A stretch of 64,000 bases of DNA from Mastigocoleus sp. MO_188.B34 (lineage in GTDB: Bacteria; Cyanobacteriota; Cyanobacteriia; Cyanobacteriales; Nostocaceae): the NCBI RefSeq assembly GCF_030065675.1, contig NZ_JASJDK010000003.1, forward strand, positions 1-64,000. Direction: 5' to 3'. Shown in pieces: positions 1-64,000 of this stretch; position 1 is the first letter of the stretch, and each line of letters begins with the position of its first letter. Position numbers and translations under genes: made by a program. The notes below the pieces were generated by a model. It worked only from the letters and a program-made list of their open reading frames with translations. It ran no database searches and was not told where the DNA came from.

Positions 1-100
1 GCGGAGCGCGTCCTCAGCAATCTCAAAGCCTTGCGTTAGCGTTAGCGTGTCCGACAGGACATATGCTACGTTACGCTACGCTCCACTCGCAATGACAAAT
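1..100. repeat. Dispersed short-palindrome repeat module at window edge
   Basis: This stretch is GC-richer than what follows. It holds short repeated and inverted words (GCGTTAGCGTTAGCG, GTGTCC GACA GGACA, ACGTTACGCTACGCTCC) like those near 25.9, 47.6, 51.5 and 56.7 kb. It is probably the end of a dispersed repeat cut by the window edge. No coding sequence was seen. Confidence 0.5.
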
Positions 101-561
101 ATACAATTAATTTTCTCCAAGTACTTATTTGTCCATTTTGAAATAATTTAATACCAAAATAGTCAAATTTCCCCAAACATTATAGTTTCCGAACTTCAGA
201 ATATTTATACATAGAACATTAAGTATCAATATCTATCAAGAAGCTATGGAGATATTCAAGTATAATTTTACGCGAAATAAAGCAAAGTCAAATTTAAGCC
301 TGATTGTTGCCAATTATGAATATTAGATTATGAATATTAGATTCACGAAAATATAATTTATGATAGAATTAAATCTTATTTTTTTTATTTTAGTTACTTA
401 ATTAGAATACTTTTTAAACTAAAATGAGAGAAATTTTCTTTTACAAATCTTCTTTTAAAAATCAAATACATAGTTTTAACCTAAACTCAAGAAAACCCAA
501 ATTTATAGCCAAATTTACAATTAACTAAATACGAAATAGTTAATAACCAGTAAACAGTCAG
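101..561. other. AT-rich intergenic spacer
   Basis: AT-rich DNA with stop codons in all frames. I see no gene, RNA or clear terminator here. It lies downstream of the leftward universal stress gene. Confidence 0.6.
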
Positions 562-999
562 CTACTTATATGACTTTGGTTTTACCACTAAAACTGAACA
601 TTGAGCATCCTCAAGTACTTGGGAACTGACAGACCCTTCAATAATCCGTTTCATACCGGTTAAACCACGAGTACCAATCACAATCAGATCTGCTTTGTAG
701 ATATTTGCCAGACGAATAATTTCTTCGGCTGTATCTCCATTCACTAATTCCAATTCACTATCTACTTTTAATTGTGCTTGGTAAGACTGCAATTGCTTTT
801 CCACTTGCACGTAGGGAAGTGTAGCTGACTCTGAGTGGGGACGATCTGCAACTAACTGCATTTCTGATTCTGGCGGTGGAAAGACGTGACAAAAAACAAC
901 TTTGCTATTTGAAGGGAGTAGCAATTCTTGCAAAGTCTGAATAACCTGTTTAGAAATATCAGAACCATCTAGAGCAACTAAAACTGTCTTTACCACCAC
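562..999 (-). CDS. Universal stress protein (UspA family)
   Basis: A small cytosolic nucleotide-binding protein of the UspA fold, probably a stress or energy-status sensor. The N-terminus has the family's first strand (KTVLVALDGSD). Near the C-terminus is the ATP-binding signature G-x2-G-x9-G-S (GTRG, nine residues, then GS), so it should belong to the ATP-binding subgroup. The frame is open to a TTG at 1023. I prefer the GTG at 999, because GAGGAG lies just upstream at SD distance and it gives the usual short N-terminus, about 145 residues. It stands alone, transcribed leftward, with 362 bases separating it from hisD. The family is certain, the role unknown. Confidence 0.88.
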   Translation of the reverse strand: MVVKTVLVALDGSDISKQVIQTLQELLLPSNSKVVFCHVFPPPESEMQLVADRPHSESATLPYVQVEKQLQSYQAQLKVDSELELVNGDTAEEIIRLANIYKADLIVIGTRGLTGMKRIIEGSVSSQVLEDAQCSVLVVKPKSYK

Positions 1000-1319
1000 T
1001 ATTTTCTCCTCAAAAGTAGTCAAAACCTAACATCAGATTGATATTTTAAAACTAGCTATTGCACCCAGGCATAACTAAATTAGAAATATGCGGCTTGTAT
1101 ATTCCTTAAACTTTAGTTTGAGGCCATTAACTAGTTTTTGTCAAAGGTCTCCAAAAAAATTAAGAATTAAAGATAGCTCAAAATTGGCAATAAATTTTCC
1201 ACTCTAAAATTATTTCCAATTAAAAATAAGTTAAGCAGGTAAACTGACATTAACCATGAAGCGTGGGGATGATAGTTGGGGATGATGATATTTATCTCAA
1301 ACATATTATGCAAATTAAA
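1000..1319. other. Intergenic spacer
   Basis: AT-rich spacer upstream of the stress-protein gene and downstream of hisD. Apart from the hairpin beside hisD, annotated separately, I see nothing in it. Confidence 0.5.
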
Positions 1320-1342
1320 GAGACGTAGAAATTCCACGTCTC
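1318..1342 (-). terminator. Putative hisD terminator hairpin
   Basis: GAGACGT and ACGTCTC (1320-1326 and 1336-1342) form a 7-bp stem about 20 bases after the hisD stop. On the minus strand it is followed by TTTAATTT, a weak T tract. It may be a terminator, or one of the genome's dispersed GAGACG palindromes acting as one. Confidence 0.45.
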
Positions 1343-1361
1343 CAACTAAAAAAATAATTAT

Positions 1362-2726
1362 TTATTCTGTTTCTTGATTTCGAAATTCCGACTGAGTATT
1401 ATCTTCCACAGAAGGTGTTTCTTGTCGTTGTTCTTTCCGGACCCGACGTTTGACTGAATCAGCATGGGAAGGTAAGCCTTCTGTTGTTGCTAACAAATCA
1501 ATTGCACTTGCAACTTTTTCTAAGGCTGTATGGGAATACTGGATAATACTCGAATGTTTGAGGAAGGTTTCCACACTCAATGCTGAGGAATAACGGGCAG
1601 CTCCGGAAGTTGGTAATGTATGATTTGGTCCAGCCAAATAATCTCCTACAGCTTCTGGTGTTGAATGACCTAAAAATATTGCCCCAGCATGGCGGATTTG
1701 AGGTAACAAGGCCCAAGGGTCTTCGACTTCTAACTCTAAATGTTCTGGTGCAAATTCATTTGAGAATTCTGCTGCTGCTTGCAAAGATTCTACAACTACT
1801 ATCAGACCATAATGAGCGATCGCTTTCTCTGTCAGCGTACGTCTTGGATGATCGACTAGTTGTCTTTCAACAGCTACTTGTACATTTTTTGCTAATACCG
1901 TATCATTTGTCAGCAATATTGCTGCAGCCATTGGATCGTGTTCGGCTTGAGCGAGTAAATCAGTCGCCACATCAACAGGATTTGCTGTTTTATCTGCAAT
2001 AATTAGTACTTCACTTGGTCCGGCTAAAGAATCAATCCCTACGCTTCCATAGACCAGCTTCTTAGCTAAAGTAACGTAAATATTACCTGGTCCAGTGATT
2101 AAATCAACCTTGGGAATTGTCTCAGTACCATAAGCGAGAGCCGCTATAGCCTGTGCTCCACCAATACGGTAAATTTCCTTGACACCAGCTTCATGTGCAG
2201 CAACTAACACTGCTGGATTAATCCCATTGTCCCCTCCTGGTGGAGTTACCATTACTATGCGCTCGACACCAGCAACTCTAGCTGGAATCGCATTCATTAG
2301 CACCGTACTCGGATAAGCAGCCCGACCACCAGGAACGTACAGACCCGCACGATCTACTGGTGTATAACGCTTGCCCAGCACAATTTCATCAGAACCAAAG
2401 TGGACCCAATCTTTTGGGACTCGCTGGCGGTGAAAAGCCTCTATTCTCCGACACGCTAGTTTAATTGCTTCGAGCAAGTCTGAGTTCACTTTCTGATAAG
2501 CAACGTCTAGTTCTGAGCCACTAACGCGCAGTTCCTCAGGAGTTAATTTTTGTTTGTCAAATTCTGCAGTGTAATGTAGCAGAGCTTTGTCACCTTGAGA
2601 TTTCACAGTTTGCAACACTTCTTTTACTGTTGCTTCTTTGTGAAATACTTGTTCGTCATTTGTGCGATTGCAGATCCGCTGTAGTTCAGCTATTACATCT
2701 GCTTGCTGAGTGATGATTCGCAGCAT
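1362..2726 (-). CDS. hisD: Histidinol dehydrogenase
   Basis: Catalyses the last two steps of histidine synthesis, L-histidinol to L-histidine via histidinal, with two NAD+ and a zinc ion. The protein (454 residues) carries the whole family signature in order: DRAGLYVPGG, YPSTVLMNAIPA, GPGNIYVTLAKK, IDSLAGPSEVLI, LLAQAEHDP, the FAPEHLE motif with the catalytic Glu-His pair, and the C-terminal YLAGPNHTLPTSG and SVETFLK blocks. The ATG at 2726 gives the MLRIITQQAD start I recall for Nostoc homologues. The last 20 or so residues (from about RKEQRQ) are polar and low complexity, and extend past the usual HAxSVxxR end. The gene is not in a his operon, which is normal for cyanobacteria. Confidence 0.97.
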   Translation of the reverse strand: MLRIITQQADVIAELQRICNRTNDEQVFHKEATVKEVLQTVKSQGDKALLHYTAEFDKQKLTPEELRVSGSELDVAYQKVNSDLLEAIKLACRRIEAFHRQRVPKDWVHFGSDEIVLGKRYTPVDRAGLYVPGGRAAYPSTVLMNAIPARVAGVERIVMVTPPGGDNGINPAVLVAAHEAGVKEIYRIGGAQAIAALAYGTETIPKVDLITGPGNIYVTLAKKLVYGSVGIDSLAGPSEVLIIADKTANPVDVATDLLAQAEHDPMAAAILLTNDTVLAKNVQVAVERQLVDHPRRTLTEKAIAHYGLIVVVESLQAAAEFSNEFAPEHLELEVEDPWALLPQIRHAGAIFLGHSTPEAVGDYLAGPNHTLPTSGAARYSSALSVETFLKHSSIIQYSHTALEKVASAIDLLATTEGLPSHADSVKRRVRKEQRQETPSVEDNTQSEFRNQETE

Positions 2727-4338
2727 GGAGTAAGGACAATGCCAACTTTAATATATACCCACCTGAGTTCAAAATATTGCTTGTTTTCCTCAAAAGAGGT
2801 TTTAGCAGCTTTCTTGAACTCTGTTATCTAGCTTAACTCGTATTTTTTTTTAACTTCCACGGCTTGAGGGCACATGGTGTTGGTTAATCTAGGTTAAAAA
2901 TTTACTTACTGTACATCTAGTTTTTGAATGCAAACTAACTGTAGGCAGTATTAGATATACTCTATTATGGCTATTTCCCAATTTCAAAACAGTATTCAGC
3001 AGTGGGTGTACTTAGTACTAGTGCCACGTACTATAGCCTATTTATCAAAAGGAATAATAGTATAACTTTTACCTATCTTTTTGATTCACGAGTGATTAGT
3101 TGTACAGACGCAATATATCAAGATTTTAGTTTCTGATATCCACATTTGGGAAATTAACAATTCATTTGACTTATTTATGTCCTAATTAGGGACATACTAT
3201 ATTTAAAGAATTTACCACTGCTTATAACTTTACATTTATAAACTTGGGTAAGTTAGGATGCGCCGTACTTTAGTATTCTATTTTAACCCATTTTTTGCTT
3301 TAAAAACATACTGATTTGTTTGATTTGTAAACTTCGAAATCATTGGAACAATAATTTAGACAATGACTTTCTCGGATATAGCATTCAAGGACCTTAGTTT
3401 ACTTTGTATTCTTTACGATTTTTTTACAATTGATCTACTGTATTTTTGAACTAATCAGGACTTATTTTTTAAATATTATTGAAAGATATTATTTATATTC
3501 CTTTGAAGTCACAACAATATAAATATATTCATACGTAATCAACTTAATTATTTATACACATTTAAATGCTTACATTGGTATATCAAAATATAATCATTAA
3601 ATATATTATTAGTAAGATTATTTTGATGTTTTATGAAAACTATTTTTGTGGTTTACAATGTTTTATGTTTGGGCGCTTAACATAGTCATTTTTTTATTAT
3701 TCAATCAAGAATTATATAGGAATTAATATAATTGTTTTTAGTTATTTTCTATCTATCTATCTGTCTATTTATTTATCTATTTATTTATAATTAATTGTGT
3801 TTGAAGTTAGAAAATTTTTAACTTCCAAATTTTAATAATATAAAAATGCATAAAATCATTTGATTCCAAACTGTCAAATACATGCAAGTATTTGATAATA
3901 AGTTGATTGGTATTTGCTACCCTAAAAATCTATAATCAAATACTACTACCATATGCTAATGAACTTGTATTATAGGGCATTAATTACTAATACTGTAAAG
4001 TAATTAATTTTATAAATGATAAAATGTATATGGAAATTATTAAAATTGACAATCATGTTTGTGACAATTTTTATGCTTCATTAGCACTTTTATCCCAATA
4101 TCAAATACATATAAGTTAAGCAGTTGTTGTTACAAAATTATTTATTAGCTAACTCGCAAATAATTTCTCAAATATGATAATAAAATCTGAAATTTTATAT
4201 AGTGTAGATGTTGAACAATATCAAGTTTAAGTATTATTAAATAATAGTTTAATTGTTATATAGCTATTACTAAAAATAAGTAATAATGTCTTAGGTAAAA
4301 TAATACTGCGGTATGTTATTTTTTTATCTAACTGCACA
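2727..4338. other. Long AT-rich gene-free spacer
   Basis: About 1.6 kb, very AT-rich, with no credible reading frame. It includes a TCTA/ATTT-type microsatellite at about 3748-3790. Cyanobacterial spacers of this size can hide small RNAs, but I found no hairpin with a T tract other than the rpoC2 terminator. Confidence 0.6.
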
Positions 4339-4346
4339 TGATAAAG

Positions 4347-4388
4347 AAAAAAGCATTCTTGTATTTTAAGAATGCTTTTTTCAATTTA
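4347..4388 (-). terminator. Rho-independent terminator of the rpoB-rpoC1-rpoC2 operon
   Basis: A perfect 14-bp inverted repeat (4347-4360 with 4368-4381; AAGCATTCTT core, 7-base loop) starts 19 bases after the rpoC2 stop. On the minus strand the stem ends in a run of six T. This is the strongest terminator in the window and closes the rpo block. Confidence 0.88.
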
Positions 4389-4399
4389 AAAATATTTAC

Positions 4400-7300
4400 C
4401 TAGCTAGAAAAATCGCCAAAGTTAAAGCTACTTCCACCGGGGAAATCATTATTGTTTTGCCGTTCTTCTCCTAAATCCTGGATTTCTGGAGGAATCAATT
4501 CATCTTCACTACTCAATATTGAATTATCCATTGTCGGAGACATAAATCCAGATTCAGTTAGGGTGGGTGAGTCTAAATTGTAAGCGCGAGCAGTACGATC
4601 ATCCAACACCATATCCATTGGGTCATCAACCTCATCCAAAACACTACTAGTGAGATCTGTGGAGTAATCATCGATTGCACTTGGTTCTTCATAGGTATTA
4701 AAACCAGTACCTGCAGGAATTAGTCTTCCGATAATCACGTTTTCCTTCAGACCGCGTAACCAGTCAGACTTACCTTCAATTGCAGCTTCAGTAAGTACGC
4801 GAGTTGTTTCTTGGAATGATGCGGCAGAAATGAAGCTATCCGTATTCAAAGACGCTTTGGTAATACCCAGCAACACAGGAGTGTATTCAGCACGAGCACC
4901 ACCAGTAATAGCCATTGCTTCATTTACCTGTTCGACTTGACGTAGTTCAATCAATTCTCCAGGTAACATTGTGGTGTCACCACCATCATCTATACGTACT
5001 TTTGAGGTCATTTGGCGAACAATCACCTCAATGTGTTTATCCGCAATATCAATGCCCTGAGATTGATAAACTGACTGTACTTGATTTACCAAGAATGTTT
5101 GTACTTTTTCTAAAGCATAACTCGCACAAGCATAGGTACCATCTTCGGAGCCAAGACTGAAGAATACGTCTAAAATTTCGTGGGGATTTGCAGGTCCATC
5201 AGTTAATGTTTGTCCTGCTGTTACGATTTCACCATCACCAACCATTAAGTTCTGACCGGGACCTAATGGATAATCCGTAACTACACCGTTACTTTCAACG
5301 ATTTTAACTGCAATTACTTCATCGCCATCACCATACACAAATTTAGCTTCTCCTCCCCTACGTACTAGCAAACAAGCTTCTTTTGGTTTGCGAGCTTCTA
5401 GAAGTTCTTCAATTCTGGGCAAACCTTGAATAATATCCCCGGTTTTAGCCCGTTCGTACACTAGCATCACCAAGTTATCACCACGTTGTACCAAACCACC
5501 ATCTTCTACTTGTAAGACAGCACCGGGACTGACTCGGTATGGACGACCAACACGAATTGTTATGGTGCTTTGTTGGGTTGCGAGTCCCGAACTCTCGCCA
5601 TTAGCAGCCGCTTTGCTTACATGAACAACTTGTCCGGATTCTTCGGTACATATATTTTCTGCAATCGGAGCACCTTCAACCAGTAAATCACCAACTTTTA
5701 CAGTCGGTTCTGCATTAATGTGCTTGGTGATAGTGTCATTTTCACGCAGGAGTAAACAACGTCGAACTGCTTCTACTCCCTTTTGAACGCCACGAATAAT
5801 ACCTCCCCCTTTGGAAAGAATTTGAGTTCGTGCGACAACTGCTCCAGGTGTAATTGTATCTCCGTCTTTTACTTCTAGTTTGGTTTGGGTACTACCTTGA
5901 GTTGCATCAGCAGCTATATCGCGTCGAATCACTAATGACTCGAGAATTACCATTTGTAAGCGCTGGATTTCTGAGTCGTCTAGATCTTCAATTAATTCAA
6001 TATCCGCAGCTAGGGGAGCAGTATTGATTTCTTGATCGTTATCTTGCTCAATTTCCAGGACTAACTGAGTTCGCAGTAAATCGACGCCTTCAACAGATTT
6101 AACGCGTTCGGCGTCTTTATACGGCAGTCTTTGCACTGCTCGCAATTGAATTGAACGTCCTGTTTGCTGACTAACTGAAGTTGTAGAAGGAACGTTTGGA
6201 TTTTCAGAAATAGGGAACTCTACCACTGGGCGAGTTAAAATTGCCGGACCTTCAGGGGAATCTATGTATTCAATGTAACGTAGTTGGGAAACGACTTGTC
6301 CTAAGATTTCCTCACCTGGTTGAATGAACGAGCCATCTTTACCCATGATTTTCTCAGGGTCGTCTACCATTAGGAGTTCTCCAGGTTTAATGACCACTTC
6401 TCGCAGAATGTCATTTTTCTGAGTAACTTCGACTACACCACTATTCTGGCAGAAGATATCTTTGACTACTTCTGTTCCGGCTTCTACATATTTACCATCT
6501 TCTACTAGTAAGAGGGAAATATCTTTATTCACCTCATGGGTTTCTTCCGGGATCCATAGTAAGGTTCCACCCTTGGTTACTTCATAACCTTGTTTTGCTT
6601 TACCTTTTTTCTGAATTTCAACATCGGCATATTTGAGTAAACCTCCTGTTGTGGTGCGGTAGCGGTCGTCAATTAACTCCGCAACTACTTGACCATTTTG
6701 AACTTTTGTTCCAGGAGTTGCTCGCAAATTGAAGGATTGATTATTTCCAGTAGTAATTAAGTAATTATTACGACCTTGCTGACTTTGTACGGTAACTTTT
6801 GCTTGGTCTAGAACTACCGAAGCAGTGATAATTTCAATTTCTCTGGTTGACTTACCAGGAATTGGTTCTGGTAAACGAACAACACCGCCATGGGTTGTGG
6901 TTAATTTTGTTTCTGCCAACACGCCATTGGTGTCAATTCTGTCACCATTTTTCACTACCAGTTCGGCTCCTGGTGGAAGGTTATATACTTCACCAGATAA
7001 AATCCAGATTAGCCCTCCTCGTGCAGCGGTAGTGGTAGTATTCCCTTGACGGTCAGTTTTTTGTTCTGAAGTCACTCCAGAAAACTTAACTTCTCCAGCC
7101 AAGTCAGAAGCCACATCTTTCACTGCTTTTTCTGTATTGGCGCGAGTACCGCGCGCACCCAAGGCAACTTCTGCCAACAGTTGACCTTGTTTTACTTGCT
7201 CACCTTCAACAATATATAAAGTTGAACCTTGGGTCATCGAAATTTCTTTCGATGTTTGACCGTTTGCTGATTCGATAACTAAACTACCGTTAGTTTCTAC

Positions 7301-8452
7301 ATACAACGCATCTTCTCCGTGGCGAGTACGGTACGGTCTGGTACGGAATTTCTTCTTAAAGACAACTTTTCCGTCAGTTTTTGAACGTACTTGTTGAGCA
7401 ACTTCACCAGTAAATACACCACCAGTGTGGAAGGTACGCATGGTCAACTGGGTTCCAGGCTCACCAATACTTTGAGCAGCAATAATACCTACAGCTTCAC
7501 CCAAGTCTACCATCTTGGCATGTGCCAAACTCCAGCCATAGCAGGACTGACATACCGAACGCGCAGCTTCACAGGTCAGAGGAGAACGAACTTGTACTTC
7601 TTGCACGCCGGCTTTTTCAATTTCACTGGCTAGTTCTTCAGAAATTGGGGTGTTACGTGCAGCAATTAATTGTTTGGTTTTGGGGTGTATGACGTCAACA
7701 CCAATTACGCGTCCTAGTAAACGTGTAGACAGAGGAATTAATATTTTCTCGCCTTCTCTCATGGGACGTATGGGAATAACCCGACTAGTACCACAGTCGA
7801 TTTCCCGAATGATTACGTCTTGAGATACGTCTACTAGGCGACGGGTAAGATAACCAGAGTCAGCAGTTCTCAATGCTGTATCTACTAGTCCTTTGCGCGC
7901 ACCATAAGACGAAATAATATATTCAGTAACAGTAAGTCCTTCCCGGAAGTTTGTTTTAATCGGTAAGGCAATAATTTGTCCTTGGGGATCTGCCATCAGT
8001 CCGCGCATACCTACCAATTGTCGAACCTGGGAAATGTTACCCCTTGCACCAGAATTCTGCATCATGTATACCGAATTCAAGGGATTACTTTTCTCAAAGT
8101 TATAAACTACTTCATCTTTGAGAGTTTCGTTGGTATTATTCCAAGTGTCAATAACTTTTTGGAATCGTTCAACTTCAGTAATTTCTCCCCTTTGATAACG
8201 TTCCTCGGTAGCTCGAATTTCAGCTTCTGCAGCATCTAGTAAAGTTCGTTTGGATGGAGGTACCATCAAGTCATCGATACTGATGGAAACTCCGGCTTTA
8301 GTGGCGTAACGAAATCCTAAAGCTTTTAATTTATCTGCCATCACGGCGGTGCGTGCCGTACCATAGGTCGTAAAAGACCAAGAAATTAACTTCTTAAGTT
8401 GCTTTTTACCAACTACACGATTGCGAAAAATCATTTTTTGCTCGTTACTCAT
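4400..8452 (-). CDS. rpoC2: RNA polymerase beta' subunit (C-terminal part, cyanobacterial split form)
   Basis: The second half of the largest RNA polymerase subunit, separate in cyanobacteria and plastids. The N-terminal 350 residues hold the conserved core: the [21 protein letters not shown] block, a Cys cluster ([15 protein letters not shown]) and the trigger-loop region with [21 protein letters not shown]. After it comes a several-hundred-residue insertion (about 350-1000) of repeated beta-barrel-like segments, which matches the long SI3 insertion known in cyanobacterial RpoC2. Conserved sequence resumes around [14 protein letters not shown]. The last 100 residues are acidic and disordered. 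Length is 1350, normal for Nostocales. The start at [13 protein letters not shown] fits homologues. It is last in the rpoB-rpoC1-rpoC2 series. Confidence 0.98.
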
Positions 8453-8939
8453 AAGTCCGAGTTCCCTTAGTCAGTTATTAGTAAATAGTGAACTGTCCAT
8501 CAACTAAAATTGCCCAAGCAAAAACTTGGAAAAGCTATTACTTGTTACTATTTGTTGAGTGATAGATATAAATAAGTTTGTTTGTGTTTGTACTTTTCTG
8601 TTTTTCCTCGGACGGATGAAATAGAGAATTTCGCCGGATATTAACTAACTGCCACATTTGATAATTTGCTCGACAGAGCTAAGAAACTATAAGAAAATAG
8701 CGAAGAAATTATTCGTAATTTACACGCACACCACAAAAGTTGTTTGTAATGAGCAGAGTATTACGTTAAAAGTTACTTACGTAACGTTAGCCACATTTTT
8801 TGATTTGACTTTCCCTTAAAAAACTCGAATCTGTAAGATGATGAATTTGTACGATGAACAGCTTTAGCTTCAAAAACTGTAAGTAACAATTTTGGCTAAG
8901 GTCATTGGTATATGACTTTAGCCTTCATAGTTGTAGCTG
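8453..8939 (-). other. rpoC1-rpoC2 intercistronic spacer with a hairpin after rpoC1
   Basis: This 487-base gap is unusually long for genes of one complex. A near-perfect 12-bp inverted repeat (8894-8905 with 8912-8923; GGCTAAAGTCAT on the minus strand, loop of 6) lies 17 bases after the rpoC1 stop. It has no T tract, so it may mark RNA processing or 3' protection rather than termination. The rest is AT-rich without genes. Confidence 0.55.
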
Positions 8940-10817
8940 TTAACTAGCGATCGCTTCTTCAATAGCTTTATTGAAAATTACCCGTCCAGGTGTTGTCTTT
9001 ATATACTGAGAGATAAAATTACCATTGCTATCTTGTCTGACTCTGCGGAACTTGTACTCTAAAGTTTTACTACCATCACTGTTTTCGTGAACTTTAACTG
9101 GTTCTGTATCTGGCTTATCTGTTTCAACTTCTCCGTCATAGCGTACGTATATGTAAGCGTGTAAGTCGATTTGATGTTGTTCGAAAGCTAGAATCACATC
9201 ATCAAGAGAAGTAAAGTATTTTCCTTCACCTTTCTTTGCTTTAGGATTGTCTGCTGTTAAGTAATAGGCACCCAAAACCATATCTTGGCTAGGTGTTACA
9301 ATTGGCGTTCCAGTTGCTGGCGATAAAATATTATTGGAAGCAAGCATTAACAATCTCGCTTCTGATTGTGCTTCCAAAGACAAGGGTACGTGTACCGCCA
9401 TTTGGTCACCATCAAAGTCAGCATTAAATGCCGGACAAACCAATGGATGTAATTGAATTGCTCTTCCTTCCACTAAGATCGGCTCAAAAGCCTGAATTCC
9501 TAAACGGTGCAATGTTGGCGCTCGGTTCAACATGACCGGATGTCCTTCAATAACTTCTTCAAGAACATCCCAAACGCTGGGGTCAGCTCTTGATATCAGT
9601 TTTTTAGCAGCTTTGATATTATTGACCATACCGCTACGAATGAGGCGGTTAATCACAAACGGTTGAAACAGTTCGATTGCCATTTCCCTTGGCAAACCAC
9701 ACTGGTGAATTTTTAATTTGGGTCCAACAACAATTACTGAACGTCCGGAGTAATCTACCCGTTTACCTAGTAAGTTTTGTCGGAAACGTCCCTGTTTCCC
9801 TTCAATAATATCTGACAGAGATTTCAACGGACGGTTATTGGCTCCAACCACGGTTCGTCCGCGTCGACCGTTATCAATCAAAGCATCTACAGCTTCTTGC
9901 AACATCCGTTTTTCATTACGGACGATAATTTCTGGTGCTAAAATTTCTTGCAAACGTGCCAGTCGGTTGTTACGATTAATTACCCGACGATATAAGTCGT
10001 TTAAATCGCTAGTAGCAAATCTACCACCATCTAGCTGTACCATCGGACGTAAATCAGGTGGGATAACGGGAATTACAGTCATTACCATCCACTCTGGCTT
10101 AGAACCGGTGGCAATAAAGTTATCGATTACCCGCAAACGCTTAATTAATTTAGCTCGCTTCTGACCCTTGGCTGTGGTAATTTCTTCTCGCAAACCTTCT
10201 GCTTCTTGATCCAGAGTTAGATCGGACAGTAAGCGTAGTAGCGCTTCGGCTCCAATACCTACTTCTACTCCTTCAAGTTGGGAATCTTCGCTATAAATTT
10301 GATCTTCTATTTCTAACCACTGATCTTCAGTTAAAAGCTGTTTATAGGTCAAAGTTTCAGCATTTCCAGGGCTGAGTACCACGTAGGAATTGAAATAGAC
10401 AATTTGCTCTACATCCCGGAGGGGCATATCTAGCAAAATAGAAATATAGCTAGGAATACCTTTGAGATACCAGACGTGAGCTACAGGTGCAGCCAGCTTG
10501 ATGTAGCCCATACGATGGCGGCGTACTCGCGATTCGGTAACTTCTACACCACAACGTTCGCAAACTATTCCCCGGTGACGTACCCGTTTATATTTACCGC
10601 AGTGACATTCCCAATCTTTTGCCGGACCAAAAATCCGCTCGCAGAACAAGCCATCCATCTCTGGCTTTAAGGTCCGATAATTAATTGTTTCTGGCTTAGT
10701 TACTTCACCTACAAGCTGACCGTTGGGTAAGGTTCTTTCACCCCATTGACGAATACGTTCTGGTGATGCTAAACCGATTTTTACATAGTCAAACTGATTA
10801 TTTTGGGTATGTCTCAT
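8940..10817 (-). CDS. rpoC1: RNA polymerase gamma subunit (N-terminal part of beta')
   Basis: The N-terminal half of beta', encoded separately in cyanobacteria. It carries the clamp zinc site (CHCGKY...CERCG) and the catalytic metal-binding motif NADFDGDQM that holds the active-site Mg2+. Also present are the bridging segments [20 protein letters not shown] and [18 protein letters not shown]. The frame is open to an ATG at 10916. The ATG at 10817 gives [22 protein letters not shown], which matches the start I recall for Nostoc homologues and gives 625 residues, the normal length. It sits between rpoB and rpoC2 on the same strand. Confidence 0.97.
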
Positions 10818-10921
10818 GTGTCTAGTATTCTCCAACTTGAGTTGTGACTTCATGAAGGAACACGGGATTATAAATTCGCCGTGCTTAGGAGGATTATTTA
10901 ATTGTGAGGAGGGCAAAATTT

Positions 10922-11016
10922 AGAACTGAGCAGGGTTCAAACTCAAGCTCAAAATCAAACTCAAAATCAAAATCAAAATTAATATTCAAAATTAATACTC
11001 AAAATCAAAACTTAAA
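10922..11016. repeat. TCAAAA-type short tandem repeat
   Basis: Degenerate hexamer repeats (CTCAAAATCAAA and variants) fill most of this stretch of the rpoB-rpoC1 spacer. It is simple-sequence DNA, similar in kind to the repeat at about 27.0-27.1 kb. It lies in the leader of rpoC1. Confidence 0.7.
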
Positions 11017-11116
11017 AGTAAAACCTAATCTTCTTGCAGTTAATTTCTGGAAATAAACTCTGAATCGAAAAGCTCACAGCACAGGGATTTTTCAATGAAG
11101 AATTAAGAATGAATCT

Positions 11117-11150
11117 ACAAGGTGGAAAATTTTAACTTATCCCACCTTGT
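11117..11150 (-). other. Hairpin just after rpoB
   Basis: ACAAGGTGG and CCACCTTGT (11117-11125 and 11142-11150) form a perfect 9-bp stem with a 16-base loop, 15 bases beyond the rpoB stop. No T run follows. It may be an attenuator, processing site or 3' stabiliser inside the rpo transcript. Confidence 0.5.
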
Positions 11151-11164
11151 AAATCTGTATACTT

Positions 11165-14100
11165 TTATGATTCTTCTTCGATGGATTCGCGAGTGAGGGA
11201 TTCATAAGTTGGACGGGGTGGAGTCCGGCGAGAACTATTATCTGCCATTAAGTCCACTTCTACATCCAAGGAACTACCATCGTTTTGTGTTTCGACTTTG
11301 TGCACTGCAATATCAAGTCCGAGGGATTGCAGTTCGCGCATCAAAACTTTGAAGGATTCTGGGGTACCGGGACGAGGAATTGCTTTACCTTTAACGATCG
11401 CATTCAAGGCTTCGTTACGTCCTTGCATATCATCAGATTTAACTGTGAGTAATTCCTGCAAGGTGTAAGCTGCACCGAATGCTTCTAGCGCCCATACTTC
11501 CATTTCTCCAAATCTTTGACCGCCTTGCTGTGCTTTACCACCCAAGGGTTGCTGGGTAACCAAGGAGTAAGGACCTGTGGAGCGAGCGTGAATTTTATCG
11601 TCCACCAAATGTACTAGTTTCAGCATATAAGCCACACCAACGGTGATCGGACGGTCAAACGGTTCTCCCGTACGTCCGTCATATACTACGATTTTGCCTG
11701 GATCTTTGGGATTATATATCCAGTTTTTGTTAGTTTCATCCCTGGCTTCTTGTAATTTGCCATGGACGATTTGGCGAGATGATTCTTCCCCATACATTTC
11801 ATCGAAGGGAGTAATCTTGAAACGCACGCCCAAATTTTGACCAGCCCAGCCCAGTAAACATTCAAAGACTTGTCCAACATTCATCCGGCTAGGTACGCCC
11901 AAGGGATTGAGCACAATATCTACAGGAGAGCCATCTGCCAAGTAAGGCATATCTTCAATTGGCAATATCCGGGAGATAATTCCTTTGTTTCCATGGCGTC
12001 CTGCCATTTTGTCGCCAACTTGGATTTTCCGTTTCTGGGCTACGTATACCCGGACTACCATGTTAGCCCCGGGGGGTAATTCATCACCCTGTTCGCGGGT
12101 AAACAAACGTACGTCAACTACGCGACCTTTTTCACCGTTGGGAACTCGCAGAGAATTATCTCGAACGTCCCTTGCTTTCTCACCAAAAATGGCTCGCAAA
12201 AGTTTTTCTTCTGGAGGTTGATCTGATTCACCTTTGGGAGTGACTTTACCAACCAAAATATCTCCAGCTTCTACCCACGCACCAATACGAATAATTCCTT
12301 GTTCGTCTAATTGGCGCAGAGCATCTTCACCAACGTTGGGGATTTCGCGAGTAATTTCTTCTGGTCCGAGTTTGGTTTGTCTTGCTTCAATTTCATATTT
12401 TTCAATGTGAATTGAAGTATAAACATCATCTTGTACTAGGCGTTCGCTAATCAAAATTGCGTCTTCGTAGTTATAGCCTTCCCAAGGCATATAAGCAACG
12501 ACGATATTTTGTCCTAGTGCTAATTCTCCACCTTCTGTGGAGGAACCATCAGCTAACACTTGTCCTGCAACTACTCTTTCACCTGCACGCACTAAAGGCT
12601 TTTGATTCAAACAAGTGTCTTGGTTGGAACGTTGATATTTGGAAAGTTTGTAGACAATTTCGCCCGGACTGGGTTTGGGAGTACCGGTCAATGTTGCGGG
12701 AGGATTACTGAACAATGAAGCTGCAGTCAAAGCTTCTTTGGGTTGCCCTCTATCGTCACTACCATCTGGAGAAGGTGGACGTACTCGAATTTCAGTTGCA
12801 TCTACATAGGTCACGATCCCATCAGTACGGGATACCTTCACCATTCCCGAGTCTCTCGCTGCTTGAGCTTCCAAACCAGTACCAACTAGTGGGCGTTCTG
12901 GTTTAAGTAGAGGTACAGCTTGCCGTTGCATGTTTGAACCCATCAAGGCACGGTTTGCATCGTCGTGCTCCAAGAAAGGAATCATGCTTGTAGCAACAGA
13001 TACGATTTGTACTGGAGATACCGCTACATAGTCTACTTGGTCTGGTGTAGTTGTTGCCCAATCCTGACGATAGCGTACGGGGATGATATCGCCAAGAATA
13101 TTACCGTTCTCATCTACTGGAGTATCACCTGGAGCAACTTGCAAATCATCTTCTTCATCTGCGGTCATGTATGCCACAGGCAAGTCAAATCTTACCCGCC
13201 CATTCTCTACGGGTCTAAAAGGAGTTTCTAAGAAACCATACAAGTTAACTTTGGCATGGGTTGCTAAAGAACCAATCAAACCAGCGTTGGGACCTTCAGG
13301 TGTTTCAATCGGACAAATTCGTCCGTAGTGGGAGGGATGAATATCTCGTACGGCGAATCCAGCCCTTTCCCTAGTTAGGCCACCTGGTCCTAGAGCCGAA
13401 AGACGACGTTTGTGGGTTAATTCTGCCAATGGATTGGTTTGATCCATGAATTGTGACAGTTGGCTGGAACCAAAAAATTCCTTAATTGCAGCAACCAGAG
13501 GTTTAGGATTCACCAATGAAGCTGGGGTGAGAACTTCGGCGTCTGATACGGTCATCCGTTCCCGGATAATCCGCTCTAGACGATTTAAACCTACTCTGAC
13601 TTGGTTCTGTAATAATTCACCAACACTTCTAACCCGACGGTTACCCAAGTGGTCGATATCATCGGTGGAACCGATGTCATACTCAAGGTTAATCAAGTAA
13701 TCGACTGCAGCCAAAATATCTTGGGAAGTCAAAACCCTTACCGTTTCTGGAACTTGTAGGCGTAATTTCTTGTTGAGTTTATAACGTCCTACACGTCCTA
13801 AATCATAACGTTTGGGGTCGAAAAAGCGGGATTCAAGCAGTTGTTGTCCCCCTAAAACTGTTGGGGGCTCGCCAGGACGGAGCTTACGATACAACTCCAT
13901 GAGGGCTTCCTCTTCAGAAAACTGCCCTTCTTTTTCAATTGTTTTCTCAAAATAATCTGGATGACGCAAGGCATCCATTATTTCGTTGTCTGATAAGCTT
14001 AGGGCTTTAAGTAATACCTGTGCTGATAATTTACGGGTTTTATCTATACGTACCCACACCAGATCGTTACGGTCTGTTTCAAACTTGAGCCATGCACCCC

Positions 14101-14563
14101 GATTAGGAATTAAGCTAGCAGAGTAGGTTCGTCGACCGTTTTTGTCAATTTCCGATTTGTAGTAGACCCCAGGCGATCGCACAATTTGGTTAACAATTAC
14201 CCTTTCAGCACCGTTAATGATGAACGTTCCACGTTCAGTCATTAGGGGTAAATCGCCGATAAATACTTCTTGATCTTTTACGTGCCCTGTTTCTTTATTA
14301 ATCAAACGAGTCGGCACATACATCTGTACAGCATAAGTGCTGTCGCGTCGCTTGGCTTCTTCGACACTGTACTTTGGTTCTTTGAGTTTATAGTTTTGAC
14401 CTAAAAAGTGCAGTTCTAGCTTGCCAGTATAATCTGTAATGGGACTAAAAGAATTCAGTTCCTCAATTAACCCTTCTTCCAGAAACCAACGAAAACTGGA
14501 TCGCTGGATTTCAATTAAGTCGGGCAACAGGAAGGCGGGTTCCATTATTGTTTCGTTCGTCAT
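11165..14563 (-). CDS. rpoB: RNA polymerase beta subunit
   Basis: The second-largest catalytic subunit of RNA polymerase. Conserved blocks run the full length: [14 protein letters not shown] near the start, [21 protein letters not shown], the rifampicin region [20 protein letters not shown] followed by [38 protein letters not shown], and the C-terminal [28 protein letters not shown]. The frame is open to 14653, but the extra 30 N-terminal residues look non-homologous. The ATG at 14563 gives [16 protein letters not shown], the cyanobacterial start, with AGAGG just upstream. Length is 1132 residues, as expected. It is downstream of rpsT and tatD, a conserved cyanobacterial neighbourhood. Confidence 0.98.
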
Positions 14564-15219
14564 GCCTCTACCTTTGTCAACCTGGTTAAACAAGAACGCA
14601 ATTACTTGATTGTTTTTCGGACACCAAATTATCTGAACGCCCGGAACAGACAAAATGGAGCGATTAAGCGATTAAATTATGTCGTTCGCGATTGTAGCAA
14701 GGGTATGCTTTCCCCAAACGCTAACAAATTGAGCCAAGGCGGATCTTTTGGTGCTACACCCAAAATCCACTCCTCAACCGATTTGAGAATATGTTTGGTT
14801 TTCCTCACTTCCCCATTCTGACCCCTTGATGTTAATAGTATGTATTTATACTCATCCTCATTATTTTACGAAAAAGAATATTCACCTCTTTATTCGTATC
14901 CCGCGCTCAGTCTTCGTATACGGGTAGTTTTTACTCACAAGGCAATTATGTTTAATAATTTGCTAAAGATTTGTATAATTGGATTGTGGCCTAGAGCAAT
15001 AGTTTAACTCAAGCTTGTACAAAAACATCATTATCATTCAATTGCGTTCACTTGTAGAGAATACATGGACTTACAAGTAAATAGCAATCTGAATGAGGGA
15101 AAATCTGTTATATTTTGCTTCCCTTAATTATTATGGCGCAAGCTTTATCATTTGGAATAAATAATAGTATCATAATTTCTCTAAGCCGAAGGGTTGAATT
15201 TTGGACTTTGGATTTAACT
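14564..15219. other. rpoB upstream region
   Basis: About 650 bases between tatD and rpoB without a gene. It should carry the rpoB promoter and leader on the minus strand. I could not single out a convincing -10/-35 pair. The stretch is AT-rich with no strong hairpin. Confidence 0.5.
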
Positions 15220-15301
15220 GGGTTTCAAGAGTTTTCAGGTTTCAAAGTTTTTAAGGTTTGAAAATTTCTAGGTTTGAAAATTTCTAGGTTTAAAAATTTC
15301 T
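15220..15301. repeat. 16-bp tandem repeat at the 3' end of tatD
   Basis: Three contiguous 16-bp units of AGGTTTGAAAATTTCT (15254-15269, 15270-15285, and 15286-15301 with one change) are preceded by two more degenerate copies. The last unit runs into the tatD stop codon at 15300-15302. The shared TTTCTAG plus GTTTGAAA words and the 16-bp period resemble the repeat upstream of the lasso B1 gene (26.6 kb), read on the opposite strand. Confidence 0.8.
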
Positions 15302-16085
15302 AGTTTACTAATCCAAAAAGCTCACAGGCGTTTTTAGTTGTCTGATTTGCGATTGCTTCTACCGTTTGTCCTCTGATATCTGCTACTCGCTCTGCAACAA
15401 AACGTACGTAAGCAGGTTCATTACGCTTTTCACCCCGTTTGGGGACTGGAGCTAAAAAAGGACAGTCAGTTTCAATCAATAGTCTGTCATCCCAAACCAT
15501 TGCTGCACTCGCCTGAATTTGTTTGGCATTTTTGAAGGTGACCGTACCGCTAAAGCTGATATAGAATCCCAAATCCAAAAACCATTGGGTTTCCTCTGGG
15601 TTTCCTCCCCAACAATGCATCACACCACGCAGACGTTCTCCTGTCAAATTTCGCCACTTTGCTAAAATTTTTCTTAGAGGCTCTGCTGCGTTGCGACAAT
15701 GGATAATCACAGGCAAATTTAGTTCAGTTGCGATCGCCAGGTGTTTCTCTAATACAAAATATTGTTGTTCATAGTTATCGGCTTTATAAAAGTCCAGCCC
15801 AGTTTCACCAATCGCAACAATTTTGGGATCGCTCGTTGCTAAGGACAATAGCTGATTTGCCATCCCATCATGCCATTTATCAACATCCAATGGGTGTAGT
15901 CCAACTGCGAAGCTAACTTCGTCAAAGCGATTAGCTATTTCCTGAATACTAGAAAATTCCGATGGCTCTACACAGGAGTGCACCAAACGTACAACACCCG
16001 CCTCTTGCCACCGGGAACGGATTTCTTCTAAATCGACTTTGAATAAGTCAAAGTTAATATGGACGTGAGTGTCAATTAGCTGCAT
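15300..16085 (-). CDS. tatD: TatD family metal-dependent deoxyribonuclease
   Basis: A cytosolic TIM-barrel hydrolase of the TatD DNase family, implicated in DNA repair and quality control. Metal ligands are visible: IDTHVH near the N-terminus, [25 protein letters not shown] and [12 protein letters not shown]. Two further ATGs upstream (up to 16109) would add eight residues. I chose the ATG at 16085 because MQLIDTHVH is the usual start. It lies 114 bases after rpsT and upstream of rpoB on the same strand, an arrangement typical of Nostocales. The stop codon overlaps the 16-bp tandem repeat. Confidence 0.93.
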
Positions 16086-16199
16086 CTTAGTCATTAGCTT
16101 AGCTGTCACTTAATTTAGACCATAGTTTTCTAGCTGTGGGGTATGAGCTAGAAAAAATTGAATAGCAACTAAATGAATATCGATGATTCGTCAATGACT

Positions 16200-16505
16200 T
16201 TAAGATGCTGTAGCTGTTTCGGGTACTGAAGACTTAAATCTTTTGGCTAATCGGGATTTTTTCCTGGCACCTTTGTTGGGATGGAAAACTCCACGCTTTA
16301 CTGCGCGATCGATTTTGCTGTAAGCCTCAGACATTCTCTGATTGACTTCTTGTTTTGATTCTGGGCTGGGATTTGCTGCATAATTATCTACAGCAATCAA
16401 GAACTTTTTCGTTAAAGTTCTAACTGCGGATTTATATGCTTTGTTCCGCAGTCTATTGCGTTCTGCAATTTGAGCGCGTTTGAGAGCAGACTTTGAATTC
16501 GCCAC
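16200..16505 (-). CDS. rpsT: 30S ribosomal protein S20
   Basis: A small, very basic primary 16S rRNA-binding protein. It shows the family start [26 protein letters not shown] and the C-terminal block [22 protein letters not shown]. Length 101 is normal. It is the first gene of the leftward rpsT-tatD-rpoB-rpoC1-rpoC2 series. Its own promoter must lie in the AT-rich spacer beyond 16505. Confidence 0.97.
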
Positions 16506-17303
16506 AATTACTTCCTACAAAGGATATTAATACTTACACACACTACTAGAGATACTAATATAGCATTGATATTGCCAATGGTACGATTGAAGCAAAAAAT
16601 ATTCTTGCCATGGCATGGGCATACTTCGCCAGGCTTGATTTATTAAGGTACTTTTAAGCAGTTATAAATTTTTTATTAAGCATTTATTCCACAAGCATTG
16701 ATATGGAATTTTGAAAACATTTGCTTTGGTATTAAAGGGTTAGTGTTTGTAATAAGGAGCGACTTGGATAATTGCTGGTCGAGAAAACTACCTGATTCAA
16801 GTATAGTAAAAATTTTCAATCTAAGCTTTACGAACTAAATCTAGATTTATTTAGATAGTCTATCACGGTGTGTTATCTAATTATAAAATATGGTTTTATA
16901 TTTATATTTTCAATTAACTCATATTTAATCACATAAGCAAATAACTTTTCTAGATCAATGACATTAAAAATCAGACAATAATAGAAGTCATAATAATTGT
17001 TTTACGGTTGAAAAGATAGTCATTTTTATAAATATTGGTAGTTGCTAAATGATAATTTTTGTCTATTTTGTAAAAAATTAAGTCTTTGTGATTTTAATAA
17101 AATATATTATTTTTCATAAATCTTAACTTCGTGTGTATTTTATTAGTGTGGATTTCAAGAGTTAATTCTTGAATGTCTTATTATTTAATAATGTAATATT
17201 AAAATTTTCACATATTTGGTAAATATTAAACTATTAGACATTGTATCACTAAAAAATTATCATTTCAGTTATAATTCCTAAATCGATTTTAACCATAATT
17301 ACA
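16506..17303. other. AT-rich divergent intergenic region
   Basis: About 800 bases between leftward rpsT and a rightward small gene. It should hold promoters for both. It is very AT-rich, without a reading frame or strong hairpin that I can support. Confidence 0.5.
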
Positions 17304-17633
17304 ATGGCTTTAAAAATTATTCAAAGTTTTGATAGAAGCTTTGTACTAGATGCAAAAGCAAAAGAAATCCTTTTTAATTTATTAAATAGTGAAAACTTTA
17401 CTGGACAAATTTGCCAAATACTACAGTGCAAGGATGTAAAATTTACGGAATTATTATTTCAACCCGTACCATATAGTACAAATACCCCTAAAGGCATGCC
17501 CAAAGAATTTGAAAAGTATCATCAATCTGATGATTATCTAATCGTCAATGTGCCACCAAACTTCATGTTTAATGCCAAGATTTTTAAACCTAGTCGCTTA
17601 TGTGCGATTTATCAAAAAGTAATTAGCGAGTAA
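17304..17633 (+). CDS. Small hypothetical protein, cytosolic
   Basis: I do not recognise this 109-residue protein. It has no signal peptide, membrane segment or known motif. The sequence is a mix of hydrophobic and charged residues consistent with a small folded domain, with two cysteines near residues 37 and 42. It starts at a clear ATG after a very AT-rich leader and is followed, 72 bases later, by the GIY-YIG-like gene on the same strand, so the two may be co-transcribed. Codon use looks like that of its neighbours. Probably real, function unknown. Confidence 0.6.
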   Translation: MALKIIQSFDRSFVLDAKAKEILFNLLNSENFTGQICQILQCKDVKFTELLFQPVPYSTNTPKGMPKEFEKYHQSDDYLIVNVPPNFMFNAKIFKPSRLCAIYQKVISE

Positions 17634-17705
17634 ATTCAATTTTGAAAGAAGTTGAAGTTGTTTAAAGTTGTTGAAAGTAAATTAAAATAATCTAACATTA
17701 ATTCT

Positions 17706-18251
17706 ATGCAAGCTCAAAGCAATACACCTGCTTTAAAAGATTTAACAGATATTTCTTTTATTGATGAAAATGGTCAATTACCAGAGCAATACCAGGGCAA
17801 AATAGGAGTATACGCAATTTTTGATGCTGAAAAAGTGTTGCAATTTGTTGGTTATTCTCGGAATATTTTTGTGAGTTTAAAGCAATGTTTAGTTCGACAA
17901 CCACAAAAGTGTTATTGGCTAAAGACTCAAACCATTGAACGTCCTAGTCGTTCTGTTTTAGAAAATATTGAGAAAACTTGGATTGAAGAAAATGGTAGTA
18001 TCCCTGCAGGTAATGGAGATGAGAAACCAAAATGGACTCAACCGATAGATGCAAAATTGCAAATTACCCCAGAAGAACGGGCGAATTATGAAAATCCTGC
18101 TAATGATGAAATCGCCAAAATGAAAATTCTCAAAAATGTAGCGCGGAGAGTAGAAGCAGAAATTCTCCAAGTTTTAGAAATGCGAGGTCTAAAAATGCAG
18201 GTTCGATTCAATCCAAAGTTGAAGGAAGAAGGTTTGTTGGATTTGAAATAA
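17706..18251 (+). CDS. GIY-YIG nuclease-like protein
   Basis: A 181-residue protein with a GIY-YIG-like core. GVYAIFD at 34-40 replaces the GIY strand and FVGYSRN at 47-53 the YIG strand, with the conserved Arg at 52 and a candidate metal-binding Glu at 86 in SVLENIEKTW. The family cuts DNA with a single divalent metal. Cyanobacterial and plastid members of this short type have no established function. The C-terminal 50 residues form a charged, probably helical extension. It follows the small hypothetical gene on the same strand and converges with the lasso cluster. The fold assignment is fairly sure; activity is not. Confidence 0.75.
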   Translation: MQAQSNTPALKDLTDISFIDENGQLPEQYQGKIGVYAIFDAEKVLQFVGYSRNIFVSLKQCLVRQPQKCYWLKTQTIERPSRSVLENIEKTWIEENGSIPAGNGDEKPKWTQPIDAKLQITPEERANYENPANDEIAKMKILKNVARRVEAEILQVLEMRGLKMQVRFNPKLKEEGLLDLK

Positions 18252-18298
18252 ATCTATCAATGTTAATGCTGTCGAAAATACTCGATCTCTTGGGATGC

Positions 18299-19447
18299 TT
18301 AAATTGACAATCCCATCCTAGTGGTTTTGAACCAATTAATAAAAGATTGTAAATACAATAATTTATCTTGTAAGCGCTCTCTTGTTTGTAGGTGATAAAG
18401 AGTTCTTCCCAAAAATTTCTCTGAAGTTCTTACGTTGTCAAACAATTGAGCGTAAACAAGAGGGATAATCTTTTCTATGATTTTGTCACTTTTGATTTGC
18501 TTGTAAATTTCTGCTGGTAAGTTAACTTCAAACAAGGTTTTTGTAAGTAAAATACCAACAAAAAGTATTCTTTTACACTGCCAGTTTTCGGAATTGTGAA
18601 TAACTCTTTCCCAATTTAAATTTGGATTCGTATAAATGAGTGTTGCAATATCGCATAACCAAGCTAATTTCGTCCAGATATGTCTCGAGCCATGGACGCA
18701 TAAAATGGGCAGATAATACTCAGGGGGCAATGTTAAAGTCGTAATATTACTGAGAGTGATTGGTGTTAGATTATTCCAAAAATTATCTGGCTTGATATCA
18801 GTAAAAACTTTTGGTCCTAAACGCCAGTGAACTTCTACAAGAATTTTTTTGGGTTCGTCAATAAAATCATAGGTATGTTGATTTTTCGAGCGCAGGTAAG
18901 CTAATTCTTGAACCCGATCCATTTTTCGTTTGGGTTGATATCCCAAAGAAATTAGTAACTCTTTTACTGCAAAAATATCTTTGGGTTGCACCATAATATC
19001 TAAATCGCAGAATCGGCGCATACCAACATTACCGTAGATTGAATTTGCTAAAACTGGTCCTTTATAGGGAAATGCAGTTATATTTTGTTTTTGTAATAGA
19101 GATAAAATTTTTATTAGTTCCCCAGTTATAAACAAGTTATGCTGGGCATTTGCATAAAAAATACTCCGAATTTCCCTGAGAACAGGCTCGGGAATATATT
19201 CTGGACAATTATTATTGATACGGCTATATAAAAGAGGTGCGACTCCGTGTCGATAAGCTGTTTTCAGAAAAAACTTCCAATCAATTTCTTTTTGAGCTAA
19301 GACTTTAATTTTTTGTAGGATAGGATCTTCCATTTCTGGATACAGAGCATATAACAGTAACTCTATTTCGGGGCTAATATTGGGGCTAATATCGGGACTA
19401 AGATTTATTTTCTGTTTTTTGGGATCTGAATCAGCTAATAGTTGCAT
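18299..19447 (-). CDS. Nucleotidyltransferase-family protein of the lasso cluster (N)
   Basis: A 382-residue protein of the uncharacterised nucleotidyltransferase family often found beside lasso-peptide genes. The core shows FPYKGPVLANSIYGN followed by GMRRFCDLDIMV, where Asp148 and Asp150 are the expected metal-binding pair. A DxD-type minimal nucleotidyltransferase could transfer a nucleotide or activated sugar; in the pseudomycoidin cluster a relative acts on a phosphorylated lasso peptide. Here it is the last gene of the leftward lasso series, 276 bases after the exporter. The N-terminal 25 residues contain a short repeat (SPDISPNISPE) that comes from a 12-bp DNA repeat and may be disordered. 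The role in tailoring is inferred. Confidence 0.75.
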   Translation of the reverse strand: MQLLADSDPKKQKINLSPDISPNISPEIELLLYALYPEMEDPILQKIKVLAQKEIDWKFFLKTAYRHGVAPLLYSRINNNCPEYIPEPVLREIRSIFYANAQHNLFITGELIKILSLLQKQNITAFPYKGPVLANSIYGNVGMRRFCDLDIMVQPKDIFAVKELLISLGYQPKRKMDRVQELAYLRSKNQHTYDFIDEPKKILVEVHWRLGPKVFTDIKPDNFWNNLTPITLSNITTLTLPPEYYLPILCVHGSRHIWTKLAWLCDIATLIYTNPNLNWERVIHNSENWQCKRILFVGILLTKTLFEVNLPAEIYKQIKSDKIIEKIIPLVYAQLFDNVRTSEKFLGRTLYHLQTRERLQDKLLYLQSFINWFKTTRMGLSI

Positions 19448-19723
19448 ATAAAAATATTTACCTCAATTCTATGGAGATGCGATTGTGTCTTATAAGAAGA
19501 TGTTTATAAATAAATTCTCAAGTAGGGTATGTTAGGTGCACAAGAGAATGTCTTGGTTTTGGTCACCTTTAGCACCGCCTGTAACACTGTCTGTAAGGTT
19601 AATGTACGAAGCTGACTTAGAGAAAAGTAAGGATTTGATTGTTGGAAGAATTCAAAAATTTTATTTTTGTAAATTTTATTTTTGCACCCATAAATGTTTT
19701 ATACGTAAATTCAAAGATAAAAT

Positions 19724-21562
19724 CTAATTGATAGAAGAAATTGAACTAGTCTGCATTTGCGATCGCCAGGAGGTAGCATAAAATCCATTTTGTTTAAGTA
19801 GTTCTTTATGACTACCTGATTCCACAATTTGACCAGATCGCATAACATGAATGATGTCTGCTTGCATTGCAAGGGTAAAACGATGGGTAATTACAACTGC
19901 TGTACGACCGCGAGCTAAGGTACGAAAACGTTCTAACCAATCCTGTTCGCTCCAAGGATCCATTGCACTGGTGGGTTCGTCCAAAATCATAATTTCGGAA
20001 CGTCTAAAAAATGCCCTTGCGAGTGCTAAACGTTGCCATTCTCCCCCACTTAAATCCGTACCATCTGGAAATAATTTACCCATCATTGTGTTATATCCTG
20101 AAGGTAGACTCATAATTTTGTTGTGAATTCCTGATGCAATTGCTGCAGCTTTGATATCTGTTTGGTATGAGGTGTTCGATATATCACCCAAAGCTATGTT
20201 TTCACTTGCAGTTGTATGGTAGGGAATTGGCGATTGAAATAAAACTGTAATTAATCGACGCCAGTCTTTAACCCGAAAATCTCGCAAGTTAATACCATCT
20301 AGGTCAATGCTTCCCGTATCGGGGTCGTAAAATCTGCATAAAAGCTTAATTAAAGTGCTTTTCCCTGCTCCATTATCGCCAACGATGGCTACAACTTTTC
20401 CAGATGGTAAGGTTAAGTCAAAATTTTTTAATACAGGTTTTTGGGTTCCGGGATAGGAGAAAGTAACCTTTCGAAACCGAATTTCCCCTTTGAGAACTGA
20501 TGGGATAGGAACTGGATGAGGTGGATCGATAATTTTTGGTTGTATCTGTAAGAATTCAAATAAGTTACTTACAAATAAACTGTGACGATAAATTTTCCCT
20601 AAATTACTAAGAATAGCTTTAACAATATTTTGAGCACGATTGAATGCTTGGAAAAATAAGGCTAAATCTCCAAGAGTAAAAATTCCCAGTAAAACTTGTC
20701 TTCCCATCCAAACTAATGCACCACCAGTAACCAATAATATTAGAATGACTGCAATTAGACGACCTATAGTTTGCTGTTTTAATAGTTGAAGTTGTTCTGC
20801 ACGCAATCTCTGACGCAATTTTTGGTAAGAAGATTGAAAATAATTAGCAAAATCAAATAACCTGATTTCTGCTGCTGTAGTATTACTTGTGAGCAACATA
20901 TCGTAATAGGATAGACGCCGTCGGGTGGTAGTATTACGTCGCGACCATTTATATTGGATTTTATTGAGATGAATCAGAATATAAAACGCAGGAACTGCAC
21001 TAATCACTAAACCAATTGGTAACAATAAGCCGTAGGGAAGTAAAACAATTATTATTGCCAATAAGGTTATGGTTTTTTGTAAGAGACTACCAATATTTTC
21101 GAGTAAAGCGAGCGATCGCCCACTTGCTTTTTCCCTCGCTCGCTCTAGTTTATCGTTATATTCTGAATATTCATAAAAACTGTAGTCAACTGTGACGGAT
21201 TGTTTGTGGATTAAACCATTAATATAATCTTGTAATAATTCTGACTGAACTGTACGAATCCATTCTGCAGCAGCATTAAAAAATTCTCCTAGGAGCAAAA
21301 TAGCTGCCATTAAACCTACAGGTATCAAAATTTGGTAGATATTTGTTGTGGAAACACCTTTTCCTGCAACTATGACTAAAGTGTTAACTGCTTGGCGGGT
21401 TAGAGCAAGAGAAAAAACAGGTAATAGTCCTTGTAATAGTAATAAAATTATCCAAGCTATAGTCCAATAGCCAGAAGCTTGCCATATCAATACTAGAATT
21501 TTTCGTAAATCTAATAAAACTTTATTACTGCTGCGGAGTTTTTTAAATAACTTCACCTGCAA
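19724..21562 (-). CDS. ABC exporter of the lasso cluster (D)
   Basis: A half-size ABC transporter in one polypeptide: a transmembrane domain (residues about 20-330, six membrane helices) and a nucleotide-binding domain. In the latter are Walker A GDNGAGKST (395-403), the Q loop at LFQSP, signature LSGGE (504-508), Walker B IMILDEP (524-530) and the switch His560. There is no N-terminal C39 peptidase, as expected when the leader is removed by B2. It would export the mature lasso peptide across the inner membrane and provide immunity. It begins 21 bases after the kinase gene, so the two are probably one transcript. Confidence 0.9.
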   Translation of the reverse strand: MQVKLFKKLRSSNKVLLDLRKILVLIWQASGYWTIAWIILLLLQGLLPVFSLALTRQAVNTLVIVAGKGVSTTNIYQILIPVGLMAAILLLGEFFNAAAEWIRTVQSELLQDYINGLIHKQSVTVDYSFYEYSEYNDKLERAREKASGRSLALLENIGSLLQKTITLLAIIIVLLPYGLLLPIGLVISAVPAFYILIHLNKIQYKWSRRNTTTRRRLSYYDMLLTSNTTAAEIRLFDFANYFQSSYQKLRQRLRAEQLQLLKQQTIGRLIAVILILLVTGGALVWMGRQVLLGIFTLGDLALFFQAFNRAQNIVKAILSNLGKIYRHSLFVSNLFEFLQIQPKIIDPPHPVPIPSVLKGEIRFRKVTFSYPGTQKPVLKNFDLTLPSGKVVAIVGDNGAGKSTLIKLLCRFYDPDTGSIDLDGINLRDFRVKDWRRLITVLFQSPIPYHTTASENIALGDISNTSYQTDIKAAAIASGIHNKIMSLPSGYNTMMGKLFPDGTDLSGGEWQRLALARAFFRRSEIMILDEPTSAMDPWSEQDWLERFRTLARGRTAVVITHRFTLAMQADIIHVMRSGQIVESGSHKELLKQNGFYATSWRSQMQTSSISSIN

Positions 21563-21583
21563 TACCTAATTAGTGAATATTAA

Positions 21584-22465
21584 TTAACTAGCTAATATTT
21601 TTATATTGGTTTGTGCAAAATCATCCTCCACCATTTTGACTAATTTGGGTAAGTCAGTCAGTGAAGGTTTGCGGGTAAAACGACAAAAACTAACTTTTTG
21701 AATTAACTGACTGCACATACTTAAATGTTTGCTCATACTTTCTGAACTATCCATAAGATTTATTGCTCGGGTATGTCGTACTAATTCAATAAAGGCATCT
21801 TGAAGTTTGAGATTTTTAATTGTATGTTTTTCCCCTTTAGTCAATACATAAATTTTCTGTATATTTAAAGGTTTATCTTGGAAATTTTCAGCGAAATTGT
21901 ATGATAATTTTAGTGATTTTTGGGTAACTGAAGATAATTTTTTTGTATCTTCTCCTAAATAAATTAAAGATTTTGGATATAACTTAAAAGATGGATAAGA
22001 AGGTAAAGCGATGGCTGAATTTGGAGTAATTTTGATTGGCATTATGTCATCACTCAAAATTCTATAATCATGGGCGTGAAAAGCAGCTGCCATGGTAGAT
22101 TTACCACAACCGGAAATACCCATAAAAGCAACAGCATAGCCATTTATTTCCACACAACTTGCATGGAGAACTAAAAAACCTCTTTGTCGCAAAATTACAG
22201 ATAAAACTGCTCCAGTCAAAACTATACCCAGCCGATCTATTTCAACTCCTGGTTCTGGATTAACTAATATTGTTCGTCCATTTTGAATTATAAACCTACC
22301 AATTCCAGGTATATTCCCCTGACAGCGATCGCTACCATTATGTTCTATTTTTTGATCTGTTTTATTTAAATTAATAACGATATCTGCTTTACCTTCAGTT
22401 TCAATCAACTGTGGTAAAGGTATTTCTGAAGCAATCTTTAAGTTATAGGCTTGATATAGTCTCAT
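21584..22465 (-). CDS. HPr-kinase-like serine kinase of the lasso cluster (K)
   Basis: A 293-residue protein related to the kinase domain of HPr kinase/phosphorylase. Visible motifs are LHAS at 100-103, the Walker A loop GISGCGKST at 116-124, and the acidic LSDD at 137-140. In paeninodin-type clusters such kinases phosphorylate the C-terminal Ser of the lasso precursor. The precursor encoded just upstream ends in Ser, which fits. HPr-kinase-like proteins also occur as orphans, but the position between precursor and exporter makes lasso tailoring much the best guess. It follows the precursor by 204 bases, with a hairpin in the gap. Confidence 0.85.
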   Translation of the reverse strand: MRLYQAYNLKIASEIPLPQLIETEGKADIVINLNKTDQKIEHNGSDRCQGNIPGIGRFIIQNGRTILVNPEPGVEIDRLGIVLTGAVLSVILRQRGFLVLHASCVEINGYAVAFMGISGCGKSTMAAAFHAHDYRILSDDIMPIKITPNSAIALPSYPSFKLYPKSLIYLGEDTKKLSSVTQKSLKLSYNFAENFQDKPLNIQKIYVLTKGEKHTIKNLKLQDAFIELVRHTRAINLMDSSESMSKHLSMCSQLIQKVSFCRFTRKPSLTDLPKLVKMVEDDFAQTNIKILAS

Positions 22466-22522
22466 CGATAAGTAATATTTTACTGACTTTGTATGACTGA
22501 AGATATTTGATACTAACTAATA

Positions 22523-22554
22523 CAGGGATAAATCAAATATGATAAATATCCCTG
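22523..22554 (-). other. Hairpin between precursor and kinase genes
   Basis: CAGGGATA and TATCCCTG (22523-22530 and 22547-22554) form a perfect 8-bp stem with a 16-base loop, about 115 bases after the precursor stop. There is no T tract on the minus strand. It may protect the 3' end of an abundant precursor transcript or cause partial attenuation, raising precursor mRNA over kinase and exporter mRNA. Confidence 0.5.
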
Positions 22555-22669
22555 CAATATTGAATTCATCCGATATATTTAAACTCAATTTTTATCGGGA
22601 TTTATCCGAATTGAGAGCAAATTATTTTTAAGTTGATGAATTCATTAAACCTAGTAATTTATTTTTACA

Positions 22670-22837
22670 TTAAGAATTATGCTTGTCAGAGTCAAAGTCA
22701 ATTGAATCATCACTAGTGCCTACAACAGTACCGTTAAAAATGAGAAAGTCTTCAATCTTATCATTACCCAAAACCTGTGTTATGGATTCTACATTTCCAT
22801 GATTAGATAATGTTGGTTTTGTGTACTTTTTCTTCAT
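22670..22837 (-). CDS. Lasso peptide precursor (A), 55 residues
   Basis: A short gene read on the minus strand. Upstream of its ATG (22837) is AAGGAG at ideal spacing. The product begins MKKKYTKPTLSNHGNVESIT, with the leader recognition motif YxxPxL at residues 5-10, Gly14 and Thr20, the pattern bound by lasso RRE proteins. It continues through a variable segment (QVLGNDKIEDFLIFNGTVV) to GTSDDSIDFDSDKHNS at the C-terminus. The likely ring acceptor is Asp47, joined either to Gly40 (8-residue ring) or to Val39 (9-residue ring, which keeps Thr37 at the -2 position). The final residue is Ser55, a possible phosphorylation site for the neighbouring kinase. It lies between the cyclase and kinase genes. 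The precursor identity is strong; the core boundary is open. Confidence 0.88.
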   Translation of the reverse strand: MKKKYTKPTLSNHGNVESITQVLGNDKIEDFLIFNGTVVGTSDDSIDFDSDKHNS

Positions 22838-23009
22838 CAGAAAATCTCCTTTCCAAGTTAATGTTTAAGTTTGTTTTGCTTTCGCATACACCTCTGATGC
22901 TTGGACTTACGGTATAGCTAAATGATGGAAAATATATAAAAATCAGGGAAATAAGGCTAAAACCTGCCAAGAAATATTGATGATTGAAACTTGTTGAGAA
23001 TTACTATTT

Positions 23010-25280
23010 CTACGGTGAAACTTGTTTATGCTCTAGCCACAGGGCGAGAATTACCGTTTTCCAAACTGTCATACAATCCCGATCGCTTGCTTCTTTTCCT
23101 GCTGAAATTAGGCGATGATATGAATTTTCTAAAAAATCTATATTGATGTAATTTTCCAGGTTTTTTATTTGTTTCGACATTAATCGATCAAGGATTTGGC
23201 GATCGCGCACTAGCAAACCATCAATAAAGTTAGGTCCCAAATCTGCTTTTCCTCCACGCCATTGAACTTTTTCTGGCAAAATACCTGTTAAAGCACGACG
23301 CATTACTATCCGTCCAAAACCTCCAGCTAATTTTTGTTCTGCAGGTAATGCAAGACAAAATTCAATTAGCCTTTTATCCATAAATGGATGTCTTGCTTCG
23401 ATCGAAAACCTTGCAGCATATTGATCTATCTGTTCTAAGGTGTAAGCTAATATTCCTTGATTCAGGCTGCAGTAGTGTTCTTCTCTAAGATTGGTAAACT
23501 CTTTTCTAGAAGAACTTTGTTTTTGAATACGCTCTAATAAACCGATTCGACGGGCAAATTTTTCTTTAACTAAAGGATTAATAGATTTTTCTAAACTATC
23601 CTCGACGGAATTATCTACAACACTCAGATGAAGTCTTTTCAGCCAAAGTTTAGGGATAAATTTTGCTATTGGGTTAGTGATTGAATTTAATTTTGAGCTT
23701 AATCTTGAATTTAATATCAAATTAAATCTTGACTTTGATAGTAAGCTTGCAATAAAAGGCTTCACCCCATAACAAATAATTAATTGCTTACGCGAACCAC
23801 CAAACTCTTTGTGAATCTTCCCAACTACTGATAAAAAGGTGATCCAGCACCAATCTCGAGCTAAATTTTGGAGATATGATAAGCAATGGGTGCGAAATAT
23901 ACGGTAAGCTTCCCCATCGAAATGCTTACTAATAGCTTTAGATTCCTGAATACAAGTTTCCCATTTTCCTTGATAAGCCAGTTCGCTTAATCTTTTCGTT
24001 CCATGACTGACTGTAGTATCCCCATCAAAACCATCGAGACTAATTCGCAAGCCTAATTCATTAATCTTATGATTCAATTGCCAAGGATAAAAATGGGAAG
24101 GACCGAGTAAGGCTTCATCCTCATATTCAAAAATACTACTCAGATTTGATAAAGGACTAAACTGATCGCCTCGAACATAGTGGGGTATTACTCCTTCTTG
24201 TTCTAATACTGCGTTAATAAAAGGACGTTCATCACATTCAGTAACTTTGTCAAAAATACTCGATATTGTATGAAGTTTATTATCTGTAATTCTTTTATTA
24301 TCACCTTGAGAATCTTTCGTCTTAGTTAATAAATCTCGTGCAACACAAGTTACAGCAGACGAATCCAACCCTCCACTCAAATGGCTGATAATAGGAAAAG
24401 CACTACGCAAACGACAGCGTACAGCTTCTGTAAAAATCTTCTTAAACTCCCGAGCATATTCTTCTTCCGAGGATAATTTGATTTCTCTGTTACGATCAAG
24501 TTCCCAATATTGACGAATACAGATTTCATCAGTGGTGATAACCATACTATGAGCTGGGGGTAAACGCCAAATATCTTTGTAGGTGGCGATCGCTTTATCT
24601 TCCATCATCAATGCTAAATAGTCACCAATTCTAGTTTCATTAAGGCGACATGGAACTTGAGGAAGACACAAAAGAGCTTTGATTTCCGAAGCAAAAATAA
24701 AGATTTGGTCGGATTGATAATAATAAAAAGGTTTGACTCCAAAATGGTCTCTCGCACAAAATAGAGTCTGTTTGCATCCATCCCAAATTGCAAAAGCAAA
24801 GTCACCTATCAGATACTTCGGACAATCTTCACCCCATTTTTTGTAAGCTTCTAAAATTAACTGACTATCTGTAACTGGTTTTAAACAATAGTTGTTTTGA
24901 TTTATATTTTGATTTAATGGGCGATCGCTCAGGGAATCATAGCAGTCACCATAATTTTTAGGAAATTTTTCTGTTCCCTGTTCCCTGTTCCCCGTTCCCT
25001 TGGAACTATCTAAACTTAATTGAGAAATTAACTCTTCACGATTATCGATGCGCGCATCTGCTGCGATCGCTAAATTCCTAACTTGATCTACCAAAGGTTG
25101 TTTTTCAATCAGGGACTCCGGAGTTGTCCACAACATTCGATGTCCCAAACCAATACCTCCATCAATCCAGATATCTGTACCATCCGGTCCTCGATGGGCT
25201 AAAGTATCCAGCATCAAGACTAAATCTGCGCGGTCTAATAGCGAATTATCAAGGTACTTTATACCTGCAATGCCGCTCAT
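23010..25280 (-). CDS. Lasso peptide macrolactam synthetase (C), asparagine-synthetase-like
   Basis: Closes the isopeptide ring by adenylating the Asp/Glu side chain of the core. It resembles asparagine synthetase B: an N-terminal glutamine-amidotransferase-like domain (about 1-200), then the synthetase domain with the pyrophosphate loop SGGLDSS (302-308) and the C-terminal block EARHPFMDKRLIEFCLALP. The amidotransferase Cys2 is Ser (MSGIAG), so it cannot use glutamine, as expected for a cyclase. At 756 residues it is longer than typical lasso C proteins. About 40 residues (92-131) are an insertion partly made from a heptamer DNA repeat. It overlaps the B2 stop by four bases (ATGA), implying translational coupling. 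Confidence 0.9.
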   Translation of the reverse strand: MSGIAGIKYLDNSLLDRADLVLMLDTLAHRGPDGTDIWIDGGIGLGHRMLWTTPESLIEKQPLVDQVRNLAIAADARIDNREELISQLSLDSSKGTGNREQGTEKFPKNYGDCYDSLSDRPLNQNINQNNYCLKPVTDSQLILEAYKKWGEDCPKYLIGDFAFAIWDGCKQTLFCARDHFGVKPFYYYQSDQIFIFASEIKALLCLPQVPCRLNETRIGDYLALMMEDKAIATYKDIWRLPPAHSMVITTDEICIRQYWELDRNREIKLSSEEEYAREFKKIFTEAVRCRLRSAFPIISHLSGGLDSSAVTCVARDLLTKTKDSQGDNKRITDNKLHTISSIFDKVTECDERPFINAVLEQEGVIPHYVRGDQFSPLSNLSSIFEYEDEALLGPSHFYPWQLNHKINELGLRISLDGFDGDTTVSHGTKRLSELAYQGKWETCIQESKAISKHFDGEAYRIFRTHCLSYLQNLARDWCWITFLSVVGKIHKEFGGSRKQLIICYGVKPFIASLLSKSRFNLILNSRLSSKLNSITNPIAKFIPKLWLKRLHLSVVDNSVEDSLEKSINPLVKEKFARRIGLLERIQKQSSSRKEFTNLREEHYCSLNQGILAYTLEQIDQYAARFSIEARHPFMDKRLIEFCLALPAEQKLAGGFGRIVMRRALTGILPEKVQWRGGKADLGPNFIDGLLVRDRQILDRLMSKQIKNLENYINIDFLENSYHRLISAGKEASDRDCMTVWKTVILALWLEHKQVSP
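24971..25000. repeat. Heptamer tandem repeat inside the cyclase gene
   Basis: Four units of the heptanucleotide CTGTTCC/C (reading GGGAACA on the other strand) lie within the lasso cyclase reading frame and are translated as GTGNREQGTE at residues 95-104. Such short tandemly repeated sequences are a known intergenic repeat type of heterocystous cyanobacteria. Here the repeat sits in frame in a probable surface loop of the amidotransferase-like domain. Confidence 0.8.
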
Positions 25281-25714
25281 TGCTTGACTCCTTCAAGTGA
25301 TGATAGTGGAATGAAACGGGAAACATCGGGAAGATTTCCAATTGCTATTACTCCTCCAACTTCAACCCAAGCATGAGCTTCTAGGTTTCCTTGTGCTGTT
25401 TTGGCGACACCAATCTGTAATTTTGATGCATGTCCGTAACGTTTCATCAAGACCTGGGTTGTTAATGCTCGTGCGAGACATTTACACTTGATTCCAGGAA
25501 TACGGCGACTTACAGCGTTAACCGACCACAAAATTTTTCTGACTGATAAGCTGACGGTTGTATTTTGCTGACTAAATTGATCGAGCAGTTTTAACAATCT
25601 TTGAAAAGGTAATAACAACAATCCCAAACGGATAGCTGCAATTAAAACTGATGTCATTAATAAGACTTTGCGCTCTTTATATCCTGTTTTAAGTAACTGA
25701 TACAGTTGTTTCAT
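25277..25714 (-). CDS. Lasso leader peptidase (B2), transglutaminase-like
   Basis: A 145-residue Cys protease of the lasso B2 family, which removes the leader once B1 has presented it. The catalytic Cys is in KCKCLARALTTQVLM (Cys79, with Cys77 nearby), the His is His114 in AHAWVEVGG, and Asp130 in NLPDVSRF is the probable third residue. The N-terminal 45 residues are hydrophobic and basic, a feature of the family. Its stop overlaps the start of the cyclase gene. The B1 partner lies 426 bases upstream, separated by dispersed repeats, where related clusters usually have B1 and B2 adjacent. Confidence 0.9.
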   Translation of the reverse strand: MKQLYQLLKTGYKERKVLLMTSVLIAAIRLGLLLLPFQRLLKLLDQFSQQNTTVSLSVRKILWSVNAVSRRIPGIKCKCLARALTTQVLMKRYGHASKLQIGVAKTAQGNLEAHAWVEVGGVIAIGNLPDVSRFIPLSSLEGVKQ

Positions 25715-25904
25715 AAAACCTCACAGAGCTTAGAAATTTATTCCTTATGGGGTAAAGAAATCTCTGGGAAAGTAAATAGGACAGATTTTATCTGTCAATT
25801 TATATTGGAATTTCCTTGGCTATAGTTCATAGCACTATGTAGTTAATATCGCTGATTCCTGTTTGTCCTATAGATACGCTAGAACTGCGCTGTAACGACT
25901 GCTA

Positions 25905-26140
25905 TAACTTTGACTTTTGACTTATGTCTTGTGTCCTACGGACACGCGCTTAGCCTGCGGTATCGGCGGATTCAAAGGTAATGTAGTTAGAGCCTGCGGC
26001 GGCGTCGGCAGATCCAAAGGTAACGACTCCGTAGGTAGCGCAGCTAGAGGCTAGAGGCTATAACTATAGCTGCGCTACCTACAGACGGTTCAAGCGCTAA
26101 CATCGTTAGACGCGTGCAATCCGCTAATGACTTTTGACTT
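25905..26140. repeat. Dispersed repeat modules between B1 and B2
   Basis: This gap carries the GC-rich modules seen in the MITE-like elements at 47.9 and 51.8 kb: GTGTCCTACGGACACGC, CTAATGACTTTTGACTT (twice), and a perfect 16-bp inverted repeat GTAGGTAGCGCAGCTA (26031-26046 with 26067-26082). No complete element ends were found. It looks like a decayed or composite repeat that landed inside the lasso operon. The remaining 25715-25904 holds nothing I can name. Confidence 0.7.
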
Positions 26141-26461
26141 TCACATAATGCTTACTTGTTGATTATTAATTTCTATTAGTCCTGCTTTTGTAAGTTCCTG
26201 GAGTAGTTCTTTTAAATCGCGATCGCATTGCTGAAAATCAACCTCATACTCCTCCAAAAGAACAGCTCTAACATCATCAACAGATTTTGGTTTTTGAATA
26301 AGATTCCAAATTTTTGCTGCGACTTCATTCAAGCCATGATAAACCCCTGATTTAAGATTGAGAATAATAGCTTCTTCCCCTAGTTCAGAAGAAATTTGCT
26401 CTTTTGCTGCTGATACTATCGAGCTATCATCTATTAAGCTGTCTTGTTTATCCAAATACAT
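26141..26461 (-). CDS. Lasso precursor-recognition protein (B1), PqqD-like RRE
   Basis: A 106-residue PqqD-fold protein, the RiPP recognition element that binds the YxxPxL part of the leader and hands it to B2. Family features are SELGEEAIILNLKSGVYHGLNEVAAKIWNLI (strands, then a helix) followed by VDDVRAVLLEEYEV and a C-terminal DLKELLQELTKAGLIEI helix. It is the first gene of the leftward lasso series and begins after a 1-kb spacer with tandem 16-bp repeats. Residues 1-20 precede the RRE core and are not conserved in the family. The assignment is sure given the neighbours. Confidence 0.9.
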   Translation of the reverse strand: MYLDKQDSLIDDSSIVSAAKEQISSELGEEAIILNLKSGVYHGLNEVAAKIWNLIQKPKSVDDVRAVLLEEYEVDFQQCDRDLKELLQELTKAGLIEINNQQVSIM

Positions 26462-26572
26462 ACTTTTAACTTTAATACGCTATATCTTACTGCTAGAAAT
26501 GACAAGTTCTTTGTCTTCAGATACACCGAAGTTCAAATAAATGGAAATTCAGAAGAATTGATATTCAAAGAA

Positions 26573-26684
26573 ATTCAAACTCTAGGAAAGTAAAATGTTA
26601 TAAATTTAAATTCTAGAAAGTTTGAACTCTAGAAAGTTTGAACTCTAAAAAAATTCAACTCTAGAATAGTTGAACTCTAGGGAA
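26573..26684. repeat. 16-bp iteron-like repeat upstream of the lasso operon
   Basis: Four contiguous 16-bp units (26621-26636, 26637-26652, 26653-26668, 26669-26684) share the consensus TTTGAACTCTAGAAAG, with degenerate units at 26604-26620 and 26573-26590. The array ends about 112 bases before the B1 start. It could be an operator array for the operon, or simply one of the genome's 16-bp tandem repeats (compare 15.25 kb). Confidence 0.7.
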
Positions 26685-27520
26685 TTAAGTCCGAGCAGTG
26701 TTGAGTCTTAAAAGTGAAACTCAATGAAAATTGGGTGCAAAAAAGGTGATGCAGCGTAATAAGGAACAACAAAAAACTATTGGTAGAGCACAAATAATCA
26801 AACCCACAATAATTTAAAATCAATCCTCAACCCCTTAACCCCAATTAAATAAGTTATGACTTAAAAACAAGATATTGAAAACACCCAGGTTTTATACGAA
26901 ATAATTTCAATACTCAAAAGCTCTACACTGCAAAAAAATTCTGAGTGATTAGCTTTCTAAGTAAGCAGCAAAGCTAAAAATATTTTTCTTGTCTCAAACC
27001 ATTTAGAAAGCCAAAATTTAAAATTCAGAATTCAAAATTTAAAGTTTAAAATCTAAAATTCAAAGTTTAAAATTCAAAATTCAAAATTTAAAATTTAAAA
27101 TTCAAAATTTAAATTTACTCTCAGAGTAGACTTTTATAGGTGATTTTTCTACTTCAAAACTAGCCGATTATTAAGAAACCCTGGAAATTATGTATTTGAC
27201 ATTCATGTATTTACTAATACATCTAATCAGTAGTATACATACGCTTAGTTGATTAATACATTAACTTCATCAAAAAAACATAATTTTAGATAATTTTACC
27301 ATCGGATAAATACACGCTGTTTCTGTATCTTCGATATCAGGTTAGCTATCTAACAACATAAATATTGTCAAAAAGTGTAACTCTAATAACAAGTTTTATT
27401 CTTGGGAAAAATAAATTTCTTAACCCTAGCTTTATATTAGTCCCTAAGGATTCGTAAATATAAACACTGAGCAATGGTAGAAGGATTTATCTCCATACAT
27501 CAGCAGTATTTATACTTGAT
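26685..27520. other. AT-rich spacer with TTCAAAAT simple repeats
   Basis: The region between crtISO and the lasso operon. From 27012 to 27116 it is made of short repeats of AATTCAAAATTTAAA type. The rest is AT-rich. Neither strand holds a credible reading frame or a second lasso precursor that I can see. Confidence 0.55.
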
Positions 27521-29059
27521 TTATACTTTTTTTAGTTGCAAGTCTGCAGCAATACGATGAGCACATGCGAAACCAGAGAACGCTACAGCATTTAAACCTT
27601 GACCCGGGAAAGTAGTATCCCCCACACAGTAAAGTCCTGGAATTACCGTTCTATTAAATGGCATTTTCAGCAAACCTGGCAATTTTTTCCGGGGAATAGG
27701 ACCATAGGTACCATCTACACGACCTAAAAATCGACGGTGACTTCGTGGTGCTCCAACTTCCATATAATCTAAACCAGCTTCTAAACCTGGGAAAAGTGTT
27801 TCTAACTTTGCAAGGATTCGCCAAGCAGCAGCTTCTTTTTTCTCTTGGTATTCAGCATCAGTTAAACCAGACCAATTATTAATTAAATCTGGAGTAAATG
27901 AATGAATTATATGATAACCATTCGGCGCTAAACTTGGATCCAGTAAAGTGGGAATCGAGACAAAAATAGTACCTTCCGGAACTCTCATTTCGTCCCATTC
28001 TGAGAGCAAAATGTGGTGACATTCCGTTTCCGGTGGAAGAACTTCTGCTTTTACACCCAAATGCATACTCAAAAAGCTGGGTGATTTTTCATAGGCTTCC
28101 TGCCATTTTTTCTCATTAAGTGGTAATTCAATCTGTGGTAATAGTTTCTCAAAAGTATCCCATCGCGTAGCATTAGAGACGATGCGACGAGCATAGTAAC
28201 TTTTACCATTTGCTAACTCTACGCCTATCGCTTTACCTTTGTCTGTGATAATTTGCTTAACTTTAGCATTGTATTGTATTTGACCACCTATCTCAGTCAA
28301 ACCTTTTACTAGCTTTTGAGCGATTTGTCCTACTCCCCCTTTTGGATAATTGACACCACCGTAATGTCGGTCAGAAAATACCATTCCAGCATTAATCATC
28401 GGTGTCATTTGTGCGGGTACTGCAGACCAGCAGTAACATTCCATATCAATAAATTTTAACAGTAGGGGATCTTTAATGTAACGACGTGCTACGTCCCCTG
28501 CATTTAGAGGTAAATTTCTTAAAAGACCGAAACAAGCAAAAGGATTGCGGAGAAATACCCTCATTAAATAGCTTGGTTCTTCCAAAGAAAGTAATTCTAT
28601 TTTATTAAGACAATTGAATACCCCCCAGCATCGATTGTAAAATTGCTTGATTCCTTTTTTCTCATGGGGAAAATACGTAATTAAGTGTCGTAAAAATCTT
28701 TGATAGTCCCGGTGTACCCTTATGTCTAATCCATTTGGAAGATGATAGTGAACTTGAACGGGATCAGGGATTGTTTCTTGACTCACACCAACAGCTGCAA
28801 GAGCGCGAGTTAGCAAATTTGTGGTCCCCTTCTGACCAAAACCAAAAATCATGGAAGCCCCAACATCAAATCGATATTCTTCCCTTTGAAAATAACCCGC
28901 ACTCCCTCCAGGAATGATGTACTTTTCCAGCACCAAAACTTTTGCACCTTTTGCTGCTAACTGAGTCGCTGTTACTAATCCACCAATACCGGAACCGACA
29001 ACTATAACATCAAATGTAGAATTTGCCCCAAATCCTTGAGCATCAGATCGGTGAATCAT
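27521..29059 (-). CDS. crtH: Prolycopene (carotene) isomerase CrtISO
   Basis: A flavoprotein that isomerises poly-cis lycopene intermediates to all-trans lycopene in the plant-type carotenoid pathway of cyanobacteria. The N-terminus has the dinucleotide-binding motif VVGSGIGGLVTATQLA and the acidic strand end VLVLEK, then the GGSAGYF block. The C-terminus has PGLYCVGDTTFPGQGLNAVAFSG, typical of CrtISO and related phytoene-desaturase-type enzymes. The frame is open to a TTG at 29077; I chose the ATG at 29059 (MIHRSDAQGFG), giving 512 residues. It is monocistronic and divergent from upp. CrtISO is separated from other phytoene desaturases by overall resemblance, not by a single motif. Confidence 0.9.
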   Translation of the reverse strand: MIHRSDAQGFGANSTFDVIVVGSGIGGLVTATQLAAKGAKVLVLEKYIIPGGSAGYFQREEYRFDVGASMIFGFGQKGTTNLLTRALAAVGVSQETIPDPVQVHYHLPNGLDIRVHRDYQRFLRHLITYFPHEKKGIKQFYNRCWGVFNCLNKIELLSLEEPSYLMRVFLRNPFACFGLLRNLPLNAGDVARRYIKDPLLLKFIDMECYCWSAVPAQMTPMINAGMVFSDRHYGGVNYPKGGVGQIAQKLVKGLTEIGGQIQYNAKVKQIITDKGKAIGVELANGKSYYARRIVSNATRWDTFEKLLPQIELPLNEKKWQEAYEKSPSFLSMHLGVKAEVLPPETECHHILLSEWDEMRVPEGTIFVSIPTLLDPSLAPNGYHIIHSFTPDLINNWSGLTDAEYQEKKEAAAWRILAKLETLFPGLEAGLDYMEVGAPRSHRRFLGRVDGTYGPIPRKKLPGLLKMPFNRTVIPGLYCVGDTTFPGQGLNAVAFSGFACAHRIAADLQLKKV

Positions 29060-29357
29060 AAACGAGAATAGTTTCAAAATCTGAGAGCTTATTTTATCAG
29101 CCTAAAGCTCAAGCAAAAAAAAAGAAGCTTTTTATACTTCATGATTCGGGACAAAATACACTGTAAAAAATAAAGCTTACTATTGGTAGCTAATCTTTTA
29201 CGTCAGATGCTCTTTCAATAGACTGACAAAGATATCAGAATAATTTTAAGTAAGTATTAAAACTTAAAAAAAATGTATTTTATTTACCTTGACGTCAACA
29301 ACTAAAGAAAATACTTATTAAATTCTTGATTTCTTGAAGTAACAAAAAGCACTTTAT
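29060..29357. other. Upstream region of crtISO
   Basis: AT-rich leader and promoter region of the carotene isomerase gene. Apart from the structured element that follows, I see no gene or clear signal. Confidence 0.4.
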
Positions 29358-29430
29358 AAAGCAGGCAAAAAAAGAGGGACGAGCCTGCTTTAGCTGGCTA
29401 ATCCCGTCTGCCGATCCTTAAAGAGAGGAG
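29358..29430. ncRNA. Candidate structured RNA between crtISO and upp
   Basis: A GC-rich island in AT-rich DNA with two overlapping, mutually exclusive stems. AAAGCAGGC (29358-29366) pairs with GCCTGCTTT (29383-29391). Alternatively GGGA-AGCC (29376-29385) pairs with GGCT-TCCC (29395-29405). Downstream, on the plus strand, is AGAGAGGAGAAC, which looks like an SD site, but no start codon follows at a suitable distance. A switching structure of this kind could be a riboswitch, attenuator or small RNA. Strand is not determined, and it matches no class I can name. Confidence 0.3.
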
Positions 29431-29803
29431 AACACTTAATTATCAATATAATCTTGATTGAGAAAAAATGTCAACTACTAATGAGAAAAAATAGCAATAG
29501 TCTTCAAGTATACATTTGGATTTCTAGTTATATGCAGCGAGCAGCAAAAGTTCTTTCTGGATTACAGAGCTAATGTTGCAAAATTGCAAACGTGATTTTA
29601 TGTTCAGCCATTGGGGGAAGTTCTCAATAATTCTCAATAAACCCCATACTAAATTGCAATTCACTAGGGATATTACATAAAAGCACAGTCATTATTAGGT
29701 AGCTTGTATTACATGTTTGCAAAAATTTATTTTTTTTGCGTTGATCTCTCGAGTTGTTATACTGTTTCAGTCCTCATGCGCTGTTTATTGCCGTTTCTAT
29801 GTT
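29431..29803. other. upp upstream region
   Basis: AT-rich leader of upp without a supported gene. A reading frame continuous with upp runs back to 29717, but its extra residues do not look like the family. Confidence 0.4.
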
Positions 29804-30454
29804 ATGACGCTACAATTACGTGTCTATGTTCCCCCCCATCCTTTAATTAAGCACTGGCTAGGAATAGCTCGTAATGCTGCAACTCCTTCGGCGCTATTTC
29901 GTAGCGCAATTACCGAATTGGGGCGTTGGTTAAGCTATGAAGCTATAAGGGAATGGCTTCCAACTCAAGATGTAATGGTGCAAGGTCCTTTGGAAACAGC
30001 TAATGTTACTTTGGTAGATCCGGAGGTACCAATGGCTGTTGTACCTATTCTTAGGGCTGGTTTGGGTTTGCTCGAAGGCGCTCAAACTGTTTTACCCTCA
30101 GCATCAATCTATCATTTGGGCTTGGTACGCAATGAAGAGACGTTACAACCTGAATGCTATCTAAACAAACTACCAGAAAAATTTCATCCCGAAACCAGGG
30201 TGCTGATTACCGATCCAATGTTAGCTACTGGAGGTTCTATCATGGCTGCAATGGTAGAATTAGTAAACAGGGGAATTAATCCGGAATTAACACGCATTGT
30301 ATCTGTTGTCGCAGCGCCTCCGGCTTTGCAAAAACTAAATGCAACTTATCCCGGTTTGATAGTTTACACTGCCACAATAGATGAAATCGTTAACGAAAAA
30401 GGATTTATAGTGCCGGGTTTAGGAGATGCAGGCGATCGTATTTTTGGAACATGA
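29804..30454 (+). CDS. upp: Uracil phosphoribosyltransferase
   Basis: Pyrimidine salvage enzyme: uracil plus PRPP gives UMP and pyrophosphate. The PRPP-binding loop is seen in VLITDPMLATGGS, and the uracil-binding C-terminus in FIVPGLGDAGDRIFGT. Also present is the PILRAGLGLLEG segment. The frame is open to 29717, but the ATG at 29804 (MTLQLRVYVPPHPLIKHW) gives the normal 216 residues. It is rightward and stands alone between crtISO and the small glycine-rich gene. Confident. Confidence 0.96.
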   Translation: MTLQLRVYVPPHPLIKHWLGIARNAATPSALFRSAITELGRWLSYEAIREWLPTQDVMVQGPLETANVTLVDPEVPMAVVPILRAGLGLLEGAQTVLPSASIYHLGLVRNEETLQPECYLNKLPEKFHPETRVLITDPMLATGGSIMAAMVELVNRGINPELTRIVSVVAAPPALQKLNATYPGLIVYTATIDEIVNEKGFIVPGLGDAGDRIFGT

Positions 30455-30652
30455 ACTACTATGCACCATTGCGGGGAAATTAGTATAGATTTTCCAAACG
30501 GCGATTCTCTAGCGTTCAACTTTCCGATAATCAATTCTCTGGTAAGTCAATTCTCTGGAAATCTATTTTTTTGGTAATTAATTTATTGGGAACCTACATT
30601 TTTGGTGGGCGATTTTCTAACAATTACAGTGTTTTTTTAAAGGCTTAAGAGT

Positions 30653-31003
30653 ATGAGTCAAAGAGATGGTTTCGGTAGTGGTTTTCTGACCGGCGCATTA
30701 GTTGGCGGTGTAGTTGGAGGTATTGTTGGTGCGATATTTGCTTCGCGACGCGATAATTTATCCCCTGGCGAAGAAGAATTAGATGCAAAAAATAGACCTT
30801 TGCGGGGTCGAGAAATGTCCGCAAAAATACATCAAATGTCTCCCACAGATGGTAATGATTTAGATATGGAAATAGCTCGGCGATCGCTAGAAGATAAGAT
30901 TGCTCAGCTAAACGCAACGATTGACGATGTGCGCCAGCAGTTGGGTAATGTAAATGATGACCAGGGAAGGGATAATGATAAAGCTTCGATTGGTCATGAT
31001 TAG
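30653..31003 (+). CDS. Small glycine-zipper membrane protein (YtxH-like)
   Basis: A 116-residue protein with one N-terminal membrane segment built as a glycine zipper (GFLTGALVGGVVGGIVGAIFAS, residues about 9-30), then a basic stop-transfer (RRD) and a polar tail. The tail includes a probable coiled coil at 71-98 (ARRSLEDKIAQLNATIDDVRQQL). This layout is that of YtxH-type cyanobacterial proteins, which are associated with membranes and have no assigned reaction. It precedes the YggT gene by 128 bases on the same strand. Function unknown. Confidence 0.75.
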   Translation: MSQRDGFGSGFLTGALVGGVVGGIVGAIFASRRDNLSPGEEELDAKNRPLRGREMSAKIHQMSPTDGNDLDMEIARRSLEDKIAQLNATIDDVRQQLGNVNDDQGRDNDKASIGHD

Positions 31004-31131
31004 CTCTCTTCCCCCTGAACGCAGTATATTATGCTAATTGCTGATAAAGTTAAAAAAAACCATAGCAGCATCGGCTAAATTAAAATCGTTATAAGACATC
31101 TTTTGACACTTAGCAGGAAACTGATTCATCC

Positions 31132-31410
31132 ATGAATTTACTGTTTACTACCCTGTCTACTTTTATATCCTTATACTCCCTACTCCTTTTCATCCGGATT
31201 CTTTTAACTTGGTTCCCCAACGTAGACTGGTATAACCAACCATTTGCAGCATTAAGTCAGGTCACAGATCCTTACTTAAATATTTTCCGGTCTTTTATTC
31301 CACCTTTGGGAGGAATTGATTTATCTCCTATCTTAGCTATTTTCGTGCTTCAGATATTGGGTAATGTTCTAGGAACTTTAGCTAGCGGTTTCGCTGGAGT
31401 TGGATTCTAG
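31132..31410 (+). CDS. YggT family membrane protein
   Basis: A 92-residue protein with two hydrophobic segments (about 5-25 and 62-85) around the conserved FIRILLTWFPNVDW and QVTDPYLNIFRSFIPPLGGIDLSPILA motifs that define the YggT/Ycf19 family. Cyanobacterial and plastid relatives act in membrane organisation, nucleoid partitioning or photosystem assembly. Which applies here cannot be told. It follows the glycine-zipper gene on the same strand. Confidence 0.9.
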   Translation: MNLLFTTLSTFISLYSLLLFIRILLTWFPNVDWYNQPFAALSQVTDPYLNIFRSFIPPLGGIDLSPILAIFVLQILGNVLGTLASGFAGVGF

Positions 31411-31619
31411 TATTCATTCAACATCTATTCTTGATTATAATTATCGAGTTTAATTCTGGAATTTTTTCTGTAATACTTCTTCTGTAAGATATTATGAAAT
31501 GTATTCTGGAGTTATCTTCATCTTAGATTAGATAGCGAACTGATACATATCAATAATGAGATGATTGGCGATGATACATCGCCATTATTTTTTGGTGATT
31601 GGTGATTGATAATTGGTAA

Positions 31620-32099
31620 TTAACGAACAGGAGAACTAAAGCCAGAAGCTTTAAATTTCTTGAGTTTCAATGGTGTAGGTTGATTAGAAGCTACAGAAAT
31701 TCTGATTTGAAAATCATTGTCTCCCGGTGAAAGCTCAGTAATAGAACCTAAACGGTTGCGATTTTGCATTACCGGATTATTATTTGCATCGTAAATTCTT
31801 CCGAAAATATCTGCATCATAAACTTTTTTGGAACTGGGATTATATGCTTTCCCCGTAACGATAAAACAATTAGCACTCATAGAATTACCGCTAGTAACCT
31901 GTCCTTTCGCTAGTTCTGGAGGACATTCTTGGTAAGAAAGCTTAGAAAGCTTAATCTGTGTTAAAGCTTCAGCGGTAGGAGTAAAGATCCAAGATAAGAT
32001 AATAACTATAAAGTAAATAAGAAAAACTATCAGCCCTTTTTTTAAATTCTCATTTTGCGACTGTATATATTGCAGCATAAATCCGTTCCACAAAGTCAA
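31620..32099 (-). CDS. Exported or membrane-anchored hypothetical protein
   Basis: A 159-residue protein with an N-terminal hydrophobic segment (GLIVFLIYFIVIILSWIF, about 22-39) ending at TAEALT, either an uncleaved anchor or a signal peptide with a cut near AEA. The mature part has two cysteines (in YQECPPE and MSANCFIV, a possible disulfide) and a domain that reads like a beta-sandwich (FIVTGKAYNPSSKKVYDADIFGRIYD). The start may be the first or a later Met (MLQYIQSQ). It is leftward and convergent with YggT. I do not recognise the family; a periplasmic role is likely. Confidence 0.65.
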   Translation of the reverse strand: MTLWNGFMLQYIQSQNENLKKGLIVFLIYFIVIILSWIFTPTAEALTQIKLSKLSYQECPPELAKGQVTSGNSMSANCFIVTGKAYNPSSKKVYDADIFGRIYDANNNPVMQNRNRLGSITELSPGDNDFQIRISVASNQPTPLKLKKFKASGFSSPVR

Positions 32100-32203
32100 A
32101 TATTAACTTTAGATTACCCTCTATTTGGTCTTCTACGTATCAGAGAATTTTATTTCGCTTTTGTCATAATTAGAAAACTGAGCCTTACATCATTACAAAA
32201 GTT

Positions 32204-32806
32204 ATGAATCCAGATGAGATTGAAGCCGCATTAAAAGTAGCTTTTTTCCGCTGCGATACTGCTAGTTGTCCGTTAACCGAACAACAGAAAAATATTTTGG
32301 TAGAAGCAGTTAAAAATTCTCATTCTGGTGCATCTAATTCTGTTAATCCTTTGGAAGAACTCACAAGCGAAGAATTGGAATTATTTTTACAATTTGTCAA
32401 AAGTCAAGAAGAACAAAACTTTTCTTGGAAAGCGCAATTACTTAATGATTGGTTGCACAATCGAAACTCACAACAAGTCCAATTTATTCGAGATCGGTAC
32501 GGAGTTCAATGGCTTTATCGCTTAGAACCACATCATTTCAATCAGTTTAAGAACGAAAATATTTTTCAACTCAAAATAGGCGATCGCATCCAAGTTTGCA
32601 ATGCTTTATGGGAATGGGTACAGGAAAATGGAGTATGTGCTCCTGAATGGTTCTCTTGTACAGTAGTCAAAATTGATGAAGTTGGTACGGATGAGTATCC
32701 TCAGACCAACTGCATTATTCGCTTTGATGACGACAATGAATATGTGATTCAGGGAATTTACGAATGGAACCGTTACAATTGGCGTTGGTTAGAAAAGTCA
32801 GGCTAA
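32204..32806 (+). CDS. Conserved hypothetical cyanobacterial protein
   Basis: A 200-residue soluble protein without signal peptide or membrane segment. The N-terminal half is helical and acidic (LEELTSEELELFLQF). The C-terminal half looks like a small barrel-type domain rich in Trp (ALWEWVQENGVCAPEWFSCTVVKID, ending RYNWRWLEKSG), perhaps binding a ligand or partner. I cannot assign a family or reaction. It is divergent from the exported protein and has normal codon use. Confidence 0.65.
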   Translation: MNPDEIEAALKVAFFRCDTASCPLTEQQKNILVEAVKNSHSGASNSVNPLEELTSEELELFLQFVKSQEEQNFSWKAQLLNDWLHNRNSQQVQFIRDRYGVQWLYRLEPHHFNQFKNENIFQLKIGDRIQVCNALWEWVQENGVCAPEWFSCTVVKIDEVGTDEYPQTNCIIRFDDDNEYVIQGIYEWNRYNWRWLEKSG

Positions 32807-33161
32807 CACTTGAAACTATAAGACACCCTTGGATATTAATCTAATATAGCGGAGCCTTACGACACAACAGCGATAAAGGTGACCCAAAAAAGATACGCTT
32901 TTGCGCGTCTAACACACCCTTATATATCGGTACAGTTCATTTTCAAACAAATAACACCGTAGATACGCGACGTTAGCCTCTGTCGCGTCTCTACAAAGAA
33001 ATTTAGGCTTATCTGAACCGTATTGCCTTATATATTAAGAGTGTGCTAAACGGTAACAAGCTTAAAATAAAGAATTCTTCTTTGTTTGTTACCAATTTAA
33101 TGAATATTCTTGATAATTTTCAATATATTCTTAAATTTCAGCTTGAATATCAAACTAAAAC
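32807..33161. other. Spacer with a GTAGA-ACGCGAC hairpin
   Basis: A near-perfect inverted repeat GTAGATACGCGAC/GTCGCGTCTCTAC (32959-32971 with 32982-32994, one mismatch) of the genome's TAGAGACG palindrome family lies here. It could serve as a transcription end for either convergent gene, but has no T tract. The rest of the spacer is featureless. Confidence 0.55.
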
Positions 33162-34031
33162 CTAACTTGCCCAACCCAAATGTTCCCTTAATGTATGCTG
33201 CATAATATCCACAGGTATAGTTTCTTCTGGTAACCAAGTTTGTAACGCGATCGCACCTTGCTGAACTAACATTTCTAAACCATCAATTTTAGTTGCACCT
33301 TGGTTTTGGGCGATTTGGAGAAATTTGGTCGGATTGGGAGTATATATCAAATCATAAGCGATCGCATTCTGGGGTAATTGGCTGATTAATTCAATACTTA
33401 GCGGTGATTCTTCTACTTTTGGGTACATTCCCACAGGAGTTGTATTTACCAATAAATTTGCTGATGGTATTAAACTCGGTAATGCACTCCACTCATGAAC
33501 TTGTAATTTTACCTCCAAAGGGGAATCAACCCAACTTTCAGCAAATACCTGTAATTTTGCAGGGTTTCGCCCCACAATATGAATTTCTTTGCAACCTAAC
33601 TGTTTGCAACCTGCAACTACCGCTCTAGCTGCTCCTCCATTACCTAAAATTACTACCACAGATTCTTCCCAATTACGGTCATACTTCCGCAGAGGACATA
33701 CAAATCCCTCCACATCAGTATTAGTTCCAACCCATTGATTATTCTTCAAAGTAACCGTATTCACGGCTCCCACCGCTTGAGCAATTGGGTCTACTTCGGC
33801 TAATAAAGGTAATATCGCTTGTTTATGGGGGATTGTAACACTAAATCCAACAACACCAATTGCTGCTAAACCCGCAACTGCAACCTCTAAGTTCTCTGGT
33901 TCGATCGGGAATGGTAGATACACATAATCTAATCCTAAGTGGGTAATAGCAGCATTATGCATTTTGGGCGATAGGGAATGCTCCACTGGATGTCCAATAA
34001 CCCCCAATAGCTTGGTTTTACCGGTAATCAT
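33162..34031 (-). CDS. aroE: Shikimate 5-dehydrogenase
   Basis: Reduces 3-dehydroshikimate to shikimate with NADPH in aromatic amino acid synthesis. Substrate-binding residues are seen in the N-terminal motif EHSLSPKMHNAAI and the catalytic Lys in VTIPHKQAI. The NADP loop is GNGGAARAVVAG. The C-terminus has DGLEMLVQQGAIALQTW. Two ATGs are possible (34049 and 34031); I prefer 34031 (MITGKTKLLGVIGHP), as in homologues I recall. Length about 289. It is leftward and divergent from the hydrolase gene by about 115 bases. Confidence 0.95.
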   Translation of the reverse strand: MITGKTKLLGVIGHPVEHSLSPKMHNAAITHLGLDYVYLPFPIEPENLEVAVAGLAAIGVVGFSVTIPHKQAILPLLAEVDPIAQAVGAVNTVTLKNNQWVGTNTDVEGFVCPLRKYDRNWEESVVVILGNGGAARAVVAGCKQLGCKEIHIVGRNPAKLQVFAESWVDSPLEVKLQVHEWSALPSLIPSANLLVNTTPVGMYPKVEESPLSIELISQLPQNAIAYDLIYTPNPTKFLQIAQNQGATKIDGLEMLVQQGAIALQTWLPEETIPVDIMQHTLREHLGWAS

Positions 34032-34147
34032 TCTGTTGAAATTTGTCATGTACTTTACCCCTGAAAATCAATTACTCTTTCTGGAGAATTAATAAAAATC
34101 ACTCAATAATTTAAAATTATTAAAATAGATTAATATTTGTTAACGTT

Positions 34148-35095
34148 ATGCGAGTAACTAAAGCTGTGTCTACGGAACCAATTCCCGGTCAATATTGGGA
34201 ATGGCAAGGACATAAAGTTTACTATGTTAACGCAGGAGCAAAGCAAACTGAATATCCTGCTTTGCTTTTGGTGCATGGTTTTGGTGCTTCTACAGATCAC
34301 TGGCGCAAAAATATTACTGAACTGTGCAAAGAGTTTGAGGTATACGCCATTGATTTACTGGGATTTGGCAGGTCTGCGAAACCCAATTTGGAGTACAGTG
34401 GGGACTTGTGGCGCGATCAGCTTTATGATTTTATCACCCAAGTTATCGGGCAAAAAGTTGTTGTTGTGGGTAACTCTCTCGGTGGATACGCCAGTTTATC
34501 TGTTTCCGCTCAGCGTCAGGATGGAGTTGCTGGGGTTGTATTACTTAATAGCGCCGGACCATTCAGCGATAATCAAACTTCTTCAGAATCAGAGTCTCTA
34601 ACTCAACAAAATGAGCCAGTTAATTTTGCCAAACAAGTACAAACTGTATTTGGCGATACTGTTAAATGGGTGTTTCAACAACGATTAACCCAATTTTTAC
34701 TATTCCAGTACATACGTCAACCCTGGGTAATTCGCCAAACCTTAGAAAAAGTTTATTTAGATAAAAGTGCAGTTACCGAACAATTAGTAGAAGAAATTCG
34801 TCGTCCTTCGGGCGATCCTGGTGCTTTTGACGTGTTTTGCTCGGTTTTTAGTACTCGTCAGGGAGAAACAGTAGATGAACTACTGGGTAAATTAACCAGT
34901 CCTTTATTACTACTGTGGGGAGAAGGGGATCCTTGGATGAATGCGAAACAACGTTCTGAAAAGTATCGCCAGTACTATCCGCAAATGACCGAATATTTCC
35001 TTCAAGCTGGTCATTGTCCCCATGATGAGATACCAGAAAAGGTTAATTCTTTGTTGGGAGATTGGGTTAAAAATCAGGTAATGAGTAAGAAGTAA
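34148..35095 (+). CDS. Alpha/beta-fold hydrolase
   Basis: A 315-residue serine hydrolase. Oxyanion motif LVHGFGAS (about 42-49), nucleophile elbow GNSLGGY, acid LLLWGEGDPW, and the catalytic His in QAGHCPHDE near the C-terminus are all present. No signal peptide is apparent, so it is probably cytosolic. Cyanobacterial and plastid enzymes of this shape include pheophytinase-like and lipid-acting esterases. The substrate cannot be told from sequence. It is rightward, 136 bases before petN. Confidence 0.85.
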   Translation: MRVTKAVSTEPIPGQYWEWQGHKVYYVNAGAKQTEYPALLLVHGFGASTDHWRKNITELCKEFEVYAIDLLGFGRSAKPNLEYSGDLWRDQLYDFITQVIGQKVVVVGNSLGGYASLSVSAQRQDGVAGVVLLNSAGPFSDNQTSSESESLTQQNEPVNFAKQVQTVFGDTVKWVFQQRLTQFLLFQYIRQPWVIRQTLEKVYLDKSAVTEQLVEEIRRPSGDPGAFDVFCSVFSTRQGETVDELLGKLTSPLLLLWGEGDPWMNAKQRSEKYRQYYPQMTEYFLQAGHCPHDEIPEKVNSLLGDWVKNQVMSKK

Positions 35096-35231
35096 GGAGT
35101 AAGAAGTAAGGAGTAATGGGTGAGGGTAATTGCTAATTGATGATGGGTAATGGGACAATAGGAATAATGAATATTCCAAGTATGATAAATATTGAAGTAG
35201 TTTTGTAAATTAAGTTTAATCAGAAAACACT

Positions 35232-35321
35232 ATGGGCATTTTGACATTTGGTTGGGTTTCGTTACTAGTTGTTTTTACTTGGTCAATCGCTATGGTAGTT
35301 TGGGGTCGTAACGGACTATAG
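35232..35321 (+). CDS. petN: Cytochrome b6-f complex subunit VIII
   Basis: A 29-residue single-helix subunit of the cytochrome b6-f complex in the thylakoid membrane, needed for assembly of the dimer. The protein is [20 protein letters not shown] followed by MVVWGRNGL, nearly identical to known PetN. The ATG at 35232 and stop at 35319-35321 are unambiguous. It is followed 7 bases later by another tiny membrane protein gene. Confidence 0.97.
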
Positions 35322-35328
35322 AAGTATC

Positions 35329-35496
35329 GTGGAAACTGCTCAATTCCTAAACTATTTGGCTTTGGCGGCTTTGGGTCTATTGGTGCTAGTTACTTTAGGT
35401 ATAGGTTATTTAACGTTTCTGGGTTGGCGCGATCGCCGACTTCAGGAAAACGAAAAACGGGAAACCCGTCGTTCGCTAGCAGCAAAACGTAAGTAA
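35329..35496 (+). CDS. 55-residue single-helix membrane protein next to petN
   Basis: Starts at GTG 35329, seven bases after the petN stop, and ends at 35496. The product, METAQFLNYLALAALGLLVL then a second hydrophobic stretch ending TFLGWRD, has one long membrane segment (about 8-32) and a strongly basic, charged C-terminus (RRLQENEKRETRRSLAAKRK). A protein of this size beside petN is common in cyanobacteria as I recall, but its function is unknown. It is probably co-transcribed with petN and may be in the thylakoid membrane. Confidence 0.75.
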   Translation: METAQFLNYLALAALGLLVLVTLGIGYLTFLGWRDRRLQENEKRETRRSLAAKRK

Positions 35497-35540
35497 ACCT
35501 AAACTACACCAAAGACCTGTTAGACATCTGTGGAAAAAAA

Positions 35541-35626
35541 TGTAGAGACGCGCCATGGTAGGTCAAAAGTTTAGAGACATACCATGGTAGGTCAAAAATG
35601 TAGAGACGTAACATGTTACGTCTCTA
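35541..35626. repeat. TAGAGACG palindrome cluster
   Basis: Three TAGAGACG words precede the potassium-channel gene. The last is a perfect 26-bp palindrome, 35601-35626 (TAGAGACGTAAC and its complement). It ends 22 bases before the channel's ATG and could fold in the 5' leader. The family recurs at 32959, 38121 and 40565. Confidence 0.8.
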
Positions 35627-35647
35627 TGAGGATTTTGGTTAAGGGGA

Positions 35648-36529
35648 ATGGGGAAAAATCGTAAGTCTCCGGAGCTTCGTTTTATTAAACGTCAAGGAAG
35701 ATCCTATTCTATTTGTCTTGGTACCCGTCCATCTTGGGGAAGTTTGTACCATTTTTTGCTCACTATTTCTTGGTGGCGTTTTCTGGCGCTAATTTCTGCG
35801 GTTTATCTCGCAATTAATGCTGTTTTTGCTTTGCTATACTTGGCGGGTGGAAATGGAATTGAAAATGCTCACCCGGGTGATTTTGGTGATGCTTTCTTTT
35901 TCAGCGTTCAAAGTATGGCATCAATTGGTTATGGTGCAATGTACCCAAGCACACGATATGCCAATGTTTTAGTTGTAATTGAAGCATTAGTAGGTTTTTT
36001 TATCATGGCTGTGGCTACCGGGTTAGTTTTTGCCCGATTTTCGCTTCCTACAGCCAAAGTCATGTTTTCTAATTTTGCTGTAATTGCGCCTTATGATGGT
36101 ATTCCAACTTTAATGTTCCGTGCTGCGAACCAACGGGGTAATTTTATTTTGGAAGCACAGATCAAAGTATCTTTAGTGCGTAATGAAATCACGAAAGAAG
36201 GAGATTTCATGCGTCGCTTTTACGATCTGAAGTTGGTACGCAATGAGTCACCGGCTTTTTCTTTGACTTGGACGGTAATGCATCAAATCGATGAAAGTAG
36301 TCCATTTTATAACGAGACAGCAGAATCGCTTCAGGAAAAAGTAGGAGAACTGATCGTTACTTTAACTGGGATTGATGAAACCATTTCTCAAAGCATTCAT
36401 TCCCGGTATTCCTATATTTCGGACGAGATTTTGTGGAATATGCGCTTTGTTGATATTTTATCGTTTACTCCAGATGGTAAACGAGTTATGAACATGAGTC
36501 ATTTTCATGATGTTCTTCCGTTGGAATAG
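35648..36529 (+). CDS. Inward-rectifier (Kir-type) potassium channel
   Basis: A 293-residue bacterial Kir (KirBac-like) channel. Residues about 40-70 form the outer helix, and the selectivity filter is SIGYGAM in SMASIGYGAMYP. A second helix (VIEALVGFFIMAVATGLVFARF) follows, then a cytosolic beta-rich domain (about 140-293) containing the conserved FRAANQRGN. Such channels pass K+ and are gated by cytosolic ligands or lipids. The filter is intact, so it should be a working channel. It stands alone, rightward, behind a palindrome in its leader. Confidence 0.94.
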   Translation: MGKNRKSPELRFIKRQGRSYSICLGTRPSWGSLYHFLLTISWWRFLALISAVYLAINAVFALLYLAGGNGIENAHPGDFGDAFFFSVQSMASIGYGAMYPSTRYANVLVVIEALVGFFIMAVATGLVFARFSLPTAKVMFSNFAVIAPYDGIPTLMFRAANQRGNFILEAQIKVSLVRNEITKEGDFMRRFYDLKLVRNESPAFSLTWTVMHQIDESSPFYNETAESLQEKVGELIVTLTGIDETISQSIHSRYSYISDEILWNMRFVDILSFTPDGKRVMNMSHFHDVLPLE

Positions 36530-36655
36530 AAAAGGCTCATTGATGAACTTCTAAAAAATATTTAATCATTATTTATTTCCCGTAGGGGCGCACCGACGTA
36601 CGCCCTGGCGAGTGGTATATTTTGAATGGAAAGTTCCTAATAGCAATTTGCTTTA

Positions 36656-36832
36656 TTAGTTGCATTCTCTTTTATCTACGTCAGTTTTTACCTGTAGTCC
36701 TTGTGCGTTGACTACAACATCGATACGGTATCTACCATTAACCATATAGATTGTAGTCGCACATCCAATACCAAACATTAGTAGTCCACAAAGGGGTAAG
36801 GTAATCGACCAAATTGTTAAACTGTGTTTCAT
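36656..36832 (-). CDS. Small membrane-anchored or lipoprotein-like peptide
   Basis: A 58-residue protein read from the ATG at 36832 (MKHSLTIWSITLPLCGLLMF), preceded by GGGA at SD distance. It has one hydrophobic N-terminal stretch followed by GIGCATTIY. This resembles a lipoprotein signal (G-C) but is not a clean lipobox. The tail is short and polar and ends KTDVDKRECN. Signs favour a real small gene: suitable SD site and leader-like structure. I cannot assign a function. Confidence 0.5.
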   Translation of the reverse strand: MKHSLTIWSITLPLCGLLMFGIGCATTIYMVNGRYRIDVVVNAQGLQVKTDVDKRECN

Positions 36833-37010
36833 AGCTTTTTTCCCAACTCTGTATATTCCCATTAAAAATTGTGGCTAGGTGAGAACTCGATTGAGAAAAA
36901 AGTTGTTTTTTTGGCTGACTTAGCTCACTTATAGCTGACTTGTAGCTGAAATCCAGCAATTTACATCAACCAAATTATAATTAACTCAATTGGTATAAAT
37001 ATAAAAAGTG

Positions 37011-38096
37011 ATGGGTCGATCGCTTCGGGTTGCGGTAAAGTACATTCAACAAGTTAAATCAGCACTGCCTCGTAATGGTTATCCTAGCCAAAAAGCTTTT
37101 GCTACTGAAATCGGACTTTCCTTGTCCACGGTCAAAAATTTTCTCAGTGGTAAACCAGTTGATTACATCAATTTCGTGGAAATTAGTGAAAAATTAGGGC
37201 TAGAATGGCAAGAAATTGCAGATAAAGAACCAGAAGCACAAGAAAATAACAACCACATTGGGCAAGACTCACCCTTTGTAACCGGTTCTCCCATTACCCA
37301 TCCCCGTCATTTCTTCGGACGACAAAAAGAACTCAAACGCCTATTTAATCTACTGAAGCGCCACCCCCTGCAAAACGCTGCGATTATTGGTCAGCGACGC
37401 ATTGGTAAAACTTCTCTATTGCATTATCTGAAAAATATTACCGCCACACCAATAGAGGAATTACGCCCCCAACAAAAGTATGACTGGCTAACTAATCCAG
37501 AAATATATCGATGGGTTTTCGTAGATTTTCAAGACCCCCGGATGTCAAGCAAGGAGAGATTTTTAAGCCACATTCTGGAAACTCTGCGGATGAATATACC
37601 AGAACCGTGCGACTTAGATAACTTTATGGATGTGATGAGTGATAACTTACATAATCCCACAGTTATCTTACTGGATGAGATTGGTGTGGGTTTACAACGT
37701 TATCCAGAATTGGATGATGAATTTTGGGAAAGCTTGCGTTCTTTAGCAACTAACCATACAGGGGGAAATCTAGCATTTATCTTAGCGACCCATGAATCAC
37801 CTATTGAACTTGCTCATCATACCAGACATAGTTCGCCATTTTTCAATATTTTTGGTTACACCGCCACATTGAGACCACTGAAGGAGGAGGAAGCACGAGA
37901 ATTGATCGCAAGTTCGCCGATTCCCTTTACTGATGATAATGTGGAGTGGATTATTGGGCAAAGTCAAGGTATACCACTGTTGTTACAAATTCTTTGTCGG
38001 GAATGCTTATTTCATTTAGAAGATGGGGATACGGATGATTGGCGTGAAGAAGGATTGAGACAAATCGAACCTTTCAATCATCTATTATTGAGATAA
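37011..38096 (+). CDS. HTH-AAA ATPase (STAND-like) protein
   Basis: A 361-residue protein. The first 70 residues form a helix-turn-helix of the Cro/C1 type (SQKAFATEIGLSLSTVKNFLSGKPV). After a linker comes an AAA-like ATPase: FFGRQKELKRLFNLL, Walker A GQRRIGKTSLL (about residues 129-139) and Walker B VILLDEIG. Cyanobacterial proteins of this design are common but uncharacterised; a signal-transducing ATPase role is probable. The frame opens with GTG-ATG; I prefer the ATG. The next gene, 129 bases on, has the same P-loop style ([11 protein letters not shown]), so they probably act together. Confidence 0.8.
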   Translation: MGRSLRVAVKYIQQVKSALPRNGYPSQKAFATEIGLSLSTVKNFLSGKPVDYINFVEISEKLGLEWQEIADKEPEAQENNNHIGQDSPFVTGSPITHPRHFFGRQKELKRLFNLLKRHPLQNAAIIGQRRIGKTSLLHYLKNITATPIEELRPQQKYDWLTNPEIYRWVFVDFQDPRMSSKERFLSHILETLRMNIPEPCDLDNFMDVMSDNLHNPTVILLDEIGVGLQRYPELDDEFWESLRSLATNHTGGNLAFILATHESPIELAHHTRHSSPFFNIFGYTATLRPLKEEEARELIASSPIPFTDDNVEWIIGQSQGIPLLLQILCRECLFHLEDGDTDDWREEGLRQIEPFNHLLLR

Positions 38097-38120
38097 GAAT
38101 TATTGTAAGAAAATCGCACT

Positions 38121-38148
38121 GTAGAGACGCGCCATGGCGCGTCTCTAC
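38121..38148. repeat. Perfect 28-bp palindrome between the ATPase genes
   Basis: GTAGAGACGCGCCA followed by its exact complement (38121-38148), centred on CCATGG. It belongs to the TAGAGACG palindrome family seen at 32959, 35601 and 40565. It lies 25 bases after the first ATPase and 78 bases before the second. Confidence 0.9.
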
Positions 38149-38225
38149 ACAGCCAAAACTATCGCTTTTGGGTGCTACTTAAGCCCCTCTATTTACTGAT
38201 GGGAAACTGATAACTGATAACTGGA

Positions 38226-40529
38226 ATGAAATCCGCCATCGACTACTCCAAAATCTACACCCACGCACCCGAACAACACCCCAACCTTATACTGGGTAGT
38301 CTGCAACTACTGTTCTGGTTATTTTTTCGTCCCAAAGCTTGGAAAAATCACCTCAAACGTATCGATTCAGCTTTAGATTATGATTTCACAGTGAGACAAT
38401 CCCTACAATGGGATAACGATAAACTGTGGAAACTACTACTACAAGCATATGTAATAATACCTATAATTACACTATTAATAGGTTTGCTATTAGGTTGGTC
38501 ATTAATTGATGTGACGGTCGGCGTGGCGGTCGGCGTGGCGGTCGGCGTGGCGGTCGGCGTGACGGTCGGCGTGGCGTTCGGCGTGGCGTTCGTCGTGGCG
38601 GTCGGCGTGGCGGTCGGCGTGGCGGTCGGCGTGACGGTCGGCGTGGCGGTCGGCGTGGCGGAAGGCGTGGCGTTCGTCGTGGCGGTCGGCGTGGCGTTCG
38701 GCGTGGCGTTCGGCGTGGCGTTCGGCGTGGCGTTCGGCGTGGCGTTCGGCGTGGCGTTCGGCGTGGCGTTCGGCGTGGCGTTCGGCGTGGCGGAAGGCGT
38801 GGCGGTCGGCGTGGGTGCGACTATAAATCTATGGCGACCTGTACTAATTTACCCTTTTCTAACTTTATTCCATACCCTACTCTATCGTCTTGACCAACGA
38901 TTTCCTGATAATGAGTTAACTTTTTTACATTGGCATGCTTCATTATGGGATGAGTATCAATTCATACCATTTATTGGTTTGGATAAGCATTTAGTACAAG
39001 TCATGGAGCGAAACCCAGATGAAGGACAAGTTGCTATTGAATATTTAAATAATAGCCACCAACGCTGGGCTGCTCAAGCTGCACAAATTGAGCTAGATGC
39101 ACGAATGTTGGAAAGTTTTAAATCGGTTGAATCTATCCGTGAAGTATACGACGAATTGGTAATTGAAGAGCTAGAAGGTAAAGCTAGTCCAGTACTACGC
39201 ATATTCAGTCGTATCAGTGAAGATATAGATGCTGCTCTCAATCAGCGTAGTAACTACAATCAGCGTCTAGCTTTTACAGCTACTGCAGATCGATTAAATG
39301 CAAATTTACAGGATCTTACTCGCAGCAGTAATAAATATGCTCCCCGATTTCGCCCAATCGCTAAAAGTTGGTATGAAATAATCACCAATCATATAGAAAA
39401 ACTAGCAAAAGAAGTCGAACTTCATCAGGAAATTGACTCTCCTTACATTCTCGCTATCCCACTCACCCAAGAGCAAGAAATCTTCAGTGGACGCGATGAC
39501 ATCGGAACCCGGATTGAACAACTTATTTTAGATCGACGTCGCCCACCCCTGCTACTTTATGGACAGCGCCGCATGGGTAAAACTTCCCTTCTCTACAACT
39601 TGGGAAAACTCTTACCCAGTTCTATTATTCCCATGTTTGTAGACTTGCAAGGCGCACCTTCGTCAGCAAATAACTATACGGGTTTTCTCTACAATCTCGC
39701 CAGGGGGATGATTATCTCAGCAAAAAAAGAAGCTGTTACCTTACCACCCCTCACCCGTGAAACCTTAAAAGATGACCCCTTCACCTGCTTTGATGAATGG
39801 CTCGATCGCGTAGAAGAGGTACTAGAACAAAATACCGCTTTGTTGATGTTAGATGAATTCGAAGTACTTGACAGCGCAATTACCAAAGGACGATTTGACG
39901 AACAAGACGTGTTAGGAATGTTACGTCACTTGATCCAACACCGTCCCCGCTTCAAACTCATGCTGGCTGGTTCCCATACAATTGAAGAATATCAACGATG
40001 GGCTAGTTACTTAATCAACGTGCAAGTGGTGCATATTAGTTACTTGGAAGAAAAGTCAGCCCGTAAACTAATCGAACATCCGATTGAAGATTTCATGTTG
40101 CGCTACGACACTGATGCTGTAGAGCGCGTGTTAGAAATTACTCGCTGTCACCCTTTCTTAGTACAATTACTGTGTAGTGAAATTGTCGCTTACAAAAACG
40201 AGCAAGACCCTTCAGTGCGGCGATTAGCGACTTTAGATGATGTGGAAGCAGCAGTTACGGAAGCTTTAAATAGCGGTAGTTTCTTTTTTGCTGATATTCA
40301 AAAGAACCAAGTAAATGCGATAGGGCTTGATATTCTCAGGTTTATGGCTGCAAGAGGGGAAGGGGCAATTGTTAATAAAAATACTATATTACAAGAAATT
40401 CCCGGTGCTTCGGAAAGTGATTTTCAAAAGTTATTGCAACGGGAACTGATTGAAAAAGTAAAGAATGAAGAAGAAGGGGATGGTTATCGCTTTCAAGTGG
40501 AGTTGATTCGGCTATGGTTTGCACGGTAA
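38226..40529 (+). CDS. AAA ATPase with Gly-Val-Ala repeat membrane segment
   Basis: A 767-residue protein. The N-terminus (1-70) is soluble, and residues 72-92 are hydrophobic ([18 protein letters not shown]). Then about 25 tetrapeptide units of [12 protein letters not shown] (about 98-198) follow, ending at [23 protein letters not shown]. Next comes a helical linker and a C-terminal AAA-like ATPase with IFSGRDDIG, Walker [12 protein letters not shown] (about 447-457), Walker [12 protein letters not shown] and a sensor-like LMLAGSH. The repeats look like an elongated membrane-associated segment, so the protein probably couples a membrane region to a signalling ATPase. No known function. It follows the HTH-ATPase on the same strand. 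Confidence 0.75.
38514..38813 (+). repeat. GC-rich 12-bp tandem repeat, about 25 units
   Basis: Units of GGCGTGGCGGTC and GGCGTGGCGTTC alternate in blocks for about 300 bases, in frame, encoding Gly-Val-Ala-Val/Phe. Variants GACGGTC, GAAGGC and GTCGTG give Thr, Glu and Val positions. Its GC content stands out sharply from the AT-rich surroundings. Copy number probably varies between strains. Confidence 0.95.
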
Positions 40530-41026
40530 TAAGTTGTTATACCAACTCAATAACAGATTCTTCGGTAGAGACGTTGCAGAGCCTGCGGCGTCGGCGTTAG
40601 CCTCTGCAACGTCTCTACATAAATCTATCTGTCTGGCGTTGCATCATACTGGTTTAAATATCTGCGTAGTTTTCTATGAACGGAAAATCATGTAAACAAA
40701 ATCATACTTCGGTAAAGAAATATTTATATAAACATATGCAGTTGCATCAGAATACACACATAGAGCGATAATAACTCTGGTGAGATAATAAACTTAGGCA
40801 AAATCTGAAACAAATAAATACTGAATAATTGACACTTGAAATCTACTTTTAGTTTTCAGGTAAAGCCTGAGCTATAAAAAAACTCAAATCATTACGTTAT
40901 TTATACGCAATCAATATCTACCACTTGATTCAAATCAAACGTAAATTCTATTACTCCTGAATGAGAAAGATTTGCGAACCTCGCTTTGGTTCTAATTTTA
41001 CTTTGCCAGCTTGAAGGATAAGTATA
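40530..41026. other. Spacer with a 17-bp inverted repeat after the ATPase
   Basis: A perfect 17-bp inverted repeat GTAGAGACGTTGCAGAG (40565-40581 with 40602-40618, 20-base loop) starts 36 bases after the ATPase stop and could act as its terminator, though no T tract follows. The rest is AT-rich, with the haloperoxidase leader at its right end. Confidence 0.7.
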
Positions 41027-42955
41027 ATGGACAACATAATAAATAACGAATACTCTTTGGGACAAGAAAGTTTGTCAGTGGAATCTCTTGATGAAGGTAA
41101 AGAACCACAAGATGAAAAACTAGGTATTAATTATAACGATGTTCCAAGTTTGATAGTGGATCCGAAGACTCAATTCGTAACAGTTGATGACCCTTCGCCA
41201 ACTATTTCTGTATTTTGGGATCGAGTGGTTCAACAAGCTGTGATTGAGGCTTCACCGGGTCCCACTATTGCATCTCGTGCTTATGCAATGCTCCATACAG
41301 CGATGTTTGATGCTTGGGCTGCTTACGATCCTAAAGCCATATCAACTCAACTCTGCGATGACTTACAACGCCCTTTATCAGAGGTTACTGAGGCTAACAA
41401 AATAGAGGCGATGAGTTATGCAGCTTATGGGGTTTTAAAAGATCTTTTTCCCCAGCAAATAGAGATATTTAAGGACTCAATGGTCGAGCTAGGTTTCGAC
41501 CCATACAAAAATACTACAGATGTCACTACTGCTGCTGGTATTGGTAATGTGTCGGCAGCTGCATTATTAGACTTTCGCCGTCAGGATGGTTCAAATCAGC
41601 TTGGAAATGACCCAAATGGAACTCTTGGAGTACCATATTCTGACAACAGTAATTACCAAGCTGTTAATAGTCTGGATGAAATAGTTGATATTAACCGTTG
41701 GACTCCAGAGAGAGTACCAATTGACTCCAAACCAGGCGAAGAAGAAAGAATTCAAGAATTTCTGACATCCCAGTGGGGAGATGTTAAACCTTTCGCTTTG
41801 GAATCTGGCGAGCAGTTCCGACCAGAAGCACCAGAGCCATTTCTTTTAGTAGATGGCTCGGTAAATTTAGAAGATAAAACAATTACCCTCGAAGATGGTT
41901 TCACTGTAAAAATTGATAAAAGTTTAATTGGAACGATTATTAACCCCAAATTTATTGCTCAAGTAGAAGAAGTTGTTGATATCAGCGCCAATTTAACCGA
42001 TGAGCAAAAGTTGATTGCAGAATTCTGGGAAGATGGTGGGGGAACTTCCTTCCCTCCCGGTACTTTTATGACATTTGGTCAATTCGTTTCAGCCCGGGAC
42101 AATAATAACCTAGATGAAGATGCTCAACTATTTTTTAGTTTGGGAAATGCTGTATTCGATGCAGGTATAGCCACATGGGACGCCAAAAGGTTTTATAACT
42201 ATACTCGTCCAGTTAGAGCAGTACGGGAGCTTGGTAAATTAGGGCTAATAGGGGAATTTAGCGAAGAAAAAGGTGGTTTTGTAATTGATGCATGGCAACC
42301 GGGACAAGGAACTCAGACAATTTTGGCGACTGAATTTCTGACATACCAAACTCCTGGTAGCGATCCTTCTCCACCATTTGCTGAGTATACTTCCGGTCAC
42401 AGTAGCTTTAGTGCAGCAGGTGCAACCATTCTGGAATTATTTACCGGTAGTGATGAATTTGGTGCTTCAGTTAGTTTTAAACCTGGCGAATCTCGTTTTG
42501 AGCCAGGTTTAACACCTGCTGAAACAGTTACGTTAAGCTGGGACACTTTTAGTCAAGCAGCAGATGAAGCTGGGATTTCTCGACTTTATGGAGGAATCCA
42601 TTTTACTCAAGGAGATGTGAACGGGCGAAAGTTAGGAGAAGAAGTTGCTCAGAGCGTTTGGGAAAAAACTCAGTTTTTCATCAATGGTGGAGAAATAAAT
42701 GATGGAGAAGTAGATGAATTAATTAACCCCGCTAATGCTGAAAATTTAACAGTCCAAAATAGCTATTTTACTAACAGTGAAGACATTATATCTTTGGATA
42801 TCGATCGCACTCCTTTAATTGGAAATATTGAGTCTAATAATTTTGGACTCCCTAGTAGTTTTTCCCTAGAAAACCCTTATTCCCTGGAGAACCCAAATCT
42901 TATTGGAGTTTTTGAAGGTAGCATGGATATCTTAGAGGATGTTTTCAAAGTATAG
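41027..42955 (+). CDS. Vanadium-dependent haloperoxidase-like protein
   Basis: A 642-residue protein of the PAP2/vanadium haloperoxidase superfamily. The three vanadate-binding segments are in order: KRFYNYTRP (Lys near 387), YTSGHSSFS (His near 458) and SRLYGGIH (His near 524). They match the K-x6-RP, SGH and SR-x5-H signatures. Such enzymes oxidise halides with H2O2, or act as phosphatases; vanadium load cannot be told from sequence. No signal peptide is clear, but the acidic N-terminus and long unstructured C-terminus (after about 560) may indicate secretion by another route. It stands alone, rightward. Confidence 0.88.
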   Translation: MDNIINNEYSLGQESLSVESLDEGKEPQDEKLGINYNDVPSLIVDPKTQFVTVDDPSPTISVFWDRVVQQAVIEASPGPTIASRAYAMLHTAMFDAWAAYDPKAISTQLCDDLQRPLSEVTEANKIEAMSYAAYGVLKDLFPQQIEIFKDSMVELGFDPYKNTTDVTTAAGIGNVSAAALLDFRRQDGSNQLGNDPNGTLGVPYSDNSNYQAVNSLDEIVDINRWTPERVPIDSKPGEEERIQEFLTSQWGDVKPFALESGEQFRPEAPEPFLLVDGSVNLEDKTITLEDGFTVKIDKSLIGTIINPKFIAQVEEVVDISANLTDEQKLIAEFWEDGGGTSFPPGTFMTFGQFVSARDNNNLDEDAQLFFSLGNAVFDAGIATWDAKRFYNYTRPVRAVRELGKLGLIGEFSEEKGGFVIDAWQPGQGTQTILATEFLTYQTPGSDPSPPFAEYTSGHSSFSAAGATILELFTGSDEFGASVSFKPGESRFEPGLTPAETVTLSWDTFSQAADEAGISRLYGGIHFTQGDVNGRKLGEEVAQSVWEKTQFFINGGEINDGEVDELINPANAENLTVQNSYFTNSEDIISLDIDRTPLIGNIESNNFGLPSSFSLENPYSLENPNLIGVFEGSMDILEDVFKV

Positions 42956-44100
42956 TTTATTACTAAGATTCACTATTAAGATCCTCTAACCCCTTAAAAA
43001 GAAGGCAAAAGTCCCCCTTTCCAAGGGGGATTTAGGGGGATCCAAGATATATTAAGTGGGTAAATAATATGACTTGTAAAACATCCTCGTAAGTATGGGT
43101 AATTTGGAAGTGTGAGGAAATTTATTGACAACCCAGGTGTAATTTTTGCATAAGTATCAAGACATAAAACCTACATCAATAGTGTAGATAGCTCAATAAG
43201 TAGTGCATCGTACATAAAAGAACAAGTTTGATTAAAATAAACAAGTTCAAGATCTGTATAGCTTACTCATCCCTATTTCTGTATTCACAAATAAGACAAA
43301 GAAAAGAAGTTAAAAGTAAAAATGATAAGACAAAAGTCAAGATAAATACAAAATAATTCAAAATGATTATTTCTGACTTTTTTCTTTTTTTGATATGCAA
43401 CAAAAAATAACTTCTGTAAACAAATACGACTGATCGTCTTACGTGGAGATATGTGATGATATTCAACCAAAGCCATAATATTCTTATAAGTTTTATTCAA
43501 GTGTTCTCGAATAATCAATGTTCTTGAATTATTTGCAGTAGTTGCAAGATTAACATGGGTGTATAGAGTTTTAGTGTAGAGATATTCAATTACTGAACAT
43601 TTGCAAGAAAGAATTATATTTTTAGGTTGAGGTCTACAACTCCTATAAAATAAGCCAAACAAGTATTTAGACTTTACATACTGTTACATTGCAGCATATT
43701 CTTCACTCAATTTCATCTCAATCTAAAGACAGTATTTCGAGTTAATAGAAATAGCTAAATGTATTCAAAATATATTCAAAATATATCAATATTTGATACT
43801 TATTTAATTGTTTGTATCCCTATGTCATTACTTGTGTTTGAGAACTATTTTTTTGATCCCTCTATCTAAGTAATTAGCTCATGTTTTTGAGATTTTGTCA
43901 ACAAAGCTGAACATAAGTAAACTACTTAGATTTTGCCTTAATTATTCAGGAATTACAGATAAATAATTTGAAGGAAATAGTAAGAATTACATCGATGAAA
44001 CAATAAAACCAAAACTCCAATTTGATGTATCCAAATCAGTGTATTCAAATTAATGCATCGAACTTAATCTCTATTAATAACTAATTATTATTCATTATTG
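42956..44100. other. Gene-free spacer with a C5/G5 hairpin
   Basis: About 1.15 kb. CCCCCTT-TCC-AAGGGGG (43013-43029), a hairpin common in cyanobacterial spacers, lies about 57 bases after the haloperoxidase stop. The rest is AT-rich. Two overlapping minus-strand frames near 43.3-43.7 kb have no family feature and I do not call them. Confidence 0.5.
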
Positions 44101-44135
44101 ATAAAGAAATTTTTTGAAAAGGAGGTTGAAAGACT

Positions 44136-45842
44136 ATGCTAAGTAAGGCTTCTGAAAAAACAATGCACACTGTTAGATGGGTGCTTGTAATCGGATGGAC
44201 ACTATTAATTATCTCGTTGTTTTACGATCCCATAAGTCATCATTTAACGGAGCCTAGCAACTTATTGTCTCCACTTCGTGACTTACAGTTAAGTGATAAT
44301 CCACCAATAAAGGTTTTCATCCAAGGAAAAGAACTAGTACAAAAGGCTTATCCAATTGGGGCGAGAATTTTTTGGGGTATGGTTGTACCCAGTGCAGTCA
44401 TGATTGTACTGGTTTTCGGACATGAAACTTGGCGACGTATCTGTCCTTTATATTTTTTCTCCCAAATCCCTCGCGCTTTGGGCTTAAAGTCCAAACTAGA
44501 TATAAATCAGAATAAATGGCTAACTCGTAATCATCTTTACGTACAATTTACTTATCTATTCATTGGTTTAAACTTTAGAATTTTATTCATTAACTCTACA
44601 AGATGGGCTTTAGCCTCATGGTTTCTCATTTCAATTTTCTCTGCAATCTTAATAGTTTTTCTCTATGGTGGTCGTAGTTGGTGTCATTATGTTTGCCCAT
44701 TTGGACTTGTCCAAACTGTTTTTACCGGTCCTGCTGGTTTATTAGGAAGCGACGCTTCTTCTGCACCTCCGAGAAGCATTACCCAGTCCATGTGTCGAGA
44801 AATAGACAAAAAGACAGCTAAAGAAAAAAGTGCTTGTGTAGCTTGCAAATCCAATTGTATGGATATCAATGCAGAAAATTCCTATTGGAGTGACCTGAAG
44901 AAACCCGGACGCAGATTTATACAGTACGGATATCTTGGCTTAGCTATTGGTTACTTTGTTTATTACGGATTATATGCAGGTGATTTTAATTATTATTTCT
45001 CGGGTGCTTGGACCCATGAAGAGAATCAACTAGGAACTTTATTCGATCCAGGCTTTTATATATTCGAGCAGGCAATTAATATACCTAAAATTCTTGCAGT
45101 TCCTTTAACTTTAGGATTCTTTGTCATCGTTGTTTATTGGCTATGCAGCAAATTAGAGAAAGTATATCGAGCTTATCTCAGAAGACGTCATCCTAATATA
45201 AGTTCCGAGCAAGTATTGCATAGATCTCTTTCTATTTGCACCTTCATCGCTTTCAATGCTTTCTTTGTCTATGGTGGTCGTCCGGAACTTTTACGCTTTC
45301 CTTCCGAAGTGAACTTAGTATTTAACGGCTTTGTGATCCTAGTTAGTACTTTGTGGTTGGCTAAAACTTGGGGACGTAGTTCTGAGCAGTACCAAAGAGA
45401 TAGGCTAGTTTACAGTTTTCGTCGTCAACTCAAAAAATTACCAATTGATATTTCCCGCTTTTTAAAAGGTCGTTCTCTTGATGACCTGACATCCAATGAA
45501 TTATTTATCCTGACTGCTGTGTTACCTCAATTTCAACGCCGAGACCGCTTGCAAGTCTATAAAGAAATATTGCGGGAAACCTTGACCCAAGGAAATATAA
45601 CTCCTCAAAACAGCTGTGAAGTTCTTAGGGAGTTACGTCAGCAACTAGCATTAAATGATGATGAACACTACAGCGTATTGTCCAATTTAGCGGAAGAACA
45701 ACCATCAAATGTTTATCCTGTACCTTCTCAGCAAGTAACAACAGTTCTAAAACCAAAAAAACTTTTAGACTCTCCCAAAAAACCACAAAAAACCCCAGCA
45801 AAAACAGAAATTAGGGCGAAACGACGCCCTCCAAAAAAATAA
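44136..45842 (+). CDS. Membrane 4Fe-4S protein (NapH/NosR-like)
   Basis: A 568-residue integral membrane protein with several hydrophobic segments and Cys motifs typical of quinol-oxidising iron-sulfur proteins: ETWRRICPLYF, SWCHYVCPFG and CVACKSNC. The C-terminal 130 residues are soluble, with a basic low-complexity end (PKKPQKTPAKTEIRAKRRPPKK). The start ATG has AAGGAGGT upstream, the strongest SD in the window. It should pass electrons in the membrane. The next gene, 133 bases on, encodes a soluble FHA/flavin reductase/ferredoxin protein, so the two may form one electron-transfer chain. The terminal acceptor is unknown. Confidence 0.82.
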   Translation: MLSKASEKTMHTVRWVLVIGWTLLIISLFYDPISHHLTEPSNLLSPLRDLQLSDNPPIKVFIQGKELVQKAYPIGARIFWGMVVPSAVMIVLVFGHETWRRICPLYFFSQIPRALGLKSKLDINQNKWLTRNHLYVQFTYLFIGLNFRILFINSTRWALASWFLISIFSAILIVFLYGGRSWCHYVCPFGLVQTVFTGPAGLLGSDASSAPPRSITQSMCREIDKKTAKEKSACVACKSNCMDINAENSYWSDLKKPGRRFIQYGYLGLAIGYFVYYGLYAGDFNYYFSGAWTHEENQLGTLFDPGFYIFEQAINIPKILAVPLTLGFFVIVVYWLCSKLEKVYRAYLRRRHPNISSEQVLHRSLSICTFIAFNAFFVYGGRPELLRFPSEVNLVFNGFVILVSTLWLAKTWGRSSEQYQRDRLVYSFRRQLKKLPIDISRFLKGRSLDDLTSNELFILTAVLPQFQRRDRLQVYKEILRETLTQGNITPQNSCEVLRELRQQLALNDDEHYSVLSNLAEEQPSNVYPVPSQQVTTVLKPKKLLDSPKKPQKTPAKTEIRAKRRPPKK

Positions 45843-45863
45843 CTAATAGCAGCCAAAAGTAGC

Positions 45864-45893
45864 CCAAATCTCAGGTTTATTTCAGGTTTGGGT
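45864..45893 (+). other. Hairpin between the two redox genes
   Basis: CCCAAATCT and AGGTTTGGG (8 of 9 pairs, with one G-T) form a stem 22 bases after the membrane Fe-S gene. No T run follows. A weak attenuator or processing site is possible. Confidence 0.35.
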
Positions 45894-45975
45894 CTAAAGT
45901 CTTAAAAATCGCGAATAGCTCCCAAACCATCAAAATCCCCTTGCGCTTGTTAATCTAACTAGAGTTCAAATAATT

Positions 45976-47448
45976 ATGAAAATTACAGCTTTTAATCATT
46001 TAACTGGAGCTTTAGAAGAAAAACTACTTTCTTCAAATACAGATAACTTACAACGATGTGTAATTGGAAGACATCCCAGTTGTGACTTAATTCTCAACAG
46101 TCCAGAAATCAGTCGAGTCCATGCTATTATCCTTGGTCACCAAGGGAATCACTGCTTTATCGATCTGGCTAGTACCGATGGTTCTCGTATTAATAATCAA
46201 GAAGTTGAATTCAACCAAGAATATCCTTTAAAAGCTGGTGATGCGATCCGAATTGGCGATTTTCTTCTGTTATTTGAAGAAGTCAGTGATGAATCAAAAC
46301 CTTACTGGTTTTTAAAACCACAAGAAACCAATAGTCCCAAACAAGTAACTATTGGTAGTGAAGTTCAACCAATGTTTCGTTGTTCTCAAATCATAGATGA
46401 AACCCATGATGTAAAAACATTTTGCTTAGTTTCTTCTCCATCTAAAGTATTTGATGACTACAAACCTGGTCAGTTTGTCACCCTAGATTTAGAAATTAAC
46501 GGTCAGCAAATAAAACGTTCTTACTCGATTTCTTCTACTCCTTCACGTCCCCATGCTTTAGAAATAACTGTTAAGCGTGTTCCTTCACCTTCAGATGTAG
46601 CTAATGTTCCCCCTGGTTTGGTTTCCAATTGGTTACACGATAATTTCAAGGTTGGTTCCTCAGTCAAAATCAGCCCACCAATGGGTAAGTTTACTTGTTT
46701 TGACCATCCCAACGAAAAATTCTTGTTTATCTCTGCTGGTAGTGGTATTACACCAATGATGTCCATGTCTCGATGGTTATGTGATGTAAAACCAGATGTT
46801 GATGTTATATTTGTTCACAGTGCAAAAACAATAAAAGATATTATTTTCCGCCAAGAATTAGAGTTGATGGCGTCAAGGTACCCGAATTTTAAATTAGCTG
46901 TTACTTTAACTGGTAATCATCATCCAACTTGGTCAGGTTACAGTGGTAGGCTAAATAATTTAATGCTGCAAGCGATCGCACCCGATTTCAAAGAACGTCT
47001 TGTATATGTTTGTGGTTCTGATGGATTTAGAAATAATGTGAAAACAATTCTGGAAGGGATGAGATTCCCCATGTCTTCTTACCACGAGGAAAGTTTTGGC
47101 TCTAACAAGCGAAGAAAATCTTTATCATCACCAAAACCAGAAATCCACAGACAATCAGAATTTTCTCCACAAGATACCCATATTGCTTCCACTTCCTCAA
47201 GTGCTGATGTTGTAGTTTTTACTAAATCTCACAGAGAAGTAGTTTGCGAACCGGAAGAAACTATTTTAGAAGCAGCTCAACGGGAAGGAATTAGATTACC
47301 CTACGGATGTCAGATGGGAGCTTGCGGTCAATGCAAGTTACATAAAGTGTCTGGAGAAGTTGTTTATGAAGACGATTCGGATTGTGAAAATGATTTTGTT
47401 CTAACCTGTGTCGCGAGAGCTGCTGGACGTGTAACAATTGAAGGCTAG
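45976..47448 (+). CDS. FHA domain - flavin reductase - 2Fe-2S ferredoxin fusion protein
   Basis: A 490-residue three-part protein. Residues about 28-98 form an FHA domain (GRHPSCDLIL, SRVHA, DGSRINN), which binds phosphothreonine. Residues about 130-370 are a ferredoxin-NADP reductase fold: PGQFVTLDL, RSYSISS for flavin, and ISAGSGITPM for NAD(P). Residues 410-490 are a plant-type ferredoxin with Cys445, 450, 453 and 478 (GCQMGACGQC, then LTC). It can carry electrons from NAD(P)H via FAD to a 2Fe-2S cluster. The phosphopeptide reader on it is unusual and suggests Ser/Thr-kinase control or docking. It is cytosolic and downstream of the membrane Fe-S gene. Confidence 0.9.
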   Translation: MKITAFNHLTGALEEKLLSSNTDNLQRCVIGRHPSCDLILNSPEISRVHAIILGHQGNHCFIDLASTDGSRINNQEVEFNQEYPLKAGDAIRIGDFLLLFEEVSDESKPYWFLKPQETNSPKQVTIGSEVQPMFRCSQIIDETHDVKTFCLVSSPSKVFDDYKPGQFVTLDLEINGQQIKRSYSISSTPSRPHALEITVKRVPSPSDVANVPPGLVSNWLHDNFKVGSSVKISPPMGKFTCFDHPNEKFLFISAGSGITPMMSMSRWLCDVKPDVDVIFVHSAKTIKDIIFRQELELMASRYPNFKLAVTLTGNHHPTWSGYSGRLNNLMLQAIAPDFKERLVYVCGSDGFRNNVKTILEGMRFPMSSYHEESFGSNKRRKSLSSPKPEIHRQSEFSPQDTHIASTSSSADVVVFTKSHREVVCEPEETILEAAQREGIRLPYGCQMGACGQCKLHKVSGEVVYEDDSDCENDFVLTCVARAAGRVTIEG

Positions 47449-47539
47449 ATTCATCGTAATATGTGAGCAATGCTATTCAAAAGATTTAATAACAATAATT
47501 ACGCACGGACAATATAAACGCGATCGTTGTGAAAATAGG

Positions 47540-47720
47540 AAGTAATAATCTCAAACCAATGAGCTTGCGGTCACGCTAGAGCTATAGCTGCGCTACCTGC
47601 GGAGCCGCTACCTTACGGATCCGCTAATGGGAATAAGTTCCTTTGACACTCGCAATACCTAAAGCCTTCGGATCTACCAACGCTGCAGGCTCTAGGTATT
47701 GTATCTCCTTTTGGGAGAAA
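47540..47720. repeat. Dispersed repeat modules
   Basis: Modules GCTATAGCTGCGCTACCT, GAGCCGCTACCTTACGGATC and CAATGAGCTTGCGGTCACGC recur as reverse complements at 51.58-51.74 kb. It looks like a decayed repeat element. Confidence 0.65.
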
Positions 47721-47843
47721 GAAATCGCAAGACTTTGAACTTAGTTTAGATTATGTTACATAGTTGTATTTAATTGCGCCTAAGTAAGTAGGCAAGAAAA
47801 AAGTAAACTATGTAAATAAATATAAAATACTCGTATTTGGCTC

Positions 47844-47875
47844 GTAGTAGCGCTTTAGCGCTAAAGCGCTATTAC
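47844..47875. repeat. GTAGTAGCGC palindrome
   Basis: A 32-bp near-perfect palindrome (GTAGTAGCGCTTTAGC and its complement, one mismatch). A second, looser member lies at 59730-59781. Confidence 0.8.
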
Positions 47876-47930
47876 AAAAAAGTTATGATTTTTCTTACTA
47901 ACCTACTAACCTACTTAGATTAGGTTTAAA

Positions 47931-48218
47931 TAAGTTGTTACGCATCTAATTTGTATATTATTCTATTCGATAGCGAAGCCTCAAACTTCTTTCAATTGTG
48001 TCCTACGGACACGCAATACCTATAGCTTTGCTACCTACGGATCCGGTACGCTGCGCTAGACGCTAATGACTTATGTCCTTACGGACACGCAATACCTATA
48101 GCTTTGCTACCTACGGATCCGGTACGCTGCGCTAGACGCTAATGACTTATGTCCTACGGACACGCGATGCTAATGACTTTTGACTTGCTGTTGTGCATTA
48201 AAAATGCACAACAGCTTA
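47931..48218. mobile_element. MITE-like element, copy A (288 bp)
   Basis: Bounded by 15-bp imperfect terminal inverted repeats (left TAAGTTGTTACGCAT, right ATGCACAACAGCTTA). Inside are two tandem 75-76-bp units (47999-48073 and 48074-48149), each starting TGTCCTACGGACACGC, and a subterminal palindrome GTTGTGCAT...ATGCACAAC. It has no coding capacity, so any movement needs a transposase from elsewhere. Copy B at 51809-52045 shares both ends. Confidence 0.75.
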
Positions 48219-49275
48219 AACTCTACGAAAGTAGAAGATATTTTAATTTTTTAGGGAACAACTTCCCATAGCATAACTCTTGCAACAAAAAGTTTTGCGA
48301 TAAAAATATTACAGCATGTATTTTTTAAGATAAAACAATTGATAAACAAGTAGTATGCAAAATGAATGAAATATCGCTAGCGTAAAATATTTTGTTATAA
48401 AAAGCGTTAATGCATGCTATGCTTTGAGTCTTGAGTTTTTATTTGCATCTTCCTCTGTAGCTACTTCCTAAGTGAAAATAGGTCATTTTTGATCGTTTTA
48501 AGTCGCATTGACAACAAACGCATTCATAAAATTATTTTCCATTTTAGGCATGCATCTATTACCCAGTTCTATTGCAAATACACCTTAAGCCGTAGTAAAT
48601 TCTATTTCTGAATCTTTTCTACCCCAGACATACTGTAAATTTGAATTGTGCTAGCAATTGAGTAAGAGCAAAGTGTTTTTGCTACTTGCGCTCTCACGGA
48701 AATTTTGTATCTACTCGACCAGGGTGAGAATGTCTTTATTGGGTGTAATGAAACGCCCTACATAAAATACTTAGTTTTGGGGACAAATATTCCCTTTTTA
48801 CTAGCGGTAAAAACTAAGCAGGAAATTAGCAAATAGACTTTGTAGGTGTTTCGCCGAAAATGTATTTACCTACAACAGAATTTGCTTGTTATTCATATGT
48901 TTTCAATTTTTATTTGAAAGTATATTTTCGCTTTTGAATTGTGAACTTTTCTTTAGGGCTTACTATGTATGATTTTTTTTCTCAACATCAGGCCGAAACT
49001 ATTTTTCTTTTTGCATATAAAAATATCTTATGGATTACTCTCCAAGTAAATTCACGATTTTTGGAGGTTTTTAGGGTAGTAGCAATATCTATTAACTATT
49101 ACTTAAGGTTTGTCCCAACACAGTGTATTCCACCAATACAGGGTAAGTCCTATGACTATTTATCAAGGAAAGTCTACTTACCGATATTGGTGTTTTAAAT
49201 AACTTATACTCAGAATTACGAAGAAAATTCAAATAGTACGATGAAAGATTGAATATAGTTTAAATACTTGAGTCG
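48219..49275. other. AT-rich spacer
   Basis: About 1.05 kb without a gene I can support. A reading frame at 48941-49198 has no SD site or family motif and is not called. Confidence 0.45.
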
Positions 49276-49614
49276 ATGAATATTATCACAGAGAATTTCG
49301 AGCTCAAGCAGCACATCTCAAAATTACCATTAACGCAGCAAAGAGCTCTTCTATCTTGGTTAGGAACGCAAATCGCTAAAAGAGAATTGGAGGAAGAATT
49401 TGATATCCCTACAAAGCCAAGACGAGAGGTTTTAGAGATTAAGCGGGTTGGTAAATTTGCGTACCAGCTTGAGGCATTTGAATGTAGTAATAAGTACTGT
49501 TGGTGTAAAAAACCATCAGGTAAGAAACATACTGCATGGTACGGCTATCAGTGGCGTAAAGATAGGGTTGTTTCTTGGTATATTGGCAAGCGTTTAATTG
49601 AGGAGGAATATTAA
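49276..49614 (+). CDS. Small hypothetical protein with a CxxxxxCxC segment
   Basis: A 112-residue soluble protein. The first half is helical (LPLTQQRALLSWLGTQIAKRELEEEF). The second half holds FECSNKYCWCKKPSGKKHTA and YGYQWRKDRVVSWYIGKRLI, with Cys, His and aromatic residues that read like a small zinc-ribbon or DNA/RNA-associated fold. The pattern resembles short YIGK-type proteins found near mobile genes, but I cannot name the family. It is rightward, 170 bases before the FAD oxidoreductase, amid repeat elements. Confidence 0.55.
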   Translation: MNIITENFELKQHISKLPLTQQRALLSWLGTQIAKRELEEEFDIPTKPRREVLEIKRVGKFAYQLEAFECSNKYCWCKKPSGKKHTAWYGYQWRKDRVVSWYIGKRLIEEEY

Positions 49615-49784
49615 TTTATTATCAGTAATTTAAGCATTTCAACCAAGCATAAGAATCGCTTGGTTGATACACTGCTTAATTTCAAAAAGTTACAAGGTGG
49701 GGAATAAAAGTATATGAGGAGTGCAATAATACAGATCGCGTAGTCTTTGCTGCGACTAACAGCAAACAAAATCAGGAGGCAGAA

Positions 49785-51296
49785 ATGTCAGAAGCGTTAC
49801 AACACAAGAAAATTGTTGTTGTTGGTGCTGGTTGGGCTGGATTAGGAGCAACTTATCACTTAGCAAAACAGGGTTATCAAGTAACACTTCTGGAAGCTGG
49901 TTCCTATCCTGGTGGGTTAGTAGCAGGTTGGAAAACCAGTAGTGGGCGTTCTGTAGAAGCTGGAATTCATGGATTTTGGTATCCTTACAAAAATATTTTT
50001 GCTTTAATTAACGAGTTGGGAATTAACCCTTTCACTACTTGGACTCGTTCTTCGCAATATTCTCCTGTGGGTTTAGAAGCAGAGTCCCCTATTTTTCAAG
50101 ACTTACCTCGATTACCAACACCTCTTGGAACTTTTATATACACTCAATTTCAACGTTTGCCCTTAATTGATCGTCTTAGCGCTCTACCCTTACTTTACGC
50201 TGTTATTGATTTTGATAATTCAGACTCAGCATGGCGACGTTATGACTTTGTTACAGCAAGGGAATTATTCAAACAATTTGGTGTATCGCAAAGACTATAT
50301 AAAGAATCTTTTGAACCAATGCTGCTGGTGGGTTTATTTGCACCGGGAGAACAATGCTCTGCAGCAGCGACTTTAGGAATGCTTTACTTTTTTATCCTTG
50401 CTCATCAACCAGATTTTGATGTCGTTTGGTGTAGGGGAACTGTTGGGGAAAAAATCTTCCGTCCTTGGGCAGAAAAAATTGAACGAGCCGGAGGAAAAAT
50501 CCTAACAAATCGACGAGTTACCGATTTAATCAGCGATAATGACAATCGGGTCACAGGTGTTGTGTGTGATGATGAGGTTTTTACTGCGGATGCAGTAATT
50601 TTCGCAGTCGGTATTAATGGGATGAAAAAAATTGTTTCGGGTAGTCCCGTTTTGCAAAGCCGAGCAGAATTTCGGAATTTAAGTAATTTAGGGGGAATAG
50701 ATGTTTTAGCAACTCGTCTGTGGTTTGATCGCAAAATTAATATTCCCCGTCCTTCCAATGCTTGTTTTGGCTTTGATTCCACTACCGGATGGACATTTTT
50801 TGATTTAAATGCTTTGCACGATGAATACAAAGATGAACCAGGAACAGTTGTAGAAGTAGATTTTTACCACGCAAATCAATTTATTCCCTTAGAAGACAAA
50901 GAAATTATTCCACTAGTTCATAATTATTTAACAACATGTGTTCCTGCTTTCGGGCAAGCAAAAGTTATTGACAGTAGTGTTATTCGTTTACCACAAGCAG
51001 TCACTCATTTTGCTCCTGGTAGTTATAATCATATGCTTCCAGCCAAAACTAGTTTTTCTAACTTATTTATGAGTGGTGATTGGATTATTAATCGTCATGG
51101 TTCTTGGTCTCAGGAAAAAGCTTACGTTACTGGTTTAGAAGCTGCAAATCTAGCGATCAAGTATTTACAAGCAGGAGAATTGGCTAAAATTTTGTCAGTG
51201 GAAGAAGATGAAGGACATATTCAAGTAGCCAGACAAATTAATCAAACTGTGCGGGAGGTGAGTAAATCAGTTTTACCCAATTTTTGGCTTCCCTAG
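49785..51296 (+). CDS. FAD-dependent oxidoreductase (phytoene-desaturase/amine-oxidase type)
   Basis: A 503-residue flavoprotein. The N-terminus has the dinucleotide fold VVGAGWAGLGATYHL with acidic strand end LLEAGSYPGG. The C-terminus has LFMSGDWIINRHGSWSQEKAYVTGLEAANLA, the FAD-closing block of the phytoene-desaturase/amine-oxidase superfamily. The middle carries the family's substrate-region residues but no specific signature that I can use to name a substrate. Carotenoid, hopanoid or other isoprenoid chemistry is plausible. Start is fixed by AGGAGG upstream of the ATG. It lies between the two MITE copies. Confidence 0.82.
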   Translation: MSEALQHKKIVVVGAGWAGLGATYHLAKQGYQVTLLEAGSYPGGLVAGWKTSSGRSVEAGIHGFWYPYKNIFALINELGINPFTTWTRSSQYSPVGLEAESPIFQDLPRLPTPLGTFIYTQFQRLPLIDRLSALPLLYAVIDFDNSDSAWRRYDFVTARELFKQFGVSQRLYKESFEPMLLVGLFAPGEQCSAAATLGMLYFFILAHQPDFDVVWCRGTVGEKIFRPWAEKIERAGGKILTNRRVTDLISDNDNRVTGVVCDDEVFTADAVIFAVGINGMKKIVSGSPVLQSRAEFRNLSNLGGIDVLATRLWFDRKINIPRPSNACFGFDSTTGWTFFDLNALHDEYKDEPGTVVEVDFYHANQFIPLEDKEIIPLVHNYLTTCVPAFGQAKVIDSSVIRLPQAVTHFAPGSYNHMLPAKTSFSNLFMSGDWIINRHGSWSQEKAYVTGLEAANLAIKYLQAGELAKILSVEEDEGHIQVARQINQTVREVSKSVLPNFWLP

Positions 51297-51479
51297 TTTG
51301 ATATCAAATCCGTTAGCATCGGAATTATATATTTTATATGAACAAAGGTTCAGAGTTTTTTCAATCACCTTTTAAATCATTCCAAAGTAAACGGAAAGAA
51401 TATGAGTTCTGCTACTGTTGATTTTGATGTCCAATTTAAATTTAGTTATTATTTAATTTAGGACTTACGCAGTCATTAC
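51297..51479. other. Spacer after the FAD oxidoreductase
   Basis: AT-rich, no gene or clear terminator. Confidence 0.4.
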
Positions 51480-51780
51480 CTTAGCGCTTAGCGCCTAGCA
51501 GAGCGTAATAGATCCAATCCATAGAGCTATAAGTATTTATAAGTATTGCGATTTCCTTAGGGACTTCTTTCCATTAGCGGATCCGTAAGGTAGCGGCTCC
51601 GTAGGTAGCGCAGCTATAGCTAGAGGCAAAGACGCACCTTACGGTGAACGCCGTCGCCTTAAACCTTACGGTATGGCTGCGCTTACGCCTTTAGGTGCGT
51701 CTCAGGCTCTAGCGTGACCGCAAGGTCATTGGTTTAAGATTGCCGCTTTCTTACGGAAACTCTTTCCTAACTTTACCTTG
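51480..51780. repeat. Dispersed GC-rich repeat modules
   Basis: Palindromic words (ACCTTACGG, GTAGGTAGCGCAGCTATAGC, AAGACGCACC/GGTGCGTCT) lie here in opposite orientation to those at 47.54-47.72 kb. A hairpin-rich repeat block without coding sequence. Confidence 0.65.
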
Positions 51781-51808
51781 CAATGAGTGTAATTGTGTTG
51801 TGTGTGCG

Positions 51809-52045
51809 TAAGCTGTTACGCATCTAATTTGTACATTATTCTATTCGATAGCAAGGTCTCAAACCTTCTTCAATTATGTCCTACGGACACGCATTAACGC
51901 AGTGTGACGCGACAGCGTCATAAACTACGTTACGCTTAGAACGCGGCAAAGCCGTTCACCTCCGGTGCCCCTCACGCTAGATCTAATGACTTTTGAGTTT
52001 TTACTTTTGACTTGCTGTTGTGCATTTAAAATGCACAACAGCTTA
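51809..52045. mobile_element. MITE-like element, copy B (237 bp)
   Basis: Ends are TAAGCTGTTACGCAT and ATGCACAACAGCTTA (13 of 15 complementary). The first 75 or so bases and the last 60 match copy A at 47.9 kb, but the interior differs: instead of the 76-bp duplication it has ACGCGACAGCGTC-type palindromes. No coding capacity. Confidence 0.75.
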
Positions 52046-52232
52046 AGTCCTGATTATTTTAAATTCGATTTGTGTTGATAACTGGGAGATTGGAGTTGCT
52101 TAACTCAATTTACGATCGCTCCATAATCAAATCATACTAACATCGCTCATATTTTAGAAATAAATTTGGGCGTTGGGGAGTATGGGATAGAAGTTCCATA
52201 AGGGTTTTTAAGGTTGGATATAGTAAAAAGAA

Positions 52233-52256
52233 TAAAAAAACGGGTAAGATACCCGC
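52233..52256 (-). terminator. Rho-independent terminator after the 151-residue gene
   Basis: On the minus strand CGGGTA-TCT-TACCCG (52241-52255) is followed by seven T (52234-52240). It lies about 120 bases after the stop of the leftward gene at 52378. Confidence 0.75.
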
Positions 52257-52377
52257 CTCACACATAAAAATCACTACTTATGATTAGTTAACCTACTTTT
52301 AAACTCTTGGTAAAGATCCCAGCGATACAATTGGTCTCAGAGTTGCCAAATAAATCGGAATATTGAAACCTAATAAT

Positions 52378-52833
52378 TCACTGATTCGTACAACTCTGGA
52401 TCTTGTTTCTGATGTTTAAACGATCCAAACCCTCTTTAATCCACTGCAAACACTCATATTCCGATCTAAATAGTTTTGGTGCTGCAATATTATTTAAAGA
52501 ATCTGATGGGTAGTGATCGTAAAAGTATTTACCACCTTGGTTAAAAACAATAATCAAATTATTTCGGTATGTATAGCGAAACCTAAAAGCATCACTATAA
52601 GCAACTAAATCGGAGTGCAGATCGAGATGCTCCTTAGCTATCTTAATTACATTTTCGGTATTACTTCCATAGATAGTCGCAGGATTCTCTACCTTATGAA
52701 ATTTACTATTGTAACCAACTGCTGATAGCAATTTATAGGAGAAAATATCATATTTATCGGCTTTACCGAAAACAAAAGGAATGATGAGATATCCTTTGTA
52801 AGAAACGGATTCCTCGTATAGTAGACGACCCAT
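52378..52833 (-). CDS. Hypothetical cyanobacterial protein
   Basis: A 151-residue soluble protein without signal peptide. It is rich in Tyr and Phe (FRFRYTYRNNLIIVFNQGGKYFYDHYPSD) and ends in a helical, charged C-terminus (YECLQWIKEGLDRLNIRNK). The start MGRLLYEESVSYKG has a weak SD region (AAGGAGACTG) about 8 bases upstream. It has its own terminator and lies between MITE copy B and the Yfr1-like RNA genes. I do not recognise a family; codon use is normal. Confidence 0.6.
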   Translation of the reverse strand: MGRLLYEESVSYKGYLIIPFVFGKADKYDIFSYKLLSAVGYNSKFHKVENPATIYGSNTENVIKIAKEHLDLHSDLVAYSDAFRFRYTYRNNLIIVFNQGGKYFYDHYPSDSLNNIAAPKLFRSEYECLQWIKEGLDRLNIRNKIQSCTNQ

Positions 52834-53763
52834 ATTCAGTCTCCTTTGGTGTAAATTTAAGTACCAAAGCCCAAGGTGATTAATTAAGAAATATTTCTCA
52901 AGCAGATACAGCCCAAGAAATTATTTTGCTCTTAGACTTCTATCAAAGAAAGCTAGCGAAATATGGCATAGAATATACACGTACTCTCATGATTTCTGAA
53001 AGTGCTGAGAGTATTTATTATAAGTTATTCACCAATTTCGCTGTTAGCTCTTTATTTAAAAATATCACATCAAATATAATTAGAGTAATGCTTATTTGAG
53101 TTTGAAATATAGAATATATCTAAAGTTTTATAAATGTCTATAGGCAGTTTATGTAAATCTTAGTAAATAAATAGATCTACAAAGTCAGATAGATAGAAGA
53201 AATCAGTAATTAGCACTTTATTTACTCTTACTTACCGACAAAATATTATCTGACATAATACTTGTGAAAATATTTATACATTCATAAATCAAACTTAGGC
53301 GCTTTTACTTTTTTATAAAAACTCATACTTGGTATGAAATATCAATCTGAGGAGATTATAATTTACTGAAAATATGAGATAAAACTGCAATCTTATTAAT
53401 TGAATGGCACCAGTGTGTAATCCAGTCACTGGTCATAATTTTAGAAGTATAATTTAGCTTGTCAATTTTTAGATAACCTAAGTTCAAATCTAGTAAGTTT
53501 TGTGTCATAAACTACTATAGATAAGTAAAAGTTACTATATGGATAACTTAATATTTACTCTCAAAAGATAATTTAATAAGAAAACTTTAGGTACCTAGGA
53601 ATTATATATCTGAGTTTTAGGAATCATTTAAAACGTTAGTTCATAAGTTTTTACTTTTATCTAGGCACAGTAAAAAGCAATAAGTTATAACTTGTATGAA
53701 TAGCATTTTCAGCAAATCATGACATTATTTATTATCAATAAGTTCAGATCTTTGAGATGTACG
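52834..53763. other. AT-rich spacer
   Basis: About 930 bases, very AT-rich, without a supported gene. It ends at the first Yfr1-like RNA gene. Confidence 0.45.
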
Positions 53764-53827
53764 AAAAATAAAAAGCTGTGAAACTATAAGTTTCACAGCT
53801 TTAAGTGTGGTGTGAGGAGCTTAACTA
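53764..53827 (-). ncRNA. yfr1: Yfr1-like small RNA, copy 1
   Basis: Read on the minus strand: a -10-like TATGAT (53834-53839), then GCTCCTCACACCACAC (the invariant CTCCTCACAC at 53810-53819), then a 14-bp perfect hairpin (AAAGCTGTGAAACT and its complement, 3-base loop), then TTTTTATTTTT. This is the architecture of Yfr1, a conserved cyanobacterial sRNA whose unpaired CUCCUCACAC blocks translation of target mRNAs such as outer-membrane porins. Here the base before the motif is G rather than the usual A. The transcript would be about 64 nt. Confidence 0.82.
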
Positions 53828-54067
53828 TATACAATCATACTAGTAAAATTGAATTGTAACAATTGTGTTAATACAATTTTGCGGAGAAAATCAGTACGTT
53901 GAATTTTTTCTATTTTCATATAGATATAAATTAACCTGGGAAAATTACGTCATAAACAGTTAGTGTTTAATAAACTTAAATTTTGTGGATAAAGTTGCAA
54001 ATTTCTTCAGAAATGCCCAGTTTTAAGATTTATTTTTAAGAATTTCTTCGTAGGCTAGTAAATGCGA
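53828..54067. other. Spacer between the two Yfr1-like genes
   Basis: AT-rich, 240 bases. It carries the promoter of copy 1 (TATGAT at 53834-53839). No third copy of the motif was found. Confidence 0.4.
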
Positions 54068-54136
54068 AATAAAATAAAACTGCGGACTTTATCAGCTAAA
54101 TCCGCAGTTTACTTAATTGTGTGAGGAGACTTGAGT
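54068..54136 (-). ncRNA. yfr1: Yfr1-like small RNA, copy 2
   Basis: Minus strand: -35-like TTGGCA and -10-like TATAGT (54144-54149), then a short 5' segment, TCTCCTCACACAATTAAGT with CTCCTCACAC at 54119-54128, then a hairpin with a perfect 10-bp stem (AAACTGCGGA/TCCGCAGTTT) and a TTTTATTTT tail. The transcript would be about 69 nt. It has a different terminator stem and 5' end from copy 1, so the two look like separate genes. It lies about 145 bases beyond the symporter stop on the same strand. Confidence 0.82.
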
Positions 54137-54281
54137 TGCATATACTATATGTCTAATCTAGAATTTGCCAACTATCTGTTACTATTTTTGAAACCATCCT
54201 ATTCAATTACATATTCACGAAATGTCATGTTTCAAGTGGAAATATGTTTTCAATCTCATCATTTCTCTGAATATATCCATT

Positions 54282-56123
54282 CTATGGATTTTTAGAAACT
54301 TTATCGCTGTTTTGGAAATGATTTTCTATTTTTACCTCTTTAGATAAATGTCTAAACCAGGTAAAGTATAAAGCTATGGATAAGACTATAAAGCCCAATA
54401 TCAAAAAACCAAGGGTATCCCAACGTTTCATCATAAAAGCTATTCCCGTCATAAATAAAGTTAATTGCCAAGGTATGGCGACAAAAGTAGCTAAAATATC
54501 TCGTTGATTCTCCCGTTTGATTTTTGCTTGGATATTATTAGGAAGTTGTTCGCGTACTTCACCCCAAAACCCAAATGGTCTGGTAGTTAAATAAAAGTTG
54601 CTCATTGTCTCCCATTCAGTTGGTTCCGTTAGAACTGTGGCTAAAATACAACCAACAAACGAACAGATACTGGGAACCAAAAATAAAGCATACTCTTTGA
54701 ACTGTGGATCGCTTAAGGTAGGTTCTATCATTAACTTCGTAATAATTGCAGCTAGCATGCCAGCAATTGTACCTATGGCAAAACCATAACCATTAAAACG
54801 CCACCAATACCAGCGCAATACCAATGGTACGGATAAACCTGCGCCAAGACCCAAGGTAAGCCATCCCCAAATATCATTGATACTGGTGATATTGAAACTA
54901 AATAATAATCCCAACACAACTATAAGAATAGATGCAAAACGACCTTGCCAAACTAGTTGACGTTCTGAGGCTTGGGGTCTGAGATAAGCTTGATAAATAT
55001 CTTTGACCCAATAAGCTGCACTGGCGTTAATAATAGAGTCAAAGGTAGACATGGCAGCGGCAATAAAGCAAGCTATCAATAGCCCTTTGATACCAGTGGG
55101 GACATATTCACGAATTACAGTGGGTAAAATTAATTCTGGGTCGGGAATTACTTCTTTAGTTACAACCCCATAATGAATACCCAACATCGCAAAAGCTGTT
55201 ACCAAGGGCCAGCGAAATGATAGTAAGAAGATCCAAAAAAGAGATAATAAACCGGCTTCTCTGTCACTTTTAGCAGCAAAATAGCGTTGGATCATATAAC
55301 CACCAGCACCACCAAAGCCTTCCATAAAAACCTTCACCATGTAGAAAAAGATTACTCCACCAAATAAGTTAAAAATGGCGTAATTTCCTGGTAAATCAAG
55401 GGTCAGTGATGGAGATATACTGCTCCAATCAGAAAAATTCCAATTGTACAATTCAAAACCTGTGTCATTAGGGATAGAGACAGAAAAAGTTTCTGGAATA
55501 TTTGCGGTGTGTAAAGCGATCCCACAAACATAAATAATTGCCAGAAAAATCAATATTCCCTGAAAAACATCAGTCCAGACTACTCCATAAAAACCACTGA
55601 CTACCGTATATACAAGTGCCATTCCAATGAGTATTATTGATGCTATACGGTCATCTACAGTAAGGAATTGACCTAAAAACTTTCCCCCAGCTACAGAAAA
55701 GTAACTCATAGCACCAATAGAAAATATGATATTCGCTACCGCGCTGATAATTCTGGCTGTATTACCTTCTCTTCCCGTTCCGAATCGTAAGCGCATCCAT
55801 TCAGCTAGAGTCATTACTTTTGCTCTACGGTTCCACTTCCCCATAAAGATCATCAAAATTGCCATGATTAGAACTACTCCACCCCGGATTTCAATAAAAA
55901 ATCCCTGAGTTCCCAAAGCATAAATTAAAGCTGCAATCACCATTGTCCCTGCTAAATCAGTATTAGAAGCCATTCCTGAAGCTCCTAAAACCCACCAAGG
56001 CAAATTACGATTGCCCAAAAAGTAAGATTCTATACCAGTTGATGCTTTTTTCTCTAAAAATATGCCAAATGCAATTATGGCAAGCAAGTAAATTGCAACA
56101 ATGAAGTAATCAATTTCATGCAT
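54282..56123 (-). CDS. Sodium:solute symporter family protein
   Basis: A 613-residue membrane transporter of the SSS (sodium/solute symporter) family, with about 12-13 hydrophobic segments. It keeps the first-helix pattern ESYFLGNRNLPWWVLGASGMASNTD, TDVFQGILIF, and the GLLIACFIAAAMSTFDSIINASAAYW motif that forms the sodium site. The last 100 residues hold two more membrane segments and a charged tail. The substrate is not readable from sequence; sugar, amino acid or organic acid are possible. Leftward, monocistronic, with the two Yfr1-like RNAs downstream on the same strand. Confidence 0.9.
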   Translation of the reverse strand: MHEIDYFIVAIYLLAIIAFGIFLEKKASTGIESYFLGNRNLPWWVLGASGMASNTDLAGTMVIAALIYALGTQGFFIEIRGGVVLIMAILMIFMGKWNRRAKVMTLAEWMRLRFGTGREGNTARIISAVANIIFSIGAMSYFSVAGGKFLGQFLTVDDRIASIILIGMALVYTVVSGFYGVVWTDVFQGILIFLAIIYVCGIALHTANIPETFSVSIPNDTGFELYNWNFSDWSSISPSLTLDLPGNYAIFNLFGGVIFFYMVKVFMEGFGGAGGYMIQRYFAAKSDREAGLLSLFWIFLLSFRWPLVTAFAMLGIHYGVVTKEVIPDPELILPTVIREYVPTGIKGLLIACFIAAAMSTFDSIINASAAYWVKDIYQAYLRPQASERQLVWQGRFASILIVVLGLLFSFNITSINDIWGWLTLGLGAGLSVPLVLRWYWWRFNGYGFAIGTIAGMLAAIITKLMIEPTLSDPQFKEYALFLVPSICSFVGCILATVLTEPTEWETMSNFYLTTRPFGFWGEVREQLPNNIQAKIKRENQRDILATFVAIPWQLTLFMTGIAFMMKRWDTLGFLILGFIVLSIALYFTWFRHLSKEVKIENHFQNSDKVSKNP

Positions 56124-58249
56124 AATACTTAATTTCTACTCACTATACACCACACACAAAAACTAGGAATAAACCATTCATTCTACTGGGAATGTTAACT
56201 ATTTAATAGTGATTATTAATGCAAGTATTTTCTTGTTAAAGGTTCGCTTCCAAAAATTTAGAATAACTTGATTTGAAGCGATACATACCTAAATAAAATA
56301 GATATTAATACCATGACATAAATAAAAATACTTAACTGTAATCACCTTTTGAAATAGCTAAGTATAAACTAAGATACACCAAAAGTTATTCTTGTGCTTC
56401 TGGTGTGATGATTATCTTTGCAAGCTTTATCCCGAATTGTAAATTATTTGTGAGCTTTAGAAAACAACCAGAACTCTCAATTTCCCCAGTACCAGTTTTA
56501 CTCTATTTATAGAGTTTATTTTTCTCAATTTTACCCATTCCTTAATATGCTGGGGGTAATTCCAAACGCTTAAAAACTAGAGTATAAAAAACTAATCAGT
56601 AATAAAGCAAGATAACTTGCATATATTAAAATAATTGTCTGAAAGGCAATGTAAATAGCTTAAGGTAATAATTTTTGCTTATTTTCCGGTCGGAACTTAT
56701 GCAACTAACGCGGATCCGTAAGTTAGTGGATCCATCGGTAGTGTAACAGGGGCTCCCTCTCCACCGACGACCTCGTAGAGCCGCATGCTCCAGTGTTTCC
56801 ATAGAATATGGGTTTGTCATTGCGATCGGAACATAGGATGGGGTTAGCGCAGCAAAGCTGTTAGCGTGATGTTAGTCATAGGTGATGATGCAATTACGTA
56901 GATTTTGCGTAAGTTTTACTTGATTTTAAGAATTAAAATATAACTTTACCCAGATGAACCTTCCAAAGCAAGAATTAATCTATTGGTACATCTATCCCAA
57001 CTTCTAAATTTACTCGTATTTCAGAACGACTGTTAAATTCGATTTCTGCATAGCTCACGAATCGTCATTATTTAGAAATCATGATGGGTTATTTTTCGCC
57101 GAAACAGTTTTGCTTGGTACTAACTTACACAAAAGTGACGTAATTTTTCTGGAAACAGCTATTTTTATCTGTTTTGAAGATGTCATACCCACTGTAAGCT
57201 TCTCCTAAGCACTAAAGCAACACTTTTTCCTGTTCATAATGGCAATTTTTTTATATTAAGTCCTATCATTTGGGAACTGGGATCGCTTAACATTAATAAA
57301 ACATTAAGGTTTACTGGATAGGAAATCAGATTTTATGAGTTTTGTTCATACTTTATAAATGGAATATATATTTACTAATCCAAAATTATTAAGATATTCG
57401 TGAATTCAAAGAATAACCTAAATTAACTATATAGATATTTATGATAGTTTTGTCACCAATAATTAAAGAATAATATACCTGTATTTTTAATAATTTCAAA
57501 AAAAATGCTTTCTACACTCAGCCTAATTTTTTTTATGTAAGCAATAAAAACAATATTTATCGACACTTAAAATAAAATTTATTTTTTTTGTTAGCAATAA
57601 TGGATATTTATCTTATATTTTTGTTTATATAAAAATGCTTACAGCATCAATTATATTTCAACAGGTAACGTCTATGTTAAAGCTTAATTATTGAATATTT
57701 ATTTAACTGCTTTATAGAATTAAAGCTATATATGATAGAGCTTTTGGGTAATTTAAAATAGTAAATACTGGTACTTTGTGCTTTTTTGCTACAAGTAATT
57801 AGTAAATAATTTAAATTAAAATAATGGGTTTAAATTTATTGCAAAATATCAATAAAATACGAATTTTAATTCTTAATTAATCCTTGTTGTTGTTAATTAT
57901 CTCTCCTAAATTTACTGTATAAACAGTCAGCAAAAGCATGATAAAAAGTTAGCATAGCCTACACATATACATACTCAATGTTGACAAAAATATAATTTTA
58001 ATATAAACCTAATTATAGATGTTGTATTCAAGAGCTAAAAATATAGTTAGTGATGTAAAACCTAAGCTATAGTTCTATGAAAGGCTTGAATTTGGAGGTG
58101 CGTTCAAAGGGTTAAAACTAACTAAATTAAGTAAGTTTAGTGAAAGTTTATGGTTATCTCAAACTTTAGGAAAAAAATTAAAATTTGACTTCCTAGGTTA
58201 CTCAACCCCTTTTCCAATTAAGAATTTAACTTCTGAACCAAAACAACTT
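56124..58249. other. Gene-free 2.1-kb spacer with one repeat island
   Basis: AT-rich throughout except 56700-56880, which holds dispersed modules (ACGCGGATCCGTAAGTTAGT and GTTAGCGCAGCAAAGCTGTTAGCG) like those at 47.6 and 51.5 kb. I see no gene. The right end is the leader of the glycosyltransferase gene. Confidence 0.5.
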
Positions 58250-59332
58250 ATGAAAATTGCTCAGATTGCCCCTTTGTGGGAAAGAGTTCCGCCTCCTACC
58301 TATGGAGGGATTGAGCTTGTAGTGGGTCGTTTGACTGATGAACTTGTGCGTCGAGGTCATGAAGTTACCTTATTTGCTTCAGGTGATTCGCAAACATTGG
58401 CATCTCTAGAAGCTGTTTATCCTCGTGCATTACGCTTGGATTCAAAAATTCAAGAACGACCTTTGTACGAAGTATTAGCGCCTAGCCAAGCTTACCAGCG
58501 AGCTGCCGAATTCGACATCATTCATTCCCATGTGGGAGTTTGGGCATTACCTTTAGCCGAGGTAGTCTCAACACCAACAGTACATACTCTACATGGTAGG
58601 TTTAGCCGGGATAGTGGTGAAATATTTGGCTATCACTCAACGCAACCTTACATCAGTATTAGTGATGCACAACGTCAAATAGATCTTAATTACGTTAAGA
58701 CTGTTTATAACGGCATCGATATTGGTAACTATTCTTACTACCCTAAACCTCAAGAGCCACCTTACTTAGCATTCTTAGGACGTTTTTCCCCAGAAAAAGG
58801 ACCACAACATGCAATTGCAATTGCCAAGAAAACAGGTTGGCGGTTGAAAATGGCAGGAAAAGTTGATGTAGTGGACGTCAAGTTCTTCGAGCGAGAGATT
58901 GCACCTCTGATTGATAACAAGCAAATTGAGTTTCTAGGTGAAGTGAATCATACTGAGAAAGCAGATTTGCTTGGTAATGCATCCGCTACTCTTTTTCCTA
59001 TTACTTGGGATGAGCCCTTTGGCTTGGTAATGATTGAATCAATGGCTACTGGTACACCAGTAATTGGTATAAAAATGGGTTCAGTGCCTGAAGTTATAGC
59101 TCATGGAAAGTCAGGCTTTGTTTGTCAAACCTATGATGAGATGGCAGAAATGATCCCAGCAGCTTTAGAATTGGATCGTAAAACATGCCGAGAATATGTG
59201 AAAAACAATTTTACCGTTACCCAAATGGTAGATGGGTACGAAGCGACTTATGAAAAAGTGTTACAAGGTTCTGTAAAAAATTATTCTTCCCATCCTACTC
59301 GACTCTTCCCGTTACCTAAGATAGTGTCATGA
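58250..59332 (+). CDS. Family 4 glycosyltransferase
   Basis: A 360-residue GT-B fold enzyme. The N-terminal glycine loop is PPTYGGIELVVGRLTDEL. The donor-binding region shows LGRFSPEKGP and the E-x7-E motif in DEPFGLVMIESMATGTPVIG. It transfers a nucleotide-sugar unit to a lipid, sugar or polysaccharide acceptor, probably for cell-envelope glycans. No membrane segment is seen. It is rightward and alone; a hairpin terminator lies about 310 bases downstream. Confidence 0.9.
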   Translation: MKIAQIAPLWERVPPPTYGGIELVVGRLTDELVRRGHEVTLFASGDSQTLASLEAVYPRALRLDSKIQERPLYEVLAPSQAYQRAAEFDIIHSHVGVWALPLAEVVSTPTVHTLHGRFSRDSGEIFGYHSTQPYISISDAQRQIDLNYVKTVYNGIDIGNYSYYPKPQEPPYLAFLGRFSPEKGPQHAIAIAKKTGWRLKMAGKVDVVDVKFFEREIAPLIDNKQIEFLGEVNHTEKADLLGNASATLFPITWDEPFGLVMIESMATGTPVIGIKMGSVPEVIAHGKSGFVCQTYDEMAEMIPAALELDRKTCREYVKNNFTVTQMVDGYEATYEKVLQGSVKNYSSHPTRLFPLPKIVS

Positions 59333-59640
59333 GTGAGTAGTAGTTTTAAGGCAAAAAATACGCTAAGCTACTGAGAACATATTTTACCAGAAAATACCTG
59401 CTTGCTTCCTGCAGATGTAACTTAACTAGTAGGAAAAAGTATGAATGTTTAGTTTATAACTTCGGTAAGCAATATCCGCAAAATATGTATTCACGCTTTG
59501 TTAATCAAATTTTTTGATACTTTGAAGAGATGTTTGCAGAATGTAATATCTCCCTCGAAATACATCTACGAATTTTATTTGCGAACCCTAACTTCAAGTT
59601 TTTTGCTTTTCTAGAACATATATCAATGTAGCTTTTGTCT
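59333..59640. other. Spacer after the glycosyltransferase
   Basis: AT-rich, no gene. It could be a long 3' untranslated region, since the next terminator is at 59641. Confidence 0.4.
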
Positions 59641-59668
59641 GGGAAAGGAATACCTTTCCCACTTTTTT
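59641..59668 (+). terminator. Rho-independent terminator
   Basis: GGGAAAGG-AATA-CCTTTCCC (59641-59660), then ACTTTTTT. A classic plus-strand terminator about 310 bases after the glycosyltransferase stop. The distance leaves room for a small RNA or long 3' untranslated region. Confidence 0.8.
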
Positions 59669-59729
59669 ATGTCAGGACTTTATAGATAGGTGTAATATCA
59701 TGTCCGGTAAAACACTTGCGATAAGGTTG

Positions 59730-59781
59730 GTAGTAGCGCTTGAGCGCCAATATCTTTACTATGACGCTAAAGCGCTACTAC
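59730..59781. repeat. GTAGTAGCGC palindrome, second copy
   Basis: GTAGTAGCGCTTGAGCG (59730-59746) pairs imperfectly with CGCTAAAGCGCTACTAC (59765-59781). Same family as 47844-47875. It may be part of the 3' region of the glycosyltransferase or the 5' leader of the methyltransferase. Confidence 0.6.
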
Positions 59782-59965
59782 AAACATATTTTTTCATAAG
59801 TAATTAAGCGGACATAATATAACTCATCAAACGTTCAATAACCTTCAGAAATCCTCCAGAAATGCGTACTACGTAAGTGTTGTTTTTGTTAAAAAAACAA
59901 ATTTATAAGACTAACCAAGCAAGAATCACGTGTATTCTAGGCAGTGGGATAGTTTGAAACATAAG

Positions 59966-61279
59966 ATGAAGATTCAAGAAAGACCCATAGCAGTGGATCT
60001 ATTTGCTGGTGCGGGTGGTATGAGCCTTGGTTTTGAGCAAGCAGGTTTTGACGTACTTGCAGCGGTGGAGTTAGACCCAATTCATTGTGCAGTTCATGAA
60101 TTTAACTTTCCCTTATGGCCTATATTATGTCATGGTGTCGAAGATATAACTGGCAAGGATATCAGAAATAAATCTCAAATTGGCGAACAAGAAGTAGATG
60201 TGGTATTTGGTGGCTCTCCTTGTCAAGGATTTTCTACCATCGGTAAACGTGCTTTAGACGATCCCCGCAATAAATTAGTATTTCACTATTTGCGGTTAGT
60301 TTTAGAATTGAAACCAAAGTATTTTGTATTTGAAAATGTCCCTGGTTTAACCATTGGCGAGCACAAAAAATTTTTATCGGAAATTATAGAAGTATTTAAT
60401 ACCAAAGGTTATCAAGTAGAAAGTAAATATCGCGTACTTAATGCAGCCAACTATGGCGTACCTCAAAGTAGAGCCAGGTTATTTTTGTTAGGATCTCGCC
60501 AAGATTTATCTTTACCTAAATATCCCCAAGCAATTACTAAGCCCGCCAATGCTAGCAAATCAAAATATATTGTAGATTTACCCCATTTAATCCCAACTCC
60601 TACGGTGTGGGACGCAATCGGTGATCTACCAGAAGTTGAAGAATATCCAGAGTTATTAGATCAAGATTGGACAAAAATTGGTGGAGAAAACTCTGGTTAC
60701 GGTAAACCTAGTAATTACAGCAGTAAGTTACGGGGTTTTTTGTTTGGGAAAGAAGACTACTCTTATGGGCGTGTATTTGATGCACAAATTTTGACCTCAA
60801 GTATTCGCACCCAACACTCTAAATTATCAATTCAAAGATTTCAAGAGACTTTACCGGGGAAAACAGAACCCATTAGTCATTTTCGTAAACTTGATAAAAA
60901 TGGTATTTCCAATACTCTAAGAGCTGGAACCGCCAGAAATAGGGGTGCTTTTACCTCTCCTCGTCCGATTCATCCTGTTACTGGACGATGTATTACCGTT
61001 CGAGAAGCTGCAAGATTACATTCTTATCCGGACTGGTTTCGTTTTCATGTAACAAAATGGCACGGTTTCCGTCAGGTAGGAAATTCTGTCCCCCCCCTAC
61101 TTGCAAAAGCCGTTGCTGCGGAAATCATGTGTGCGTTAAAAATTACTCCTTCAAAGCCAGAGTTACAAATGGAATTGGGACAAGAACATCTACTACGGCT
61201 AAACATGTCTCAAGCGGCTGAATATTATGGTGTTTCTGCAAATGTCATTGAGCAGAGAAAGAGAAAAATCAAAAATTAG
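59966..61279 (+). CDS. DNA (cytosine-5-)-methyltransferase
   Basis: Transfers a methyl group from AdoMet to cytosine C5 in DNA. Motifs in order: I VDLFAGAGGMSLGFEQAGF, IV GGSPCQGFSTIGKR with the catalytic Cys, VI FENVPGL, VIII ANYGVPQSRARLFLLG, and X RQVGNSVPPLLAKAVA. The variable target-recognition region lies between about 185 and 340. The frame is open to a GTG at 59930; I prefer the ATG at 59966. The last 30 residues (SQAAEYYGVSANVIEQRKR) look like a short helix-turn-helix tail. No restriction enzyme gene is next to it, so it is probably an orphan methylase. Specificity unknown. Confidence 0.93.
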   Translation: MKIQERPIAVDLFAGAGGMSLGFEQAGFDVLAAVELDPIHCAVHEFNFPLWPILCHGVEDITGKDIRNKSQIGEQEVDVVFGGSPCQGFSTIGKRALDDPRNKLVFHYLRLVLELKPKYFVFENVPGLTIGEHKKFLSEIIEVFNTKGYQVESKYRVLNAANYGVPQSRARLFLLGSRQDLSLPKYPQAITKPANASKSKYIVDLPHLIPTPTVWDAIGDLPEVEEYPELLDQDWTKIGGENSGYGKPSNYSSKLRGFLFGKEDYSYGRVFDAQILTSSIRTQHSKLSIQRFQETLPGKTEPISHFRKLDKNGISNTLRAGTARNRGAFTSPRPIHPVTGRCITVREAARLHSYPDWFRFHVTKWHGFRQVGNSVPPLLAKAVAAEIMCALKITPSKPELQMELGQEHLLRLNMSQAAEYYGVSANVIEQRKRKIKN

Positions 61280-61378
61280 CCCAGTCAGAAATATTTTGCA
61301 ATACCTTGATTATCTTCTTCCCCAATATAAAATTTAAAATTAATACAGATACACTTAGGACTAAAACTCTTTCCCCTC

Positions 61379-62737
61379 GTGTCTAGAAATCAGCAAAAAA
61401 CTCATTTAAACCGCGCTCGTGCTAGTCTCAGACAAGCAATATCTTGGTATGGAAATTTTCGCAAGCCCAGACATTTATCATCAAACCCGCAGTTAGCAGG
61501 TTTGGTTAAACCAGAACTGGAGTCTTTAACTTCTACTCTCAACAAATTAGATAATAACGTAATTTGCATTGCCGCTTTTGGGTTGGTCAGTCGTGGTAAG
61601 TCTGCAGTCATAAATGCTTTGTTTGGACAAAAAGTTCTCCAAACAGGTCCTCTTCATGGTGTTACTCAGTATCCTCGCTCCATTCGTTGGCAACCAGGGG
61701 GAAAAGTCCAAGTAGAATTAATTGATACTCCTGGCTTAGATGAAATTGCTGGAGAAGCACGGGCTCAAATGGCGCGAGATATCGCTTATCAAGCTGATTT
61801 AATTTTATTTGTCGTTTCCGGGGATATTACCAGAACGGAATATAAAGCACTATCTGAATTACGACAAGCGCAAAAGCCATTAATCTTAGTTTTCAACAAA
61901 ATTGATTTATATCCAGATACAGATAAAGCAGATATCTATAATAATTTGCAACAATTAGGTGCAGTCACTTTACAGGAAAAACCTTTGCAACCGGATGAAA
62001 TTGTTATGGTAGCAGCGGAACCAACGCCTTTAGAAGTAAGGGTTGAATATCCCGATGGTACTGTAAATTATGAATGGGAAACTCCGCCTCCTCAAATCGA
62101 ACAATTAAAGGAAACCATTCTCAAAATTCTTAACCGGGAAGGGCGATCGCTACTGGCGCTTAATGCATTAGTACAAGCAAAAACTGCTGAAGAATCAATT
62201 GCTTCTAAAAGTGTTGACCAGCGCGAAGCCCAAGCAGAAGATTTAATTTGGCGATTTGCTAGATACAAAGCTTTAGCTGTTGGCTTAAACCCGATCGCAT
62301 TTTTAGATGTTGTGGGTGGAACTCTTACTGATCTAGCTCTAATTCGCGCTCTTGCAAAATTATACGGTTTACCAATGACCGGTTACCAAGCAGGAAAAAT
62401 CCTGAAGACCATTTTATTTAGTTCTGGTGGTTTATTGTTAAGCGAGTTAGCCAGCAGCTTTATGTTGGGTTTGGGAAAAAGTGCAACTGCGATCGCATCA
62501 GGAGACAATCCTATACACATTACAGCATTTGCAGGAACTGCAATAACTCAAGGTGGAATCGCAGGTTATGGAGCTTATGTGGTTGGGAAAGCCGCTCAAT
62601 TATATTTACAAAAGGGTTGTAGTTGGGGTGAATTAGGTGTGAGCACAGTAATTACAGAAATTCTTTCTGAAGTGGATTCAAATACGATTCTGTATCGCTT
62701 GCAACAAGAATTAAGTAACAAAAAAAGCAATATTTAA
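61379..62737 (+). CDS. Dynamin/Era-like GTPase with C-terminal membrane domain
   Basis: A 452-residue protein. The GTPase domain shows G1 GLVSRGKSAV, G3 DTPGLDE and G4 FNKIDLY. The C-terminal part (about 290-420) is hydrophobic with amphipathic helices (GLNPIAFLDVVGGTLTDLALI), a DUF697-like membrane domain. Start is GTG at 61379 and no better start was found. Cyanobacterial members are thought to sit at a membrane and to act in membrane or iron-sulfur/ion-related processes, but the function is not established. It is rightward and follows the methyltransferase by 99 bases, possibly in the same transcript. Confidence 0.88.
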   Translation: MSRNQQKTHLNRARASLRQAISWYGNFRKPRHLSSNPQLAGLVKPELESLTSTLNKLDNNVICIAAFGLVSRGKSAVINALFGQKVLQTGPLHGVTQYPRSIRWQPGGKVQVELIDTPGLDEIAGEARAQMARDIAYQADLILFVVSGDITRTEYKALSELRQAQKPLILVFNKIDLYPDTDKADIYNNLQQLGAVTLQEKPLQPDEIVMVAAEPTPLEVRVEYPDGTVNYEWETPPPQIEQLKETILKILNREGRSLLALNALVQAKTAEESIASKSVDQREAQAEDLIWRFARYKALAVGLNPIAFLDVVGGTLTDLALIRALAKLYGLPMTGYQAGKILKTILFSSGGLLLSELASSFMLGLGKSATAIASGDNPIHITAFAGTAITQGGIAGYGAYVVGKAAQLYLQKGCSWGELGVSTVITEILSEVDSNTILYRLQQELSNKKSNI

Positions 62738-63486
62738 TATTTGTATTATTTATCGCTTCTCAATTTGAATTTATCCGGGTTATGGAAACTCGTAAACAAA
62801 AATATTTTACTAAAGTTTTGATTTGGAATATATATAGGAAACATCAGTTTATATTAGTTAAACATAAAAAAATATGTGCCTAGTATTTCAAGCAAATCTA
62901 CCGAGGTACAACTCTAAGTATAATTTTAAGTATTTATATAAACTTCCCCTCAGATATTTTATTTAAATAAAATATGCACGAACATGAATTTTAATAGACA
63001 TAATTCCTTACTCATTGGGATAGTTGTAAACAATAGGCAGCAAGCCTTATATCGGATTATTTTTCAAAATCGAAATATTCTAAATTTATTCACGATTAAT
63101 AAAAACAACAATCAATCTTAGTATATTTGAAAACTTTGACTCAAAAAATACTTTTGCTTAACGATAAAAAGCAAGTATTGGAATTGACATTTTGAATAAT
63201 TATTAAATAAATAAAATGCCCAGATATAATTCAGAGTTAAATTTGTTGAACTTATAATTCACTTTAGATTTACTATTGATTTACCGCTGATTTTTTTCAA
63301 AAATCATCAGAAATAAGTACTATTACTTATTGCCATTTATTTAAAAAATTGAAAGTAAAAATCTTTTTCAAAGACACAAAGTTTCTTCAACAAAATGTTT
63401 GCATTTAACACTCTATTCTTGTTATCTTGAAATGCGGAACGTTCCAAATTTTAATTACATTCTTTAGCGATTGAGGAGCTTAGGTA
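62738..63486. other. Upstream region of CP12
   Basis: AT-rich, 749 bases, no gene. It holds the CP12 promoter and leader, ending with GAGGAG 8 bases before the CP12 ATG. Confidence 0.5.
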
Positions 63487-63738
63487 ATGGCAAATAATAT
63501 GGAAACGGTTACAAACCCAATGCTCACAGAAGAAATTCAGAAAGCGATTGTTGAAGCTCGTTCCACCTGTCAAGACAAAGGAGATGGTTCGAGTGAATGT
63601 GCTGTAGCTTGGGATATTGTTGAAGAATTGCAAGCAGAAAAATCTCACCAGAAACAAGCTGCTCAACGCAAAAATTCTCTAGAAGTGTACTGTGAAAATC
63701 ACCCCGAAGCTATTGAATGCCTAGTTTACGACGTCTAG
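63487..63738 (+). CDS. CP12 Calvin-cycle regulator
   Basis: A small, intrinsically disordered redox protein that binds GAPDH and PRK and shuts off the Calvin cycle in the dark. The core motif AWDIVEELQAE lies at residues 41-51. Four Cys (28, 38, 69, 78) form the N- and C-terminal redox pairs, and the conserved end is YCENHPEAIECLVYD. Length 83 is normal, and the ATG has GAGGAG upstream. It converges with the TlyA gene. Confidence 0.97.
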   Translation: MANNMETVTNPMLTEEIQKAIVEARSTCQDKGDGSSECAVAWDIVEELQAEKSHQKQAAQRKNSLEVYCENHPEAIECLVYDV

Positions 63739-63749
63739 CTTTTGTCAGT

Positions 63750-64000
63750 TTAATTTTTCTTTAGTTCAGCAAAAGCAGATTTTGTCACCTTCTTAATTGC
63801 ATCCAGATCTGGTGCAGGCTTTTTGTTATTAACGTTCAACCACAGCAGGTACTCGATATTACCTTTGGGACCTGTAATTGGCGACCAAGTTAAACCAGCA
63901 TAATTCCATCCTTGTTTTCGTGCAGCTTCTAGGACTTGGAAAATAGCATCTGCTTGGTCGTCAAGATCGCGCACAACACCTTTTTTCCCAACTCGATTTC
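63750..64000 (-). CDS. TlyA-type rRNA methyltransferase, C-terminal part (cut by window edge)
   Basis: The leftward frame runs off the right edge. The visible 83 or so residues (NRVGKKGVVRDLDDQADAIF, later YAGLTWSPITGPKGNIEYLL) match the C-terminus of TlyA/hemolysin-A family 2'-O-methyltransferases of rRNA. The open frame continues upstream of the apparent GTG at 63974, so that is not the start. The N-terminal S4 domain and the AdoMet site are outside the window. Confidence 0.85.
   Translation of the reverse strand, partial: NRVGKKGVVRDLDDQADAIFQVLEAARKQGWNYAGLTWSPITGPKGNIEYLLWLNVNNKKPAPDLDAIKKVTKSAFAELKKN

Follow-up and report, generated by a model that had tools for sequence, protein, structure and literature searches.

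A 55-codon minus-strand gene (A) in the stretch of Mastigocoleus sp. MO_188.B34 DNA analysed here (64,000 nucleotides, hereafter the window) is a real but ordinary member of the catalogued cyanobacterial lasso precursor family, and it resides among genes matching lasso biosynthesis proteins (Table 1). We consider it probable that the gene A product is a cyanobacterial lasso precursor that is cut between Gln21 and Val22 and closed into a Val22-Asp30 ring, with kinase, N and D steps included, to give a product with a predicted threaded fold. The ring therefore probably forms elsewhere than was proposed in an earlier note on this DNA.

The gene A product, MKKKYTKPTLSNHGNVESITQVLGNDKIEDFLIFNGTVVGTSDDSIDFDSDKHNS (55 amino acids plus stop, translated from the minus strand), scores 61.3 bits against the NCBIfam model NF033528 (lasso_cyano; cut-off 33, E 6.2e-17). 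Gene A is the sole match in the 7.48-Mb genome, both when its own sequence serves as the query (E up to 1) and when lasso_cyano does (E up to 1e-3). It is under purifying selection relative to its Mastigocoleus testarum BC008 orthologue (L064), with pS 0.36 and pN 0.038; five of the 55 residues differ, and amino acids 13-53 are identical. The family score, the sole genome match and the pS/pN contrast together argue against gene A being a chance frame. Against NF033521, the general model for lasso leaders, the product scored 17.5 bits, under the cut-off of 19 (17.9 in the genome-wide search). An Rfam search yielded no match within the window, and promoter and terminator scans returned 30 sites against 37.4 expected and 8 against 5.0 expected, respectively.

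These results uphold much of the earlier note, which had described a 55-codon lasso precursor frame preceded by AAGGAG at Shine-Dalgarno distance, with a leader carrying YxxPxL, Gly14 and Thr20, amid a full set of biosynthesis genes. The frame and its upstream element are as described, residues Y5, P8, L10, G14 and T20 are all present, and the lasso_cyano score bears out the precursor identity. The note had also held the product to be new, which was an overstatement: lasso_cyano is already in NCBIfam, and a lasso cluster from the Nostocales has been published (PMC9332814, accessible part). Because NCBI has this curated model, genes of this family can be named there. The note's placement of the core from residue 39 or 40 is not supported, as set out below.

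Table 1. Features of the gene A cluster, with positions in the window
Feature	Position	Strand	Basis
A, lasso precursor gene, 55 aa	22670..22837	minus	lasso_cyano score, reading frame, pN/pS contrast with Mastigocoleus testarum orthologue
Shine-Dalgarno AAGGAG	22846..22851	minus	8 nt 5' of gene A ATG; kept in L064
Predicted leader, residues 1-21: Y5 (-17), P8 (-14), L10 (-12), G14, T20 (-2)	22775..22837	minus	register from PMC10368454 (accessible part)
Predicted core, residues 22-55 (34 aa)	22673..22774	minus	predicted from register and Asp tally
Asp30, predicted isopeptide acceptor, core position 9	22748..22750	minus	Asp at Thr+10 in 81/102; acid absent in 27/28 cyclase-less-cluster precursors
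Ser45 of DSID (family GSxD motif), possible K target	22703..22705	minus	motif in 62/81 tails; putative target
B1, PqqD-like RRE protein, 106 aa	26141..26461	minus	PF05402 E 5.3e-20
B2, leader peptidase, 145 aa	25277..25714	minus	NF033537 97.5 bits, cut-off 33
C, macrolactam cyclase, 756 aa, begins MSGI	23010..25280	minus	NF033535 972.9 bits, cut-off 525
K, HPr-kinase-like protein, 293 aa	21584..22465	minus	PF07475 E 6.4e-06, below Pfam cut-off
D, ABC exporter, 612 aa	19724..21562	minus	PF00005 E 5.4e-31
N, NTP_transf_5 (PF14907) protein, 382 aa	18299..19447	minus	E 6.6e-60

The genes lie in the order B1, B2, C, A, K, D, N, all on the minus strand, and Pfam and NCBIfam matches agree with the six assignments made earlier. 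Thus B1 (the RRE protein), B2 and C adjoin the precursor, with C and B2 both over NCBIfam cut-offs. B1 matches the lasso B1 structures 9x90 and 5v1u (TbiB1); it is below the cut-offs of the NCBIfam lasso PqqD models (69.5 against 80 for NF033536), though over the Pfam PqqD cut-off. Of 42 related loci examined, 41 encode a cyclase above 400 bits (the exception is L100), and two duplicated records (L064/L090 and L065/L082) reduce the set to 39 distinct clusters. Among those 41 loci, K is found in all, B1 in 40, and B2 and D (above 400 bits) in 39 each. N (above 150 bits) is found in only 27, and therefore looks optional. Ser2 of the cyclase is kept in 41 of 41; the MSGI start places this Ser where glutamine-hydrolysing synthetases have their catalytic Cys. 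The B1-B2-C-A-K-D order recurs across many of the related loci and is rearranged in some (L077, L088, L105 and L109).

In the published lasso leader register (PMC10368454, accessible part), Tyr, Pro and Leu occupy positions -17, -14 and -12, and Thr at -2 is the rule. Residues Y5, P8, L10 and T20 of the gene A product match this register exactly when Gln21 is placed at -1, which predicts cleavage between Gln21 and Val22, with Asp30 then ninth in the core; Thr20 would be penultimate in the leader only with this cut. Counted from Gly24 instead, Asp30 would be position 7, so that an acid falls at core position 7-9 with either start.

The conservation of Asp30 was tallied in 102 distinct precursors taken from the window and loci L002-L031, L037-L065 and L075-L114, a set that excludes L032-L036 and the nine non-cyanobacterial loci L066-L074. 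Members were selected by the pattern [YFW]xxPx[LIVMF] followed by a Gly or Asn, together with a Thr 15 positions past the Tyr, and thus their Thr is conserved by construction. Asp occurs ten residues after this Thr (Thr+10) in 81/102 precursors, which is not an unbiased rate because Asp30 is one of the 35 positions in the profile used to find the loci and because related rows are not independent. The figure is 81/95 without the cyclase-less family described below. At the next best offset, Asp or Glu occurs in 28/92, and no other offset reaches a third. A 21-row alignment (A1) had been hand-picked from Asp-bearing precursors, which makes its invariant D30 circular, and was hence left unused. 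The same Thr-to-Asp spacing is seen in those cyanobacterial precursors whose Gly1 start is obvious (L097, LTKGVGKGESLD, and its kin). A Val22-Glu29 ring was considered and rejected, as residue 29 is acidic in only 10/102.

The 21 exceptions to Asp at Thr+10 are of several kinds. Six precursors (L002, one of L008, L011, L014, L062 and L106) have Asp at Thr+11, which would give a ten-residue ring in the Val22-type register. Two (L026) have the acid at Thr+9, six (L019, L020 and the second group of L114) have it at Thr+12 or later, and the seven that lack a ring acid all belong to the cyclase-less family. L119, which is kin to L019 and L020, has a cyclase and an acid at Thr+12/13. Precursors from these three loci read MNKKVWTAP...ITEQVKPKKLG(A/S)SDDFGV.GVSD(A/P), and their leader motif contains W; L019 and L119 encode both cyclase and K, and an acid 12-13 residues after Thr lies too far along for a ring of 7-9 residues when the usual register is applied. 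Across the set, predicted core residue 1 is usually hydrophobic (Ala, Ile, Val and others) and is Gly in only 7/102. Predicted cores span 24-54 residues, which looks long for lasso peptides. These two core features, like the exceptions above, speak against the Val22-Asp30 reading.

The main rival to a Val22 start, possible but in our view doubtful, starts a 32-residue core at Gly24 and closes a ring of seven residues between Gly24 and Asp30. Gly occupies the residue-24 place in 86/102 precursors, and a Gly24-type start would bring most Thr+11 precursors to eight-residue rings, inside the 7-9 range. Rings of seven residues are known from the xanthomonins (according to a paper title), and in PMC9332814 (accessible part) a Cyanocohniella product of 36 residues is depicted as starting with Gly. 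However, such a start would depart from the register of PMC10368454 (accessible part), with Thr moved to -4 and Tyr to -19, and the Gly is replaced by K, S, F, L, N, Q, D, P or A in 16/102. The core from residue 39 or 40 favoured by the earlier note would close a Gly40-Asp47 ring, which does have an eight-residue spacing and coincides with a conserved family motif, GSxD (62/81). Yet only 14/57 tallied tails have a Gly seven residues ahead of the downstream Asp, Asn replaces that Asp in some relatives (GSQN and GSVN in L091 and L102), and a 39-residue leader would be off register. Given that Asp30 is the common acid of the family, we rejected this core start as scarcely credible.

A further alternative, which we judge very improbable, is that the cluster is complete but its final peptide is linear or otherwise modified. 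Bacillota clusters for linear polyphosphorylated peptides combine an RRE, an HprK-like kinase, an NTP transferase and an exporter with no cyclase (PMC13381572, accessible part), and cyclase-less relatives occur in the same bacterial family as the window. In the window itself, however, a C gene accompanies the precursor and exceeds the lasso cyclase cut-off by a wide margin, and Asp30 is kept.

The cyclase-less relatives provide a natural comparison. Twelve loci from 12 genomes of this family (L116-L118 and L125-L133) carry a lasso-type leader, B1, K and two glycosyltransferases, and no cyclase match at E 1e-3 was found in any of the 12. The 11 loci uncut by a contig end (L130 is cut) also carry B2, an exporter, an NTP transferase and an epimerase match, weak in some. 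Precursors of this type occur in 13 genomes, and 12 of these lack a lasso cyclase over cut-off genome-wide; the remaining one (G101) has its cyclase in a separate cluster with its own precursors, and another of the 13 (G376, a 3.7-kb contig) is outside the locus-context set. The precursors, of the form MSQSENxKKNYSEPELKAHGKISGLTQQVGGSGGF..., have Ser/Thr-rich cores. From 29 frames at these loci, one spurious L129 frame (MPQLL...) was dropped, and 27 of the remaining 28 lack an acid at core positions 1-12, with one having Asp9; these are near-copies of each other and represent one evolutionary contrast, not 28. The acid is thus nearly always missing where the cyclase is absent, which agrees with Asp30 as the acceptor. 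These sister clusters resemble those for linear polyphosphorylated peptides, which are called restricted to Bacillota (PMC13381572, accessible part), but have the lasso B2 as the likely peptidase. They possibly represent a new cyanobacterial class of linear phospho- or glycopeptides.

K resembles HprK_rel_A (E 4.9e-10, below the NCBIfam cut-off), and a PDB search with K gave a best E of 0.14, with HPr kinase 1ko7 at E 0.47. Its His-Lys-Asp-Asp motif is present (H101, K122, D139 and D140) and is kept across the 41 loci (His in 41, Lys in 41, the first Asp in 39 with two Glu, and the last Asp in 41). Known targets of such kinases are the C-terminal Ser of paeninodin and pseudomycoidin (PMC9266682, PMC8498205) and core Ser3 in BsfA (PMC10368454) and LppA (PMC13381572), as given in the accessible parts of these papers. 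Neither was retained as the target here. A C-terminal Ser is not conserved family-wide, being Ser55 in the gene A product, Pro in L064, and Ser in 12/81 relatives; predicted core residue 3 is Gly in 86/102. A [GD]Sx[DN] motif occurs in 62/81 tails (shuffled mean 8.9, maximum 17), and we propose that its internal Ser may be the K target, while the motif may serve another purpose. The motif and a C-terminal Ser tend towards exclusion, with Ser endings in 3/62 tails that have the motif and 9/19 that lack it (Fisher p 5e-05, which overstates the case because rows are related). In a K tree of 43 clusters, the six without GSxD but Ser-ended cluster partly (4 changes against a shuffled mean of 5.8).

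Cys counts in the 81 precursor tails are either zero (41) or exactly two (40), and never another number, which suggests that half of these precursors may form a disulfide in the tail.

The closest systems differ from the gene A cluster in several respects. According to the accessible part of PMC10368454, the Bradymonas sediminis bsf cluster shares the A, B1, B2, C, D, K and N set and the YxxPxL register, but BsfA has Ile at -2, a Gly1-Asp8 ring and a phosphorylated Ser3, whereas the gene A product has Thr at -2 and Gly at predicted core residue 3. Paeninodin and pseudomycoidin share the HPr-kinase-like K, and pseudomycoidin also N; there K acts on a C-terminal Ser (PMC9266682, PMC8498205, accessible parts), which few cyanobacterial precursors have. 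The Cyanocohniella sp. LLY cluster shares a Nostocales precursor, C, B2 and B1, with an N-terminal Gly predicted and no K, N or D reported in the accessible part of PMC9332814.

In the preferred reading, B1 would bind the YxxPxL leader and carry the precursor to B2, which would cleave on the C-terminal side of Gln21, so that Thr20 takes its usual penultimate position. C would then link the Val22 amino group to the Asp30 side chain, yielding a nine-residue ring and a 25-residue tail. The calculated monoisotopic mass of the cyclised core is 3694.73 Da for this Val22 start, 3482.58 Da for a Gly24 start and 1720.68 Da for a Gly40 start, and one phosphate would raise each by 79.97 Da. K would phosphorylate the precursor, possibly at the internal GSxD serine instead of the last serine, N may, like PsmN in the case of pseudomycoidin, attach a sugar to this phosphate, and D would export the finished product. 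As a wider and rather speculative proposal, cyanobacterial lassos may typically be long-tailed, with a hydrophobic residue 1 and a nine-residue ring, their K acting on the internal GSxD Ser and N, where present, decorating the phosphate.

A contig scan with C found 11 loci, two of them cyanobacterial. Among 386 genomes drawn from the phylum, lasso_cyano matched in 19 at E 1e-3 and was over cut-off in 10. Seven loci (L089, L091, L092, L094, L097, L102 and L103) have three to five precursor genes arrayed per cluster. No isolated cyanobacterial lasso peptide was found in the accessible parts of the open-access literature searched, yet precursors are common, with lasso_cyano over cut-off in 63/217 genomes searched in the same family (78 at E 1e-4). 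Many filamentous cyanobacteria encode lasso products of this kind, and placing the ring on Asp30 would define the product masses to look for.
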